A stretch of 52,124 bases of DNA from Cyanobacteria bacterium FACHB-63 (lineage in GTDB: Bacteria; Cyanobacteriota; Cyanobacteriia; Leptolyngbyales; Leptolyngbyaceae): assembly GCA_014695255.1 (NCBI GenBank), contig JACJNX010000029.1, positions 1 to 52,124 on the forward strand. The letters run 5' to 3'. The first letter of the stretch is position 1; every line of letters starts with the position of its first letter. Both the position numbers and the translations under genes were made by a program. The notes under the pieces are model-generated. The model was not told the origin of the DNA and did no database searches. It saw nothing but the letters and a program-made list of their open reading frames with translations. Positions 1 through 52,124 of the stretch are shown piece by piece.

Positions 1-1400
1 GAAAGAAGACTTGGCAACGCTGCAAAAGCTGCAAGAGCAGTTTGCGGCAGAGTTAGCGACGCTGCGAGGACGGGTGGATGCGTTAGAAGCGCGCACCACG
101 ACTTTAGAGAAGCTTCTCGACCACGACGAAACTGCAAGGGGAGACAATCTTTAGTCTTGCGGGTGCTTATACGAGTGCTGCGGGAGTAAGCGATGCAAAC
201 ACAGTGTTCAATAACCGTGTTCGGCTCAATCTCAATACCAGTTTCAGTGGAAGAGACTTGCTGATCACTGGACTTCAAGCCTATAACTTTGGGGCAAGTG
301 ACAGTGTACCAGGCTTGACTGTGGGCAGCGGTACCAGCTTGGCTCAGACTGTAGGATTAGCTGACCCAGTCTTCGGCTCCTCCAGCAATTTGAGGCTGTC
401 TTACGAGCCGCAATTTCCAGCTGCTGATCCTTCTACCCTCACTACTAGAGGTGCAGGAAACAGCATCAACCTCTACAAACTGCTTTACATTTTCCCTGTT
501 GCCAACACATTGACGGCATCTGTGGGGACGAATGCAGAAGTTTCGGATGCGTTCCCGTCGATTCTGCCTTGGGCAAGCGAAGGACAAGGCGCACTGTCGC
601 GGTTTAGCTTGCTGCCAGCCGCTCAACGAGTGTCGGGCGGTACCTCTCAAACGGGTCTGGCAGCAGCAGCAGGATTGATCTTTAGCCCCTCTCCGGCGAT
701 CGATATTCGGGCACTCTACGGCTCAGTTAATGCCAACTTGCCAGCAAACCTCGGTCTAGGTGCTTTGGGAACAGGTGGAGTCACACCACTAGGGGCAGGC
801 GTTGGAGGAGGTAGCTACGTCGCAGCCGCACAAGTGACCTTCAAACCGTCTCCTGCGTTCAATATTGGACTGAATTACGCCAACAGCTATCACCAAATCA
901 ACATCTTGGGGACGGGCTTAAGCAGTTCGGATATCAACTCGATCGTGCTCCCCAGTACACTAACCGGAACCGTACCGGGCTTTGTCGGCAGTTTAAACGA
1001 CGGCATTCGGTTGAACACGCTCGGCGCAACGGCATCCTTCCGTTTGGCTCCGAATATTACGATCGCCGGATCGTACAGCTACATCTTCGCGAATCTCGTC
1101 GATGTCGATGCGCGAACCAACTTCAATTCCTGGCTAGTCGGGGTTCAATTTGGCGATGTGCTACGGAAAGGAAATGCGGCAGGCATCGTCTTCGGTCAAC
1201 CCCTGAAGCGAGTGCTCACAGGTGGAATTGCGGTCAATCCTGAAAATCGAATTCCGTATCAAATTGAAGGCTTCTTCAACTTCCGCGTGAACGATAACCT
1301 CAGCATTACGCCAGGTGTGTTCGCAATCTTCAATCCTGAAGGGAGCAGCGCAAATGGAACTGTAGTCGTGCCTGTAATTCGTTCGACCTTCACGTTCTAA
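1..1400 (+). pseudogene. Iron uptake porin (SLH/OprB-type), 5'-truncated by window edge and frameshifted
   Basis: This is the 3' part of an outer-membrane porin of the cyanobacterial iron-uptake/OprB type. From base 2 one frame encodes the typical coiled coil after the SLH domain (KEDLATLQKLQ, LRGRVDALEART). That frame runs into a stop near 153. From about base 114 the next frame carries the expected continuation FSTTTKLQGE and the beta-barrel up to the stop at 1398-1400, ending in TFTF as outer-membrane barrels do. A net +1 shift (one base gained or two lost) therefore lies at about 107-116, inside the perfect palindrome GAGAAGCTTCTC. The part after the shift has no good start of its own (a GTG at 204 lies inside conserved sequence). 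It is either a real pseudogene or an assembly error at a repeated gene family. The family assignment is secure; the cause of the frameshift is not. Confidence 0.85.
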
Positions 1401-1402
1401 CG

Positions 1403-1445
1403 CTAGGGTGGCTTGTGGAAAAAACGAGCCACCCTAGATTTTTTC
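1403..1445 (+). terminator. Intrinsic terminator of the porin gene
   Basis: A perfect 11-bp stem (CTAGGGTGGCT at 1403-1413 with AGCCACCCTAG at 1427-1437) is followed by ATTTTTTC. It begins three bases after the porin stop codon. Confidence 0.9.
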
Positions 1446-1464
1446 GCTAAAATGGGCGAGGAAG

Positions 1465-1541
1465 AACAGTAATTTTCTGTTTAACCGAACTCCATGAAAT
1501 CAGTCGTTTCATGAGAAGTGGGCAGTTGTCCCACTTTTTTT
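1465..1541 (+). promoter_or_regulatory. Hairpin-rich leader of the rimP-nusA cluster with terminator-like structure
   Basis: Three consecutive hairpins precede rimP: AACAG/CTGTT (1465-1481), CATGAAA/TTTCATG (1493-1513) and AGTGGG/CCCACT (1517-1535). The last is followed directly by a T-run at 1535-1541, so it looks like an intrinsic terminator 19 bases before the rimP start. It could be an attenuator of the nusA operon or the 3' end of a short independent transcript. The structures are seen directly; the regulatory role is inferred. Confidence 0.5.
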
Positions 1542-1559
1542 ATTTGGAGAAGTGGTTCG

Positions 1560-2018
1560 ATGGCGCATCCTTTGATTCCTCAAATTTTGGAAGTGGCGGC
1601 TCCGGTGGCGGAGTCGATCGATCTTGAAGTGGTTCATGCGGTGTTTCAAACCAATCAAAGTCCGCCCGTGCTGCGGATCGACGTGAGAAATAAGCAGGAC
1701 GATACGGGACTGGATGACTGTGAGCGTATGAGTCGGGCGCTGGAGCCGCTCCTAGACGACTTACTCCCGGAGCAGTATGTTCTCGAAGTGTCCAGTCCCG
1801 GTATCCCGAAAACCCTGACGAGCGATCGAGAATTTATCTCGTTCCGGGGATTTCCGGCGCTAGTCACGACTTCTGAACCGTTTCAAGGTCACATTTACTG
1901 GGAAGGCAATCTGATTCGGCGTGACGAAACGAACGTCTATATCAGCAAAAAAGGACGCACGATTGCACTGCCAAGAGCGATCGTGTCAAGCGTTCAACTG
2001 ACCGAAAGCGAAGAATAA
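1560..2018 (+). CDS. rimP: Ribosome maturation factor RimP
   Basis: RimP binds the 30S subunit and is needed for its late maturation. The protein starts MAHPLIPQILEVAAPVAESI and has about 152 residues, normal for the family. The region VLEVSSPGIPKTLTSDREF is the characteristic RimP core, and the C-terminal part is the SH3-like domain. The ATG at 1560 is preferred over an in-frame GTG at 1518 because 1518 lies inside the terminator-like hairpin and GGAGAAG sits just upstream of 1560. It is followed after 41 bases by nusA, the usual rimP-nusA-ylxR-infB order. Confidence 0.93.
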   Translation: MAHPLIPQILEVAAPVAESIDLEVVHAVFQTNQSPPVLRIDVRNKQDDTGLDDCERMSRALEPLLDDLLPEQYVLEVSSPGIPKTLTSDREFISFRGFPALVTTSEPFQGHIYWEGNLIRRDETNVYISKKGRTIALPRAIVSSVQLTESEE

Positions 2019-2059
2019 TTCGCTTTGATCGACAACTCAATATTTACGGAGAATTTTCT

Positions 2060-3343
2060 ATGTCAATGGTCGCTTTGCCCGGACTCAAAGACATGATCGA
2101 CGGCATCAGCCGTGAACGCAATTTACCAAAGCTCTCAGTTCAAGCAGCGCTCAAAGAAGCCCTAATGAAAGGCTATGAGCGTTTCCGCCGCACTCAGCGC
2201 ATCGATGGCGACGGATTTGACGAAGAATATTTCGATAACTTCGAGGTCGAACTTGATGTCGAGGAAGAAGGTTTCCGCGTACTGGCAACCAAAACGATCG
2301 TTGAAGAAGTCACAAACCCAGATCATCAAATTTCTCTGACTGAGGTTCAAGAAGTCGCCGCTGAAGCGCAAACAGGCGATACAGTTGTTCTGGATGTCAC
2401 GCCGGATCAAGGTGATTTCGGCCGCATGGCAGCGATTCAAACCAAGCAAGTCTTAGCGCAAAAGCTCCGAGACCAACAGCGCAAACTCATCCAAGAAGAA
2501 TTCCAGGATTTAGAAGGCACGATTCTACAAGCGCGAGTGCTGCGGTTTGAGCGTCAATCGGTCATCATGGCAGTCGTAAGCGGATTTGGTCAGCCAGAAG
2601 TTGAAGCCGAATTACTGAAGCGAGACCAACTCCCCAACGATAACTACCGCGCCAACGCTACCTTCCGGGTATATCTAAAGAAAGTCAGCGAAGGCTCTCA
2701 TCGCGGGCCACAATTGCTAGTTTCTAGAGCGGATGCAGGCTTAGTCGTCTATCTGTTTGAGAACGAAGTGCCTGAGATCCAGGATGATGTCGTGCGGATT
2801 GTGGCAGTTGCCCGTGAAGCAAATCCGCCCTCGCGCCACGTTGGCCCTCGCACTAAAATCGCCGTAGACACGTTGGAGCGCGATGTTGATCCTGTGGGTG
2901 CTTGCATTGGAGCGCGTGGCTCTCGCATCCAGGCGGTCGTCAACGAACTACGTGGAGAAAAAATCGACGTGATTCGCTGGTCGCCCGATCCCGCCACTTA
3001 CATTGCCAATGCGCTGAGTCCAGCACGCGTCGATGAAGTTCGCCTCGTTGATCCCGAAGGTCGTCAAGCGCATGTTTTAGTGGGAGAAGATCAACTCAGC
3101 TTAGCGATCGGTAAAGAAGGTCAAAACGTCCGCCTCGCCGCTCGTCTAACTGGCTGGAAGATCGACATCAAAGATAGCCGCAAATACGATGTGGCGGCTG
3201 AAACCGAGAAAATTGCAGCCGTGATCGAAGCTCGTCGTCAATCCCAACCCCCGGTTGACGAATACGAGGACGAGGAATTCTACGACGAAGAAGAGGAAAC
3301 TGCACCAGCGTTAGAGACAGAACTCGAAGAACAGCAGGCTTAG
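2060..3343 (+). CDS. nusA: Transcription termination/antitermination protein NusA
   Basis: NusA binds RNA polymerase and modulates pausing, termination and antitermination. The 427-residue protein has the N-terminal polymerase-binding domain (LPGLKDMIDGISRERNLPK), an S1 domain at about 130-200, and two KH domains (GACIGARGSRIQAVVNEL; LAIGKEGQNVRLAARLTGWK). It ends in a short acidic tail and lacks the C-terminal repeats of E. coli NusA, as expected for cyanobacteria. A GGAG ribosome binding site lies at about 2048. A second ATG two codons downstream is possible. It belongs to the rimP-nusA-ylxR-infB cluster. Confidence 0.95.
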   Translation: MSMVALPGLKDMIDGISRERNLPKLSVQAALKEALMKGYERFRRTQRIDGDGFDEEYFDNFEVELDVEEEGFRVLATKTIVEEVTNPDHQISLTEVQEVAAEAQTGDTVVLDVTPDQGDFGRMAAIQTKQVLAQKLRDQQRKLIQEEFQDLEGTILQARVLRFERQSVIMAVVSGFGQPEVEAELLKRDQLPNDNYRANATFRVYLKKVSEGSHRGPQLLVSRADAGLVVYLFENEVPEIQDDVVRIVAVAREANPPSRHVGPRTKIAVDTLERDVDPVGACIGARGSRIQAVVNELRGEKIDVIRWSPDPATYIANALSPARVDEVRLVDPEGRQAHVLVGEDQLSLAIGKEGQNVRLAARLTGWKIDIKDSRKYDVAAETEKIAAVIEARRQSQPPVDEYEDEEFYDEEEETAPALETELEEQQA

Positions 3344-3417
3344 CGCAATGTAAATGTAGGAGTGGGCTTCTGCAAGCGAGAAAAGTTAACATGATCTCGC
3401 TCCCTAGCTTCTACTTC

Positions 3418-3696
3418 ATGCCACCGAATCATCGTCGCTGTCTTAGTTGTCGTAAGGTCGCACCGAAGGAAGAGTTTCTTCGAGTGGTGCGGCTTTACCC
3501 GTCTCACGAAATCTCGATCGACACCGGGATGGGACGATCGGCGTATCTCTGTCCCAATCCAAACTGTGTTCAGGCGGCGCAAAAAAAAGGTCGCCTCAGT
3601 CGCGCCCTAAAAGCCACAGTTCCCTCCGAAATTTATCAGCACTTACTACAGCAAAAGCAAGGAGAAGTTCAGGCGACGCAACCTGAGCTATATTAG
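3418..3696 (+). CDS. ylxR: YlxR (RnpM) family nucleic-acid-binding protein
   Basis: This is a small basic protein of the YlxR/DUF448 family, normally found between nusA and infB. Bacillus YlxR (RnpM) binds the RNase P RNA and modulates the enzyme. Family motifs are RRCLSCRKVAPKEEFLRVVR near the N-terminus, GRSAYLCPNPNC in the middle and AQKKGRLSRALKA. The start at 3418 (MPPNHRRC) matches the usual N-terminus; an in-frame ATG at 3391 would add nine residues. The two Cys pairs (CLSC, CPNPNC) could bind a metal, which is inference. Confidence 0.88.
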   Translation: MPPNHRRCLSCRKVAPKEEFLRVVRLYPSHEISIDTGMGRSAYLCPNPNCVQAAQKKGRLSRALKATVPSEIYQHLLQQKQGEVQATQPELY

Positions 3697-4118
3697 ATCT
3701 AGTGGTCAACTTCGCTAATCAAAATCTTTCTAAAATTGATTAGTTTGACTTAACCCGTCCTGTCGTAGGAGATTTGCCGTCCCTTGCTCTGAGATGTTAT
3801 CTGTATCCTCTCTTCAGTTTTATTGCTTCAGAGCAACTCAGGCATGACATTTAGGGAGGGTGGCTCATCACCAGAAACTCAGAACGATTAACACGACGCG
3901 ATGGCTTCGCTTTACGAAGGATTCGCGGCATTATTTTTTGAGCAATCTGCCGATTGACCTATCGGGGACTTCGTTTCTAAGCTACCATTCAACCAAGGGG
4001 GTAACGCCTTCTTCAAGATTACCAGTGCAGATGAACTGCAATAACCCAATAAACCTGTCGTTTTAGTCAAAACAGAAGGTCACTATGTAACACCAACGAT
4101 CGCACGAGGGAAGAGTGG
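3697..4118. other. Gene-free spacer between ylxR and infB
   Basis: These 422 bases carry no convincing gene. A 68-codon frame at 3860-4066 has a biased, unfamiliar composition and no family resemblance. A small inverted repeat GGCTTCGCTTTACGAAG lies near 3904. The length suggests infB may have its own promoter, but none could be assigned. Confidence 0.5.
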
Positions 4119-7100
4119 ATGAACAACGGCAAAGTCAGAATTTACGAGCTATCCAAAGAATTGAACCTAGACAATCGAGACATTCTCGCAATTTGCGAAC
4201 AACTAAATATCGCGGTCAAGAGCCACAGTAGTACCATCACAGAAACTGAAACGGAACAAATCCGTGCCGCTGCTGAGAAATACGCTGCCAGTCAGCCTTC
4301 TCCAGCCAAGACTACCTCTAACCGCCCATCAAACTCCCAATCTGTTGAATCAAGAAAGAAAACGCCCTTGAATATTCAGAAGAAACAGCAAATCTTAGAA
4401 ATTCGTCGCCCGATTACGCGATCGACTGCCGCTTCGGAATCATCGGAACTCCGTACTCCTCCACAGCCGCCCCAATCTTCCCCAGCAGCCCCGCCTGCTG
4501 CTAGATCTGCCGAGCCACCGCGCCCGACGCGCCCTGCGCCAGAGCGTCCGGCTGCTTCAGAACCAAACGCTGCTGAATCAGCTCCGGCTCCGCAAGTGAT
4601 CGAGCCAAAAGCTGCTGAACCGGCTCCAGATCCGCAAGTGATCAAAGCATCTGCACCTGCTCAAGCCCCAGAATCTCCGGCTCAAGCGCCTGTGCGTCCA
4701 ACTTCACCTGCCCCAGCTCGTCCCGTTTCAGCAATCAGCAAACCTGTCTTGAAGCGCGACAAGCCGGCTGCTAGCGAGGGCACAGACAGTCGCTCAGAAA
4801 ATCGCCAGCCTTCACGCGATGCTAGAGGCGAAAAAGCGCAGCGTCCTGCAATTAACAAGCGACCTGGTGCACCCACTAAACCGGGAGAAGCATCCAAACC
4901 TCAGCAAATCGTCGAGCTTCGCCGACCCAAGCCCGTATCTACGGAGGAGGGTGCAGCCCAAGACGCTCCGGTGCTGCGATCGCGCCCCATCAAGCCAGTC
5001 GCTCCTGATCCGACAACGGCAGGTGCGCCAGATCTAACGCTCAACAAACCGACTCCACCGAAACGTCGCGTTAAAGTTTGGGAGGATGAGGAAGAAGAAG
5101 TCCAAGAAATTCCTGAAAAAGCAGCCAAGCTCGCCAAAGGTAAGCGGCGGGGGCAGCCCAAAATTCAGGATGACGACGAAGATGACTTCGACTTGCTCAA
5201 TGAAGATGAGGATGGAACTGTTAGCTCCGCTCAAGTCAGCTTGTCGCTGGCTCGACCTGCGAAGCCCAAGAGTTTACCAGGGCAACAGCCAGTTAGACCT
5301 GCTGCCACTGCGGCACCGACTCAGCGGAAACGGAATAACTTCCGAGATCGCCGCGATCGTCGCAATGAAACCGAAAAAGCCGAACGTCCAGAGATCATCT
5401 CGCTTACGGGTGGGCTGACGGTTCAAGAACTGGCAAACTTATTGGTCGTTTCTCCGACTGAGATCATCACCAAGCTCTTCATGAAGGGCATTGCTGCCAC
5501 CATTACACAAATGCTGGATGCGGGAACCGCGACGATGGTTGCGGAAGAGTACGGCATCTTGGTTGAAGTAGGCGAAAAAGAAGCTGCCGCGAAGAAAGTA
5601 ACCGAGATGATCGATGCTGGTGACTTGGATTACCTCCATCGTCGTCCGCCTGTAGTTACAATCATGGGTCACGTTGACCACGGGAAAACAACGCTGCTCG
5701 ACTCGATTCGGAAAACGAAAGTTGCGGCCGGAGAAGCAGGTGGGATTACTCAGCATATCGGGGCGTACCACGTTGATGTGCCGCACAACGGCGAAATTCA
5801 GCAAGTTGTGTTCCTAGACACGCCAGGACACGAAGCGTTTACCGCGATGCGAGCACGTGGGGCGCGAGTTACCGACGTTGCCATTCTTGTGGTTGCGGCA
5901 GATGACGGTGTGCAGCCTCAGACCGTCGAAGCGATTAGCCATGCGAAAGCGGCAGAAGTGCCAATCATTGTGGCAATCAACAAAGTCGATAAAGAAGGCG
6001 CACAGCCCGATCGCGTTAAGCAAGAGCTAACCGAATACGCGCTTGTTCCAGAAGAATGGGGCGGTGACACGATTATGGTTCCAGTGAGCGCTTTAACAGG
6101 GGATAACCTCGACACGCTGCTGGAGATGATTCTGCTGGTTTCGGAAGTCGAAGATCTTTCTGCGAACCCCGATCGACCTGCAAGAGGAACCGTGATCGAA
6201 GCGCATTTGGATAAGGCGAAAGGTCCTGTTGCCACCTTGCTGATCCAAAACGGAACGCTCAAAATTGGCGATGTCCTGGTTGCAGGCTCGGCATTGGGTA
6301 AAGTTCGAGCAATGGTGGACGATCGCGGTCATCGTGTTCAGATTGCAAGTCCCTCGTTTGCAGTGGAAGTCCTCGGTTTGAGTGATGTCCCAGCAGCGGG
6401 CGATGAGTTCCAGGTGTTTACGGACGAAAAAGAAGCGCGTGCAACGGCCTCCGATCGTGCAGATGAACAGCGGACTTCTCGACTGTTGGCGGCGATGTCT
6501 TCGCGCCGAGTCAGCTTGAATACGCTGTCGGCGAAGGCGCAAGAGGGTGAACTCAAAGAACTCAATCTGGTGCTGAAAGCCGATGTGCAAGGTTCGATCG
6601 AAGCAATCTTAGGTGCATTAAGCCAATTGCCTCAGAACGAAGTGCAGGTTCGGGTTCTGTTCTCGGCTCCAGGTGAGATTTCTGAAACAGACGTTGACCT
6701 AGCTGCTGCCAGTGATGCCGTGATTATTGGATTCAACACCACGCTGGCTCCGGGAGCGCGTCAAGCTGCCGATCGAGCAGGCGTAGATGTGCGCGACTAC
6801 AACATCATCTATAAATTATTGGATGATGTTCAGGGCGCAATGGAAGGTCTGCTGGAACCGGAACTGGTGGAAGAAGCGTTGGGTCAAGCGGAAGTTCGTG
6901 CCGTGTTCCCGGTGGGTCGTGGAGCTGTGGCAGGCTGTTATGTGCAGTCTGGTAAGCTCGTGCGGAACTGCAAAATTCGAATTCATCGCGGCGGCAAGTT
7001 GATCTACTCTGGCAACTTGGATTCGCTGAAGCGGATGAAGGAAGATGCGCGTGAAGTGAATTCCGGTTACGAGTGTGGTATCGGTCTTGATGACTTTAAG

Positions 7101-7169
7101 GATTGGGCTGAAGGCGACATCCTTGAGGCTTACAAGATGGTCACGAAGCGCCGAACGCTTGCTCGATAA
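4119..7169 (+). CDS. infB: Translation initiation factor IF-2
   Basis: IF-2 is the GTPase that brings initiator tRNA to the 30S subunit and promotes subunit joining. The 1016-residue protein begins with the short IF2_N helical domain ([19 protein letters not shown]). About 400 residues rich in Pro, Ala, Lys and Glu follow, a long disordered linker typical of cyanobacterial IF-2. The second IF2_N domain starts at about residue 425 and the G domain at about 510, with GHVDHGKTT (G1), [10 protein letters not shown] (G2), DTPGHEAF (G3) and NKVDKEGA (G4). Domains II, III and IV follow with no gaps visible. It ends in a strong terminator. Confidence 0.97.
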
Positions 7170-7187
7170 CTGTCTGTAGTTTGATAG

Positions 7188-7219
7188 ACTCCCGAATCAT
7201 ATGATTCGGGAGTTTTTTG
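7188..7219 (+). terminator. Intrinsic terminator of infB
   Basis: A perfect 26-base palindrome (ACTCCCGAATCAT at 7188-7200 with its complement at 7201-7213) is followed by a T-run. On the minus strand the hairpin lies just past the end of the convergent gene, so it may serve both directions. Confidence 0.92.
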
Positions 7220-7229
7220 TTAATTGGCT

Positions 7230-8336
7230 CTATCCAGGGCGACGTGAGGTTGCAGAAATTCGATCGAGCGTCCCTTCCAATACCGCCGTCGTTTGCCCTG
7301 CCACCGAAAATACGAGCGCTTCTCGATAAACTCGCTGTGCGGGATGCCGCTTAGAATTCGCCGCACCGCTCGAAACGACTACTGCTGCATGAGCACATCG
7401 CATCGCTAGCTCGATCGCCCAAACTCGCAATTTTAATCGCTCTTCAAAACTCTGATCCTGAGCCGAATAAATAAAATGACGGCAGAGTTTTAACTCTTCT
7501 AGTAACGTTTCATACGCAGGCGCGATCGACAAATAATGCTTCATTTCTTGAGTGTGGCTGACGATATCAAGTCCAGCCTGAGCGCAACCGAGCGCAAAGA
7601 AACTGTGATTGAGAATATTGATGCGATCGCTCTTAAAAATTGATCCCGCCTCAGCCACAAACGCCACTTCTGAAGCCTCTAAATTCCATTCAATCAGTTC
7701 TGCGGTGACGGTACCCGTAGCACTCATGGCGGCAAGTTGCATCGGCTCACTAAAGCGAATTGAACCCCCGGAATCTTGCGCCGCGTCGGTAAAGGGAATC
7801 ATGCCGTAGACCGCTTGACCATCGGGAAGCAGTGCTGCAACTAGAACGGTCTCAAAAAAGCCGAATCCAGTGATCCAGGGAATGTGACCGTGGAGTTGAT
7901 AACCCTTGTTGGTTTCGTTGGCGCTTGCGCCTGCCAAAGGCACTGCTTTTAGTGGCGGATTGTCATGTCGCCGCAGATGCGAAAACCCAATCCCCACTAA
8001 TGCTTCGCCTGTCGCCATGTGAGGTAGATAAGCTTGTTTCAGGGCTTCGTTGTTGCTTTTGGCTAAAATTGCGCCTGCACTCTGATGCTGGGTTTGTAAG
8101 AACGCTAATGCTCCTGAAAATCGCGCAACTTGTTCTTGAAACGAGTGGAACAAGTGATTTTCTAATTCTGCACCTTTGTAAATTTTGGGAACTCGGAGCG
8201 CAAGAAGATGCCGATCGCCTAATCCTCGTAGCGCCGATCGTAGAAGCTCCTCATCTTCGTCAAGCTGATTAGCAATTGGGGCGATCGTATTCCACAAATA
8301 GAGATCTGCGGTTTCCAGAAGAGTTGGCGTTTCCAT
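7230..8336 (-). CDS. Acyl-CoA dehydrogenase-like flavoprotein
   Basis: The 368-residue protein follows the acyl-CoA dehydrogenase fold: a helical N-terminal domain, a central beta domain (about 115-215, GEALVGIGFSHLRRHDNPP, then HIPWITGFGFFETVLVAAL) and a C-terminal helical bundle. The central domain lacks the usual TEPxxGSD flavin/substrate motif; GFSHLRRHDNP stands in its place. It may therefore act on something other than a standard acyl-CoA, or resemble DszC-type flavin monooxygenases. The substrate is unknown. It is transcribed alone, convergent with infB and divergent from the rhomboid gene. Confidence 0.72.
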   Translation of the reverse strand: METPTLLETADLYLWNTIAPIANQLDEDEELLRSALRGLGDRHLLALRVPKIYKGAELENHLFHSFQEQVARFSGALAFLQTQHQSAGAILAKSNNEALKQAYLPHMATGEALVGIGFSHLRRHDNPPLKAVPLAGASANETNKGYQLHGHIPWITGFGFFETVLVAALLPDGQAVYGMIPFTDAAQDSGGSIRFSEPMQLAAMSATGTVTAELIEWNLEASEVAFVAEAGSIFKSDRINILNHSFFALGCAQAGLDIVSHTQEMKHYLSIAPAYETLLEELKLCRHFIYSAQDQSFEERLKLRVWAIELAMRCAHAAVVVSSGAANSKRHPAQRVYREALVFSVAGQTTAVLEGTLDRISATSRRPG

Positions 8337-8382
8337 GTAGAAAATGTGAGAGATTAAGTTTCTGAATTCCGAATTTTTATCT

Positions 8383-8991
8383 ATGAACGATCTTAGCCAA
8401 ACTGCGCTGATGAATTGGTTGAATCAAGCCAAAATTCTAGGGTATCCGCTGCTGTTGGCTTGGATTGTGTCGATCGTCAATCTTCTAATTCTAGGGAAGT
8501 CGCTAAATCGATTTGGGGTACGTCCGCGTGAATGGGTGGGGTTGTGGGGTGTAGCGTTTGCACCATTTCTGCATGGAGGATGGGGACATTTATACAGCAA
8601 TTCGCTCGCATTTCTTACCTATGGCGGACTAATTGTGCTGCAAAATCCTGAAAATCTTGGTGCAATCACGGCAATAGTGGCATTAACGAGTGGGCTTGGA
8701 ACGTGGCTATTGGGGCGAGATCGTACCATTCATATTGGTGCAAGCGGCGTAACATTTGGATATTTGGGATTTTTGATGTCTTTGGCATTTTTCGATCGTC
8801 ATGTTCTCAATGTTCTGCTATTAGTTTTTACTGCATTTTTTCACGGTAAATTTCTTTGGGGCTTGTTACCCATTCACCGACGTATTTCCTGGGAAGAACA
8901 TCTATTTGGATTTTTGGGTGGAATCTTTGCGGCCCGATATTTACCCCAGCTTCGAGAGGCTTTTGCTCACGTCTTGAGTTCTCTAAAATAG
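8383..8991 (+). CDS. Rhomboid family intramembrane serine protease
   Basis: Rhomboids cleave substrate proteins within the membrane. This 202-residue protein has about six hydrophobic segments and the family signature residues: H69 and N73 in GGWGHLYSNS, the catalytic Ser121 in IGASGVTFG, and the catalytic His173 in EEHLFGFLGG. The Ser/His dyad and the oxyanion Asn are present, so it should be active. It starts 46 bases from the divergent acyl-CoA dehydrogenase-like gene. Substrates are unknown. Confidence 0.88.
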   Translation: MNDLSQTALMNWLNQAKILGYPLLLAWIVSIVNLLILGKSLNRFGVRPREWVGLWGVAFAPFLHGGWGHLYSNSLAFLTYGGLIVLQNPENLGAITAIVALTSGLGTWLLGRDRTIHIGASGVTFGYLGFLMSLAFFDRHVLNVLLLVFTAFFHGKFLWGLLPIHRRISWEEHLFGFLGGIFAARYLPQLREAFAHVLSSLK

Positions 8992-9068
8992 CTTGAGGCT
9001 GTTTTCTCCTGATTGAGCCATCGGAGAGCAAAATCTTCTAAAATAGCTGCGGTGATTTGATATCGCTT

Positions 9069-9707
9069 ATGAAATTTCAGCGCACTTCGTTAGCTCTTGT
9101 GTTCACCGCTTTGGCGCTTGGCAGCTTGGTTTATTACACAGAATTAAAGAAATCGCCTCAAGTCGATGAAGCAAAGTCAGATGAGAGACCGCTTTTCAGT
9201 TTCAAAGAACAAGATGTTCAAGCCTTCACAGTGCAAACTCCAAAACAAACATTGACCTTTGAAAAAACAGCTTTAACGATTCCATCTAGTCAGAAGAATT
9301 TGAGCCAAATTAATCGATCGCCTTGGAGTATGAGGAAGCCGGAAATTGCGTCCGCGAACGAAAGCTCGATCGCTTTTCTCCTCAATCTCCTCGCATCGGG
9401 AAGAAGCGATCGTACCTTTAACGTTCCTGCTGCCAGAAAATCTGAATTCGGTTTAAATCAGCCATTGGCGACAGTTGATGTTAGACTCGACAATCAGAAA
9501 AATCATCGTTTAGTAATTGGCAAGCCAAATTTTAATCGCAATTTTCTTTATGCTTTAGTCGACCCGCCTGCGGATATAAATCAAAATCTTTCGGTGTTGC
9601 TGATTCCAATTACTTTTCAAAATGCAGTCGATCGACCGTTGAATGAATGGAAACGTGATCAACCCAAACCTTCTCCTTCAGTGACTCCTACTGCTTCACC
9701 TCGATGA
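9069..9707 (+). CDS. DUF4340 domain-containing membrane-anchored protein
   Basis: The protein of about 212 residues has one N-terminal membrane segment (SLALVFTALALGSLVYYT) followed by a beta-rich extracytoplasmic part resembling DUF4340 (FGLNQPLATVDVRL, HRLVIGKPNFNRNFLYAL). It ends in a Pro/Thr/Ser tail. The ATG at 9069 is preferred over an upstream in-frame TTG at 9057. Its stop overlaps the purU start by four bases (ATGA), implying translational coupling to a gene of unrelated function. The molecular role is not known. Confidence 0.75.
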   Translation: MKFQRTSLALVFTALALGSLVYYTELKKSPQVDEAKSDERPLFSFKEQDVQAFTVQTPKQTLTFEKTALTIPSSQKNLSQINRSPWSMRKPEIASANESSIAFLLNLLASGRSDRTFNVPAARKSEFGLNQPLATVDVRLDNQKNHRLVIGKPNFNRNFLYALVDPPADINQNLSVLLIPITFQNAVDRPLNEWKRDQPKPSPSVTPTASPR

Positions 9708-10558
9708 ATACTCCAACTGCAACTCTCTTAATTTCTTGCCCTGATCAAAAAGGTTTGGTCGCAAAGATTGCAAACTTTATCTACTCGAACGGTGGAAATA
9801 TTATTCACGCCGATCAGCATACTGATTTCTCTGCGGGGTTATTTCTTAATCGAATCGAATGGCAGCTTGAAGGATTTCATTTACCTCGCGAAGTCATTGA
9901 ACCTGCGTTTAGGGCGATCGCAACTCCGCTTGATGCCCGTTGGCAACTGCATTTTTCGGATACCATACCGCGAATTGCAGTCTGGGTGAGTAAACAAGAC
10001 CATTGTTTATATGACTTGATTTGGCGACAGCGATCGGGAGAATTTAAAGCTGAAATTCCTATCATTCTTAGCAACCATCCAGAACTGGGAGCGATCGCAG
10101 ATCAGTTTAAGATTGACTTTCATCACGTTCCAATTACCAAAGAAACAAAGCTAGAACAAGAAGCGAAACAGCTAGAAATCCTGAAGCAATATCAAATTGA
10201 TCTAGTGATCCTAGCTAAATATATGCAGGTTCTAAGCGCCGATTTCATTGCTAAATTTCCAAATGTCATCAACATTCATCACTCATTCTTGCCAGCATTT
10301 GCGGGTGCAAACCCTTATCAGAGAGCCTTTGAACGTGGCGTTAAAATTATTGGCGCGACTGCACATTATGTCACAGAAGACTTGGACGAAGGTCCAATTA
10401 TTGAACAGGATGTCGTGCGAGTTAGTCATCGAGATGATGTGAAAGACTTAATTCGCAAAGGTAAAGATCTAGAGCGAATCGTATTAGCAAGAGCAGTTCG
10501 ATTGCATCTCGAAAATCGAGTCTTAGTGTATGGAAATCGAACGGTTGTTTTCGGATAG
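9704..10558 (+). CDS. purU: Formyltetrahydrofolate deformylase PurU
   Basis: PurU hydrolyses 10-formyl-THF to THF and formate, balancing one-carbon pools for purine synthesis. The 284-residue protein has an N-terminal ACT domain (TLLISCPDQKGLVAKIANFI). A formyltransferase-fold hydrolase domain follows, with NIHHSFLPAFAGANPYQ (catalytic Asn and His) and ITEDL-like VTEDLDEGPIIEQDV with the Asp. Length is normal. It is coupled to the DUF4340 gene, and its last 36 bases overlap the 3' end of the convergent histidine kinase gene. Confidence 0.95.
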   Translation: MNTPTATLLISCPDQKGLVAKIANFIYSNGGNIIHADQHTDFSAGLFLNRIEWQLEGFHLPREVIEPAFRAIATPLDARWQLHFSDTIPRIAVWVSKQDHCLYDLIWRQRSGEFKAEIPIILSNHPELGAIADQFKIDFHHVPITKETKLEQEAKQLEILKQYQIDLVILAKYMQVLSADFIAKFPNVINIHHSFLPAFAGANPYQRAFERGVKIIGATAHYVTEDLDEGPIIEQDVVRVSHRDDVKDLIRKGKDLERIVLARAVRLHLENRVLVYGNRTVVFG

Positions 10559-11965
10559 CGATCGGTCGAATCCATTCAGTAAAAATTCAACCGTGACGAT
10601 CGTTCCCCCCTCTTTCCAGCTTTGAATTGAGATCAAACCACCTTGCACGTCTACACATTTTTTAACTACCGATAGTCCTAATCCTGTTCCTGCGGCATAA
10701 CTTGAGTTTTGACCACGATAAAATGGTTCAAATAATTTTGTTTGGTCTTCCATCGGAATTCCAACTCCTTCGTCTTGTACTTGAAATCTAATTCGATCGA
10801 TCGTGCTCTCTAATCTCAGTAAAACTTTGCTACCCGGAGTAGAGTATTTAATCGCATTTGAAAGCAAATTACTTAACGCTAGATAAAGTAGCCTCTCATC
10901 TAAGCTGACATGAGTAACTTGCTGCTCTGCTTGAAATTCAATGACATGACTTCCAGCAGCAGAAATCTCAAAATCTTCAACTAAATTTAGACAAAAAGAT
11001 TCTAAGTCGATCGCTTCTGGATTACATTCTAGTTTTCCGCTTTCTGCTCTGGTCAGCGTTAAAACATCGGTAAAAAGCTGCTTCATCGTTTGTGCAGCCG
11101 TTTGAATACGATCGAGATTTTTAAGTCTGCGCTCTTCTCCCCATTTTGAATTTCCTTCAATTAGCAATTGAACTGAGCCTAGAATGACGCTTAAGGGTGT
11201 CCGAAACTCATGAGAAACCATTGAGAAAAATCGCAGTTTAAGATCACTAACTTCTTTCTGTTGAGCAAATTTGTGCTGAAGTGTTTCTGCCTGTTGCCTT
11301 TGTAGCATTTGACTATAGAGAGCAACAAAACAGGTAAATATGGCAATAAACCCAGAAGAAGTAATCCAAAGCTCAATGAATTTACGATCGCGAATACTCC
11401 TTCTCGTCGTTTCCACAGATTGATTTAGTTCTGCTTGCTGCTGCTGCTCTAAATCTGCGATCGCAACTTGAATCCGACTCCGTAATCCAATGCTTTGATT
11501 CGTAATGAGTCTCTGATAGAGCAATGCCTCACTATTCCTCTGATAAAGTGCAATTGACTCTTGCAGTAGCTTGATTCTTTGTAATACCAAATCCTCTATA
11601 TGTCTTAATCTCTGCAGTTCTTGTGAATTTGGATCAAACTGTTGCTGAAGTTGTGCAAATTTTGCAGGAATTCTCTCAACTGCGGTTTGATAGTAATTGA
11701 GTTCGTCTTGATTGCCTAAATAGACATATCCACGTCTTGCGGATTCTGCGATCGTAATACTCACTAGAACGTCATCTAAATTTTTAACCGTCTCATAAAT
11801 TTGCTGAGACTTATAACTACTTTGTGTCAACTGGTTGATATTTTGATAAGAAATTACACTACTAAAGCAAAGAATTGCGATCAGAAATCCCAATCCTGCA
11901 ACTAACCAATTTCGCTCTGGAGTGTTTAAGAAAGCCATTCTTTTATGCTCAATCGCCAATGACAA
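10523..11965 (-). CDS. Membrane sensor histidine kinase with CHASE3-like domain
   Basis: The 480-residue kinase has a transmembrane helix at about 18-40, a helical extracytoplasmic CHASE3-like domain at about 45-190 and a second helix at about 196-217. A HisKA domain follows with the phosphoacceptor H252 in MVSHEFRTPLSVILG. The ATPase domain is complete, with N box LSNAIKYS, G1 DEGVGIP and G2 GTGLGLSVVK. It is divergent from the OmpR-type regulator at 12045, with 79 bases between them, so the two are the likely pair. The signal is unknown. The 3' end overlaps purU in antisense by 36 bases. Confidence 0.92.
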   Translation of the reverse strand: MSLAIEHKRMAFLNTPERNWLVAGLGFLIAILCFSSVISYQNINQLTQSSYKSQQIYETVKNLDDVLVSITIAESARRGYVYLGNQDELNYYQTAVERIPAKFAQLQQQFDPNSQELQRLRHIEDLVLQRIKLLQESIALYQRNSEALLYQRLITNQSIGLRSRIQVAIADLEQQQQAELNQSVETTRRSIRDRKFIELWITSSGFIAIFTCFVALYSQMLQRQQAETLQHKFAQQKEVSDLKLRFFSMVSHEFRTPLSVILGSVQLLIEGNSKWGEERRLKNLDRIQTAAQTMKQLFTDVLTLTRAESGKLECNPEAIDLESFCLNLVEDFEISAAGSHVIEFQAEQQVTHVSLDERLLYLALSNLLSNAIKYSTPGSKVLLRLESTIDRIRFQVQDEGVGIPMEDQTKLFEPFYRGQNSSYAAGTGLGLSVVKKCVDVQGGLISIQSWKEGGTIVTVEFLLNGFDRSLSENNRSISIH

Positions 11966-12044
11966 GATAAAGAGTTTAGAAGCAAAAATTAACTATTTTT
12001 GTCATTCATATTAAAGTATCGATCGGTCTAGCTTTGATTCTAAT

Positions 12045-12728
12045 ATGCGAGTTTTAGTAGTTGAAGATGATCTTCATCTAGCAGAAATCTTGACGGAAGC
12101 CCTCAGCGATCGTGCCTACTCGGTCGATGTCGCTAAAGATGGTGAATCCGCTTGGGATTGGATCTCGTCCCTGTCTTATGACCTCATCGTGCTAGATGTG
12201 ACGCTGCCGAAACTCGATGGAATCAGCCTGTGTAAACGGCTCCGAACGGCAGCGAACAATGCCACCACTCCGGTTCTAATGCTGACCGCACGAGACACGA
12301 TCGCCGACAAAATACTCGGACTTGATGCAGGCGCAGATGATTACATGGTCAAGCCCTTTGATCTTGAAGAACTCATGGCGCGAATCCGCGCTCTATTGCG
12401 ACGAGGAACACTTAACACCCCGACCTTGATGATTTGGGGCGACTTGCAGATTGATCCCGGAACTCATGAAGTTACTTATGCCGGTGAATTTGTGCAACTC
12501 ACCCCGAAAGAATATGCCTTGTTAGAGTTGTTAACAACGAGCGGACGACGAATCTTAAGTCGATCGAATATTCTCGATCGACTCTGGTCGCTGCAAGACC
12601 CACCCACCGAGGAAACCGTTAAGTCCCACATCAAAGGGTTGCGCCAGAAACTAAAGTTCGCAGGTGCTCCAGAAGATTTCATTGAAACCGTACACGGAGT
12701 CGGGTATCGTCTCAAGCAAGCAAAATGA
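12045..12728 (+). CDS. OmpR/PhoB family response regulator
   Basis: The 227-residue DNA-binding regulator has an N-terminal receiver domain with the acidic pair in VVEDD, phosphoacceptor D51 in LIVLDVTLPKLDG and the conserved Lys in DDYMVKPF. The C-terminal winged helix contains LTPKEYALLELL and EETVKSHIKGLRQKLK. It is probably phosphorylated by the divergently encoded kinase next to it. Target genes cannot be read from the sequence. Confidence 0.93.
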   Translation: MRVLVVEDDLHLAEILTEALSDRAYSVDVAKDGESAWDWISSLSYDLIVLDVTLPKLDGISLCKRLRTAANNATTPVLMLTARDTIADKILGLDAGADDYMVKPFDLEELMARIRALLRRGTLNTPTLMIWGDLQIDPGTHEVTYAGEFVQLTPKEYALLELLTTSGRRILSRSNILDRLWSLQDPPTEETVKSHIKGLRQKLKFAGAPEDFIETVHGVGYRLKQAK

Positions 12729-12829
12729 ACTACCCGATTTCTACCCGATTTCTACCCAAAATTTTCACGCTAAATCGTTACTCTAAGTTCTAGAGAAATC
12801 TGGGAAATCTCTTTGCGTTCAAACGACGC

Positions 12830-12962
12830 ATATGGCTTCGGTCGCTGGGAAAGGGAAACACAAGCGGTTCAAACGAAAGATCGAATCGTAGTGAAGAACT
12901 AAGCCGAAGTTTCTAATCTGCTCATAGCGAGTTCTTCTGAATTCGTTATGAGCAATTTTTTT
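12830..12962 (+). ncRNA. Candidate Yfr2-like small RNA
   Basis: Downstream of the response regulator lies a non-coding stretch with AAAGGGAAACACAAGC at 12851-12866, which contains the GGAAACA element of the cyanobacterial Yfr2 small RNA family. CTTCGG at 12836-12841 can pair with CCGAAG at 12904-12909, enclosing this motif. A strong terminator ends the unit at 12962. The 5' end is a guess because no promoter could be fixed. The motif and fold are seen directly; membership of Yfr2 rests on memory of the family motif. Confidence 0.5.
12919..12962 (+). terminator. Intrinsic terminator after the candidate small RNA
   Basis: A 16-bp stem with G-U pairs (TGCTCATAGCGAGTTC at 12919-12934 with GAATTCGTTATGAGCA at 12939-12954) is followed by seven T. 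It ends plus-strand transcription before the minus-strand gene at 12968. Confidence 0.88.
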
Positions 12963-12967
12963 GGTTT

Positions 12968-13204
12968 CTAGGGCGAGATTGAGGTCATCGTAATTCCCAT
13001 TACGCCCCAAGCGCGGAAAAATTGGCGATAGAGTTCCTGTGCAGCTTCAGTAAGATCCCCCTCTGGAGGAATTTCGCCGCCTTCGATGAAAGTGCCGCGA
13101 TCGCTTTCAAAACACAATCGCTGCACTCCTGACTCATCTGTTTGAATCATTAATCTGCCGTTTGCTAGCACTTGCCCCGATCCACTCAACACCGAAAATC
13201 GCAT
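12968..13204 (-). CDS. Small hypothetical protein
   Basis: The frame encodes a 78-residue protein with no recognised domain. The N-terminal half alternates beta-like segments (MRFSVLSGSGQVLANGRLMI), the C-terminal half is helical (LTEAAQELYRQFFRAWG), and the composition is protein-like. It follows the EamA gene on the same strand after 43 bases and may be co-transcribed with it. No function is proposed. Confidence 0.6.
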   Translation of the reverse strand: MRFSVLSGSGQVLANGRLMIQTDESGVQRLCFESDRGTFIEGGEIPPEGDLTEAAQELYRQFFRAWGVMGITMTSISP

Positions 13205-13247
13205 CGTTTCTCTCAGTCAACGCCGTTCTCATTCTACCGAGTCAGGA

Positions 13248-14408
13248 TCAAGCGGATTTTGTCGTTTTTCTCATGCGCTCAAAACTTAATGCAGTCACTC
13301 CGATCGTCACCAGCAAAATACCGAGAATTTGCACTCCTTCCAGCGTTGCTCCAATCATCAGCGTAGCTAAAAGTGCAGTGATCACCGGGCCACTAGAAGC
13401 GACGATCGAAGCCTGTGCCGCTCCCATATACCGCACCCCGAAGTTATTCGCCAAGTAACCCACTAGCGTAAACGCTCCCAAGATTAAGCCGCCTCCGAAG
13501 AAACTCATTCTGGCATCCGGTAGCACCGAAACCCCCAGCGAGATCGGCAGCGATAAACTCACGCTCGACAATACGAGAACCGTCAGAAATTGAACGACGC
13601 TCACTGGAATAGGGTGCGCTTTGCGAAATCCAAGCTGCATCAAAATCAGATATAGCGCAAATGCAATCCCGGACAGCACCGCCACAATGATCCCACCACC
13701 AATTTTCGCTGCAATCAGCTTGGGAGCCGCCGCAAGAATCACGCCCATCAGGATCAGAACCATGACGGCAATCCGCAGGCGCGTCGGTCGATCGTGGAAC
13801 AACCACCAAGCCAAAGGAACCGTGAACAAGGGGTACATAAATAAAATCGTCACTGCCACACTGGGGCCGATCTGAGCGATCGCAATGTAGATGAGCACTT
13901 GTGACAGGAATAAAAATGCGCCACTAGCGATGATGTGCCACAAAGGACGACGATCGCGGCTCAAAATCAATCGCTGTAAATCTTGCCAAGCAGGAGGATA
14001 AAGCCATGCTGCAATGCCCATCATTAACGGCACGACAATCAGCATCCGCATCCAGAGAATTAAGAGCGAGTTTCCGATCGTTGGCTGAATGAATCCGCCT
14101 GCCGAGAACAAACCGAGAACCTTCACGGGCTGCCCGATCGTAATTCTCACAATCACGTTATGAATTGAAAGCGCAAGGGTCGAGACTAAAATTAACCAGA
14201 GTCCAAGTTTTGCTTTCGATAGTTTAGGTTTGCGAACGGTTTGCAGGGATTCGTACTGCGATCGTAACTCCGCTACATCTTTTTGCAGTCGGGCTTTTGT
14301 GGCTTGCAAGTCTTCGATCTCTTGCAAATCCGGATTTTGCTGAGATGGAGCGAGTTTTCCATTCAGTTGGCTTGATTGGGGGGCATGATCCAGTTGCTCT
14401 CGATCCAT
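13248..14408 (-). CDS. EamA/DMT superfamily transporter with N-terminal coiled coil
   Basis: This is an inner-membrane transporter of the drug/metabolite (EamA) superfamily with ten predicted membrane segments from about residue 68 to 378 in two repeated halves. The second half shows the family pattern around GAAQASIVASSGPVITALLA. Unusually, about 60 soluble residues precede the first helix and include a heptad-rich coiled coil at about 28-56 (LQEIEDLQATKARLQKDVAE). The substrate is unknown. It is divergent from the phosphoketolase gene, and the 195-base spacer must hold both promoters. Confidence 0.85.
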   Translation of the reverse strand: MDREQLDHAPQSSQLNGKLAPSQQNPDLQEIEDLQATKARLQKDVAELRSQYESLQTVRKPKLSKAKLGLWLILVSTLALSIHNVIVRITIGQPVKVLGLFSAGGFIQPTIGNSLLILWMRMLIVVPLMMGIAAWLYPPAWQDLQRLILSRDRRPLWHIIASGAFLFLSQVLIYIAIAQIGPSVAVTILFMYPLFTVPLAWWLFHDRPTRLRIAVMVLILMGVILAAAPKLIAAKIGGGIIVAVLSGIAFALYLILMQLGFRKAHPIPVSVVQFLTVLVLSSVSLSLPISLGVSVLPDARMSFFGGGLILGAFTLVGYLANNFGVRYMGAAQASIVASSGPVITALLATLMIGATLEGVQILGILLVTIGVTALSFERMRKTTKSA

Positions 14409-14603
14409 CAGACTTCACCCTTTGTTCGTCGGCAGTTGCAAACTTTTTGATTAGTGTTCCCAATACAACTGCACAAACCTATCTTTCCTACTCGCAAATC
14501 GTGTCGGACGAACCCTTCCTGATTAAAATTCCTTCTTTTGACAGAGATAAAGCTAATTAACATTTTCGATACTGAAGCGCGATTTCCTTATCCAATCATC
14601 CTC

Positions 14604-17081
14604 ATGACAGTCGCAAATTCTGCCCCCATTTCTACACCATTAAGTCCAGACGAACTACAGAAAATCAATGCTTACTGGTGTGCTGCGAACTATCTTTCGG
14701 TTGGACAAATTTATCTTAGAGATAATCCTTTACTCAAGCAGCCCTTAAAAGTCGAACATATCAAACCCCGTCTACTCGGACACTGGGGAACGACACCAGG
14801 CTTGAATTTTATCTACGTCCATTTCAATCGGTTAATCCGCCGCTACGACCTGAATGCAATTTATATTGCGGGTCCTGGACATGGTGGACCTGGAATGGTT
14901 GCGAATACCTATCTAGAAGGGACGTACACCGAGTTTTATCCGCATATCACCCAAGATGAAGCAGGATTAGACAAGCTGTTTACACAGTTTTCTTATCCGG
15001 GTGGAATTCCGAGCCACGCTGCACCCGAAACTCCGGGATCAATCCATGAAGGCGGCGAGTTGGGTTATTCGATCGCTCATGCCTACGGAGCCGCGTTTGA
15101 CAATCCAGATTTGTTCGTTTGCTGCGTGGTTGGGGATGGAGAGGCAGAAACCGGAGCCTTGGCAACCAGTTGGCACTCGAATAAATTCATGAATCCCGCG
15201 CGAGACGGGGCAGTGCTACCGATCCTGCATCTGAATGGATATAAGATTGCGAATCCAACCGTTTTGGCGCGGTTAAGCGATCGAGAACTAGAACATCTCT
15301 TTGTGGGTTACGGATATAAGCCGTACTTTGTTGAAGGGGATGATCCGGCGACTATGCACCAGTTGATGGCAGGAACACTGGATAAGATTGTTCAGGAAAT
15401 TCAAGGTATCCAGCGAGAAGCGAGAACTCACGGATTTAAAGAGCGTCCGCAGTTTCCCATGATGATCCTGAGAACACCGAAAGGATGGACAGGCCCCAAA
15501 ATCGTGGATGGAATTCAGATCGAAAATACGTTCCGCGCTCACCAAGTTCCACTGTCTGAAATGGCAAGCAAGCCGGATCATCTGCGAATGCTCGAAGAAT
15601 GGATGCGGAGCTACAAACCGGAGGAATTGTTTGATCAAACCGGAAGGCTGATTCCTGAACTCGCGGAGCTCGCACCCAAGGGCGATCGCAGAATGGGAGC
15701 AAACCCTCACGCCAACGGTGGTACTTTACTCAAATCGCTCAAACTGCCGGAATTCGAGAGCTTTGCGGTTCCGGTTGAAGCTCCGGGACAAGTCGAAACC
15801 GAGTCTACGCGAGTATTGGGTAAATATCTGCGCGATGTGATGCGGCTAAATGAGGACACTCAAAATTTCCGCGTGATGTCTCCGGATGAGAACAATTCCA
15901 ACCGCTTAAATGCGGTTTTAGAAGCCACTGATCGCATTTTCACCGGCGAGATTCTTCCAGGCGACGATCACATCTCATTGGATGGGCGGGTGATGGAAGT
16001 GTTGAGCGAGCATCTTTGTCAGGGCTGGCTGGAAGGCTATTTGCTCACCGGACGACACGGATTCTTCTCATGTTATGAAGCGTTTATCCACATTGTTGAT
16101 TCGATGTTCAATCAACACGCCAAATGGTTAGAAGCCTGTCGTCATATTCCTTGGAGACGACCGATCGCATCGCTCAACTATCTATTGACCTCCCATGTTT
16201 GGCGACAAGACCATAACGGATTCACCCACCAAGATCCCGGCTTTATTGATGTGGTGCTGAACAAAAAGCCGAGTGTAACCCGCGTGTATCTGCCACCGGA
16301 TGCAAATACTTTGTTATCCGTCGCAGATCACTGTTTGCGGAGCCGTCACTATGTCAATGTGATCATTGCTGGAAAGCAGCCCCAATTGCAGTGGTTGGAT
16401 ATGAACAGTGCAATCAATCATTGCACCGCAGGGATTGGAATTTGGGACTGGGCAAGCAACGATCGAGGATCTGAACCGGATGTCGTGATGGCTTGTGCAG
16501 GGGATGTTCCCACTTTAGAAACGTTAGCTGCTGTTGATTTTCTGCGGCATTACTTTCCAGATCTGAAAATTCGTGTCGTCAATGTGGTGGACTTGATGAC
16601 GCTACAACCGCAATCAGAACACCCGCATGGATTGTCCGATCGGGACTTTGATTCAATTTTCACGACTAATAAGCCTGTAATTTTCGCGTTTCATGGCTAT
16701 CCGTGGCTAATTCACCGTCTCACTTACCGCCGCACCAATCACCCTAATCTGCATGTGCGCGGTTACAAGGAAGAAGGCACAACGACAACTCCATTTGATA
16801 TGGTTGTGCTGAATGATTTGGATCGCTTTCATCTTGCACAGGATGTGATCGATCGAGTTCCGAAGTTACTTACTGTTGGCGCATATGTTAAACAAGTTGC
16901 AAGAGATAAATTAACGGAACACAAGCGCTACATCGTGCAGCACGGAAAAGACATGCCGGAAGTAGAGGATTGGAAATGGCAATACTATAGCGGTAACAAT
17001 GCTGGAAAAACTGTGATTCCTCAGACTGAAAGCGGTTCACCGACTCAGGGAGACGACGACACGACGAAAGCAGGTCACTAA
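14604..17081 (+). CDS. Xylulose 5-phosphate/fructose 6-phosphate phosphoketolase
   Basis: This thiamine-diphosphate enzyme cleaves xylulose 5-P or fructose 6-P with phosphate to acetyl-phosphate plus a sugar phosphate, giving cyanobacteria a carbon-saving route to acetyl groups. From the ATG at 14604 it has about 825 residues, the usual size. Motifs include [32 protein letters not shown], the ThDP-binding [13 protein letters not shown] and the C-terminal [14 protein letters not shown]. An in-frame TTG at 14538 would add 22 unconserved residues. It appears monocistronic and is followed by a hairpin at 17091. Confidence 0.96.
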
Positions 17082-17090
17082 GGATGAACA

Positions 17091-17129
17091 TAGGGATCTC
17101 CGTTTCTTTCAATCAGCCGGAGATCCCTA
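17091..17129 (+). terminator. Hairpin after the phosphoketolase gene
   Basis: TAGGGATCTCCG at 17091-17102 pairs perfectly with 17118-17129. No T-run follows, so this is a weak or factor-assisted terminator, or a 3' stabilising structure. Confidence 0.6.
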
Positions 17130-17305
17130 ACTGAATGTAAAAACTCATCTCTAAATTCTTAAACTTAAATAATATTGACACATTTTCTTAATCTAAAGCA
17201 CATCTTTATCCCTTAGGATGGAGGTGCGTTTCACAGTTATGCGTCCGTTCACCTCCGAAATCTTGTCTGCGTCTTCTCGGAAGTTTCACCCCCAGCAGAG
17301 CGATC

Positions 17306-18868
17306 ATGGAGCAGCATTGTACGATTTTGATTGTTGATCGATCCGCTGACAATCGACAAGCTTACGAGCGGCATTTATCTCAGAGCGATGACATTGATTA
17401 CCAAGTTCTTCAGGCTGATTCTAGCTGCTCTGCGCTGAAAATCTTGCAGCAGACTACTCCTCAAGCAATCTTACTCAACTCAGAGCTTGCTGACCTGATA
17501 GAGTTTGAACGATACGAGGCGTTCTTGCCGATCGTGGTGATTGTTTCTTCAACTGCAATAGCCTACAAGTTTCTGCAAGCAGGCGCGAAAGACTATATTC
17601 TCGACTACAACCTTACTCCCGGAGTATTACGACACACGCTACAAAGTGCCATCCTGCGTCACCAAGCTACATTCGACAACGAGCAGTACCTAAGACTAAG
17701 ACAACACCTGCACTACAGCCAAATCGCGCTAAAACAAAGCGAAGATCGCCTACGCTTAGCGCTCGAAGCGGCACAGATGGGGGCTTGGGAATGGGATTTA
17801 GTGACGGATCAATTGTCCTGGTCGCCGAATTATATCGAGCTAGTTGGGCTTGACTCCAATAGCTGCCCGACTGTGCTTCAAGACTGGGAAACGATGGTTC
17901 ATCCTAGCGATCGTGCCGCAGCACAAGCAAGGTTGTCTCATGCCTTGCAGTCTGCAACAGAATTACAGGATGAATATCGCATCATTAAGCCAACCGGAGA
18001 AATTCGCTGGTTAAGCTGCAAAGGACAAATTTACCGGAACGAGCAAGGTGAACCTGTGCGAATGCTAGGAATCACACAAGATATCACCCAGGTAAAGCAT
18101 CAAGAGTTACATCGTTCTCAATTGTTAACGCTGGAAAAAGCAGCGCGGGTCAAAGCAGAAACCGCAAACCAGGATAAAGATGAATTTCTTGCGATCGTGA
18201 CGCACGAACTGAAAACCCCGCTCAACGCAATCTTAGGCTGGGCGAAAATTCTCCGTACCCGCAGGCTCGACCCCGATTCAATTGAGCGTGCTTTAGAAAC
18301 GATCGAGCGCAATGCCGAAGCTCAATCTCAACTGCTCGAAGATCTGCTGGATATGTCTCGAATGGTACATGGGCAACTGTCGCTCAAGCTAATGTCGATT
18401 AGTTTATATAGTGTCATTTCAGCGGCAATTGAGGGTGTGAAGCTTGCAGCAGAAGCAAAGCAGCTTCACATTAACTTTGATGCAGTGGATCTCGACGCGA
18501 CGATTTCTGGCGATCCTAAGCGGTTGCAGCAAATTGTTCTGAATCTGCTGACCAACTCAATCAAGTTCACGCCTGAAGGCGGAACTATCACCGTACAACT
18601 AACTAGCAATCAATCCACGGCTCAGATCAAAGTGATTGATACTGGAATCGGCATTCCCTCAGGGTTTCTGCCTTACGTCTTTGATCGTTTTCGTCAGGAT
18701 GCGTCCAATGCAGCTTCTGACAAAGGATTAGGCTTGGGCTTAGCGATCGTGCGTCAACTGGTGGAACTGCATCAAGGATCAGTCACGGTAGAAAGTGCAG
18801 GTGAGGATCAAGGAACAGCGTTTATCGTTTGCTTTCCGCTCTGTCAGTCAATAGCAGCGGTCAAGTAA
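17306..18868 (+). CDS. PAS-domain histidine kinase with degenerate N-terminal receiver
   Basis: The 520-residue soluble protein starts with a response-receiver fold (TILIVDRSADNRQAYERHL to about residue 120). A linker, a PAS/PAC domain at about 144-264 (GAWEWDL, VRMLGITQDITQVK), HisKA with H300 (VTHELKTPLNAILGW) and a full ATPase domain (LTNSIKF, DTGIGIP, GLGLGLAIV) follow. In the receiver the strand that should end in the phosphoacceptor Asp reads AILLNSEL, with Asn58 at the Asp place, and the second acidic residue after strand 1 is Arg. The kinase half looks active; the receiver probably senses or binds without phosphorylation. An inverted repeat GGAGGTG/CACCTCC lies in the leader at 17220-17256. 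Confidence 0.9.
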   Translation: MEQHCTILIVDRSADNRQAYERHLSQSDDIDYQVLQADSSCSALKILQQTTPQAILLNSELADLIEFERYEAFLPIVVIVSSTAIAYKFLQAGAKDYILDYNLTPGVLRHTLQSAILRHQATFDNEQYLRLRQHLHYSQIALKQSEDRLRLALEAAQMGAWEWDLVTDQLSWSPNYIELVGLDSNSCPTVLQDWETMVHPSDRAAAQARLSHALQSATELQDEYRIIKPTGEIRWLSCKGQIYRNEQGEPVRMLGITQDITQVKHQELHRSQLLTLEKAARVKAETANQDKDEFLAIVTHELKTPLNAILGWAKILRTRRLDPDSIERALETIERNAEAQSQLLEDLLDMSRMVHGQLSLKLMSISLYSVISAAIEGVKLAAEAKQLHINFDAVDLDATISGDPKRLQQIVLNLLTNSIKFTPEGGTITVQLTSNQSTAQIKVIDTGIGIPSGFLPYVFDRFRQDASNAASDKGLGLGLAIVRQLVELHQGSVTVESAGEDQGTAFIVCFPLCQSIAAVK

Positions 18869-18958
18869 GCGCTCTGATCTAAGAAAGTGCTACTCCTAAA
18901 CTTATCTAGTGCTTTAACGATAATAAAATAATGTTGCGGACTTCTTTGCTCTAAAGCT

Positions 18959-19213
18959 ATGGATAATTTGCTGGCATCTGTCGATTCACAAACTGTGTTA
19001 GTTATTTCAGCGATCGTTGTAGCATTTCTACTGCTCCGGCTCGCGTTAAGAATTTTAAGTGGGACTGGAGGATTAATCCTGACAATCATTGCGATCGTTC
19101 TTGGGTTGCAGTATTTGTTTGGAATTAGTCCCACTCAATTGGGGCAGGAAATGCTTCACTTGCCGCAAGAGTTGCTCCGCTTGGTCGAGAATGCTCAACT
19201 ATTAGGAAGCTGA
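18959..19213 (+). CDS. Small conserved-type membrane protein
   Basis: The 84-residue protein has two hydrophobic segments, at about 12-33 (TVLVISAIVVAFLLLRLALR) and 37-56 (GGLILTIIAIVLGLQYLFGI), followed by an amphipathic C-terminal helix. No domain is recognised. It lies 90 bases after the hybrid kinase on the same strand, so co-transcription is possible. Confidence 0.7.
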   Translation: MDNLLASVDSQTVLVISAIVVAFLLLRLALRILSGTGGLILTIIAIVLGLQYLFGISPTQLGQEMLHLPQELLRLVENAQLLGS

Positions 19214-19444
19214 CTATTCTCGATAACTGACCCCTTTCAATGAGCTTGTACGGCAATGAGCTTGTATTGCAATTTGCTAATCGCTCTTAGAGTCGGATAT
19301 TACAGACGACAATATTTAGAGTTCCACACCGCTATTTGGGCTAAGTTCTGTAGTATCGCTTCAGGAAATTGTATGTCATATCTTGTAGAACCTCTTCGTA
19401 TCAAGCTGCAAAAGTCTAATTACATCATTCAACGGTAATCTCTA

Positions 19445-19636
19445 ATGCTTACTCGACTGTTGTCGCTGCTCGATGGTGAGCAGAAACAATCCTGGTTAAA
19501 GCTGCTAAAGTCAGACTTAGAAACGATCGCGGTTCTGTTTCTCTTGGCGCTGGGTTTCGCAACCGTAGTCGCTGTTTTTACTCCGGAGCCATCTATTGAC
19601 CTAGATGCTACCCGATCTGAGCAAGTTGATTCTTAA
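19445..19636 (+). CDS. Small hypothetical single-pass membrane protein
   Basis: The 63-residue protein has one membrane segment (TIAVLFLLALGFATVVAVF) between a basic/amphipathic N-terminus and an acidic tail. It is not recognised. The frame ends five bases before the convergent Crp-family gene. The 230-base gap before it holds only a 13-base direct repeat CAATGAGCTTGTA at about 19239-19268. Confidence 0.55.
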   Translation: MLTRLLSLLDGEQKQSWLKLLKSDLETIAVLFLLALGFATVVAVFTPEPSIDLDATRSEQVDS

Positions 19637-19640
19637 CGCT

Positions 19641-20228
19641 TTAAATCTCATAGTGCCAAGTTGCTTCCGGTTGCAGTAATGTCACCTGATTGGGTAGTCG
19701 TTGAACAATCCCTTGCTGCTCGAATTGTTTCAGGACACGAGTGATCGTGACGCGAGTTGTTCCTAACATTTCTGCTAGGTCTTGATGGGTCAGGCGCAAC
19801 TCAATCAGATGACCGTGTTGTACTTCGCGCCCAAATTTCTTTGATAACCAAGTGAGCAGCTTTAATAGCATTTCTTCAACTCGGCGATAGCTGCGAATCA
19901 GCATAAACTCCTCAGCCTGTTGAACTCGCGCTAAAAGAAAAGCAGGATCAGGACACCACTCCTTGGGAGAAAGGGGTGTTACCTCTACTTCGGTTAAACA
20001 CTCGATTTGATAGGGGTTGATCGCGCAGAGGAATTTCCCCACAACATCACCTGCTCCACACAATCCCAGGGTAATTGTTGAGCCATCCTCTAGCCAACTG
20101 AGTGTTCGCACGACTCCCGATTCAATTCGCCAAAGCGCCACGGGTTGAAGCGGAAGGATCGATCGCCGCTTAAACGTTCGCGTTGTAGATTGAGATCGCG
20201 AAACGACAGACGGAAGAATGGACTGCAT
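19641..20228 (-). CDS. Crp/Fnr family transcriptional regulator
   Basis: The 195-residue regulator is slightly short for the family. It has a divergent N-terminal sensor beta-barrel (ILPLQPVALWRIESGVVRTL, GAGDVVGKFL) and a clear C-terminal winged helix (LTHQDLAEMLGTTRVTITRVLKQFEQQGIV). No Fe-S Cys cluster or canonical cAMP pocket is visible, so the effector is unknown. It is downstream of and codirectional with fetAB after a gap of about 250 bases. An inverted repeat AAATACG...CGTATTT at about 20299-20332 could be an operator. Confidence 0.88.
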   Translation of the reverse strand: MQSILPSVVSRSQSTTRTFKRRSILPLQPVALWRIESGVVRTLSWLEDGSTITLGLCGAGDVVGKFLCAINPYQIECLTEVEVTPLSPKEWCPDPAFLLARVQQAEEFMLIRSYRRVEEMLLKLLTWLSKKFGREVQHGHLIELRLTHQDLAEMLGTTRVTITRVLKQFEQQGIVQRLPNQVTLLQPEATWHYEI

Positions 20229-20480
20229 GAGGAAACCTCGTAATTTAACGGAAGTTCTGCATCGCTTTATCTAGCGATCTACAGAGGTGGCTTCAATTAA
20301 AATACGATAATCCGATTGATTTACCGTATTTATTATGCTTGATATTAGCACGATCAAGCTGCTTGTAAAACATTTAGAAGTCGATTTTCGGGCAAGGCAT
20401 TCAAAGGAATTCAACTGTGTAGCAGAAACAAGGTTTAAAAGTCGGAGAAATTATTTGTGTCTAGTGAGCAGCCAAAAAAG

Positions 20481-21287
20481 CTAAAGTTTTAGCCTCAGTT
20501 CCAGTCGATCGAGCCTCAGTTGATGTTGAGCATTGAACAGAGAGCGGAACGCTAACAAAACAATTCCGATGGTTGTGAGTCCTGTTGCTGCTGCGATCGC
20601 AAAAATGACCACAATTTGATAGCGCACTGCATCGGTTGGACTTGCTCCTGCAATAATTTGTCCGGTCATCATTCCCGGTAAGCTAACTGTTCCCATCACC
20701 ATCATGGAGTTAATGGTGGGAATCATTCCTGTTCGCAAGGCTTCTTGAATCGTTTGCTGGGCTGCTTCCCATCGAGTTGCACCTAATGCTAACAACGATT
20801 CAATCTGATCCCGTCGAACCGTTAAATCTTCGGTTAAGCGATCGAGCGCCAGAGAAGCACCCGTGAGCGAATTTCCTAAAATCATCCCCAGAATTGGGAT
20901 AATGTACTGCGGGTTATACCAGGGTTCTACCCGAATGATGCCGACCACTGTGACTCCGAGCATCAAGGCTGAGGACGCGAAAATTGAAACTAAGCTATTC
21001 CAGAACATTCCTCGGTAGCGGCGTTTAGTCCGTGAGATCGCAGATTGTCCTGCCAAAACCGTCATAACTCCTGTGACAGCCAGCACTAACCAGGGAGATT
21101 GCAGCGTAAAAATCCATTTCAGAATGTAGCCAACTAACAAGAGTTGAACAGTCATACGCAGTGCTGCTAAGCCCAATTGTTTCTCTAAGCCAAGTTGCAA
21201 TGCGATCGACAATGCAACATTGATGAGAATTAACAGTGCTGCAAGTGCAAGCTGCCAGGTGTTGATTGGAAGATAGGCGGCTGTCAT
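20481..21287 (-). CDS. fetB: FetB-like ABC transporter permease
   Basis: This is a membrane permease of the UPF0014/FetB family, which with FetA exports iron and confers resistance to iron-driven oxidative stress in E. coli. The 268-residue protein has about seven helices and family signatures such as RMTVQLLLVGYIL, GMILGNSLTGASLALDRL and SLPGMMTGQIIAGASP. It overlaps the fetA stop by four bases (ATGA), giving a coupled fetAB operon. Specificity for iron is by family, not shown here. Confidence 0.85.
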   Translation of the reverse strand: MTAAYLPINTWQLALAALLILINVALSIALQLGLEKQLGLAALRMTVQLLLVGYILKWIFTLQSPWLVLAVTGVMTVLAGQSAISRTKRRYRGMFWNSLVSIFASSALMLGVTVVGIIRVEPWYNPQYIIPILGMILGNSLTGASLALDRLTEDLTVRRDQIESLLALGATRWEAAQQTIQEALRTGMIPTINSMMVMGTVSLPGMMTGQIIAGASPTDAVRYQIVVIFAIAAATGLTTIGIVLLAFRSLFNAQHQLRLDRLELRLKL

Positions 21288-21994
21288 AGGCGTTTGAGGA
21301 TTAAGCGGCGATCGGTCATACGGTTTAATTGTTCTGGAGCATGACTTGTCCAGAAATACGATCGTGTTGGGTCTTCTTGCTGCCAGAGACGGACTAATTG
21401 TTCAAACTGCTGCTCAGTCTGGGCATCTAATGAAGCAGTGGGTTCATCTAAAAGCAACACAGAGGGAGAACACAATAAGGCTCGCAAAAACGCTGCAATT
21501 TGAGCTTCTCCACCAGAAAGGGCATGAGTGGGACGATCGAGAAAATCCGCCGATCGTCCCAAGCTTGATAGATAGTCTAGAATTCGTTTCTTCTCAACTG
21601 AATAAGGCGCTAGAGAGCGATGCACTTTCATTTTGTACATCACCTGCAAATTTTGCTCAACGGTTCCTTCAAGTAGCGCTGGACGTTGATGTAAGTAAAG
21701 CACTTGAGTTCGATAGCGCGGAATAAACCAATCGGATAATGATTTTCCTTGAAACGTGATGCTTCCCGCTTGAATCGGATCAAGGGCTGCGATCGCTCTC
21801 AGTAACAACGTTTTTCCGGCTCCTGCTTCTCCAGCGATCGCACATCGTTCTCCCGGATACAACTCAAAGTTAAGCTGCTTCCAAATCCAGCGTCCCTGAA
21901 TTTGCCGCCCTAAATCTCGAAAAACTAACAACTTAATCCCGGTTAGCACATCAGTTTTACTATACAAAACATTGCTCAACCTCGATCGTGTCAT
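21284..21994 (-). CDS. fetA: FetA-like ABC transporter ATP-binding protein
   Basis: This is the ATPase partner of FetB. It has Walker A GEAGAGKT at about 55-62, Q-loop YLHQRPALLEGTV, signature LSGGEAQIAAFLRALL and Walker B VLLLDEPTASLD. The given start overlaps the upstream region of the divergent dehydrogenase and adds about 20 residues before the first conserved strand. An internal start, for example GTG near 21949, is possible. Together with FetB it should form an exporter at the plasma membrane. Confidence 0.83.
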   Translation of the reverse strand: MTRSRLSNVLYSKTDVLTGIKLLVFRDLGRQIQGRWIWKQLNFELYPGERCAIAGEAGAGKTLLLRAIAALDPIQAGSITFQGKSLSDWFIPRYRTQVLYLHQRPALLEGTVEQNLQVMYKMKVHRSLAPYSVEKKRILDYLSSLGRSADFLDRPTHALSGGEAQIAAFLRALLCSPSVLLLDEPTASLDAQTEQQFEQLVRLWQQEDPTRSYFWTSHAPEQLNRMTDRRLILKRL

Positions 21995-22031
21995 TGTAAG
22001 ATTCGGTCGTCAGTTGAGGTTAAAAAACGCC

Positions 22032-23060
22032 GTGTTAGCTGCATTACTTTACGGACAAGAAGATTTAAGACTAGAAGCGGTAGAAGATCCCACACCCACA
22101 GCCGGAGAAGTTGTGATCAAAGTTGGAGCCGCAACGACCTGTGGAACCGATCTGAAAGTGTGGCGACGGGGTGGACATGCCAGAATGCTGAGCTTGCCAA
22201 CGCTATTTGGACATGAAGCCGCCGGAGAAATTGTTGCGATCGGCAACTCTACAACAAACTGGAAAATTGGCGATCGCGTCGTTGCCAACAATTCCGCGCC
22301 TTGCCTGACCTGTTTTTTCTGCAAGCGCCAAGAGTTCTCACTTTGTACAGATCTCAGCTTCAACAACGGTACATTCGCTCAGTATTTGAAAATTCCAAGC
22401 GCGATCGTTCAACGCAATCTTTTATCAATTCCCGACCATCTCTCAGATGAGATCGCCACAATGACCGAACCGCTAGCTTGTGTGCTGCATGGCGTTTCGA
22501 GATCAAACTACAAACCTGGCGATCGCGTTGTTTTACTGGGTGATGGCGCGATCGGCTTAATGTTCGTTGCAGCGATGGCTCCAAACACAGAACTTTACGT
22601 GTTTGGGGGCAATCAGCAACGATTAGAAATCGCGAAAAAATTCGGGGCGGCAGAAACCTTTAACTACCGACAAATTCCGGATTTGCCGCAATTGGTAAAA
22701 GAACTGACGGATGGATGGGGCGCAGATGTTGTGATCGAAGCCACCGGAATTCCGAGCGTCTGGGAAACGGCGATCGCCTGCGCTCGTCCGGGCGCAACCG
22801 TCAACCTCTTCGGAGGCTGTCCACGTCATACAACAATTTCTGTCAATACTGATCAACTCCACTACAATGAACTGACGCTCAAAGGAGTGTTTCATAATAC
22901 GCCGGAGTTTGTCCGCTCAGCGCTCGATCTGCTTGCAAGCGAAACCATTCCGTTTGAACTATTGATCAGCGATCGCCAACCCTTGCAGAACTTAGAGCAA
23001 GTCTTTCAGGACATGAAACAACGAAAAGTCATCAAAGTTGCAATTGAGCCAAACGGGTGA
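22032..23060 (+). CDS. Zinc-dependent alcohol dehydrogenase family protein
   Basis: This medium-chain dehydrogenase has about 342 residues. The catalytic zinc ligands are visible in TTCGTDLK and FGHEAAGE. The structural zinc Cys set is CLTCFFCKRQEFSLC, and the NAD(P)-binding glycines are in LLGDGAIGLMF. The substrate is unknown; the sequence resembles sorbitol/threonine-type dehydrogenases. The GTG at 22032 (VLAALLYGQEDLRLE) fits the family N-terminus and has GAGG upstream; an in-frame ATG at 21972 would overlap fetA. It starts a close-packed plus-strand run up to ccs1. Confidence 0.87.
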   Translation: MLAALLYGQEDLRLEAVEDPTPTAGEVVIKVGAATTCGTDLKVWRRGGHARMLSLPTLFGHEAAGEIVAIGNSTTNWKIGDRVVANNSAPCLTCFFCKRQEFSLCTDLSFNNGTFAQYLKIPSAIVQRNLLSIPDHLSDEIATMTEPLACVLHGVSRSNYKPGDRVVLLGDGAIGLMFVAAMAPNTELYVFGGNQQRLEIAKKFGAAETFNYRQIPDLPQLVKELTDGWGADVVIEATGIPSVWETAIACARPGATVNLFGGCPRHTTISVNTDQLHYNELTLKGVFHNTPEFVRSALDLLASETIPFELLISDRQPLQNLEQVFQDMKQRKVIKVAIEPNG

Positions 23061-23092
23061 ATCATAAGCCTGTCTTCTTTGGAGTAGGAGCA

Positions 23093-23671
23093 ATGAAAAA
23101 GATTGGCTTAATCATGGGTGGACTGATGCTGATGGCAACCCCCGCACAAGCAATCCCCGGACAAACGATCGACGAAGCCTCCGTTTGGATGCAGTCGAAT
23201 TCCACCATTCGCCCCAGTCAAAACGAAAAGTTTTTAGTTCGCCGCGTCAATACCGCCGCGCAACAGCTAACATTTGATGCGTCGTTGTATCCACCTGGTA
23301 AAATGACTCGACTTGCACCTGGAGGGCGAGTTATTCGCAGTGAAACGCTATCGCTATTCGATATGCGAAACGGCGTGACTTTAAACCGACTCCGGGACTC
23401 GGTGCGATTGATTTACGGATTGGAGATTGCCCAAGATTTTGCGGCAAGCACGATCGTCAAATCTTACCCAACCGAGGCACGTATCCAAGAAGCAGTGTCT
23501 CAGCAAAATTCCCAAATCGCGGCGCTGCAAGGAGAGTTAAGACAGGGAGAACGCTTTGCCTACTGGCTTGAGATTGCTCAAACCGAGAACGGCAGAGCTT
23601 ACTCAGGACAATTGACGGTGTTTCTGCTGGATGATCTAGAAAAACTGCGATCGGAGTTAGCAAATCGATGA
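23093..23671 (+). CDS. Secreted hypothetical protein
   Basis: The protein of about 192 residues has a clear Sec signal peptide (MKKIGLIMGGLMLMATPAQA, cleavage after AQA). Its mature part has unknown fold and is alpha/beta in appearance (VRLIYGLEIAQDF, FAYWLEIAQTENGRAYSG). The ATG at 23093 has a strong AGGAG site; the frame itself is open from 23057. The stop overlaps the ftsW start by four bases, suggesting translational coupling and perhaps an envelope role. Confidence 0.78.
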   Translation: MKKIGLIMGGLMLMATPAQAIPGQTIDEASVWMQSNSTIRPSQNEKFLVRRVNTAAQQLTFDASLYPPGKMTRLAPGGRVIRSETLSLFDMRNGVTLNRLRDSVRLIYGLEIAQDFAASTIVKSYPTEARIQEAVSQQNSQIAALQGELRQGERFAYWLEIAQTENGRAYSGQLTVFLLDDLEKLRSELANR

Positions 23672-24873
23672 ATTGGCGGCACTATATTCCGTTTTTTGAC
23701 ACAACCGCAATGAATTGGGCAGTCACTCCCCGATTGTTGCGCTGGCTCACCTTTGTCTGGTTGTTTGTCGGACTGGCGGTCATGTATAGTGCCTCATTTC
23801 CGGTTGGAGATGCGATGGGCGATGGGCTGTATTACTTTAAGCGGCAATTGATTGCGATCGCGATCGGCATGATTTTGTTCAATATTCTGATTCATTCTCC
23901 GCTGCGGTATATCCAGGGCATTTCGAGTTTCGCGTTTATTGGATTACTCGGCGGAATTTTGCTGACTACGATAATTGGGCGAGAAGTGAATGGCGGTCAG
24001 CGCTGGTTTGAGGTTGGCACATTTTTGTTTCAGCCATCGGAGTGGATTAAGCCATTTTTGGTGTTACAGAGTGCGCGGATTTTTGGACAATGGGAACGCC
24101 TGACTTGGCGAGTGCGACTGACTTGGATCGGGCTGTTTTGTTTGCTGCTAGTCGGAATTTTGCTTCAGCCGAATTTAAGTACCACAGCGCTTTGCGGCAT
24201 GACCTTATGGTTAGTCGCACTTGCGGCAGGATTGCCTTACCTTTATCTGGGGGGAACCGCAGCAGCAGGTCTGATTCTGGCAGTGCTCAGTATTAGTATT
24301 CGAGAGTATCAGCGACGGCGGGTAATGTCATTTCTCAATCCCTGGGCTGATCCCCTGCAAGATGGCTATCAATTAATTCAAAGTCTGTTAGCGGTGGGAT
24401 CGGGTGGAATGACCGGATCGGGCTTTGGTTCATCGCAGCAAAAATTGTTTTACTTGCCAATTCAGTACACCGATTTTATCTTTGCGGTGTTCGCCGAGGA
24501 ATTCGGTTTAATCGGTTCCCTATTATTGATGCTGATGCTGGCTGCATACGCAACGTTGGCATTAATTGTGGCGCGGGGGGCGAAGAATGCAATTCATCGC
24601 CTGGTGGCGATCGGGGTGATGGTGATGCTGGTAGGTCAGTCTCTCTTAAACATTGGAGTGGCGACGGGGGTACTGCCAACCACGGGATTACCGCTACCGT
24701 TCTTTAGCTATGGGATGAATTCGATGATTTCGAGTTTGGTGTGTGCAGCGTTGCTGATTCGGGTGGCGCGTGAAAGTAGCGAAGCCAGCGTGATGTCGAT
24801 CGGCGAAACTTCTAAGGTGGTTTCGTTTGCGGAGGCGCGAACCCGACGAACAAAGCCCAGACCGTCTCGTTAA
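23668..24873 (+). CDS. ftsW: FtsW/RodA/SpoVE family peptidoglycan polymerase
   Basis: SEDS proteins polymerise peptidoglycan with a partner PBP; FtsW does so at the division site. The 401-residue protein has about ten membrane segments and signature loops GREVNGGQRWFEVGTFLFQP, QPNLSTTALC (with the Asp-like position replaced by Asn), FAVFAEEFGLIG and LPTTGLPLPFFSYG. FtsW is favoured over RodA by the C-terminal basic tail and by proximity to ccdA. It overlaps the upstream secreted-protein gene and is separated from ccdA by a long hairpin. Confidence 0.83.
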   Translation: MNWRHYIPFFDTTAMNWAVTPRLLRWLTFVWLFVGLAVMYSASFPVGDAMGDGLYYFKRQLIAIAIGMILFNILIHSPLRYIQGISSFAFIGLLGGILLTTIIGREVNGGQRWFEVGTFLFQPSEWIKPFLVLQSARIFGQWERLTWRVRLTWIGLFCLLLVGILLQPNLSTTALCGMTLWLVALAAGLPYLYLGGTAAAGLILAVLSISIREYQRRRVMSFLNPWADPLQDGYQLIQSLLAVGSGGMTGSGFGSSQQKLFYLPIQYTDFIFAVFAEEFGLIGSLLLMLMLAAYATLALIVARGAKNAIHRLVAIGVMVMLVGQSLLNIGVATGVLPTTGLPLPFFSYGMNSMISSLVCAALLIRVARESSEASVMSIGETSKVVSFAEARTRRTKPRPSR

Positions 24874-24921
24874 ATCTTAGAATATTAGAAGCGCTTCAAA
24901 TCGCTTCATATTCTTAGATTT
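24872..24921 (+). promoter_or_regulatory. Long imperfect palindrome filling the ftsW-ccdA spacer
   Basis: The arms AAATCTTAGAATAT (24872-24885) and ATATTCTTAGATTT (24908-24921) pair with one mismatch and enclose a second stem GAAGCG/CGCTTC. The structure starts at the ftsW stop and ends five bases before the ccdA ATG, where no Shine-Dalgarno sequence is visible. It lacks a T-run, so it may control processing or translation rather than terminate. Confidence 0.6.
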
Positions 24922-24926
24922 GCCTT

Positions 24927-25658
24927 ATGTTCGAGACGCTCCAAACTCAACTCTACGAACTGTCGCAGTTCGCCGATCGCTTAGTTTCAACTCAGCTTGC
25001 CCATCTGACTCCAGTGAGCATCGGTGTGATTTTTGCGGCGGGACTGCTGACCAGTTTGACTCCCTGCACTTTGTCGATGCTGCCGATTACGATCGGATAC
25101 ATTGGCGGGTATGAGGCAAAGTCTCGCTGGCAAGCGGCAGCCCAATCCACCTGGTTTTCGCTAGGATTGGCGACTACCTTAGCAGCATTGGGAATTGGAG
25201 CGACGCTGCTGGGCAAAGTTTACGGGCAGGTTGGCGTGGGATTGCCGATCGTGGTCAGTATTGTCGCAATCTTGATGGGCTTGAATTTGCTTGAAGCGTT
25301 ACCCTTTGCGATGCCGTCGATCGGCGGTACGGAATGGATTTCTAAGGAACTGCCTGCGGGAGTGCGATCGTATCTCCTGGGTGTGACCTTCGGGTTAGTG
25401 GCTTCGCCTTGTAGCACTCCGGTTTTAGCGACGATTTTGACCTGGATTGCCACGACGAAAGATCCGGTCTTGGGTGGTTCACTTTTGTTGTGTTATACGG
25501 CTGGATATGTTGCACCGTTAATATTAGCGGGAACGTTCACGGCAGCGATTAAAAAACTGTTAGAGTTGCGGCGGTGGTCGGGTTGGATTACGCCGGTAAG
25601 TGGTGTTTTACTGGTTGGGTTTGGTGTGTTTTCCTTAATGTCGCGGTTTGCGTTTTAA
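24927..25658 (+). CDS. ccdA: Cytochrome c biogenesis protein CcdA
   Basis: CcdA passes reducing equivalents across the thylakoid or plasma membrane to keep apocytochrome c haem-binding Cys reduced. The 243-residue protein has six membrane helices and the two redox Cys: C47 in LTPCTLSMLP and C162 in ASPCSTPVLA. The ccs1 gene follows after three bases, so the two form a system II cytochrome c assembly operon. The N-terminal 25 residues are variable and the exact start is not certain. Confidence 0.93.
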   Translation: MFETLQTQLYELSQFADRLVSTQLAHLTPVSIGVIFAAGLLTSLTPCTLSMLPITIGYIGGYEAKSRWQAAAQSTWFSLGLATTLAALGIGATLLGKVYGQVGVGLPIVVSIVAILMGLNLLEALPFAMPSIGGTEWISKELPAGVRSYLLGVTFGLVASPCSTPVLATILTWIATTKDPVLGGSLLLCYTAGYVAPLILAGTFTAAIKKLLELRRWSGWITPVSGVLLVGFGVFSLMSRFAF

Positions 25659-25661
25659 ATT

Positions 25662-27035
25662 ATGACTCTTGCAGAATTTGTGAACGTTCCAAAACGGTAT
25701 TTCAAAAAAGAATTACTTCCGGTTTTAGCAAATTTGAAGTTAGCGATCGTTCTTTTGTTGGCGATCGCCGTCTTCAGCATTACTGGAACTGTGATCGAAC
25801 AGGGGCAATCGATCGCGTATTACCAATCTAATTATCCTGAGCATCCCGCACTCTTTGGCTTTCTGACTTGGAAGGTGTTGCTAACCGCAGGACTAGATCA
25901 TGTCTATCGAACATGGTGGTATTTAGCTTTACTGATTCTGTTTGGCGCAAGTCTAACGGCTTGTACCTTTACGCGCCAATTGCCTGCGCTGCGCTGGTTT
26001 TCCCGCACTTGGAATTTCTACAGCGAGGCGCGTCAATTTCGTAAATTTGCGTTGAGTGCAGAGTTTTCCAAGGGTGATTTAGACCAAGTTTCAAATCTGC
26101 TTGCACAACGCAACTATAAGATCTTCCGGGATGGCGAAAAGCTGTATGCACACAAAGGGCTAATCGGGCGAGTCGGCCCGATCGTCGTTCACGCTGCCAT
26201 GATTCTGGTTCTGGTCGGTGGCGTAATTGGCGCGACTACAGGCTTTATGGCTCAAGAAATGGTTCCAAGCGGCGGCACGTTCAAAATTGATCACGTAGTG
26301 GATGCCGGGGTTTGGGCAGCTCCGCAGATTCCAAAAGACTGGTCGGTGAAAGTGAATCGATTTTGGATTGACTATCTGCCCACGGGTGAGATCGATCAGT
26401 TCTATTCGGATTTGTCTGTGCTGGACAAGAATGGGAAAGAGGTCGATCGCAAAACGATTCACGTCAATGAGCCGATGAAGCATAACGGCGTGACGATGTA
26501 TCAGGCGGACTGGTCGATCGCAGCCATTCAAGTTCGATTGAATAACAGTCCGGTGCTGCAATCTCCAATGGCAAAACTGAATGCTGTTGGGGGTCGAGTT
26601 TGGGGTACTTGGCTCCCGTTAAAACCAGATATGAGCGATGGAGTTTCCCTAGTTGCCAAAGACCTGCAAGGCTTGCTGTTGATTTATGACATGGATGGAA
26701 AGCTGATTGCTACAGTTCGTAAGGGAATGGCAGTCGAGGTCAAAGGGATGCGCTTAGCGATCGTTGATCTGATCGGCAGCACCGGACTACAAATCAAAGC
26801 TGATCCAGGGATTCCGATCGTCTATCTCGGCTTCGGTTTACTAATGCTGGGTGTGATTATGAGCTATATTTCTCACTCGCAAGTTTGGGGCTTAGAAAAA
26901 GATGGCGCGCTCTACATTGGCGGCAGAACTAACCGCGCCCAAGTCACGTTTGAGCGGGAGTTTCTGGGGATTCTTGACGCGATCGACCAAAACCAAACGG
27001 AATCCACCCCAACTAGCCAACTTGCACAAACTTAG
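25662..27035 (+). CDS. ccs1: Cytochrome c biogenesis protein Ccs1/ResB
   Basis: Ccs1 (ResB family) forms with CcsA the system II haem lyase that attaches haem to c-type cytochromes such as cytochrome f and c6. The 457-residue protein has the usual arrangement: two N-terminal helices ([20 protein letters not shown] and a later [13 protein letters not shown]), a third near 170 and a large lumenal domain. A last helix lies near 385 ([20 protein letters not shown]). It directly follows ccdA. CcsA is not in the window. Confidence 0.93.
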
Positions 27036-27060
27036 GTATGAATTGCAGTAGGTGGGTTGG

Positions 27061-27129
27061 TTAAAGGCTTTGTCCCTTCAAATCAGTTAGAACTTGAGAG
27101 ATCATCATTTTCAACTCTCGCTTACTCAC
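27061..27129 (-). pseudogene. Remnant of a HEPN toxin gene start
   Basis: A GTG at 27129 overlaps the last codons of the broken nucleotidyltransferase gene and opens a 22-codon frame beginning VSKRELKMMISQVL, like the N-terminus of HepT-type HEPN proteins. It then stops at 27061. The rest of a HEPN gene is absent. The arrangement (antitoxin then toxin with a small overlap) is as in HEPN/MNT modules, but this short fragment alone is weak evidence. Confidence 0.4.
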
Positions 27130-27418
27130 AGGTAGACAACCTCTGCCAAAATCCGCTCTCCAATGCGGGGCTTTAAACCCGCCTTGTGCACCAGATCGAC
27201 CTTAACTCCCAGATTGTCGCTGAGGTAGTTTTCCAAGTTGACAAATTTCAGCAAGCTTGGTGTTTCAGAGAATCTACCAGGACATCCACATCGCTCGTTT
27301 CGGACTGTTCTTGCCTAGCATACGAACCAAAAATCCCTAATTCTCAAACCTTGTAACGCTCCTGTAAAAATGACTTGTTTTGTACAAGCCACTGTTTAAT
27401 TTCCTCCAGCGTTTTCAT
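27126..27418 (-). pseudogene. Broken MNT-type nucleotidyltransferase (antitoxin) gene
   Basis: The minus strand from ATG 27418 reads MKTLEEIKQWLVQNKSFLQE then RYKV, an in-frame TGA, then ELGIFGSYARQEQSETSDVD. The last is the GSxA...DxD active site of minimal nucleotidyltransferases. A one-base loss after VLVD shifts the frame, and the next frame continues SETPSLLKFVNLENYLSDNL and ends RIGERILAEVVYL. Length and order match the small MntA/YgaR-like family, so the gene is intact except for one stop and one frameshift. Such proteins neutralise HEPN toxins by AMPylation. Confidence 0.85.
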
Positions 27419-27515
27419 AGGGTCTAATTCCTGGCAAGAGCATCACGTAATCTAGATCTAGCTTATCCTGTTCTATGTTGGCATGGTTTTTGTCGTTGAC
27501 CTCCACTGAGCCTAA

Positions 27516-27899
27516 ATGCCTTACCGATTTGTTTTGCTGCTAACGATCGCACTGATCATTCCACTCGGCTATTTCGTACGATTCTCACCTCTGTTTTCAG
27601 ATTGGTTTAGCGATGTGTTCGGAAGTATTGCTTATCAAATCTTCTTTATTACACTGATTCAATTCTCTTTTCCGAAAACGTCGATCGTCAAAACTGCGAT
27701 CAGCGTTTTCATCTTTGCGTGTACGATCGAATTCCTGCAACTCTGGCAGGCTCCCTTTCTCCAAGCCATCCGCGCTACACTCCCAGGACGATTAATTCTC
27801 GGAAATACCTTTTTGTGGTCAGACTTTCCGCCTTATGCGATCGGTAGCACACTTGGATGGCTTGGAATGCGGCAGCTTAAGCGGTCTTCGTGTGGTTAA
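27516..27899 (+). CDS. DUF2809 family membrane protein
   Basis: The 127-residue protein has about four hydrophobic segments and the DUF2809 pattern: RFVLLLTIALIIPLGYFVRF at the start, IEFLQLWQAPFLQAIRATLP in the middle and WSDFPPYAIGSTLGWLG near the end. Function is unknown; members are small inner-membrane proteins. Its last 23 bases overlap the 3' end of the convergent queF gene. Confidence 0.8.
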   Translation: MPYRFVLLLTIALIIPLGYFVRFSPLFSDWFSDVFGSIAYQIFFITLIQFSFPKTSIVKTAISVFIFACTIEFLQLWQAPFLQAIRATLPGRLILGNTFLWSDFPPYAIGSTLGWLGMRQLKRSSCG

Positions 27900-28275
27900 C
27901 TTCGACAACGGTATGCACATTACCGCGAGGCGTATAATCTGCTTTCACCGAAATCTCTAGCGGATCGCAGGCAGCAACGATATCATCCAGAATTTGATTC
28001 GCGGCTTCTTCGTGAGAAATATAGCGATCGCGATAGCTATTGATATACAGCTTGATCGCCTTCAATTCGACCACACGCTGATCCGGCACATAGTTCACAT
28101 AAATTGTGGCGAAATCGGGATAGCCCGAAAACGGACACTTACAGGTAAATTCCGGCAGCGTAATCGAAACCGTGTAGCGTCGTCCCGGTCGTGGATTTGG
28201 AAAAGTAATCAGCTTGCCCTCTTCGATCAGGCGTTCCCCATACTTCACTTCTGGGCGTTCTTGCGCTTGTGTCAT
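27877..28275 (-). CDS. queF: NADPH-dependent 7-cyano-7-deazaguanine reductase QueF
   Basis: QueF reduces preQ0 to preQ1 in queuosine tRNA modification. This is the short, homodimeric form of 132 residues. The catalytic Cys47 lies in FTCKCPFSGYPDFA with Asp54, and the substrate-binding motif is VVELKAIKLYINSYRD followed by SHEEAANQI. All key residues are present. It is transcribed alone, convergent with the DUF2809 gene. No preQ1 riboswitch could be recognised upstream. Confidence 0.96.
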   Translation of the reverse strand: MTQAQERPEVKYGERLIEEGKLITFPNPRPGRRYTVSITLPEFTCKCPFSGYPDFATIYVNYVPDQRVVELKAIKLYINSYRDRYISHEEAANQILDDIVAACDPLEISVKADYTPRGNVHTVVEVNHTKTA

Positions 28276-28486
28276 ATTGAATCTGAAAAAATAACCTGAC
28301 TGATCTTAACAACCGGATTTACACGACGATCGCACTCAGTCTAAGGAACTTCTCCGCATAATCCCTGAAATTGATCCCCAAATCGAAATTTTCCGAGAAG
28401 AATCTTGACGAAAATCGCTTTGATTGCTTTAATTGCGGCTATTCTCAGGGCATTCCATTACGCTTCGACCGAAATACTTTATTGCT

Positions 28487-29071
28487 ATGAATCCAATGCC
28501 GCAAAAAACGCCTCCCCGATCGGTGAACCTGCCCCTGCAACCTCCGTCGGTTGGTTATTCCCCCTCTGTGCCCATCTCGGTCTATCGAGAAGTGGTTGCC
28601 GAACTCCAGGCAGCTAAAACGGAAATGGAGTCGATCAAAGCTCAAAATCAGCAGTTAACCAAGCAAAATCAGCAACTGCGCCAGGAAATTGAAAAAGCCG
28701 TTCAATCTGCACTCAGCCTGCGTCAGTTCTCGAACTCGATCGCACCCGTTAAGCCTGTAGCACCACCCCGGATCGACTTAACCCTCGACAGTGATCCCGT
28801 TTCATTTCAAATCCCGGTGATGCCGCCGAGAATGCCCGTAGAGCCGGAAGCTGAAGTGATCCCGCCCCACCTTGAGCTAAAACCACTGGACGACGACAAG
28901 CTGATCATCGAGCAAGACAGCCAACCCCGGCGCAAACTCAAACTCGAAAAAGAATCAGGCATCGAGCTAAACGGCTGGATGCTCGGCGCTGTGATTTTGC
29001 TCATCGTCGTCAGTGCCTTTGGTGCAGGCTTCCTGCTAGTGCGTCCTTTACTCAATCCTTCGGCTAAATAA
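28487..29071 (+). CDS. Coiled-coil, single-pass membrane hypothetical protein
   Basis: The protein of about 194 residues starts at MNPMPQKTPPRSVNL (an in-frame codon at 28433 would add 18 residues). It has a coiled coil at about 37-75 (EMESIKAQNQQLTKQNQQLR), a Pro-rich acidic middle and a membrane helix near the C-terminus (MLGAVILLIVVSAFGAGFLL), with few residues beyond. Such tail-anchored coiled-coil proteins are common in cyanobacteria, but no specific family is recognised. Confidence 0.72.
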   Translation: MNPMPQKTPPRSVNLPLQPPSVGYSPSVPISVYREVVAELQAAKTEMESIKAQNQQLTKQNQQLRQEIEKAVQSALSLRQFSNSIAPVKPVAPPRIDLTLDSDPVSFQIPVMPPRMPVEPEAEVIPPHLELKPLDDDKLIIEQDSQPRRKLKLEKESGIELNGWMLGAVILLIVVSAFGAGFLLVRPLLNPSAK

Positions 29072-29280
29072 ATTCTTGATTCGTAACGCATTGCAATTCT
29101 GAAATTACGAATTGCAACCGGGGAATTCCGATTTTTATCGCTCCGTGCGAAACTCGGAAACAGCACTACGATCGGGCGGACTCAGTTATGAATCTGTATC
29201 AAATGTTGCAAAACCTACTTTGTGAACAATGATAGATAGTGTCATGCCCGAACGATAGAAATTAGGATTAAGGAGTGTAA

Positions 29281-29622
<342 letters not shown>

Positions 29623-29653
29623 CGACAACAACTTTTGATTGAGTTAGACGATC

Positions 29654-29686
29654 GAGGCAACTGAATAACGGTTGCCTCTTTTGTTT
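29654..29686 (+). terminator. Intrinsic terminator of glnB
   Basis: GAGGCAAC (29654-29661) pairs with GTTGCCTC (29671-29678) and is followed by TTTTGTTT, which reaches the stop codon of the convergent PPC gene. Confidence 0.88.
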
Positions 29687-30146
29687 AGGGCGTAGGTCTT
29701 AGTCGGGTCAGTTTCAGCTTAAACGAACCTCCCGCCGTCTCTCCAAACGCTTTCACGCGCACAATGTAGTTTCCTGCCCGCGCAATCCGCGTAAACAGCA
29801 GCGAATTGGTCGTGCCGTCAGAACCATCATCGTTTTCTGCGATCGTCGATCCTCGCGTAGACATCAGCGCCACGATCGTATCGAAGTTATCCGAAGACAG
29901 ATCGATCGCAATCTGATCACCTGCCTGCAATTGCACAAGGTAATCCCGCGCAAAGTTGCCGTCTCCGGTTGGAATATCGGTATCTGCTAAGCGATCGTTG
30001 ACTTCCCGCCCCGGAGTTAGCGGAATCGGGGCATATGTTCGATTGGGCGTTTGTGCCATTGCACGAGTTGAAAGTACGCTGCCTGCGGCACACGCGAGCG
30101 TGACCGGCACTGCACAAACCCAAACCATCCATCGTTTCATCTTCAC
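29685..30146 (-). CDS. Secreted protein with pre-peptidase C-terminal (PPC) domain
   Basis: The 153-residue protein has a Sec signal peptide ending near STRAMAQ. A single PPC-type beta-sandwich makes up almost all of the mature chain, with the typical FARDYLVQLQAGDQIAIDL, FDTIVALM and GNYIVRVKAFG strands. PPC domains usually follow a protease or binding domain; here it stands alone. The AGGAG site is at about 30150. The DsbA-like gene lies 13 bases upstream on the same strand, so the two are probably co-transcribed. Confidence 0.82.
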   Translation of the reverse strand: MKMKRWMVWVCAVPVTLACAAGSVLSTRAMAQTPNRTYAPIPLTPGREVNDRLADTDIPTGDGNFARDYLVQLQAGDQIAIDLSSDNFDTIVALMSTRGSTIAENDDGSDGTTNSLLFTRIARAGNYIVRVKAFGETAGGSFKLKLTRLRPTP

Positions 30147-30159
30147 TCCTCACCTTGCT

Positions 30160-30897
30160 TTACTGCGCTTGACTTAAAACCTGCTCTAGTGCGGTTAGTT
30201 CAACATCACCCGAAAACACGCGACCATTCATCACAAAAAACGGTGTGCCATTGATGCCTAGCTTTTCTGCGAGTTGCACATCGGCGGCGATCGCCGCTTC
30301 GGCAGCTTTGGAATTGCGATCGCGATCAAAGCGCGTCGTGTCTAACCCTAAGCTTTTCGCCAAACTTGCATACAGCGGCTCACCTAACTGCTGCTGCTGG
30401 GCGAACAAGCCATCGTGGAACTCCCAGAACTTCCCTTGCTGTCCGGCAGACCAAGCGGCTTTTGCGGCTGGGAGTGCCTGAGCATGAATGCTGGTTAACG
30501 GTAAATGCTTATAAACCAGTGTGACGCGATCGCGGTTCTTTGTCACAAACTCGCGAACTGTTCCGGCTGCCGCTTGACAATAGGGGCACTGAAAATCAGA
30601 AAACTCAACGAGAACGGTCTTCCCGGCTCCTTTAGTGGGCGATTGGGCGATCACCGCTTTTGGCTTTTGCTGCAATTCCTCGATGAAGGATTGCTGTGCT
30701 TTGCGCTGAGTTTCTTGTTGCTCACGCTGATAAGCTTGCACCGAGTCTAAAATCGCCTGTGGGTTTTTCTGAAGGACTTGTAAAACTTGGGCTTCAAAAT
30801 TTGGATCAATCTTCGAATCTGCCTGCACCGGAGCAGAACAGCTAAATAAAATCAAGCTGACCAATAACCAGCTTACGAATAGTCTTAGCCTTCTCAT
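30160..30897 (-). CDS. DsbA-family thiol-disulfide oxidoreductase, probable lipoprotein
   Basis: The 245-residue protein has a lipoprotein signal (LILFSC with Cys20 in the lipobox), a helical linker at about 34-80 and a DsbA/DsbG-like thioredoxin fold. The active site CPYC is at 104-107 (VEFSDFQCPYCQAAAG), and the cis-Pro loop is GINGTPFFVMNG. It should form or reorder disulfides outside the cytoplasm. It heads a two-gene unit with the PPC protein, which could be a client, though the mature PPC protein has no evident Cys pair. Confidence 0.87.
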   Translation of the reverse strand: MRRLRLFVSWLLVSLILFSCSAPVQADSKIDPNFEAQVLQVLQKNPQAILDSVQAYQREQQETQRKAQQSFIEELQQKPKAVIAQSPTKGAGKTVLVEFSDFQCPYCQAAAGTVREFVTKNRDRVTLVYKHLPLTSIHAQALPAAKAAWSAGQQGKFWEFHDGLFAQQQQLGEPLYASLAKSLGLDTTRFDRDRNSKAAEAAIAADVQLAEKLGINGTPFFVMNGRVFSGDVELTALEQVLSQAQ

Positions 30898-31079
30898 TGC
30901 GTCCTGGCTCTAAAAACTGCCCTCGCACTATAGCTTATGTTAGCGATCGAGGAACGCAGAGAAATCACCCTTGTCAATGTTTCCCTGGATTTCTGCGAAT
31001 TGATAGCCATTCGATTTGTGAATGTACTAAAAGTGAGGCGAGATCGTCCGTTTTAACAGTGCTATCTCGAAGCTTGGTA

Positions 31080-31100
31080 ACTCGCGCCCGACTCTCTGAG
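31080..31100 (+). repeat. Outlying diverged copy of the 21-bp repeat
   Basis: ACTCGCGCCCGACTCTCTGAG at this position differs from the tandem 21-bp unit at 31332 in a few places. It is separated from the array by the folded palindromic element. Both copies are in the same frame (TRARLSE and TRARLSD). Confidence 0.7.
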
Positions 31101-31134
31101 AAGTTTTTTAGGAGTTCTCGATCGTTGCAACATG

Positions 31135-31260
31135 CCGCCCTGAAATGAATTTCGGGCTAATCGGCGAAAGTCCATTGGAAATGGACTCAGAATTCGACAT
31201 TCGCGCTTAGTCTACTTCAGTAGATTCTCCACGATTAGCCCGATCTGCATTTCAGGGCGG
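31135..31260. repeat. Folded palindromic intergenic repeat (cruciform-like)
   Basis: The element has nested perfect stems: a 13-bp outer stem (CCGCCCTGAAATG at 31135-31147 with 31248-31260) and an 11-bp second stem (CGGGCTAATCG at 31153-31163 with 31232-31242). GCGAA/TTCGC at 31164-31204 encloses hairpin AGTCCAT/ATGGACT, and a further hairpin TCTACT/AGTAGA lies at 31211-31224. This layout resembles dispersed palindromic repeats common in filamentous cyanobacteria. No other copy lies in the window. It could be a non-autonomous mobile element or a structured RNA. Confidence 0.8.
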
Positions 31261-31331
31261 GAGTATCAAGAAGCGAAGAGACTTTCTATACGCTTCAAAC
31301 ACCCTCTGACACTCCCGCACCAGTTCTTAAC

Positions 31332-31423
31332 ACTCGCGCTCGACTCTCAGATACTCGTGCTCGACTCTCAGATACTCACGCCCGACTCTCAAATACTCGC
31401 GCTCGACTCTCAGATACTCGTGC
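31332..31423 (+). repeat. Tandem 21-bp repeat, about 4.4 units
   Basis: Units at 31332, 31353, 31374, 31395 and a partial one at 31416 follow the pattern ACTCGCGCTCGACTCTCAGA plus T with one to four changes each. The period is seven codons. Read on the plus strand the units give TRARLSD repeats in an open frame without a convincing start. The minus strand has a stop inside unit three. No spacers exist, so it is not CRISPR. Confidence 0.93.
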
Positions 31424-31499
31424 GAAAGCCGATCGTCTCCTCAGCAGAATTACTCCGACTCTCGCTTGAGACTGAATCACTCATTTAGATTTCTTGCAG

Positions 31500-31924
31500 A
31501 ATCGATGCGCCATCGCGCCCAACCTGAGTGAAAATAGAAAGGGGATCGCGCTTGCTGCTGTGACACAACGCTGTCGAGCAGTTGCGCCAGGGGTTCTACG
31601 TCATCCACGCGGCGATGAGCAGCACCCTCATAATATCCCAGCAGCGTGTTCTTATTTGGAAACAGAACTTCCGTAGCCGTTGATTTTGGTCAACTTCGGA
31701 GCTTCAATTCACTTCCGGTGAGTCACCTGCATCCGATTCGCAGGTTTCCCATCTGCTAAAACTGGGAATCTCATCGGCTTGTTGATTTATCGCACAGTGC
31801 GATCGCACATTGAAGCCAGTAGGGTCTGGGAAACTGCTTCAACCGATCACATCTGCGATAGAGTGACGAATTCAAAGCCAATGAGCCTGACCACTCTGTT
31901 CAACACACGAGGACAAATCGCTTC
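31500..31924 (+). promoter_or_regulatory. Long structured leader region upstream of the Zam-like gene
   Basis: No credible gene lies here, but several stable hairpins do. GCTGCTG near 31553 can pair with CAGCAGC near 31640, ACCTGC/GCAGGT lies at about 31728-31748, and TTCCCA/TGGGAA at about 31745-31770. TCCG..GTTGA/TCAAC..CGGA lies at about 31670-31702. The density of structures suggests a regulatory 5' untranslated region or a separate RNA. Pairings were found by eye and not energy-tested. Confidence 0.4.
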
Positions 31925-34288
31925 ATGGAATTCTCGATCGCTGAGTTACTTGCTAACTTCACAGACGATAAATTAGTTGCTCCCAAAGCTTTAGAGAAAA
32001 AGCTAGAGTGTAACGACGAAGCCAGCCTACGCCGCTTACAGATTGCACTCGATGCTCTGGAAAAAGTCGGGGTTCTGGTCAAAGAACGCGGCAAGTACCG
32101 CCGAGTGACCGAAGACGGCGTGGTTGAAGGAAAGCTGCGCTGTTCGAGTAAAGGCTTCTGTTTTGCGATTCAAGATGTCGAGGGTTCGGAAGATATCTAC
32201 ATTCGCGAAAGCCAACTGAATCACGCTTGGAATGGCGATCGCGTTTTAGTCCGCGTTACCAAAGAAGGCAGTCGTCGCCGCAGTCCCGAAGGCGAAGTTC
32301 GCCTGATTTTAGAACGATCAAATCCATCAGTGTTAGCCCGAATCAAAAAGACCGAGGGGGGTGAGTTTCGGGCGGTTCCGCTGGACGATCGCTTGCTGTT
32401 TGAGTTGCAGGTGAATGAAAACGGACTGGCGCTGGATGAAGCGATCGATCATTTGGCGCACGTTCAGGTGAAACGCTACCCGATTGGACAGCACGCCCCA
32501 TTGGGTAAAGTGGCGAAAGTTCTGGGTGCAGATGATGATGCAGCAGATATTGACATTGTGTGCTGCAAGCATGACTTACCGCGAGAGTTTTCGGAAGCGG
32601 TTTTAGCGGCAGCAAGAGAGTTACCCAACAAAGTCACAAAGCCAGAAGTTGACTTACGGGTTGATTTACGGGGCTTAACGACTCTCACGATCAAGGCGAA
32701 AAGCGAAGACAGCGCGGATGATGCGATTACGCTTGAGAAAACCAAAGCGGGGAACTGGCGCTTAGGAATTCACATTGCCGATGTCGCGCGGTATGTGGAA
32801 GCAGGATCATCGCTCGATCGAGAAGCCCAACGTCGCGGAACTTCTGCCTATCTCGGTGAATTAGTGATTCCAATGCTGCCGGAGCAACTCACCGACAATC
32901 TTTGTTCGCTGCAACCCGGAAAAGATCGCCTTGCCATTTCAGTGTTGATCACGCTGGATGAAGCCGGGCAAGTGATGGAATTCGAGATTCAGCCCACGGT
33001 GATTCAGGTGGATTACAAACTGAGCTATGAGCAAGCCGAAGCAATTCTGGCGGATCAGCACACCGAAGAACTGAGAGAGTTCGAGCCGATTTTTGAACTG
33101 TTGGCGCAACTCGATCGTCTTAGCCACGCGATTAAAGACCAGCGACGCAAGCGGGGCGCGTTTGAACTCAACCTGCCTGAGAAAATCTACGCTCGTCCCG
33201 ATGGCTCAGAATCGCCCGAAGAAGCGGGTAAATTCACCTTTAGCAAGTTCCACTACGATGATGAAGGTGTTCTCGGTGCGGTTGTCGTTTCTTCCTTGCT
33301 GCCGATTCACTCCATGGTCGTCGAGTTGATGTTACTTGCGAATCAAACCGTTGCATCTCATCTACAAGCGTTAGGAATTCCGGGAGTGTATCGAGTTCAT
33401 CCCACACCCGATCTTGAAGAAGTGCAAGAACTGGTTAAACTTGCCGTCAGCATGGGCATCGAACTGAAGCTTGAACAGGAAGAAGAAGTTCGACCCCAGG
33501 ATTATCAGAACTTTACTCATGCGTTTGCCGAATCGAATGCTGAGCGCGTTTTAACTTACCTGCTGCTTTCGACAATGAAGCCTGCTTTTTACAGCACTCA
33601 ACCGAAACCCCATTTCGGCTTAGCCTTGGAGCAAGGTTACACACACTTCACCTCTCCGGTGCGTCGCTATCCTGACTTACTGGTGCATCGAGCGCTTCAT
33701 GCGGTGTTTGAAGAAGGACGCGATCGCCGCTCTTCCCGCGTGAAAGACAGCGTAGATTTGCGTCATAGTTCCTGCCACGGTCAAATCAACTGGAACGTTC
33801 TTCCAACCGATTTACATCAAGAACTCGAAGGTCATTTCGGCGCGATCGTGGTTCATCTGACTGAACGCGAGAAAATTGCTCAAGATGCCGAAAACGATCT
33901 CGAAGGTCTGAAAAAAGCCGAACTGATGAAAGAGCGGACGGGCGAAGTGTTCCACGGCTTAATCACCGGAGTCCAGTCTTACGGATTATTCGTCGAACTG
34001 GAAGAACTCTTAGTAGAGGGCTTGGTTCACGTAAGTTCGCTCAAAGATGATTGGTATGAGTTTCGATCGCGCCAGCAAACCCTCGTTGGTCGGAAGAATC
34101 GCAAACAGTATCGATTGGGCGATCGTATCGAAGTTCAAGTCAAGAGTGTCGATTACTACCGCCAGCAAATTGACCTAATCGCAGTCGGCGGCGGCAGTGA
34201 AGCAACTGATGAAGTCTTTGATTCGGAAGATCAATCGGAGTTTCAGTCTGACACAGCGCTCTCCGACGACGAATTTGGTGAGGAATAA
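31925..34288 (+). CDS. zam: RNB-family (RNase II/R-like) protein, Zam type, with altered catalytic motif
   Basis: The 787-residue protein has the RNase II/R layout: helix-turn-helix-like N-terminus, cold-shock domain at about 65-130, RNB domain at about 240-580, S1 domain at about 690-760 and an acidic tail. In RNase R the catalytic motif is TIDGEDARDFDDA; here residues 255-267 read TIKAKSEDSADDA. Two of four metal-binding Asp are replaced (Lys257, Ser263), while Asp265 and Asp266 remain. The late motif HFTSPVRRYPDLLVHR is intact. The cyanobacterial protein Zam belongs to this family, is linked to acetazolamide resistance, and is thought to bind RNA without degrading it. The family is sure; the Zam name is likely. 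Confidence 0.85.
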   Translation: MEFSIAELLANFTDDKLVAPKALEKKLECNDEASLRRLQIALDALEKVGVLVKERGKYRRVTEDGVVEGKLRCSSKGFCFAIQDVEGSEDIYIRESQLNHAWNGDRVLVRVTKEGSRRRSPEGEVRLILERSNPSVLARIKKTEGGEFRAVPLDDRLLFELQVNENGLALDEAIDHLAHVQVKRYPIGQHAPLGKVAKVLGADDDAADIDIVCCKHDLPREFSEAVLAAARELPNKVTKPEVDLRVDLRGLTTLTIKAKSEDSADDAITLEKTKAGNWRLGIHIADVARYVEAGSSLDREAQRRGTSAYLGELVIPMLPEQLTDNLCSLQPGKDRLAISVLITLDEAGQVMEFEIQPTVIQVDYKLSYEQAEAILADQHTEELREFEPIFELLAQLDRLSHAIKDQRRKRGAFELNLPEKIYARPDGSESPEEAGKFTFSKFHYDDEGVLGAVVVSSLLPIHSMVVELMLLANQTVASHLQALGIPGVYRVHPTPDLEEVQELVKLAVSMGIELKLEQEEEVRPQDYQNFTHAFAESNAERVLTYLLLSTMKPAFYSTQPKPHFGLALEQGYTHFTSPVRRYPDLLVHRALHAVFEEGRDRRSSRVKDSVDLRHSSCHGQINWNVLPTDLHQELEGHFGAIVVHLTEREKIAQDAENDLEGLKKAELMKERTGEVFHGLITGVQSYGLFVELEELLVEGLVHVSSLKDDWYEFRSRQQTLVGRKNRKQYRLGDRIEVQVKSVDYYRQQIDLIAVGGGSEATDEVFDSEDQSEFQSDTALSDDEFGEE

Positions 34289-34295
34289 TAGAAAG

Positions 34296-34318
34296 TGCGG
34301 GGCAACCCGCATTTTTTA
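34296..34318 (+). terminator. Intrinsic terminator between the Zam-like gene and ubiX
   Basis: TGCGGG (34296-34301) pairs with CCCGCA (34306-34311) and is followed by six T. It lies 15 bases before the ubiX start, so ubiX either has its own promoter or depends on readthrough. Confidence 0.85.
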
Positions 34319-34332
34319 TTTAGGATTGCGCT

Positions 34333-34950
34333 GTGATTAAACGTCCTTTGATTATTGGGGTTGCCGGAGCTTCGGGCTTAATTTATGCGGTTCGGGCGTT
34401 GAAGTATCTTTTATCAGCGGATTACGCGATCGAGCTTGTCGCATCCAAAGCAACCTACATGGTTTGGCAAGCAGAACTCGGCATCCGAATGCCCCCGGAA
34501 CCGATTCAACAAGAGCAATTCTGGCGCACTCAAGCCGGAGTCGAATTCGGCGGTAAGCTTACTTGTCATCCCTGGGGTGATGTCGGCGCGAACATCGCAA
34601 GCGGCTCCTTCCGAACTTTGGGAATGTTGGTGATTCCTTGCAGCATGAGTACCGTCGGCAAACTTGCAGCAGGATTAAGCTCAGATTTGCTCGAACGAGC
34701 GGCAGATGTGCAGCTTAAAGAAGGGCGCAAATTAGTCATTGTGCCGCGTGAAACACCGTTTAGTTTAATTCACCTCCGCAATTTGACCACTTTGGCAGAA
34801 GCAGGAGCGCGAATTGTTCCAGCAATTCCGGCTTGGTATCATCAGCCGCAGACGATCGAAGATCTAGTCGATTTTGTTGTAGCGCGGGCGTTAGATCAGT
34901 TTGAAATTGATTGTGTGCCGCTCGATCGCTGGAAGGAAACCGAAACTTAG
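34333..34950 (+). CDS. ubiX: Flavin prenyltransferase UbiX
   Basis: UbiX makes the prenylated FMN cofactor of UbiD-type decarboxylases, needed in plastoquinone synthesis. The 205-residue protein starts with GTG at 34333 (IKRPLIIGVAGASGLIYAVR follows). It has the flavin-binding GVAGASGLIYA, SGSFRTLGMLVIPCSMSTVG and VPRETPFSLIHLRN. All family landmarks are present. A similar fragment of its 3' end occurs at 36075. Confidence 0.95.
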   Translation: MIKRPLIIGVAGASGLIYAVRALKYLLSADYAIELVASKATYMVWQAELGIRMPPEPIQQEQFWRTQAGVEFGGKLTCHPWGDVGANIASGSFRTLGMLVIPCSMSTVGKLAAGLSSDLLERAADVQLKEGRKLVIVPRETPFSLIHLRNLTTLAEAGARIVPAIPAWYHQPQTIEDLVDFVVARALDQFEIDCVPLDRWKETET

Positions 34951-34951
34951 A

Positions 34952-35200
34952 ATGGGGACTCAACCAATGATCATGACCCCTCAACGATCGTTTATTAGCC
35001 TCAAGCGTCACATCGCAGAGTATCGCCCTCAACTTGAGAAAGCAATTGCAGCGATCCAAATTCTAGAAGCGGCAGATCCAAACTCAGAAGAATTTAGCCA
35101 AGCACTAGCTGATCTTCAGGTTGCAGCAACGGTACTAGAACCCTATTCTGAAGGCATGATTGCATCGATCGAGCGATTCACCGACGATCGCCCGGATTAG
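34952..35200 (+). CDS. Small helical hypothetical protein
   Basis: The 82-residue protein starts at ATG 34952, one base after the ubiX stop; in-frame ATGs at 34967 and 34973 are alternatives. It is mostly helical (HIAEYRPQLEKAIAAIQILE, FSQALADLQVAATVLEPYSE) with no recognised domain. Spacing suggests an operon with ubiX. It overlaps the convergent endonuclease-fold gene by four bases. Confidence 0.65.
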   Translation: MGTQPMIMTPQRSFISLKRHIAEYRPQLEKAIAAIQILEAADPNSEEFSQALADLQVAATVLEPYSEGMIASIERFTDDRPD

Positions 35201-35934
35201 TCATGTCGTAGATCAATAAACACGCCATTGTGATCGCTCATTCTTGTGCCTTCTGGTGTTGTGCCCTCCCATGCCCCTACTTTTACTTTGTACGGCAAAA
35301 GCGACTGAGATAAACAAATGTGATCGACGGTTGATCGCGAAAGTCCTTGAAACTTTTGCCCAGTCATACAATCTAACGAAAGCTCATGCAAGGCTCCACT
35401 GAGCATCTCAACTGATTGTTTATCCTCATACCAACCCGAACCATCTCGGCTCTGATTAAAATCACCTGCAATACACATTAGATGCTCAGGATGCTGCTTC
35501 TGAATCCGTAGCCAATCTTCGTGATGGTATTGGAGCGATCGACGATGTTCCTCCCACTTTTTTGAAGTTCCACTTATTCCTTTATCATTCGCCCAAGTAA
35601 TCACAGTTCCATAGATAATCATTAATCCGAAAGGTGACTCTATCTCAGCACAAATCGCACAAGTCGAATCAAAAGTGGGAATGGAGCGAAGAATTTTCCA
35701 GCGTGACCAAAGCGTTGTGAGGTTTTCACCTGCTCGATGCCCTTGGTACGGAACAGATGCATCACACTGGTAATCGGGTTTGAGATCGATCGCTGCATTC
35801 GTCTCGGTCAGCACCCAAATATCTGCATCAATCTCACGAATTCTATCGAGCTGCCGTTGATTCTTAATCCAACCGTTCTGCCTTGGGCGTTCTAGGTTCC
35901 AAGTTGCAATCCGAAAACGAACAGATGAAGTCAC
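35197..35934 (-). CDS. Endonuclease/exonuclease/phosphatase (EEP) family protein
   Basis: The 245-residue protein has the EEP fold signatures in order: ATWNLERPR near the start, DIWVLTETN with the metal-binding Glu, AGDFNQSRDGSG with Asp and Asn, and the final MSDHNGVFIDL with Asp and His. It has no signal peptide. EEP enzymes cleave phosphodiesters in nucleic acids, inositol phosphates or lipids; this sequence does not allow a choice. It is a single-gene unit. Confidence 0.85.
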   Translation of the reverse strand: MTSSVRFRIATWNLERPRQNGWIKNQRQLDRIREIDADIWVLTETNAAIDLKPDYQCDASVPYQGHRAGENLTTLWSRWKILRSIPTFDSTCAICAEIESPFGLMIIYGTVITWANDKGISGTSKKWEEHRRSLQYHHEDWLRIQKQHPEHLMCIAGDFNQSRDGSGWYEDKQSVEMLSGALHELSLDCMTGQKFQGLSRSTVDHICLSQSLLPYKVKVGAWEGTTPEGTRMSDHNGVFIDLRHD

Positions 35935-36280
35935 GACTTTATTTCACCGACTACTGCAACTCTATTTCACCCAAATCAAGGAATTTTGATTACTGCTTGT
36001 CCAATATTCCTCAAGATTTGTGTGACTTGCTCAAGTTCGCCCAATGAAATAGACGGGGCAAAAATTTGAGATAGGGAGACCAAGTTGATTTTGTCGTAGC
36101 ACGAGCACCGGATCAGTGGCGCGACAGGGCTGCTTCATTACGTTGAACTATTGCCGAATTGATTTAGACCTCCATCATTGCGTCTTTACGAGGGGATAGA
36201 TGGGTAGCAAGCTTTAGATTCTCTTCCACTTTCCTGACAAAAATAACTATCAGTTAGACTCAAGAAAAAAGTTTAATCCA
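35935..36280. other. Gene-poor spacer with decayed coding fragments
   Basis: This 346-base spacer lies between two divergent genes. It contains the ubiX-like fragment at 36075-36116. On the opposite strand an open stretch ends at about 35986 with protein-like composition (SLGELEQVTQILRNIGQAVI) but no start codon. It must also hold promoters for both flanking genes; none could be assigned. Confidence 0.5.
36075..36116 (+). pseudogene. Fragment similar to the 3' end of ubiX
   Basis: Bases 36083-36117 match ubiX 34866-34900 at 27 of 35 positions. All eight differences are transitions, most at third codon positions. The fragment reads GDQVDFVVARAPDQ against EDLVDFVVARALDQ in UbiX. This is the pattern of an old coding duplicate or second ubiX rather than a recent copy. 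The rest of the gene is gone. Confidence 0.6.
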
Positions 36281-36958
36281 ATGGATTCTTCGTTACTTGA
36301 GTTTCTGAGTCAGACCCTGATCTTTCAGGGATTACCAGCAGAGCAACTAGCAGAGCTTGCAGATTGCTCGATCGCGCAATCCCATAGAAAAGGTGAAATT
36401 CTGTTTCACCAAGGAGACGAAGGAAGCGGATTTTTTATCGTGCGATCGGGTCGAATTAAAGTGTTTAAGCTTTCAGCCGAGGGTAAAGAACAGATTCTGC
36501 ACATCTTCGGTGAAGGGGATCATTTTGCCGAAGTGCCAGCATTAGATGGAGAGTGCTTTCCTGCCTCAGCCGCAACGCTTGAGAAATCAGAGGTTTTATT
36601 CTTTCCGCGTCAAGCTTTTTTGCACTTACTAGAACAGCGACCCACACTGGCGATTAATCTATTGAGAAGCTTTGCGCGTCATTTACGAATGTTTTCGCAT
36701 TTGGTGGATAACTTAGCACTGCGAGAAGTTCCGGCGCGACTTGCCAGTTATTTGCTCGATTTGAGTGAGCAAACGCATCAGGCTGAAATGGTAGATCTTG
36801 ATTTGCCTAAAGGACAATTGGCGGCAAGACTCGGCACCATTCCCGAAACGCTTTCCCGCATGTTTGCCAAACTCGGTCGAGAAGGATTAATTGAGATTGA
36901 CGGCAACAAAGTTAAACTGCTCGATCGCGCCCGTTTAAGTCAGCTTGCAGGTCGGTAG
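36281..36958 (+). CDS. Crp/Fnr family transcriptional regulator
   Basis: The 225-residue regulator has a full cyclic-nucleotide-binding-like barrel (KGEILFHQGDEGSGFFIVRS, GEGDHFAEVPAL), a dimerisation helix and a winged helix with recognition segment LPKGQLAARLGTIPETLSRM. No Fe-S Cys set is present, and the family-typical Arg-Ser of cAMP pockets is not visible. The effector could be haem or nothing known, as in Dnr-like proteins. A hairpin ACGGAGG/CCTCCGT follows at 36967-36994. Confidence 0.92.
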   Translation: MDSSLLEFLSQTLIFQGLPAEQLAELADCSIAQSHRKGEILFHQGDEGSGFFIVRSGRIKVFKLSAEGKEQILHIFGEGDHFAEVPALDGECFPASAATLEKSEVLFFPRQAFLHLLEQRPTLAINLLRSFARHLRMFSHLVDNLALREVPARLASYLLDLSEQTHQAEMVDLDLPKGQLAARLGTIPETLSRMFAKLGREGLIEIDGNKVKLLDRARLSQLAGR

Positions 36959-37016
36959 ATAGCAAAACGGAGGAAGCTATTCAACTCCCTCCGTTCTCGA
37001 TTTAATTAAAAATTGT

Positions 37017-37334
37017 TTAAGCTTCTTCGGAATCTAATTGGGCAAAGACAACCGCACAACCCACAAACGCCATCACTAAGGGCATCGGGGACGCGATCGC
37101 AAATCCCAACACAGCAGCGATTCCAGTTCCAGCGATCGCGCCTAAGCTCCAAACGCGCTCATCTTTGCTCAAGCCTTTTTCGGCTTTGATGGAATGTAAA
37201 ACAGTTGTCGGAATTGGCACAGGCATCACAGAGTTAGGAGGAAACGCCCAATAGCTCGATCGATCCTTAAAGCAATCTGTCCAGCCGTTCGTCTGACACC
37301 AATCCGCAATCCATTGTTCGCAATAGTGATTCAT
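37017..37334 (-). CDS. Conserved-type cyanobacterial membrane protein of unknown function
   Basis: The 105-residue protein starts MNHYCEQWIADWCQTNGWTD, continues with SYWAFPPNSVMPVPIP and ends with two hydrophobic segments (WSLGAIAGTGIAAVLGFAIA and MPLVMAFVGCAVVFAQ). I recall similar small proteins in other cyanobacteria but know no function. It is preceded by a 321-base gene-free spacer and appears monocistronic. Confidence 0.72.
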   Translation of the reverse strand: MNHYCEQWIADWCQTNGWTDCFKDRSSYWAFPPNSVMPVPIPTTVLHSIKAEKGLSKDERVWSLGAIAGTGIAAVLGFAIASPMPLVMAFVGCAVVFAQLDSEEA

Positions 37335-37655
37335 ACTGAGTTAAAAATCGAGTAAGTTCAAGAATTTGAGGGCTAAAAATTGAGTCGTCGAGATTAATCG
37401 CCGACAACTTGAATTTCGTAAGCGGCTCTAAAACTGCTGAGAAAGCCGTAGTTTGTTTAACAGCAAGTTTTGCTCTTGCAACAGGCTTTCCGTAAGAAGG
37501 GTCAGAAGAATTCCAATTGCTGCATGGGTTGACAGCCCATTCGCTTCTCTATTGTGAGAATAACAAAGTCACTCTTGTCTTGCTAGATTAAGAAATCAAA
37601 GTTTACCTTGACATCAGGTGCTTACTATCTGTAACAACTACGACAAAATATTGAT
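37335..37655. other. Gene-free spacer with small hairpins
   Basis: No gene is seen in these 321 bases between two minus-strand genes. Hairpins occur at 37422-37449 (CGGCT/AGCCG) and 37524-37540 (ATGGGT/GCCCAT). A TTGACA with TGTAAC 16 bases on lies at about 37610 on the plus strand, reading into the antisense of the next gene, and is weak evidence for a promoter. Confidence 0.4.
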
Positions 37656-38405
37656 TCAGTTTAATGAGGATTGTAACGGGATTGATTCACCCGCAGGTGA
37701 GAACTCTAGACGGTATCGGTATAAGGCAACAGGCGTACTCCCTGCTTTGAAGTAGTCAGGGTCTTGAGGCGAAAGATAGATTGCTGTAATTTGATCGGCA
37801 ACGATAGCAACGGTTTGATCACCTAAGTATTTGTACGCAGTAGTTGTCTCAACTTGATTCAGATAAGGCTGTGCCGTTCCCCGAAACACTTGCTGAAAAA
37901 TTTCACTTGTAATGAATTGATCGGGTACAGAAGTTTCGATCGCTCTCCCTGTAATGGTAGAAGTCAAAATCCGATCGTCTCTCAAAATCGTAATTTGCTT
38001 ATTCGGAGAATCAGGATCGACTTTGACCGAGAGAACGGCACGATCGCCCAAATAGGCTTTTGCAATATTCAAACCGTTGAAGGCGCGATCGGCAATGACT
38101 TCTTTTTGTTTTGCAAATCGGACATCGAACGCGATCGGCTGATTTACATAGGTGCGATTACTCTCAAATCCAGGTGTGACAATTTCGGGAGCAAGGGGAG
38201 CAACGAGATCGATTAACGTGCTTTTAACATGCCAAGTTCCAGCAATCCAGTTGGGGTAGATTAAATCTCCGGTAGCGCGATCAACGGGCGGTTTGTTGTG
38301 CCAATCGGGAAACGTAGAGACGCGATCGGACAATGCACCCGCCCAAACCGGACTCGTGCACCAGAAGCTTAAAAGCCAAATCAAGACCCAGATTAAGCGC
38401 TTCAT
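37656..38405 (-). CDS. DUF6816-type secreted/lumenal protein
   Basis: The 249-residue protein has a signal peptide ([20 protein letters not shown], cleavage near WAG) and a lipocalin-like beta-rich chain beginning [15 protein letters not shown]. It resembles the DUF6816 family of cyanobacteria and plastids, probably located in the thylakoid lumen or periplasm. Function is unknown. Its start overlaps the ispH stop by four bases, so it is translationally coupled to isoprenoid synthesis. Confidence 0.75.
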
Positions 38406-39607
38406 GCAGGCACAGCGGCTTTGAGTTCAAAGATTCGCTCGATGATATTCGCAACGACTTTATCGGGGGTTGAGGCTCCAGAGGTAATGCCAACCACAAT
38501 CTCGCCATCGGGGAGCCAATTCTCTGAAACTGTTAAATCTTGATTCAGGGGCTTGTGTTCGATTTCGCTCCGAGATTTAATCCGCTCAACACTATCAACG
38601 TGATAAGAGGGAATCTTGTAATCGATCGCAATTTCTTGCAGATGCGTAGTATTCGAGGAGTTATACCCGCCGATCACAATCATGAGGTCGATCTTTTCTT
38701 TCACGAGATCGAACATTGCGTCTTGGCGCTCTTGAGTTGCATCGCAAATGGTGTTGAAGCTGAGGAAGTGATCATTCAATTCATTCGGCGGATATTTCTT
38801 CAGCATCGTATGTTCAAACAATTTACCAATTTGCTCAGTTTCGCCTTTGAGCATCGTGGTTTGGTTGGCGATGCCAATTTGAACTAGATCTCGATCGGGA
38901 TCAAATCCAACCGAATGAGCTTTGCTGAATTTCGCCAAGAATGCATTGCGATCGCCGCCGTTCAAAATATAGTCCGCCACATATTCCGCTTCAGCCAGAT
39001 TCAGCACAATCAAATATTTATCCGCAAACGAACTTGTCGCTAGGGTTTCTTCGTGGTTATATTTGCCGTGAATAATCGAGGTGTAAGCCCGTTTTTTGTG
39101 CTTCTCAACGGTGTTCCAGACTTTTGAAACCCAGGGGCAAGTGGTATCGACGATCGTACAGCCGCGATCGTTAAGAAGCTGCATTTCTTGAACGCTTGCA
39201 CCAAAGGCAGGCAAAATTACGACATCGCCTTTTTCAATTTCGGAAAAATCTTTCTGTCCGTTAACAACTGGAATAAACAGGACGTTCATCTCCCGCAAGC
39301 GTTGATTGACTGAGGGATTGTGAATGATTTCGTTGGTAATCCAAATCCGCTCTGTCGGAAAATGCTGACGGGTTTCGTAAGCCATCGCCACCGCACGTTC
39401 AACACCCCAGCAAAAACCGAATGCTTGCGCCAGTCGAATCGTGACATCGCCCCGTTTCAACGTATAAGCTCGATCGCGAATTTCCTGAATCAAATCGCTC
39501 TGATATTCAGACTGCATCGCGGTTGCGACTTCCGCACCATGTCCGAATCCTTTGCGGTGATAGTTCTCAGAATGATTGAGCGATAGCTTAAACGCCTTTG
39601 TGTCCAT
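38402..39607 (-). CDS. ispH: 4-hydroxy-3-methylbut-2-enyl diphosphate reductase IspH
   Basis: IspH is the last enzyme of the MEP pathway, making IPP and DMAPP with a [4Fe-4S] cluster. The 401-residue cyanobacterial/plant long form has the three cluster Cys in [26 protein letters not shown] and [13 protein letters not shown], the catalytic Glu region near [13 protein letters not shown], and the C-terminal [13 protein letters not shown]. It heads a two-gene unit with the DUF6816 gene. Confidence 0.97.
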
Positions 39608-39671
39608 GTTTCGTTTTTCTCACGCCTACAGGATCAATCATAGACTGCAATTGACCTTAAGAAAGGGGGGG

Positions 39672-40502
39672 TTAACGGTGTGCAAACTGGTTGAAAGTCT
39701 CAATTGCCGATCGCCACACTAAATATCCCTGCGTACTCAGGTGCAGTCCATCGGTTGTTAGCTCTGAGCGTAAGAATCCTTCATTGTCGGAAAAAAGCGG
39801 TTGCAGATCGAGAAATTCCACGCGAGTTTGCTTTGCTAATTGAGCAAGGCGGCGATTGAATTGATAAATGCGATCGTTCGAGAGCGATTCCACTTGGGTT
39901 GCATTGGCTGTGGTAATCGGATCTTTGGCGCGAGGAAGCAGCGACTGCATGACGATCGTCGATTTCGGATGCGATTTCTTTAATTGCTGAATAATGTCTT
40001 CCTGAGCTTCTAAAACTTCTTCCTCCGATCGACCTCTCAGCAAATCATTGACACCGACCATGACAAAGATAGTTTTAGGTTTCGCTTGAGCAAATAGATT
40101 TAATCGCTTCGCCAGTCCGGTTGAAGTCTCACCAGAAATTCCTTGATTTAGCCAAGTGTAATGGGTCGGAAGCAGATCTTGAGGAAACCAAAGCGTCAGT
40201 GAATCACCTGCCATCACCATTAAGCGATCGGGCTTTCTTTTGATCGTTGCTTTGGCTTCTTTTTCCAGCAAATCGACCCAATCTTGATAAGTCAGAGATC
40301 GCCCCGATGACATGGAGGCAGCTTGCGCAACGATTTCGGGTTTTTCCACGGCTTTGGCAGCCATTGAAGTACGTGAAGACGGAGGATTCAGCAGCGTTTC
40401 GGTGAAATAGCGATCGCCTAGAAACCACAATCCCAACGTTGTACCCAAAACGACATTCGTGACGACAGAAAGATAAACCCAGCCCGGAACTGACTTAGAC
40501 AT
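39672..40502 (-). CDS. SGNH/GDSL-family hydrolase, membrane-anchored
   Basis: The 276-residue protein has an N-terminal membrane anchor (VYLSVVTNVVLGTTLGLWFL) and an SGNH esterase domain from about residue 90. Block I is VMAGDSLTLWFP (catalytic Ser), block II NQGISGETSTG (Gly), block III VGVNDLL (Asn) and block V TTDGLHLSTQGY (Asp, His). It probably removes acyl groups from an envelope substrate; which one is not visible. Confidence 0.88.
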   Translation of the reverse strand: MSKSVPGWVYLSVVTNVVLGTTLGLWFLGDRYFTETLLNPPSSRTSMAAKAVEKPEIVAQAASMSSGRSLTYQDWVDLLEKEAKATIKRKPDRLMVMAGDSLTLWFPQDLLPTHYTWLNQGISGETSTGLAKRLNLFAQAKPKTIFVMVGVNDLLRGRSEEEVLEAQEDIIQQLKKSHPKSTIVMQSLLPRAKDPITTANATQVESLSNDRIYQFNRRLAQLAKQTRVEFLDLQPLFSDNEGFLRSELTTDGLHLSTQGYLVWRSAIETFNQFAHR

Positions 40503-40667
40503 TGCCTGAGACGATTGGCGTAAACACTGTAGAATCTTATACTCCAGATTTAGCCGTCTAATGCAAAATTTCTTGGGGCAGATGTGCGATCGAGATACTC
40601 CGAATTAATCTCTAGAATTGAAATAGCAAGAAGCGCTTAAGATTCAACTCTTCATTCTTCGTCCCTC

Positions 40668-41654
40668 ATGTCTACCATTACCGTCGATCGTCTCACCAAA
40701 ATTTATCCTGTCGCTATCAAAGAAGCAGGGTTCAAAGGAACAGTCACGCATTTTTTCAAGCGCACCTATCGTCAGGTCAAAGCGGTACAAGATGTTTCAT
40801 TCCAAATTGAACCCGGTGAAGTGGTGGGATTTCTCGGCGCGAATGGAGCCGGGAAGACAACAACGCTAAAAATGCTAACCGGATTGATTCATCCGTCTTC
40901 AGGAAAAGTCAGCGTTGCGGGGCACGTCCCGTTTGAACGACGATCGGCTTTCCTGAAAAAAATTACGTTGGTGATGGGACAAAAGCAGCAGTTGATCTGG
41001 GATCTGCCTGCGGCTGATTCGCTCAAAATTAATGCAGCCGTTTATGGAATTAGCGATCGCACCCTGCAAACCCGCATCGGTGAATTGTCAGAAATGCTCT
41101 CGCTGCATGGCAAATTAAATCAGCCGGTTCGTAAACTCTCACTGGGTGAACGCATGAAAGCGGAATTACTCGCCGCACTATTGCATCAGCCACAAGTTTT
41201 GTTTCTCGATGAGCCGACTTTAGGGCTGGATGTAAATGCCCAAGTTGCGGTGCGTGAATTTTTGAAGGAATATAACGATCGCTATCGTGCCACCGTCTTA
41301 CTCACGAGTCATTACATGGCAGATATCACTGCTTTGTGTGAGCGAGTTCTGATGATCCACCACGGGCAGCTTATTTATGATGGTAGTCTTGCTGGACTGG
41401 TGGATCGGTTCTCTCCCTGCCGCGAAGTCAAAGTCGAATTCAATCACACCTATACTGAGACTGAACTCTCGACATACGGATATGTTCGAGAAGTCGAGAA
41501 GCAATCGGTTCGATTTTTAGTGCAGCAGGAAGATTTGACGCAGACGATCGCGAAAATTCTCGCTGAATTGCAGGTTGTGGATTTAACCGTGACTGATCCG
41601 CCGATCGAAGAAGTGATCGGGCGCGTTTTCCAAGCTGGATCGGTTGCTACTTAA
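40668..41654 (+). CDS. ABC-2 type transporter ATP-binding protein, without adjacent permease
   Basis: The 328-residue ATPase belongs to the ABC-2/NatA-DrrA-like exporters. It has Walker A GANGAGKTTTL, Q-loop VMGQKQQLIWDL, signature LSLGERMKAELLAALL, Walker B VLFLDEPTLGLD and a C-terminal extension of about 90 residues typical of the subgroup. Its permeases normally lie beside it, but the next gene is convergent and unrelated, so they are encoded elsewhere or lost. Its 3' end overlaps the convergent transglutaminase-like gene by eight bases. Confidence 0.9.
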   Translation: MSTITVDRLTKIYPVAIKEAGFKGTVTHFFKRTYRQVKAVQDVSFQIEPGEVVGFLGANGAGKTTTLKMLTGLIHPSSGKVSVAGHVPFERRSAFLKKITLVMGQKQQLIWDLPAADSLKINAAVYGISDRTLQTRIGELSEMLSLHGKLNQPVRKLSLGERMKAELLAALLHQPQVLFLDEPTLGLDVNAQVAVREFLKEYNDRYRATVLLTSHYMADITALCERVLMIHHGQLIYDGSLAGLVDRFSPCREVKVEFNHTYTETELSTYGYVREVEKQSVRFLVQQEDLTQTIAKILAELQVVDLTVTDPPIEEVIGRVFQAGSVAT

Positions 41655-42258
41655 ATAAACCGAACTTTTCCGCATCTTCCAAAGAAATATCTGGAAGATA
41701 ACACAGCATTTCGTTCCAAGTGCTTCGAGATTGCAGAGCGTCTACAACAACTGGCAACGGTTCTGAAAGTACCGCTTGAAAGTCTGCTTCTTGATCAAGC
41801 TGAGTTTTGAACGCTAATTTTTCATCAGGGGGTGTGAATTGAGCATCCACACCTTCTCGATTTCCCCTAGCATCCACACGATACCAGCCAATCTTCGGTA
41901 GATAAACGGCATTTAATCCATGCAAGCTGTAAGGTGCACCTTTATCATCAATGCTCAATCGCTGGTAGCAGAATCCGGCTGGAATCCCATTCGATCGTAG
42001 TAATGCCGCTAAGAGATGGCTTTTGGCGTAGCAATATCCGGTTTTGTGCAGGAGGACATCGGAAGCCTGACAGGTGACGGGATTCATCTGGTAGTCGTAG
42101 CTGTGCCGAATCTGATCTCGCACCCATTCAAAGCAGGCTTTTGAGATCGCTTCAGGAGTTTGACATTCTGCTGCGATCGTCTGACTCAGCTTCAGGATTT
42201 CCGAATGTTGCCAATCGACAATCTCGGTAGATGCGAGGTATTCCTTCATGTTGAGCAC
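41647..42258 (-). CDS. Transglutaminase-like cysteine peptidase family protein
   Basis: The 203-residue protein has the transglutaminase-like core: Cys in KTGYCYAKSHLLAALLRSNG, His in SLHGLNAVYLP and Asp in RVDARGN. It starts with GTG at 42258, which shares one base with the stop of the DUF3531 gene (TAGTG); an ATG at 42249 is an alternative. These proteins are usually proteases or amidases rather than crosslinkers. The substrate is unknown. Confidence 0.85.
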   Translation of the reverse strand: MLNMKEYLASTEIVDWQHSEILKLSQTIAAECQTPEAISKACFEWVRDQIRHSYDYQMNPVTCQASDVLLHKTGYCYAKSHLLAALLRSNGIPAGFCYQRLSIDDKGAPYSLHGLNAVYLPKIGWYRVDARGNREGVDAQFTPPDEKLAFKTQLDQEADFQAVLSEPLPVVVDALQSRSTWNEMLCYLPDISLEDAEKFGLFK

Positions 42259-42716
42259 TAATTTCGCTGATTGTCCATCACGAAACCGGGTTCAGCGCTT
42301 CCCGGAACGCGCCAATCTTCGTTCTCGCCGCCAATAATCAGACCATCGATCGTGACAAAATCCTTACTTAATTGCCGCAGTGAGTTAATTAGGACATCGA
42401 TCGCGATCGCATCACTGGTTCCCAAATCAAACCAGCAGCGCCCCCAATTGCTTTCATACTCGAAGTCGCCCATATTGTGCATTACTGCCATCATGCTATC
42501 GCCTGCAATGCTTTCGTCATACTCCATGTGGCTAATCTCTAGCCCCACATCTTGCACTTGCAGATTCTCCGCATTAAAGCCGCCTAGCTTACCGAGGAAA
42601 AACCAGGAACTAAACACTTCTTCGACATACTGTTTCTCCATTTCAGAAGGCACAGTATTAAACTCAACCCAAAACCAAACGTTAAACGGATCAAACTCTC
42701 GAAACTGAATACGCAT
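42258..42716 (-). CDS. DUF3531 family protein
   Basis: The 152-residue soluble protein begins MRIQFREFDPFNVWFWVEF and contains WFFLGKLGGFNAENLQVQD and GRCWFDLGTSDAIAIDVLIN, typical of DUF3531, a family of cyanobacteria and plastids with unknown role. It overlaps the transglutaminase-like gene by one base and follows the TPR gene on the same strand after a terminator, so it likely has its own promoter. Confidence 0.85.
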   Translation of the reverse strand: MRIQFREFDPFNVWFWVEFNTVPSEMEKQYVEEVFSSWFFLGKLGGFNAENLQVQDVGLEISHMEYDESIAGDSMMAVMHNMGDFEYESNWGRCWFDLGTSDAIAIDVLINSLRQLSKDFVTIDGLIIGGENEDWRVPGSAEPGFVMDNQRN

Positions 42717-42754
42717 AAAAGAAAGTCAGGCAGGTGATAAAAGTTGCCTGACTT
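42717..42754 (-). terminator. Intrinsic terminator of the TPR gene
   Basis: On the minus strand AAGTCAGGCA (42754-42745) pairs with TGCCTGACTT (42732-42723) and is followed by TCTTTT. It separates the TPR gene from the DUF3531 gene. Confidence 0.85.
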
Positions 42755-42759
42755 CTATT

Positions 42760-43671
42760 TTATCGTCCGTTTGTCCGCTGTTGTGCGCCGCGCAGTTCTC
42801 TTTGAATCTGTTGAACGGTTGTGGCTGGGAGTTGATCTTTTTTGCTCAGCGCCTTCTGAAACAGAGGAATGCTGTCGCTATGTCGCTGACTCCGCACCAG
42901 AATTTGCGCCTTCAGATAGCTTAGTTCCGGGTTATCCGGTGCTTTGCTCAACGCTCGATCGACGGCTTGCAGGGCGCGATCGAACTGTTTCAAATCTCGA
43001 TATCCAAGGGCTAACCCGCGATCGGCAACATAGCGGGGCTGAGCGTTTTGTTCAAGCCGCGCGATCGCCTCGGTCGGACTCGATAACGGCAGATTCAGAT
43101 TGGTCGAAAGCGTGAGATCAATCAAGCCTTTAATTAGGTTGACTTCAGGATCTTTAGGATCGATGCGTTCTGCGGCATCGAGATAGCGGAACGCTTGCTG
43201 AAGAGTGCCTAAAATCTGAGGAATGCCGCGAACGGTTCCTTGGGTAGCGGCGATATATCCGCCTTCTAAGATCGTGCCTGCGGCTTGATACAGGTTGCCG
43301 CGTAGCGGGTCAGTTTTCGTTAATTGCTCTGCAATGGTGCGGGTTTGAGTCGCGTAGGTTTTAAAGTCATTGAGTAAGGCTTGTTTACGTGGTTGGTCGG
43401 TCTCGCCTTGATAATTGATGTAGGTAATGAAACCCTTGAGCGCAAAAGAAAGCGGCTCATTTTGATCGGGTTGGTTGAGTAATTTCTGTGCTTCTGTGTA
43501 ATTGCCTTTCTCGAAAATAGCGCGAAACGCGGCTTCGGTACGATCGCTAATCGGACGCGGATTGCTTGTTCTAAACGGATCTTTCGCTAGCGACGGACTC
43601 GCGAGCATTCCAATCATCAGCGCGACGGTACTCGCTTGCTGAGCCAGCCGACTAGACAGCCACTTCACCAT
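42760..43671 (-). CDS. Sll0314/Alr1548-type TPR protein, secreted
   Basis: The 303-residue protein has a signal peptide (QQASTVALMIGMLASPSLAK). Helical repeats follow, with clear TPR pairs near residues 205-290 (VADRGLALGYRDLKQFDRAL, AQILVRSQRHSDSIPLFQKA). The N-terminal half matches the cyanobacterial Sll0314/Alr1548 family (FRAIFEKGNYTEAQKLLNQ). It probably acts as a protein-binding scaffold in the periplasm or lumen; partners are unknown. Confidence 0.82.
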   Translation of the reverse strand: MVKWLSSRLAQQASTVALMIGMLASPSLAKDPFRTSNPRPISDRTEAAFRAIFEKGNYTEAQKLLNQPDQNEPLSFALKGFITYINYQGETDQPRKQALLNDFKTYATQTRTIAEQLTKTDPLRGNLYQAAGTILEGGYIAATQGTVRGIPQILGTLQQAFRYLDAAERIDPKDPEVNLIKGLIDLTLSTNLNLPLSSPTEAIARLEQNAQPRYVADRGLALGYRDLKQFDRALQAVDRALSKAPDNPELSYLKAQILVRSQRHSDSIPLFQKALSKKDQLPATTVQQIQRELRGAQQRTNGR

Positions 43672-43823
43672 AACTTTGATTTGTTTTAACTTGATTTGTT
43701 TTGACGCATCGGATTCGAGAGACGATTTTACGCGATCGCAAGTTCCGCGCTCATCTTTCTACACGGGCAACCTGACCGAATGAACACAGGTTAAACTGAG
43801 GATTGCCCTAACGGTTTGACTTC

Positions 43824-44489
43824 ATGCTGTATTTGCGCGATTTGTCCTATCATCCGACTGCGACTCCGGAGCCGATTCTGAAATCAATCAATCTAGAGGT
43901 TGCGCCTCAGCAGTTAAGTCTAATCGTAGGTCCGAGCGGTTCTGGAAAAAGTACGCTGCTGGAAATTTTGGCGGGACTGGCAGAACATACAAGCGGAGAA
44001 ATTTACTGGCGCGAGCAGGAATTAAATTTCCTCAATATGCAGCAGTTGTGCGGCTTGGTGTTTCAGTTTCCGGAGCGGCATTTCTGCGGCGGCACGATTT
44101 TAGAGGAGTTGCGCTTGGGGCATCCGGAGTTGAGTTCCGATCGCATTCACGAAGCCTTGCGAGAAGTGGGTTTAGATCATCTGCCGCTTTCGATGGCTCC
44201 TCATGCGTTGAGCGGTGGACAGCAGCGACGATTGGCATTAGCGGTTCAGTTGATTCGGCAACCCAGCATTCTTTTACTCGATGAACCGACCGCAGGATTA
44301 GATTGGTCAATTCGACGGCAGCTCGTGAAGCTGTTAGCAAAACTGAAAACGCACTGGAGTTTGCTGGTTGTGTCGCATGATGCGGGCGATATGTTGGAAA
44401 TTGCCGATCGTTGCTGGTCGCTGCGTCACGGTGAACTCAAAGAAGTCAAACCCGAAGAGCTTAGACGGTTGGAGCGGGTTGGATGTTAG
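43824..44489 (+). CDS. Energy-coupling-factor-like ABC ATPase
   Basis: The 221-residue ATPase has Walker A GPSGSGKSTLL, Q-loop VFQFPERHFCGGTILEEL, signature LSGGQQRRLALAVQLI and Walker B ILLLDEPTAGLD. The QFPE..F..TI segment is typical of CbiO/EcfA-type ATPases of vitamin and metal importers. No transmembrane or substrate-binding subunit is nearby. It overlaps rsmG by seven bases. Confidence 0.88.
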   Translation: MLYLRDLSYHPTATPEPILKSINLEVAPQQLSLIVGPSGSGKSTLLEILAGLAEHTSGEIYWREQELNFLNMQQLCGLVFQFPERHFCGGTILEELRLGHPELSSDRIHEALREVGLDHLPLSMAPHALSGGQQRRLALAVQLIRQPSILLLDEPTAGLDWSIRRQLVKLLAKLKTHWSLLVVSHDAGDMLEIADRCWSLRHGELKEVKPEELRRLERVGC

Positions 44490-45205
44490 CAGCGTTACCA
44501 GAGATGACGGATTTATGGCGATCGACGACCGAATGGAGTCCGAGTAAATTCCAGCGATCGCAGTTTCAGCAGTTTTATGAGTTAGTGATCGAAGGCAATC
44601 AGCAGCAGAATTTAACCCGCATTACCGAGCCAGAAGATTTTTGGGAGAAACATTTGTGGGATTCGCTGCGGGGCGTGTTTCCGAAAGTTACAGCGGCAAA
44701 TCTAAGCGCGATCGATATTGGTACGGGGGCTGGTTTTCCGGGTATTCCAATGGCGATCGCTCGTCCCGACTGGCAGATCACGCTGCTCGATTCGACGCGC
44801 AAAAAAGTGGCCTTTCTGCAAGACAGTACGAAAGCCCTGCAACTCAGCAATGTGAGATCGATCGTCGATCGCGTTGAGCAGATCGGGCGAGCTTCTGGAC
44901 ATCGAGAGAAGTACGATCTGGCAACCATTCGCGCTGTAGCTGCTGCTTCGGTCTGCGCTGAATATGCTTTACCCTTGCTAAAAGTGGGTGGATTAGCGGT
45001 GCTGTATCGGGGGCAATGGACAGAAGAGGAAGCGATCGCCCTCGATCAAACGGTGAAAAAATTAGGCGGAACGGTGGAAGAATGCGATCGCTTTGAAACT
45101 CCGTTGACGCATGGGGTTCGACACTGCTTGTATCTGCGTAAAACGTCCCCTACGCCATCCGAATTTCCACGAGCGATCGGCATTCCGGCTCAAGATCCGC
45201 TCTAA
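44483..45205 (+). CDS. rsmG: 16S rRNA (guanine(527)-N(7))-methyltransferase RsmG
   Basis: RsmG methylates G527 of 16S rRNA using S-adenosylmethionine. The 240-residue protein has QQNLTRITEPEDFWEKHLWD, the SAM-binding IDIGTGAGFPGIPMAIARP, LLDSTRKKVAFL and the catalytic-side YDLATIRAVA. Length is normal. It is coupled to the upstream ABC ATPase and overlaps the convergent disordered-protein gene by four bases. Confidence 0.96.
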   Translation: MLAALPEMTDLWRSTTEWSPSKFQRSQFQQFYELVIEGNQQQNLTRITEPEDFWEKHLWDSLRGVFPKVTAANLSAIDIGTGAGFPGIPMAIARPDWQITLLDSTRKKVAFLQDSTKALQLSNVRSIVDRVEQIGRASGHREKYDLATIRAVAAASVCAEYALPLLKVGGLAVLYRGQWTEEEAIALDQTVKKLGGTVEECDRFETPLTHGVRHCLYLRKTSPTPSEFPRAIGIPAQDPL

Positions 45206-45642
45206 GCCTCGGTTTCAGCTTCAGACGATTCTGCATCGGCTGGAATCTCAGGCTCAGGTTTTGCCGCAGAGGGCTTTGGCGGTCTTGGGCCTCGCATCAA
45301 GGCAGGATTGATCGGCGGTGCATCCTTCTTGTCGTCGGATTTCTTGCCGCGATCGTTGCGTTTGCCGCGCTTTTCTCTGTCGGCGGGTTTAGCATCATCT
45401 CTAGGGGCATCGCCTTTCTTCGCGGGACGGGGAGCGGACGAAGGCTTGAATCCGTCTGGAAGAGCGGCGGAACTCTCAGTCGGCGACTGATCGGGTGATG
45501 CTGAAGGTGCGTCTTCGGCGCTTTTCGCGAGGCGCTCAGACTTTTTAATGGGTCGCTCTACCACAGTGAATCCTTGTAAAGAACGTCCATATTTTAACGT
45601 GCGAGTGAGCGCGTAAAGCTTTGATGTTCTGGCTTCAGTCAC
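45202..45642 (-). CDS. Conserved-type low-complexity protein
   Basis: The 146-residue protein has an ordered N-terminus (KLYALTRTLKYGRSLQGFTV, then VERPIKK). About 100 residues rich in Lys, Asp, Pro, Ser and Ala follow, evidently disordered, ending in an acidic tail. The N-terminal block seems conserved in cyanobacteria as far as I recall. Charge pattern suggests nucleic acid or ribosome binding, which is inference only. Confidence 0.65.
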   Translation of the reverse strand: MTEARTSKLYALTRTLKYGRSLQGFTVVERPIKKSERLAKSAEDAPSASPDQSPTESSAALPDGFKPSSAPRPAKKGDAPRDDAKPADREKRGKRNDRGKKSDDKKDAPPINPALMRGPRPPKPSAAKPEPEIPADAESSEAETEA

Positions 45643-45754
45643 TTAGCCTAAAATTGTCCTCTTGCAATTCCAAGTCAAGCGATTCGATAGAATAAGAAAC
45701 GGTTCGCTCGGTTAGTTAACCCAACTAACCTCTACATTATTTTGATTAGGTGTC

Positions 45755-46177
45755 ATGACTCAAACGGTTGAAGCCCTTTTTGAAGAGGGACTGGAGCGCT
45801 ACAAAGCTGGAGAAGCCCCAGAAAATCTGATTCCAGTGTTCAAAGAAATCTGCGATCGTTCTCGCAAAACGGGTGCAGCTTGGACTTGTTTATCGTGGCT
45901 CTATTTACTGGCGGATAAGCCTGCACTGGCATTTCCCGCTGCTCAAAAAGCGGTGAAACTGGTTCCTCAAGATGCACAAGCTCGCATCAATCTGATTTTG
46001 GCAATGTTGGATTTGTCGAAGCCAGGAGTCAGACCCCACGTTGAAATGGCACAACAATTAACCTTCGCGGTTGAAGAATTGCGCGACGAAGTGCAGCAAA
46101 ATATCGAAGATGGACTGGCAAGAAAACCCGACTGGAAGAGTTTGCAAAGAGTGAAAGCTTGGCTATTTGAATCCTAA
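45755..46177 (+). CDS. TPR-like conserved cyanobacterial protein
   Basis: The 140-residue all-helical protein has one clear TPR unit (AAWTCLSWLYLLADKPALAF, AAQKAVKLVPQDAQARINL) with flanking helices and starts MTQTVEALFEEGLERYKAGE. It resembles a small conserved cyanobacterial protein of unknown function. It is followed by a terminator at 46207. Confidence 0.78.
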   Translation: MTQTVEALFEEGLERYKAGEAPENLIPVFKEICDRSRKTGAAWTCLSWLYLLADKPALAFPAAQKAVKLVPQDAQARINLILAMLDLSKPGVRPHVEMAQQLTFAVEELRDEVQQNIEDGLARKPDWKSLQRVKAWLFES

Positions 46178-46206
46178 GAATCTCTTCATTTTTGTTTACA
46201 ATCTCC

Positions 46207-46238
46207 GAGAGTCAGAACGAAATTCTGGCTCTCTTTAT
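46207..46238 (+). terminator. Intrinsic terminator of the TPR-like gene
   Basis: GAGAGTCAGAA (46207-46217) pairs with TTCTGGCTCTC (46223-46233) with one G-U pair and is followed by TTTATT. Confidence 0.82.
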
Positions 46239-46240
46239 TG

Positions 46241-46600
46241 TGAAAAGCTGCTGTGTGAACTTTGCGTAACGCGATCGACGATTTATGCTACAAAATTGTT
46301 GCGCTTCGCTGTACAAAGCAATCTGATTAATTTATATACTGCAACATAGAATCAAATAATTTAATCATCGTCTTAGAAACTCGATGATAGTATTTGAAAA
46401 TCAGGATATATTCCTCATTTCTAACAGTCTTCTCGTCACTTTATAAAAGCAAAACACGGCTTGCATGAGATTTAATTCTTCACGCAATGCTGTATTTGTT
46501 ATCGATCAATAAGCTGTGATAGCGCGGCTTAAGCGATCCAGTTTTGCTTTGAATAAGTGCCGATCGGGCGATTTCTTTGTAGCTTAAGGAGCAAATTATC
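46241..46600. other. AT-rich gene-free spacer
   Basis: No gene is seen in these 360 bases. A frame at 46167-46349 runs through the terminator and has no protein-like features. A hairpin TCATCG/CGATGA lies at about 46367-46389. AAGGAG precedes the ATG at 46601. A promoter for that gene is presumably here but is not assignable. Confidence 0.45.
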
Positions 46601-46807
46601 ATGTCTATCGATCGCGTTGGCGTTAAACCTGGTACACGGAATCATAGAGGCTATTTTGTGCAGCAGGCATCGGGCTATGAATTAGTTGAGATGCACCGAT
46701 CGGGCTGGGCGGTAATTTGTTTGAATGATGCAGTCTGTCACTACGTTGATCCTGAAAATCTGCAATATTCACGCGACAAAGATTTCCCATCGGTTCGCGA
46801 TCTCTAG
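46601..46807 (+). CDS. Small hypothetical protein
   Basis: The 68-residue protein begins MSIDRVGVKPGTRNHRGYFV, looks beta-rich (SGYELVEMHRSGWAVICLND) and is not recognised. A strong AAGGAG site nine bases before the ATG and a terminator at 46838 support a real single-gene unit. Confidence 0.65.
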   Translation: MSIDRVGVKPGTRNHRGYFVQQASGYELVEMHRSGWAVICLNDAVCHYVDPENLQYSRDKDFPSVRDL

Positions 46808-46837
46808 TGTCAATTTATCCCTGAATCATTAGCGTTT

Positions 46838-46870
46838 GGGTTGCACTGAATTCAGTTGCAGCCCATTTTT
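46838..46870 (+). terminator. Intrinsic terminator after the small hypothetical gene
   Basis: GGGTTGCA (46838-46845) pairs with TGCAGCCC (46857-46864) and continues into an inner CTGAATTCAG palindrome, followed by ATTTTTT. Confidence 0.85.
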
Positions 46871-46880
46871 TGCTAAGTTA

Positions 46881-47153
46881 ATGAAGATAAATGACCGGAT
46901 TGAGTTTATGAAAGAAACGTTTTTTAAGTGGTTGAATACTGCGCTGATGTGGAACTTGTTTTTTGTGCTGCTGTGTTTTGGCTGGTTTGCGATCGCCCTG
47001 ATCGGTCAGGCTGCAAAAGTGCCACTCGGATTAAACCTGTGGCTTTCACTTTGGACACCTGTAATGCAGCCTGCTTTGGGCATTTTGATGGCGGGTGCGT
47101 TGATTAGCGGGGCAAGCAGTTGGATCGTCAAGCGCCTGAGTCCCACTGAATAA
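46881..47153 (+). CDS. Small two-helix membrane protein
   Basis: The protein of about 90 residues has two membrane segments (MWNLFFVLLCFGWFAIALIG and a second near MQPALGILMAGALISGASSW). It is not recognised. The ATG at 46881 lies after the terminator; an ATG at 46908 is an alternative, and an upstream in-frame TTG lies inside the terminator and is unlikely. It is convergent with the MbnH-like gene, three bases apart. Confidence 0.65.
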   Translation: MKINDRIEFMKETFFKWLNTALMWNLFFVLLCFGWFAIALIGQAAKVPLGLNLWLSLWTPVMQPALGILMAGALISGASSWIVKRLSPTE

Positions 47154-47155
47154 AA

Positions 47156-48307
47156 TCAATTTTGGCGATCGACATGAGGATCACTAAATGCCGGATTTTT
47201 CACAAAGGATTCATCGGTGATGCTGTGAAGGAAAGCGATCAGATCTTGCTTTTCACGATCGCTTAACTTAAACCCTTTCACAAATGAACTTTTAAGCGGA
47301 TTCTCGCTACCTACTCCCGTAAACTTACCCGCGTGAATCGTTCGACCTCCCGCCGCATAATGCTCGATTACCTGCTCTAGCGTACCAATACTGCCATCGT
47401 GCATATAAGGTGCAGTTAAGGCAATATTTCGCAAGGTTGGGGCTTTGAAACGTCCCATATCAGACGGCTTGAGAGTAATTTCGTGAATACCCGTGTTATT
47501 AGCAGGATAAGCACCTTTGTGATCGAGATTGTATAGACCAGTGTTATGGAAGGCAATCTCTTTGAAACCAGAACGGGAATGAACGGCGGAATCAGAAAAA
47601 TTAATTCCTCCGTGGCAATGAAAGCACTCCAATTTTTCACTTTCAAACAAGGCTTCCCCCCGTTTCGCAGCCTCTGAAATTGCTCGATCGTTCCCTCCAT
47701 AACGGTATTGATCGTAGGGCGAATTAAACGAAATCAGCGATCGTTCAAACGCTGCGATCGCTTTTGCCATTGTATTGATGCTGATTTCTTCAGATGCAGC
47801 AGCGAACAATTGACGGTACTGCGGATCGTTTCGCAGCATTGCAATAATTTCTGCTTCTTTGCCTGCCATGCCCATCTCGATCGGATGCTCTCCGAATAGC
47901 GGCACAAGAAGCTGCGTTTCTAGATCAGCCATGAGCGGATTTGCCCAAGTGAGTACCGAATTGTAAGCGACATTTGCTAAGCTCATCGCGTTTCGGGGAT
48001 GCGCCTCTCCGGTTGCACCGATCGACACCGATTTTTTCTCAGTAAAGGCGCGGGATTGGTCGTGACAGGTGGCACAAGAAAATTCACCCGTGACCGAAAG
48101 GCGCTTTTCATAAAAGAGATGCCGTCCGAGTTCGACTTTTGCAGCACTCATCGGATTGTTAACAGGCACGATCGGCAGTGGTGTCCATGCGGGAAGCTGC
48201 CAATCGTAGCTAGAGGTGGCATTGCTTCTAGAAAATGCAGCACTCAAGCCGATCGAAAGGCAAAAGGTGAGAAGCGTGAGAACCGCAAGGTTAAACCAGC
48301 GCTTCAT
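47156..48307 (-). CDS. mbnH: MbnH-like di-heme enzyme (MauG/cytochrome c peroxidase family)
   Basis: The 383-residue periplasmic enzyme has a signal/anchor segment (LAVLTLLTFCLSIGLSAAF) and two haem c motifs, CATCH at 78-82 and CFHCH at 228-232. The MauG/CcP family pattern includes RNAMSLANVAYNSVLTWANP, where Trp121 matches the inter-haem Trp, and APYMHDGSIGTLEQVIEHYA. In the metallo-mystery pair such an enzyme uses peroxide to oxidise a Trp of its partner MbnP to kynurenine. The ATG at 48307 overlaps the mbnP stop (ATGA), giving tight coupling; the frame is open further upstream to 48391 inside mbnP, but without a family-like N-terminus. Symbol is by family. Confidence 0.85.
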   Translation of the reverse strand: MKRWFNLAVLTLLTFCLSIGLSAAFSRSNATSSYDWQLPAWTPLPIVPVNNPMSAAKVELGRHLFYEKRLSVTGEFSCATCHDQSRAFTEKKSVSIGATGEAHPRNAMSLANVAYNSVLTWANPLMADLETQLLVPLFGEHPIEMGMAGKEAEIIAMLRNDPQYRQLFAAASEEISINTMAKAIAAFERSLISFNSPYDQYRYGGNDRAISEAAKRGEALFESEKLECFHCHGGINFSDSAVHSRSGFKEIAFHNTGLYNLDHKGAYPANNTGIHEITLKPSDMGRFKAPTLRNIALTAPYMHDGSIGTLEQVIEHYAAGGRTIHAGKFTGVGSENPLKSSFVKGFKLSDREKQDLIAFLHSITDESFVKNPAFSDPHVDRQN

Positions 48308-49185
48308 GGTCGCGGGGCAACTCGAAAGAACGTTTGACGGGCGGGTTTTCCAGCTTGAGGCAATCCAAAATTCGTCAGAATTGCAGTACAATCGCCGTCC
48401 TTAGGATCAGACATACAGCCAAGTCCAGTATCAGGCTGGTTCTTGGTCAAATTTGAGGTTGCCACTAGAGACTTAAGATCGGTAACAATGACGCTGTTTT
48501 GCGGGTTAAAGTTCTCAAACGTAATCGTTGCAGTATTCGGGTTTGCACAACTTTCTGGTTTTTGGCGATTGTTCGTGGCATTGCATCCGGTACTACCTAG
48601 ATGGATATTAAATCCCTGCTGTTTGTTGGATGAGTGGGGTTGATCGTGCTTCATTCCCGACATCGCCGGAGCAAAATCGATTCGAGCAAACTTATAGCCG
48701 CCTCTCCAGTTCCACCAGAGCGATGTGAGATTCAAAGGTGAAGGCGCGATCGTTGCATCTTCGTGATTGAGCTTAAACGGAACGCCCAACGTGAAGCGAA
48801 TTCCCTTGTAATTGCCTTTTGGAATCGTTCCAACAATACGATCGTTTGTCTCAGTCGTACCATTTGAACACATTCCGGTTTTATTTTCAAAATCGATCAG
48901 TGCAACGTTTTGGTATTGCCAGCGATTATCTTGAGTTAATGTAATGGGAACGACTTTTCCTTGAGCATCGATTAACGCTACATCTGAAACATAAAAGCGA
49001 AAATCAGCAGGAACAACAGAGGTTGCAGGCGTACCGAGTGAGTAAGTTGAATTACATTGAAACGATTGATCGCCAACCATTCCGCGAAATTGAATCGAAA
49101 CAGGCTGAGACGATTGAGCGATCGCACTTGGAATAGAAACCAGTAACGCGATCGCACCCCCAATCAAAGATAGCCGCAAGCTCAT
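48304..49185 (-). CDS. mbnP: MbnP-like secreted metal-binding protein (metallo-mystery pair, Cys motif)
   Basis: The 293-residue protein has a signal peptide (MSLRLSLIGGAIALLVSIPS, cleavage near AIAQ). The mature chain matches the MbnP family: FRFYVSDVALIDAQGKVVP, NDRIVGTIPKGNYKGIRFTL, LNLTSLWWNWRGGYKFARID and GFNIHLGSTGCNATNN. Cys residues at 44, 106, 201, 213, 257 and 266 include the family four-Cys motif, and His 141, 180, 184 and 195 are candidate ligands. The Trp cluster W157, W158, W160 includes the likely oxidised Trp. In methanotrophs MbnP binds Cu(I) through kynurenine. It is coupled to mbnH and lies 79 bases after the Nif3-like gene. Confidence 0.85.
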   Translation of the reverse strand: MSLRLSLIGGAIALLVSIPSAIAQSSQPVSIQFRGMVGDQSFQCNSTYSLGTPATSVVPADFRFYVSDVALIDAQGKVVPITLTQDNRWQYQNVALIDFENKTGMCSNGTTETNDRIVGTIPKGNYKGIRFTLGVPFKLNHEDATIAPSPLNLTSLWWNWRGGYKFARIDFAPAMSGMKHDQPHSSNKQQGFNIHLGSTGCNATNNRQKPESCANPNTATITFENFNPQNSVIVTDLKSLVATSNLTKNQPDTGLGCMSDPKDGDCTAILTNFGLPQAGKPARQTFFRVAPRP

Positions 49186-49264
49186 AACAAATCGAATTAA
49201 AACAAACTTCTCAACTCTAGGACAAGCACAACTCGGATTCAAAAGACGCGCTGTAAAACTTGGC

Positions 49265-49951
49265 TTATATGACGATCGTTCTCAACTCTGCCCAACGCTC
49301 CCGCAGTATCGCAGACAACGCCCGTAAACCCCACTGTTCACAGCGTCGATGCCCCACTTCAATCACACACATTCCCGTATCTAACACGGCTTGTTTAGCG
49401 GAAACACGAAACTGCCCGGTAATGTAAACGCTTGCACCTTGATTTGCTGCCGATCGAATCAAACCATCATTCATCGCCCCGACGATCGCAACTTTCCCCA
49501 CAGTATCCGCTTGTCCGAAGGCAGACTCATAACCCCCGAAAATCTCTCGCACCTGAACACAGTAGCGATCAAAACTTTGAGAGGGAACCCCTCCAATCAT
49601 GCCGATCGCTCGTTCTGCTTTGTATCCAAACGACTGCACGTTCACAAGCGATAATACATCTGCTAATTGCAAGTTGAATCCTAATGTCAACCGTTCATCG
49701 AACGCTAAATGATAAAATACGACACCAATATCAAGATTAGAATTAAGCTGCCAAGGACGATGTAAGAAGAGTGCATCAATTTGATTTTTTGTAATCCAGT
49801 AATCGATCTGCGGAATCGGTTCAAGTGCCAGTCCCAAACGACGAATTGGGCGATCGCTAACTCGATAAATTCCGCCTCGCTCCTCTTCAGGATACCGATC
49901 CACACTAAAGAAGCGATCGAGAAATTCAACCAGTGACTGCTGAGTAATCAT
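49265..49951 (-). CDS. Nif3-like dinuclear metal centre protein
   Basis: The 228-residue protein belongs to the Nif3/YbgI (GTP cyclohydrolase I type 2) fold family, toroid-forming metal proteins of uncertain function. The metal site motif normally reads HHP; here it is LFLHRPWQL, so one His is replaced by Arg. The C-terminal site VIEVGHRRCEQWGL keeps His and Glu. The chain is shorter than most. It overlaps the metallophosphoesterase stop by four bases, so the two are coupled. Confidence 0.78.
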   Translation of the reverse strand: MITQQSLVEFLDRFFSVDRYPEEERGGIYRVSDRPIRRLGLALEPIPQIDYWITKNQIDALFLHRPWQLNSNLDIGVVFYHLAFDERLTLGFNLQLADVLSLVNVQSFGYKAERAIGMIGGVPSQSFDRYCVQVREIFGGYESAFGQADTVGKVAIVGAMNDGLIRSAANQGASVYITGQFRVSAKQAVLDTGMCVIEVGHRRCEQWGLRALSAILRERWAELRTIVI

Positions 49952-51507
49952 GTCAGCACAATCGGATCAAGGGCGCGATCGTGCCACTGTCGCCTTGACC
50001 ACTCGGAAACATAAGGACGCAGAATAAACTTCACCGGATCATCTGCGGTGACATCAATCCTCACAAATGAGTAAGGGCGCTGTTTGTAAGCCCCCTGTCC
50101 GGTTCGCCCTACAAACAGTTGAGATTTAGCGACAATTCGCTCCTCTGAATCAATCTGCTCTGTAATCTCAGCTCCCTCTTCTCGCTGTCGCCGCAAACTA
50201 TAGCCGCTTCCCCCGCAGACCACCCAATTCATATTCGAGTCTGCGTGTCCAGTCTCTCCAGTCCGCAAATACTCAAAACAATGAGCATGACCATTCAGAA
50301 CCAGATCCACGATCGGGCGACCTTTCGGATCAATCTCCTTTGCCACATCATCGAGCACTTGCCGCAATCGATAGCGCACGGCTAAAGTTTGCGCCTGATA
50401 CCATTTCGTTGCCTCCGTCACATAAGGCGGATGATGAAAATAAACGACGCGCCCTCGCACTTCTGGAGATCGCCAAGACTGAACCAAGCGATCGCGCAAC
50501 CAATCTAACTGCTCATAATCGCTCTCAACACTCGTTTCCGCATTCAATTGTTTCTCAATATCAATCTGGATCTCTTCAAGCTGCTGCAATTTGACCCGGA
50601 TATCATCCGCTTGATCCGATTGTTCAGGTTCGTTAATATCAAGCCGAGAAATATCGACCATTAACTGCTGCATCTCTTGCTCGATCGCCGCACGTTGTTC
50701 GATTAACCGTCGCCGATCGGCTCGTCCTGCTTGACCTGTCGAAAGCGGGATCGGCTCATTAATCGTATTAGAATCGAGCGCAAAGAAATCAATCCCACCA
50801 TAGCGAAAGGTGTAGTAACGATTCGGCAATCGCGTGAACAATCCCGGTTGATACCGCAAGCATCGTCCGGTCGAGGTTTCAGCCGTGTAGTGTTGATCAA
50901 GATGCGCCGCTAATTTCCCATGCTGTTCTGCAACCGATAACAAATCCATGAACGCCTGCGCGAACGCTTTTCCCTGATGAGACCCATGAAATCGAATATC
51001 AAAATCAATCCGCGATTGTAGTAGTTTTCTAATCGGATAAGAGAGCTGTGAAAGAATTCCATAAACCAAAGGAAGATCATAATAATCATGATTTCCGAGC
51101 ACAGGCAAAAAGGGCAGATTAAACACCATTTGATTAAACGCAATCTGGCTCGGTGTTTCTCCTCCAACCAAAAACTCTCGATACGGCTCAATAAAATTCT
51201 GTGGATAAAACTCGCTAGAGCCAACCAGATAAATCACATCTCCGGTATGCAAAATAAAGCGAGATTCATCCCGGTGCGACAGCATTTGTTCTGCAATTCT
51301 GCGCTGAGGAAAATGTCCCGGATGCCGCCCAGATCCGCTATCCCCAATTACTAAGAATGAGAAAGCATCTTGCTCTTGATCGTCCTCGATCACTAATCGA
51401 GTTTGATCGATCCTGCGATCGATCACATTGGGTGTACGCCATTTCACGCGCTCCTGCATCTTTTGAATCTTGAGCGAGGTTGCCGGATCGGAAACGAATC
51501 TCATCAT
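49948..51507 (-). CDS. Metallophosphoesterase family protein
   Basis: The 519-residue calcineurin-fold protein has the metal motifs VIGDSGSG, LHTGDVIYLVG, VLGNHDYYD, YFHHPPYVT and LNGHAHCFEYL. An insertion at about 260-330 contains a helical, probably coiled-coil segment (RRRLIEQRAAIEQEMQQLMV). No signal peptide is seen, so it is likely cytoplasmic. It is the first gene of a minus-strand run with Nif3-like, MbnP and MbnH genes. Its substrate is unknown. Confidence 0.87.
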   Translation of the reverse strand: MMRFVSDPATSLKIQKMQERVKWRTPNVIDRRIDQTRLVIEDDQEQDAFSFLVIGDSGSGRHPGHFPQRRIAEQMLSHRDESRFILHTGDVIYLVGSSEFYPQNFIEPYREFLVGGETPSQIAFNQMVFNLPFLPVLGNHDYYDLPLVYGILSQLSYPIRKLLQSRIDFDIRFHGSHQGKAFAQAFMDLLSVAEQHGKLAAHLDQHYTAETSTGRCLRYQPGLFTRLPNRYYTFRYGGIDFFALDSNTINEPIPLSTGQAGRADRRRLIEQRAAIEQEMQQLMVDISRLDINEPEQSDQADDIRVKLQQLEEIQIDIEKQLNAETSVESDYEQLDWLRDRLVQSWRSPEVRGRVVYFHHPPYVTEATKWYQAQTLAVRYRLRQVLDDVAKEIDPKGRPIVDLVLNGHAHCFEYLRTGETGHADSNMNWVVCGGSGYSLRRQREEGAEITEQIDSEERIVAKSQLFVGRTGQGAYKQRPYSFVRIDVTADDPVKFILRPYVSEWSRRQWHDRALDPIVLT

Positions 51508-51816
51508 GAGCGACTAATCATTCTGCGCGACACCAAAACTTATCCTAACGAGCAAACTTGCTCGCGCCATCTTCTTCAGAAAGATTTCATTCAAGATGAT
51601 TGATTTAAGTCTATGAAGATTCGATAAATATTTCTATGTATAGGGGATCACTCTAAATCCTGTAACGCAGTCAAATCGATAAATCTTCTATGATCCCCAT
51701 GCTGAATCCGTTAAGAATCAAGATTGTACTGGGGTATACTGTTGTAAACATTGCGTTCTGCTTCTAATTCAGAACTTCAATGTGTCTTGTTCGATGGTGT
51801 GAATACGGAAGTGATC
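51508..51816 (+). promoter_or_regulatory. Upstream region of the second porin gene
   Basis: This 309-base spacer holds an 8-bp inverted repeat GGGGATCA (51643-51650) / TGATCCCC (51691-51698). A possible promoter is TTAAGA (51711-51716) with TATACT (51735-51740), spacing 18. No clear Fur box was found, although an iron-regulated gene might have one. A long leader of roughly 70 bases would follow. Confidence 0.35.
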
Positions 51817-52124
51817 ATGTCTAATAAATTGTGGAAATCGCTACTGGTCAATCCAGTGCTGCTTGGTGCTACGCTGACTGTCTCCGCTGCTCTTGGTGCA
51901 ACTGGCGTTGCTGCGAACGAAGTCAAAGCTGATGCAACGACTCAAACTGTTTCCTCACTCGATCAATTAAGTGCCTACAGCAATGAGGGTGTTGCTTCAG
52001 CAAATCAAGCTGGACAAGTCACCTCGGTTTCTCAGCTATCGGATGTGCGTCCCACTGACTGGGCTTTCCAAGCGCTCCAGTCTCTCGTCGAACGCTACGG
52101 CTGTATCGCTGGCTATCCTGATCG
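51817..52124 (+). CDS. Iron uptake porin, N-terminal part, cut by window edge
   Basis: From ATG 51817 the frame encodes MSNKLWKSLLVNPVLLGATL, a signal peptide, then a low-complexity stretch and the start of the SLH domain (TSVSQLSDVRPTDWAFQALQ, VERYGCIAGYPD). This is the characteristic beginning of cyanobacterial SLH-type iron uptake porins, which anchor to peptidoglycan and form outer-membrane channels. The remaining SLH domain, coiled coil and barrel lie beyond the window. It is a paralogue of the gene at the window start. Confidence 0.93.
   Translation, partial: MSNKLWKSLLVNPVLLGATLTVSAALGATGVAANEVKADATTQTVSSLDQLSAYSNEGVASANQAGQVTSVSQLSDVRPTDWAFQALQSLVERYGCIAGYPD

Follow-up and report, generated by a model that had tools for sequence, protein, structure and literature searches.

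What does an MbnP/MbnH pair do in an oxygenic phototroph whose genome holds no relative of MbnB? To our knowledge, no role has been assigned to pairs of this kind lying outside methanobactin operons. They were described in 2013 as "mysterious partners" (PMC3621798, GenProp0940), and that source calls their relevance unclear and places the isolated pairs of OB3b near TonB receptors. The pair considered here lies in a window of 52,124 nucleotides, the whole stretch of DNA that was analyzed, which is also an entire contig (C102) of a 7.2 Mb cyanobacterial host genome in 179 contigs.

The gene pair and its proteins

The mbnP gene (48304..49185, minus strand) encodes a 293-residue, predicted secreted copper-binding protein of the MbnP family, and mbnH (47156..48307, minus strand) encodes a 383-residue di-haem MauG-like enzyme of the MbnH family. 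The first-pass annotation had proposed such a pair from the letters alone, and both genes proved to be full-length and far above the NCBIfam cut-offs. MbnP scored 312.1 bits with TIGR04052 (cut-off 140) and 155.1 bits with the Pfam model PF20243 (cut-off 27), which places the partner inside the MbnP family. MbnH scored 518.7 bits with TIGR04039 (cut-off 362.85) and reached 163.1 bits with the MauG model, under its cut-off of 443.85, so that the family models assign the enzyme to MbnH rather than to MauG. The closest solved chains in phmmer searches were 7l6g for MbnP (E 1.1e-39) and 6e1c for MbnH (E 2.6e-116). The two frames share four bases at 48304..48307 (minus strand), an ATGA stop/start overlap that couples mbnP to mbnH just as the annotation had stated.

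In a profile search of the host genome, one MbnP and one MbnH were found over the cut-offs; weaker TIGR04039 matches on contigs C177, C44 and C115 all stayed under the cut-off. The MbnB/TglH/ChrH family (PF05114) had no match in the host genome. No metal uptake gene, and no TonB receptor, was present among the six neighbouring window proteins scanned with Pfam, and an Rfam scan of the window found nothing. The upstream neighbour, a DUF34/NIF3 protein (PF01784; 49265..49951, minus strand) about 80 bp from mbnP, is not thought to be part of the mbnP-mbnH system. This DUF34/NIF3 gene shares four bases with a gene for a calcineurin-like phosphoesterase, and the two together span 49265-51507, just upstream of mbnP and on the same strand.

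The haem-binding motifs that the annotation had read in MbnH, CATCH at 78-82 (C78, C81, H82) and CFHCH at 228-232 (C228, C231, H232), are present as described and invariant across 23 MbnH sequences, including H82 and H232, and the inter-haem W121 is nearly invariant in the same set. In one relative (L035:759-1958), Arg replaces this Trp. An alignment of 26 MbnP sequences showed H141, H195, W89, W158, W160 and six Cys residues, the basis of the description of MbnP as Cys-rich, to be invariant. The WWNW cluster corresponds to W157, W158, N159 and W160. Among the three Trp residues that had been put forward as possible substrates, W157 is unlikely to be the oxidised residue because, unlike W158 and W160, it is not invariant, being Phe in a second class of the phylum. 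The WxW, two-His and Cys pattern of MbnP is thus conserved, with putative copper ligands among these residues.

An AlphaFold2 model of MbnP, built from the 26 aligned sequences, reached a pLDDT of 86.4. In a fold search with this model, six 7l6g chains matched with E <= 7.7e-24 and a TM-score of about 0.8, and the next match had an E of 0.08, leaving the MbnP chains (7l6g) alone below 0.001. Neither MopE nor CorA was among the best 50 fold matches listed for the model, and a sequence search of solved chains at E <= 1 returned 7l6g alone, with no match to MopE or CorA. The families, the gene order, the fold, the His/Trp/Cys pattern and the inter-haem Trp are those of the Methylosinus trichosporium system (7l6g and 6e1c). 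The present system differs from it in having no MbnB relative in the genome, in its PetR-type box and in its oxygenic phototroph host, and the cyanobacterial MbnPs in the tree form a well supported clade of their own.

Distribution, decay and phylogeny of the pair

The MbnP family was found in a minority of the genomes searched. TIGR04052 matched in 14 of 292 genomes across the phylum, 12 of them over the cut-off, and in 48 of 388 genomes of one order, 45 of them over the cut-off. The 48 mbnP genomes used in the cross-tables below take in three decayed copies under the cut-off (G022, G245 and G588), the partial match of G588 being the same as that of locus L037. For comparison of gene neighbourhoods, we used a set of 49 loci, consisting of the window and 48 fetched loci, both decayed copies included. 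In this set, mbnP was followed by mbnH on the same strand at 44 loci; the five others comprise two at contig edges (L100, L108), the two decayed loci (L037, L038) and one, L115, whose 14 kb of retrieved sequence holds no mbnH. In L038 (6981-7721), a deletion has linked the beginning of mbnP directly to the central part of mbnH, with the PetR-type box still in place; in L037 (7312-7812), mbnP has lost its inner part, no mbnH lies in the 15 kb fetched and the box is likewise retained. The pair can thus be dispensed with, and its occurrence is patchy.

Among the best 80 of 346 relatives, the nearest named ones were Pseudanabaenaceae cyanobacterium LEGE 13415, at 75% identity, and Leptolyngbya sp. 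Prado105, at 67%. In an MbnP tree comprising 88 proteins, the 71 oxygenic-cyanobacterial sequences, including that of the window, formed one clade (support 98/96, with the bootstrap not fully settled and a long outgroup branch), and the proteobacterial MbnPs stood beside it. One genome of the second class of the phylum (G038) has three MbnP genes, two of which flank an MbnH gene (L033:5401-8590, L039:6962-7867). LEGE 13415 has two MbnP genes (L180, L193), each in a different subclade of the cyanobacterial sequences. The cyanobacterial-looking locus L198 comes from a contig with the title Candidatus Gracilibacteria, which is probably mislabelled or from a mixed bin; the locus was counted as cyanobacterial because its MbnP sits inside the cyanobacterial clade.

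A PetR-type box before mbnP and at copper-switched genes

Comparison of the regions upstream of mbnP yielded the box AAGTTTGACAGCYTGTCWTTTGACA. In the window it occupies 26 bases at 49236..49261 (minus strand), 76 bp before the mbnP start. A classic TACA-N2-TGTA operator before mbnP was rejected, a one-mismatch scan for it having given scattered matches only. Because a matrix made from the nine mbnP sites would have been circular, we scored the box with a matrix of 26 distinct sites from genomes without an mbnP match, calling sites above 5 bits. This training set was obtained from 34 boxes by removing three atypical ones (L154, L155 and L160), one further site (L156), repeats and one cut-off context. 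L156 was left out since its genome, G311, carries mbnP elsewhere on that contig; with L156 as the 27th site, the counts were the same, and the window's box scored 26.8 with the next best place at -0.4. With the 26-site matrix, the mbnP box (26.1) was by far the top place in the entire window, the next one scoring -0.2.

The box was found before mbnP at 39 of the 49 loci, among them the window and the two decayed copies. In named cyanobacteria, a set that overlaps the 49, it was found at 45 of 70 loci. It was oriented towards mbnP in 37 cases out of 39 in the first set and in 41 out of 45 in the second. Control sequences exceeded 5 bits in 0 of 70 cases when reversed and in 2 of 700 when shuffled, and no box was found at ten proteobacterial mbnP loci or at six loci from the second class of the phylum. 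At the operon level the count rose to 43 of 49, with the box before the same-strand upstream gene at three loci (L030, L099, L100) and about 360 bases up at another (L105). Six of the 49 loci had no box near mbnP even at this level, among them L104, whose stretch starts inside a broken-off mbnP frame and for which the negative comes from scanning the whole locus. Among the named cyanobacteria, 25 of 70 loci had no box within 300 bases of the start; every upstream stretch was kept whatever its length, that of L180 being 118 bases. In the two nearest relatives of the window, the box lies at -73 and -77 and has an identical GAATC end.

The third repeat of the window's box, TTGAAT (49237..49242, minus strand), is a putative -35 element, followed after a 17 bp spacer by a putative -10 element, TAGAGT (49214..49219, minus strand), with four of six consensus bases. 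The same arrangement, defined as a third repeat in the -35 place and a hexamer with at least 4 of 6 -10 bases at a spacer of 15-19, was present at 35 of the 39 sites, compared with 1574 of 4900 positions drawn at random from those stretches.

The identity of the presumed regulator is suggested by the genes that share the box. In Synechocystis, the BlaI-type PetR and the BlaR1-type protease PetP form a copper switch (PMC7896320), in which PetR at low copper represses petE and activates petJ (PMC7896320, PMC13421787, PMC12292863); PMC7896320 gives the regulon as four proteins only. The host genome has a BlaI-type gene 72% identical to the query (C141:65288-65701) and, beside it, a gene for a PetP-like protein with 47% identity. 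PetR genes, assigned by family, mostly single copy, neighbouring protease and promoter company, were found in 318 of the 388 genomes. With at most one mismatch allowed, the box occurred in 273 of the 318 genomes with PetR (2.07 sites each) and in 16 of the 70 without it (0.30 each), whereas the reversed control pattern occurred in 49 of 318 (0.17 each) and 18 of 70 (0.36 each). The box is therefore at the control level where PetR is missing. The Fisher p of this association is 1.4e-24, which overstates it because the genomes are related, and PetR was present in 47 of the 48 mbnP genomes (p 0.001), both counts being over related genomes and not over independent events. The one mbnP genome without a PetR match, G070, has mbnPH with a variant box. 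In genus g15, which holds Tychonema, Microcoleus and Lyngbya isolates, mbnP was found in 8 of 9 genomes with PetR and in 0 of 20 without it; since petRP and mbnPH are adjacent there, much of this co-occurrence may be due to the loss of both in one deletion.

The genes next to the box, named mostly by eye or by likeness to Pfam-scanned proteins, point in the same direction. In 12 mbnP genomes searched with at most one mismatch, the box was found before petJ-like genes at three loci (L124, L127, L140), twice in the petE-petJ intergenic region of L135, and before a cydA-like gene (L141), a receptor-like gene (L132) and other genes. At eight loci it preceded an operon with a DsbD_2/ferric-reductase-like membrane protein. 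This operon often holds a small exported-looking protein without a Pfam family, and its members are possible copper-handling genes. In genomes without mbnP, the box stood between petR and petJ at five loci (L170, L172-L175), beside petE at one (L161) and before receptor-like genes at four (L158, L159, L162, L163). At eight loci it adjoined petR, and the opposite side held a different gene or no gene. At L165 and L166 (about position 1500), it lies between genes that by eye look like exbB and tonB, which suggests that in some cyanobacteria the TonB energy system, too, is under the control of the copper switch. In the host itself, neither petR nor the petJ-like gene was seen to have a box before it. 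The host petE promoter has the 16-base core TTTTACAGCCTGTCGT, without the third repeat, 56-71 bp before the start codon; because this core has 5 exact matches in the host genome and its reversed control 11, the match is telling by its place only.

Because the box tracks PetR and adjoins petR, petJ and petE, we predict that it is a PetR operator. A box of some other regulator, answering to iron or general metal starvation and correlated with PetR through shared ancestry, would fit the variant box of G070 and the feoAB, cobalt transporter and siderophore-type receptor genes that lie near several pairs. We regard it as improbable, since the box adjoins petE, occupies the region separating petR from petJ, and follows PetR over 388 genomes, and since its GACA-N3-TGTC core presumably resembles the operators of BlaI and CopY. 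We conclude from these promoter comparisons that mbnPH is a predicted member of the PetR regulon in most of the examined cyanobacterial genomes that carry it.

Neighbouring genes and a proposed role of the pair

In some related genomes, the neighbourhood of the pair contains the putative copper switch itself. In seven g15 genomes, mbnP is divergent from a BlaI-family regulator gene followed by a BlaR1/M48-like protease gene, and at an eighth g15 locus (L104) the protease alone is visible beside mbnP. In L027, the regulator matched PF03965 and the protease PF01435, with an M56 (PF05569) match under its cut-off. At two g39 loci (L026, L082), regulator and protease are also near the pair, with feo genes in between. 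Genes for cytochrome bd, identified by similarity to L027 proteins, occur near the pair in two families, at four loci (L027, L029, L089, L092) and five loci (L030, L037, L038, L083, L087), respectively. One cluster of TonB-receptor-like proteins is represented near the pair at seven loci; those of L097 and L099, which were scanned, are AMIN-plug-barrel TonB receptors, and in both cases receptor, mbnP and mbnH are consecutive genes of one strand, separated by short gaps. At a distance of one gene from mbnP, L086 and L100 have a cytochrome c6-like gene, which is divergent in L086 and on the same strand in L100. Separately, a metal-uptake-like cluster of DUF1636, TonB receptor, DUF7676 and periplasmic binding protein recurs by the pair (L028:10626-15526, L037:8400-13294).

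The first-pass annotation had suggested a stand-alone copper role for the pair and, as one outlet, the supply of plastocyanin. The former is now supported by independent genomic evidence that was unavailable to that reading, namely the PetR-type box and the neighbours of the pair in related genomes. The latter was not supported as a special role. At a match threshold of E <= 1e-15, petE was found in 271 of the 388 genomes, in 35 of the 48 with mbnP and 236 of the 340 others (p 0.74), so it is not enriched with mbnP, and in genera g15 and g39 none of the ten genomes that carry mbnP had a petE match, the Microcoleus-Tychonema group having mbnPH and PetRP all the same. For these reasons the pair is better seen as serving general copper acquisition.

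Taken together, our preferred reading, to which we assign a probability of about 0.7, is that mbnP and mbnH form a two-gene unit for copper acquisition within the PetRP copper-starvation regulon, with a box geometry like that of the activated gene petJ. When copper is short, the protease PetP would be idle and PetR would accumulate, bind the box before mbnP and switch the operon on as it does petJ. Activation is proposed because the box is shared with petJ, adjoins a -35-like element and keeps starvation company. Both proteins, to judge from their relatives, would be exported, and MbnH, by means of its two haems, would oxidise one of the conserved Trp residues of MbnP (W158 or W160). The resulting kynurenine, together with H141 and H195, may form a Cu(I) site. 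This part of the proposal draws on work on relatives and on the invariant residues; in the study of MbnP and MbnH from methanotrophs, a Trp was reportedly oxidised to kynurenine and Cu(I) was bound. The loaded MbnP would then hold or carry copper in the periplasm or outside the cell. In several species it probably works with a co-regulated TonB receptor, and the hand-over of copper between the two is speculative.

The box geometry and the company of the pair also bear on a different direction of control. If the pair were a periplasmic copper buffer or detoxifier for copper excess, PetR would repress it as it represses petE, and the box or its core is indeed found at petE as well. However, the mbnP boxes mostly aim at mbnP and their third repeat coincides with the -35 element as at petJ, and the genes at the boxes and loci are starvation genes, namely petJ, cydAB, TonB receptors and feoAB. 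Secreted or surface proteins with a di-haem partner and low-copper expression are known in MopE/SACCP and CorA/CorB, according to PMC3621798 and to abstracts, and production of these functional analogues at low copper likewise argues against a buffer, which we hold to be quite unlikely. A redox or structural purpose of the modification, with copper incidental, is very unlikely given the invariance of H141, H195, W158 and W160 and a box shared with copper-switched genes, although copper is not known to have been measured on any cyanobacterial member of the family.

As a copper-acquisition unit, MbnP/MbnH would work by analogy with MopE/SACCP and CorA/CorB, which have a copper site of kynurenine and two His; PMC3621798 reports no marked sequence similarity of MopE and CorA to MbnP. 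The present pair shares with the stand-alone pairs of GenProp0940 its position outside methanobactin operons and adds to them a box common to copper-starvation genes. The PetRP system, as far as its cited descriptions go, has the same BlaI-type PetR, BlaR1-type PetP and targets petE and petJ as here, and the putative regulon proposed here extends the known one by mbnPH, receptor-like genes, cydA and the DsbD_2/ferric-reductase-like operon. Both families, and their occurrence apart from methanobactin operons, were already known; it is the predicted control by a PetR-type box that is new. Among the literature matches listed, which did not cover the primary PetR and MbnP papers, no title or abstract opening connected MbnP or MbnH with cyanobacteria or with PetR.

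These elements can be combined into a broader scheme of protein scavenging run by PetRP, which we offer tentatively and consider rather doubtful as a whole. MbnP, armed with a kynurenine by MbnH, would be a "protein chalkophore", secreted to deliver copper to a TonB receptor under the same control, the DsbD_2/ferric-reductase-like operon would be its periplasmic helper, and petJ and cydAB would spare copper. In the Microcoleus-Tychonema group, which has no plastocyanin match, such scavenging would be the reason why PetRP was kept.

An operator shared with the copper switch of oxygenic phototrophs would give MbnP/MbnH pairs a role. The analysis also offers a proposed sequence for the PetR operator and a wider putative PetR regulon that takes in the receptor-like genes, cydA and the DsbD_2/ferric-reductase-like operon, and this wider regulon would supply candidate genes for copper uptake across the cyanobacterial outer membrane.
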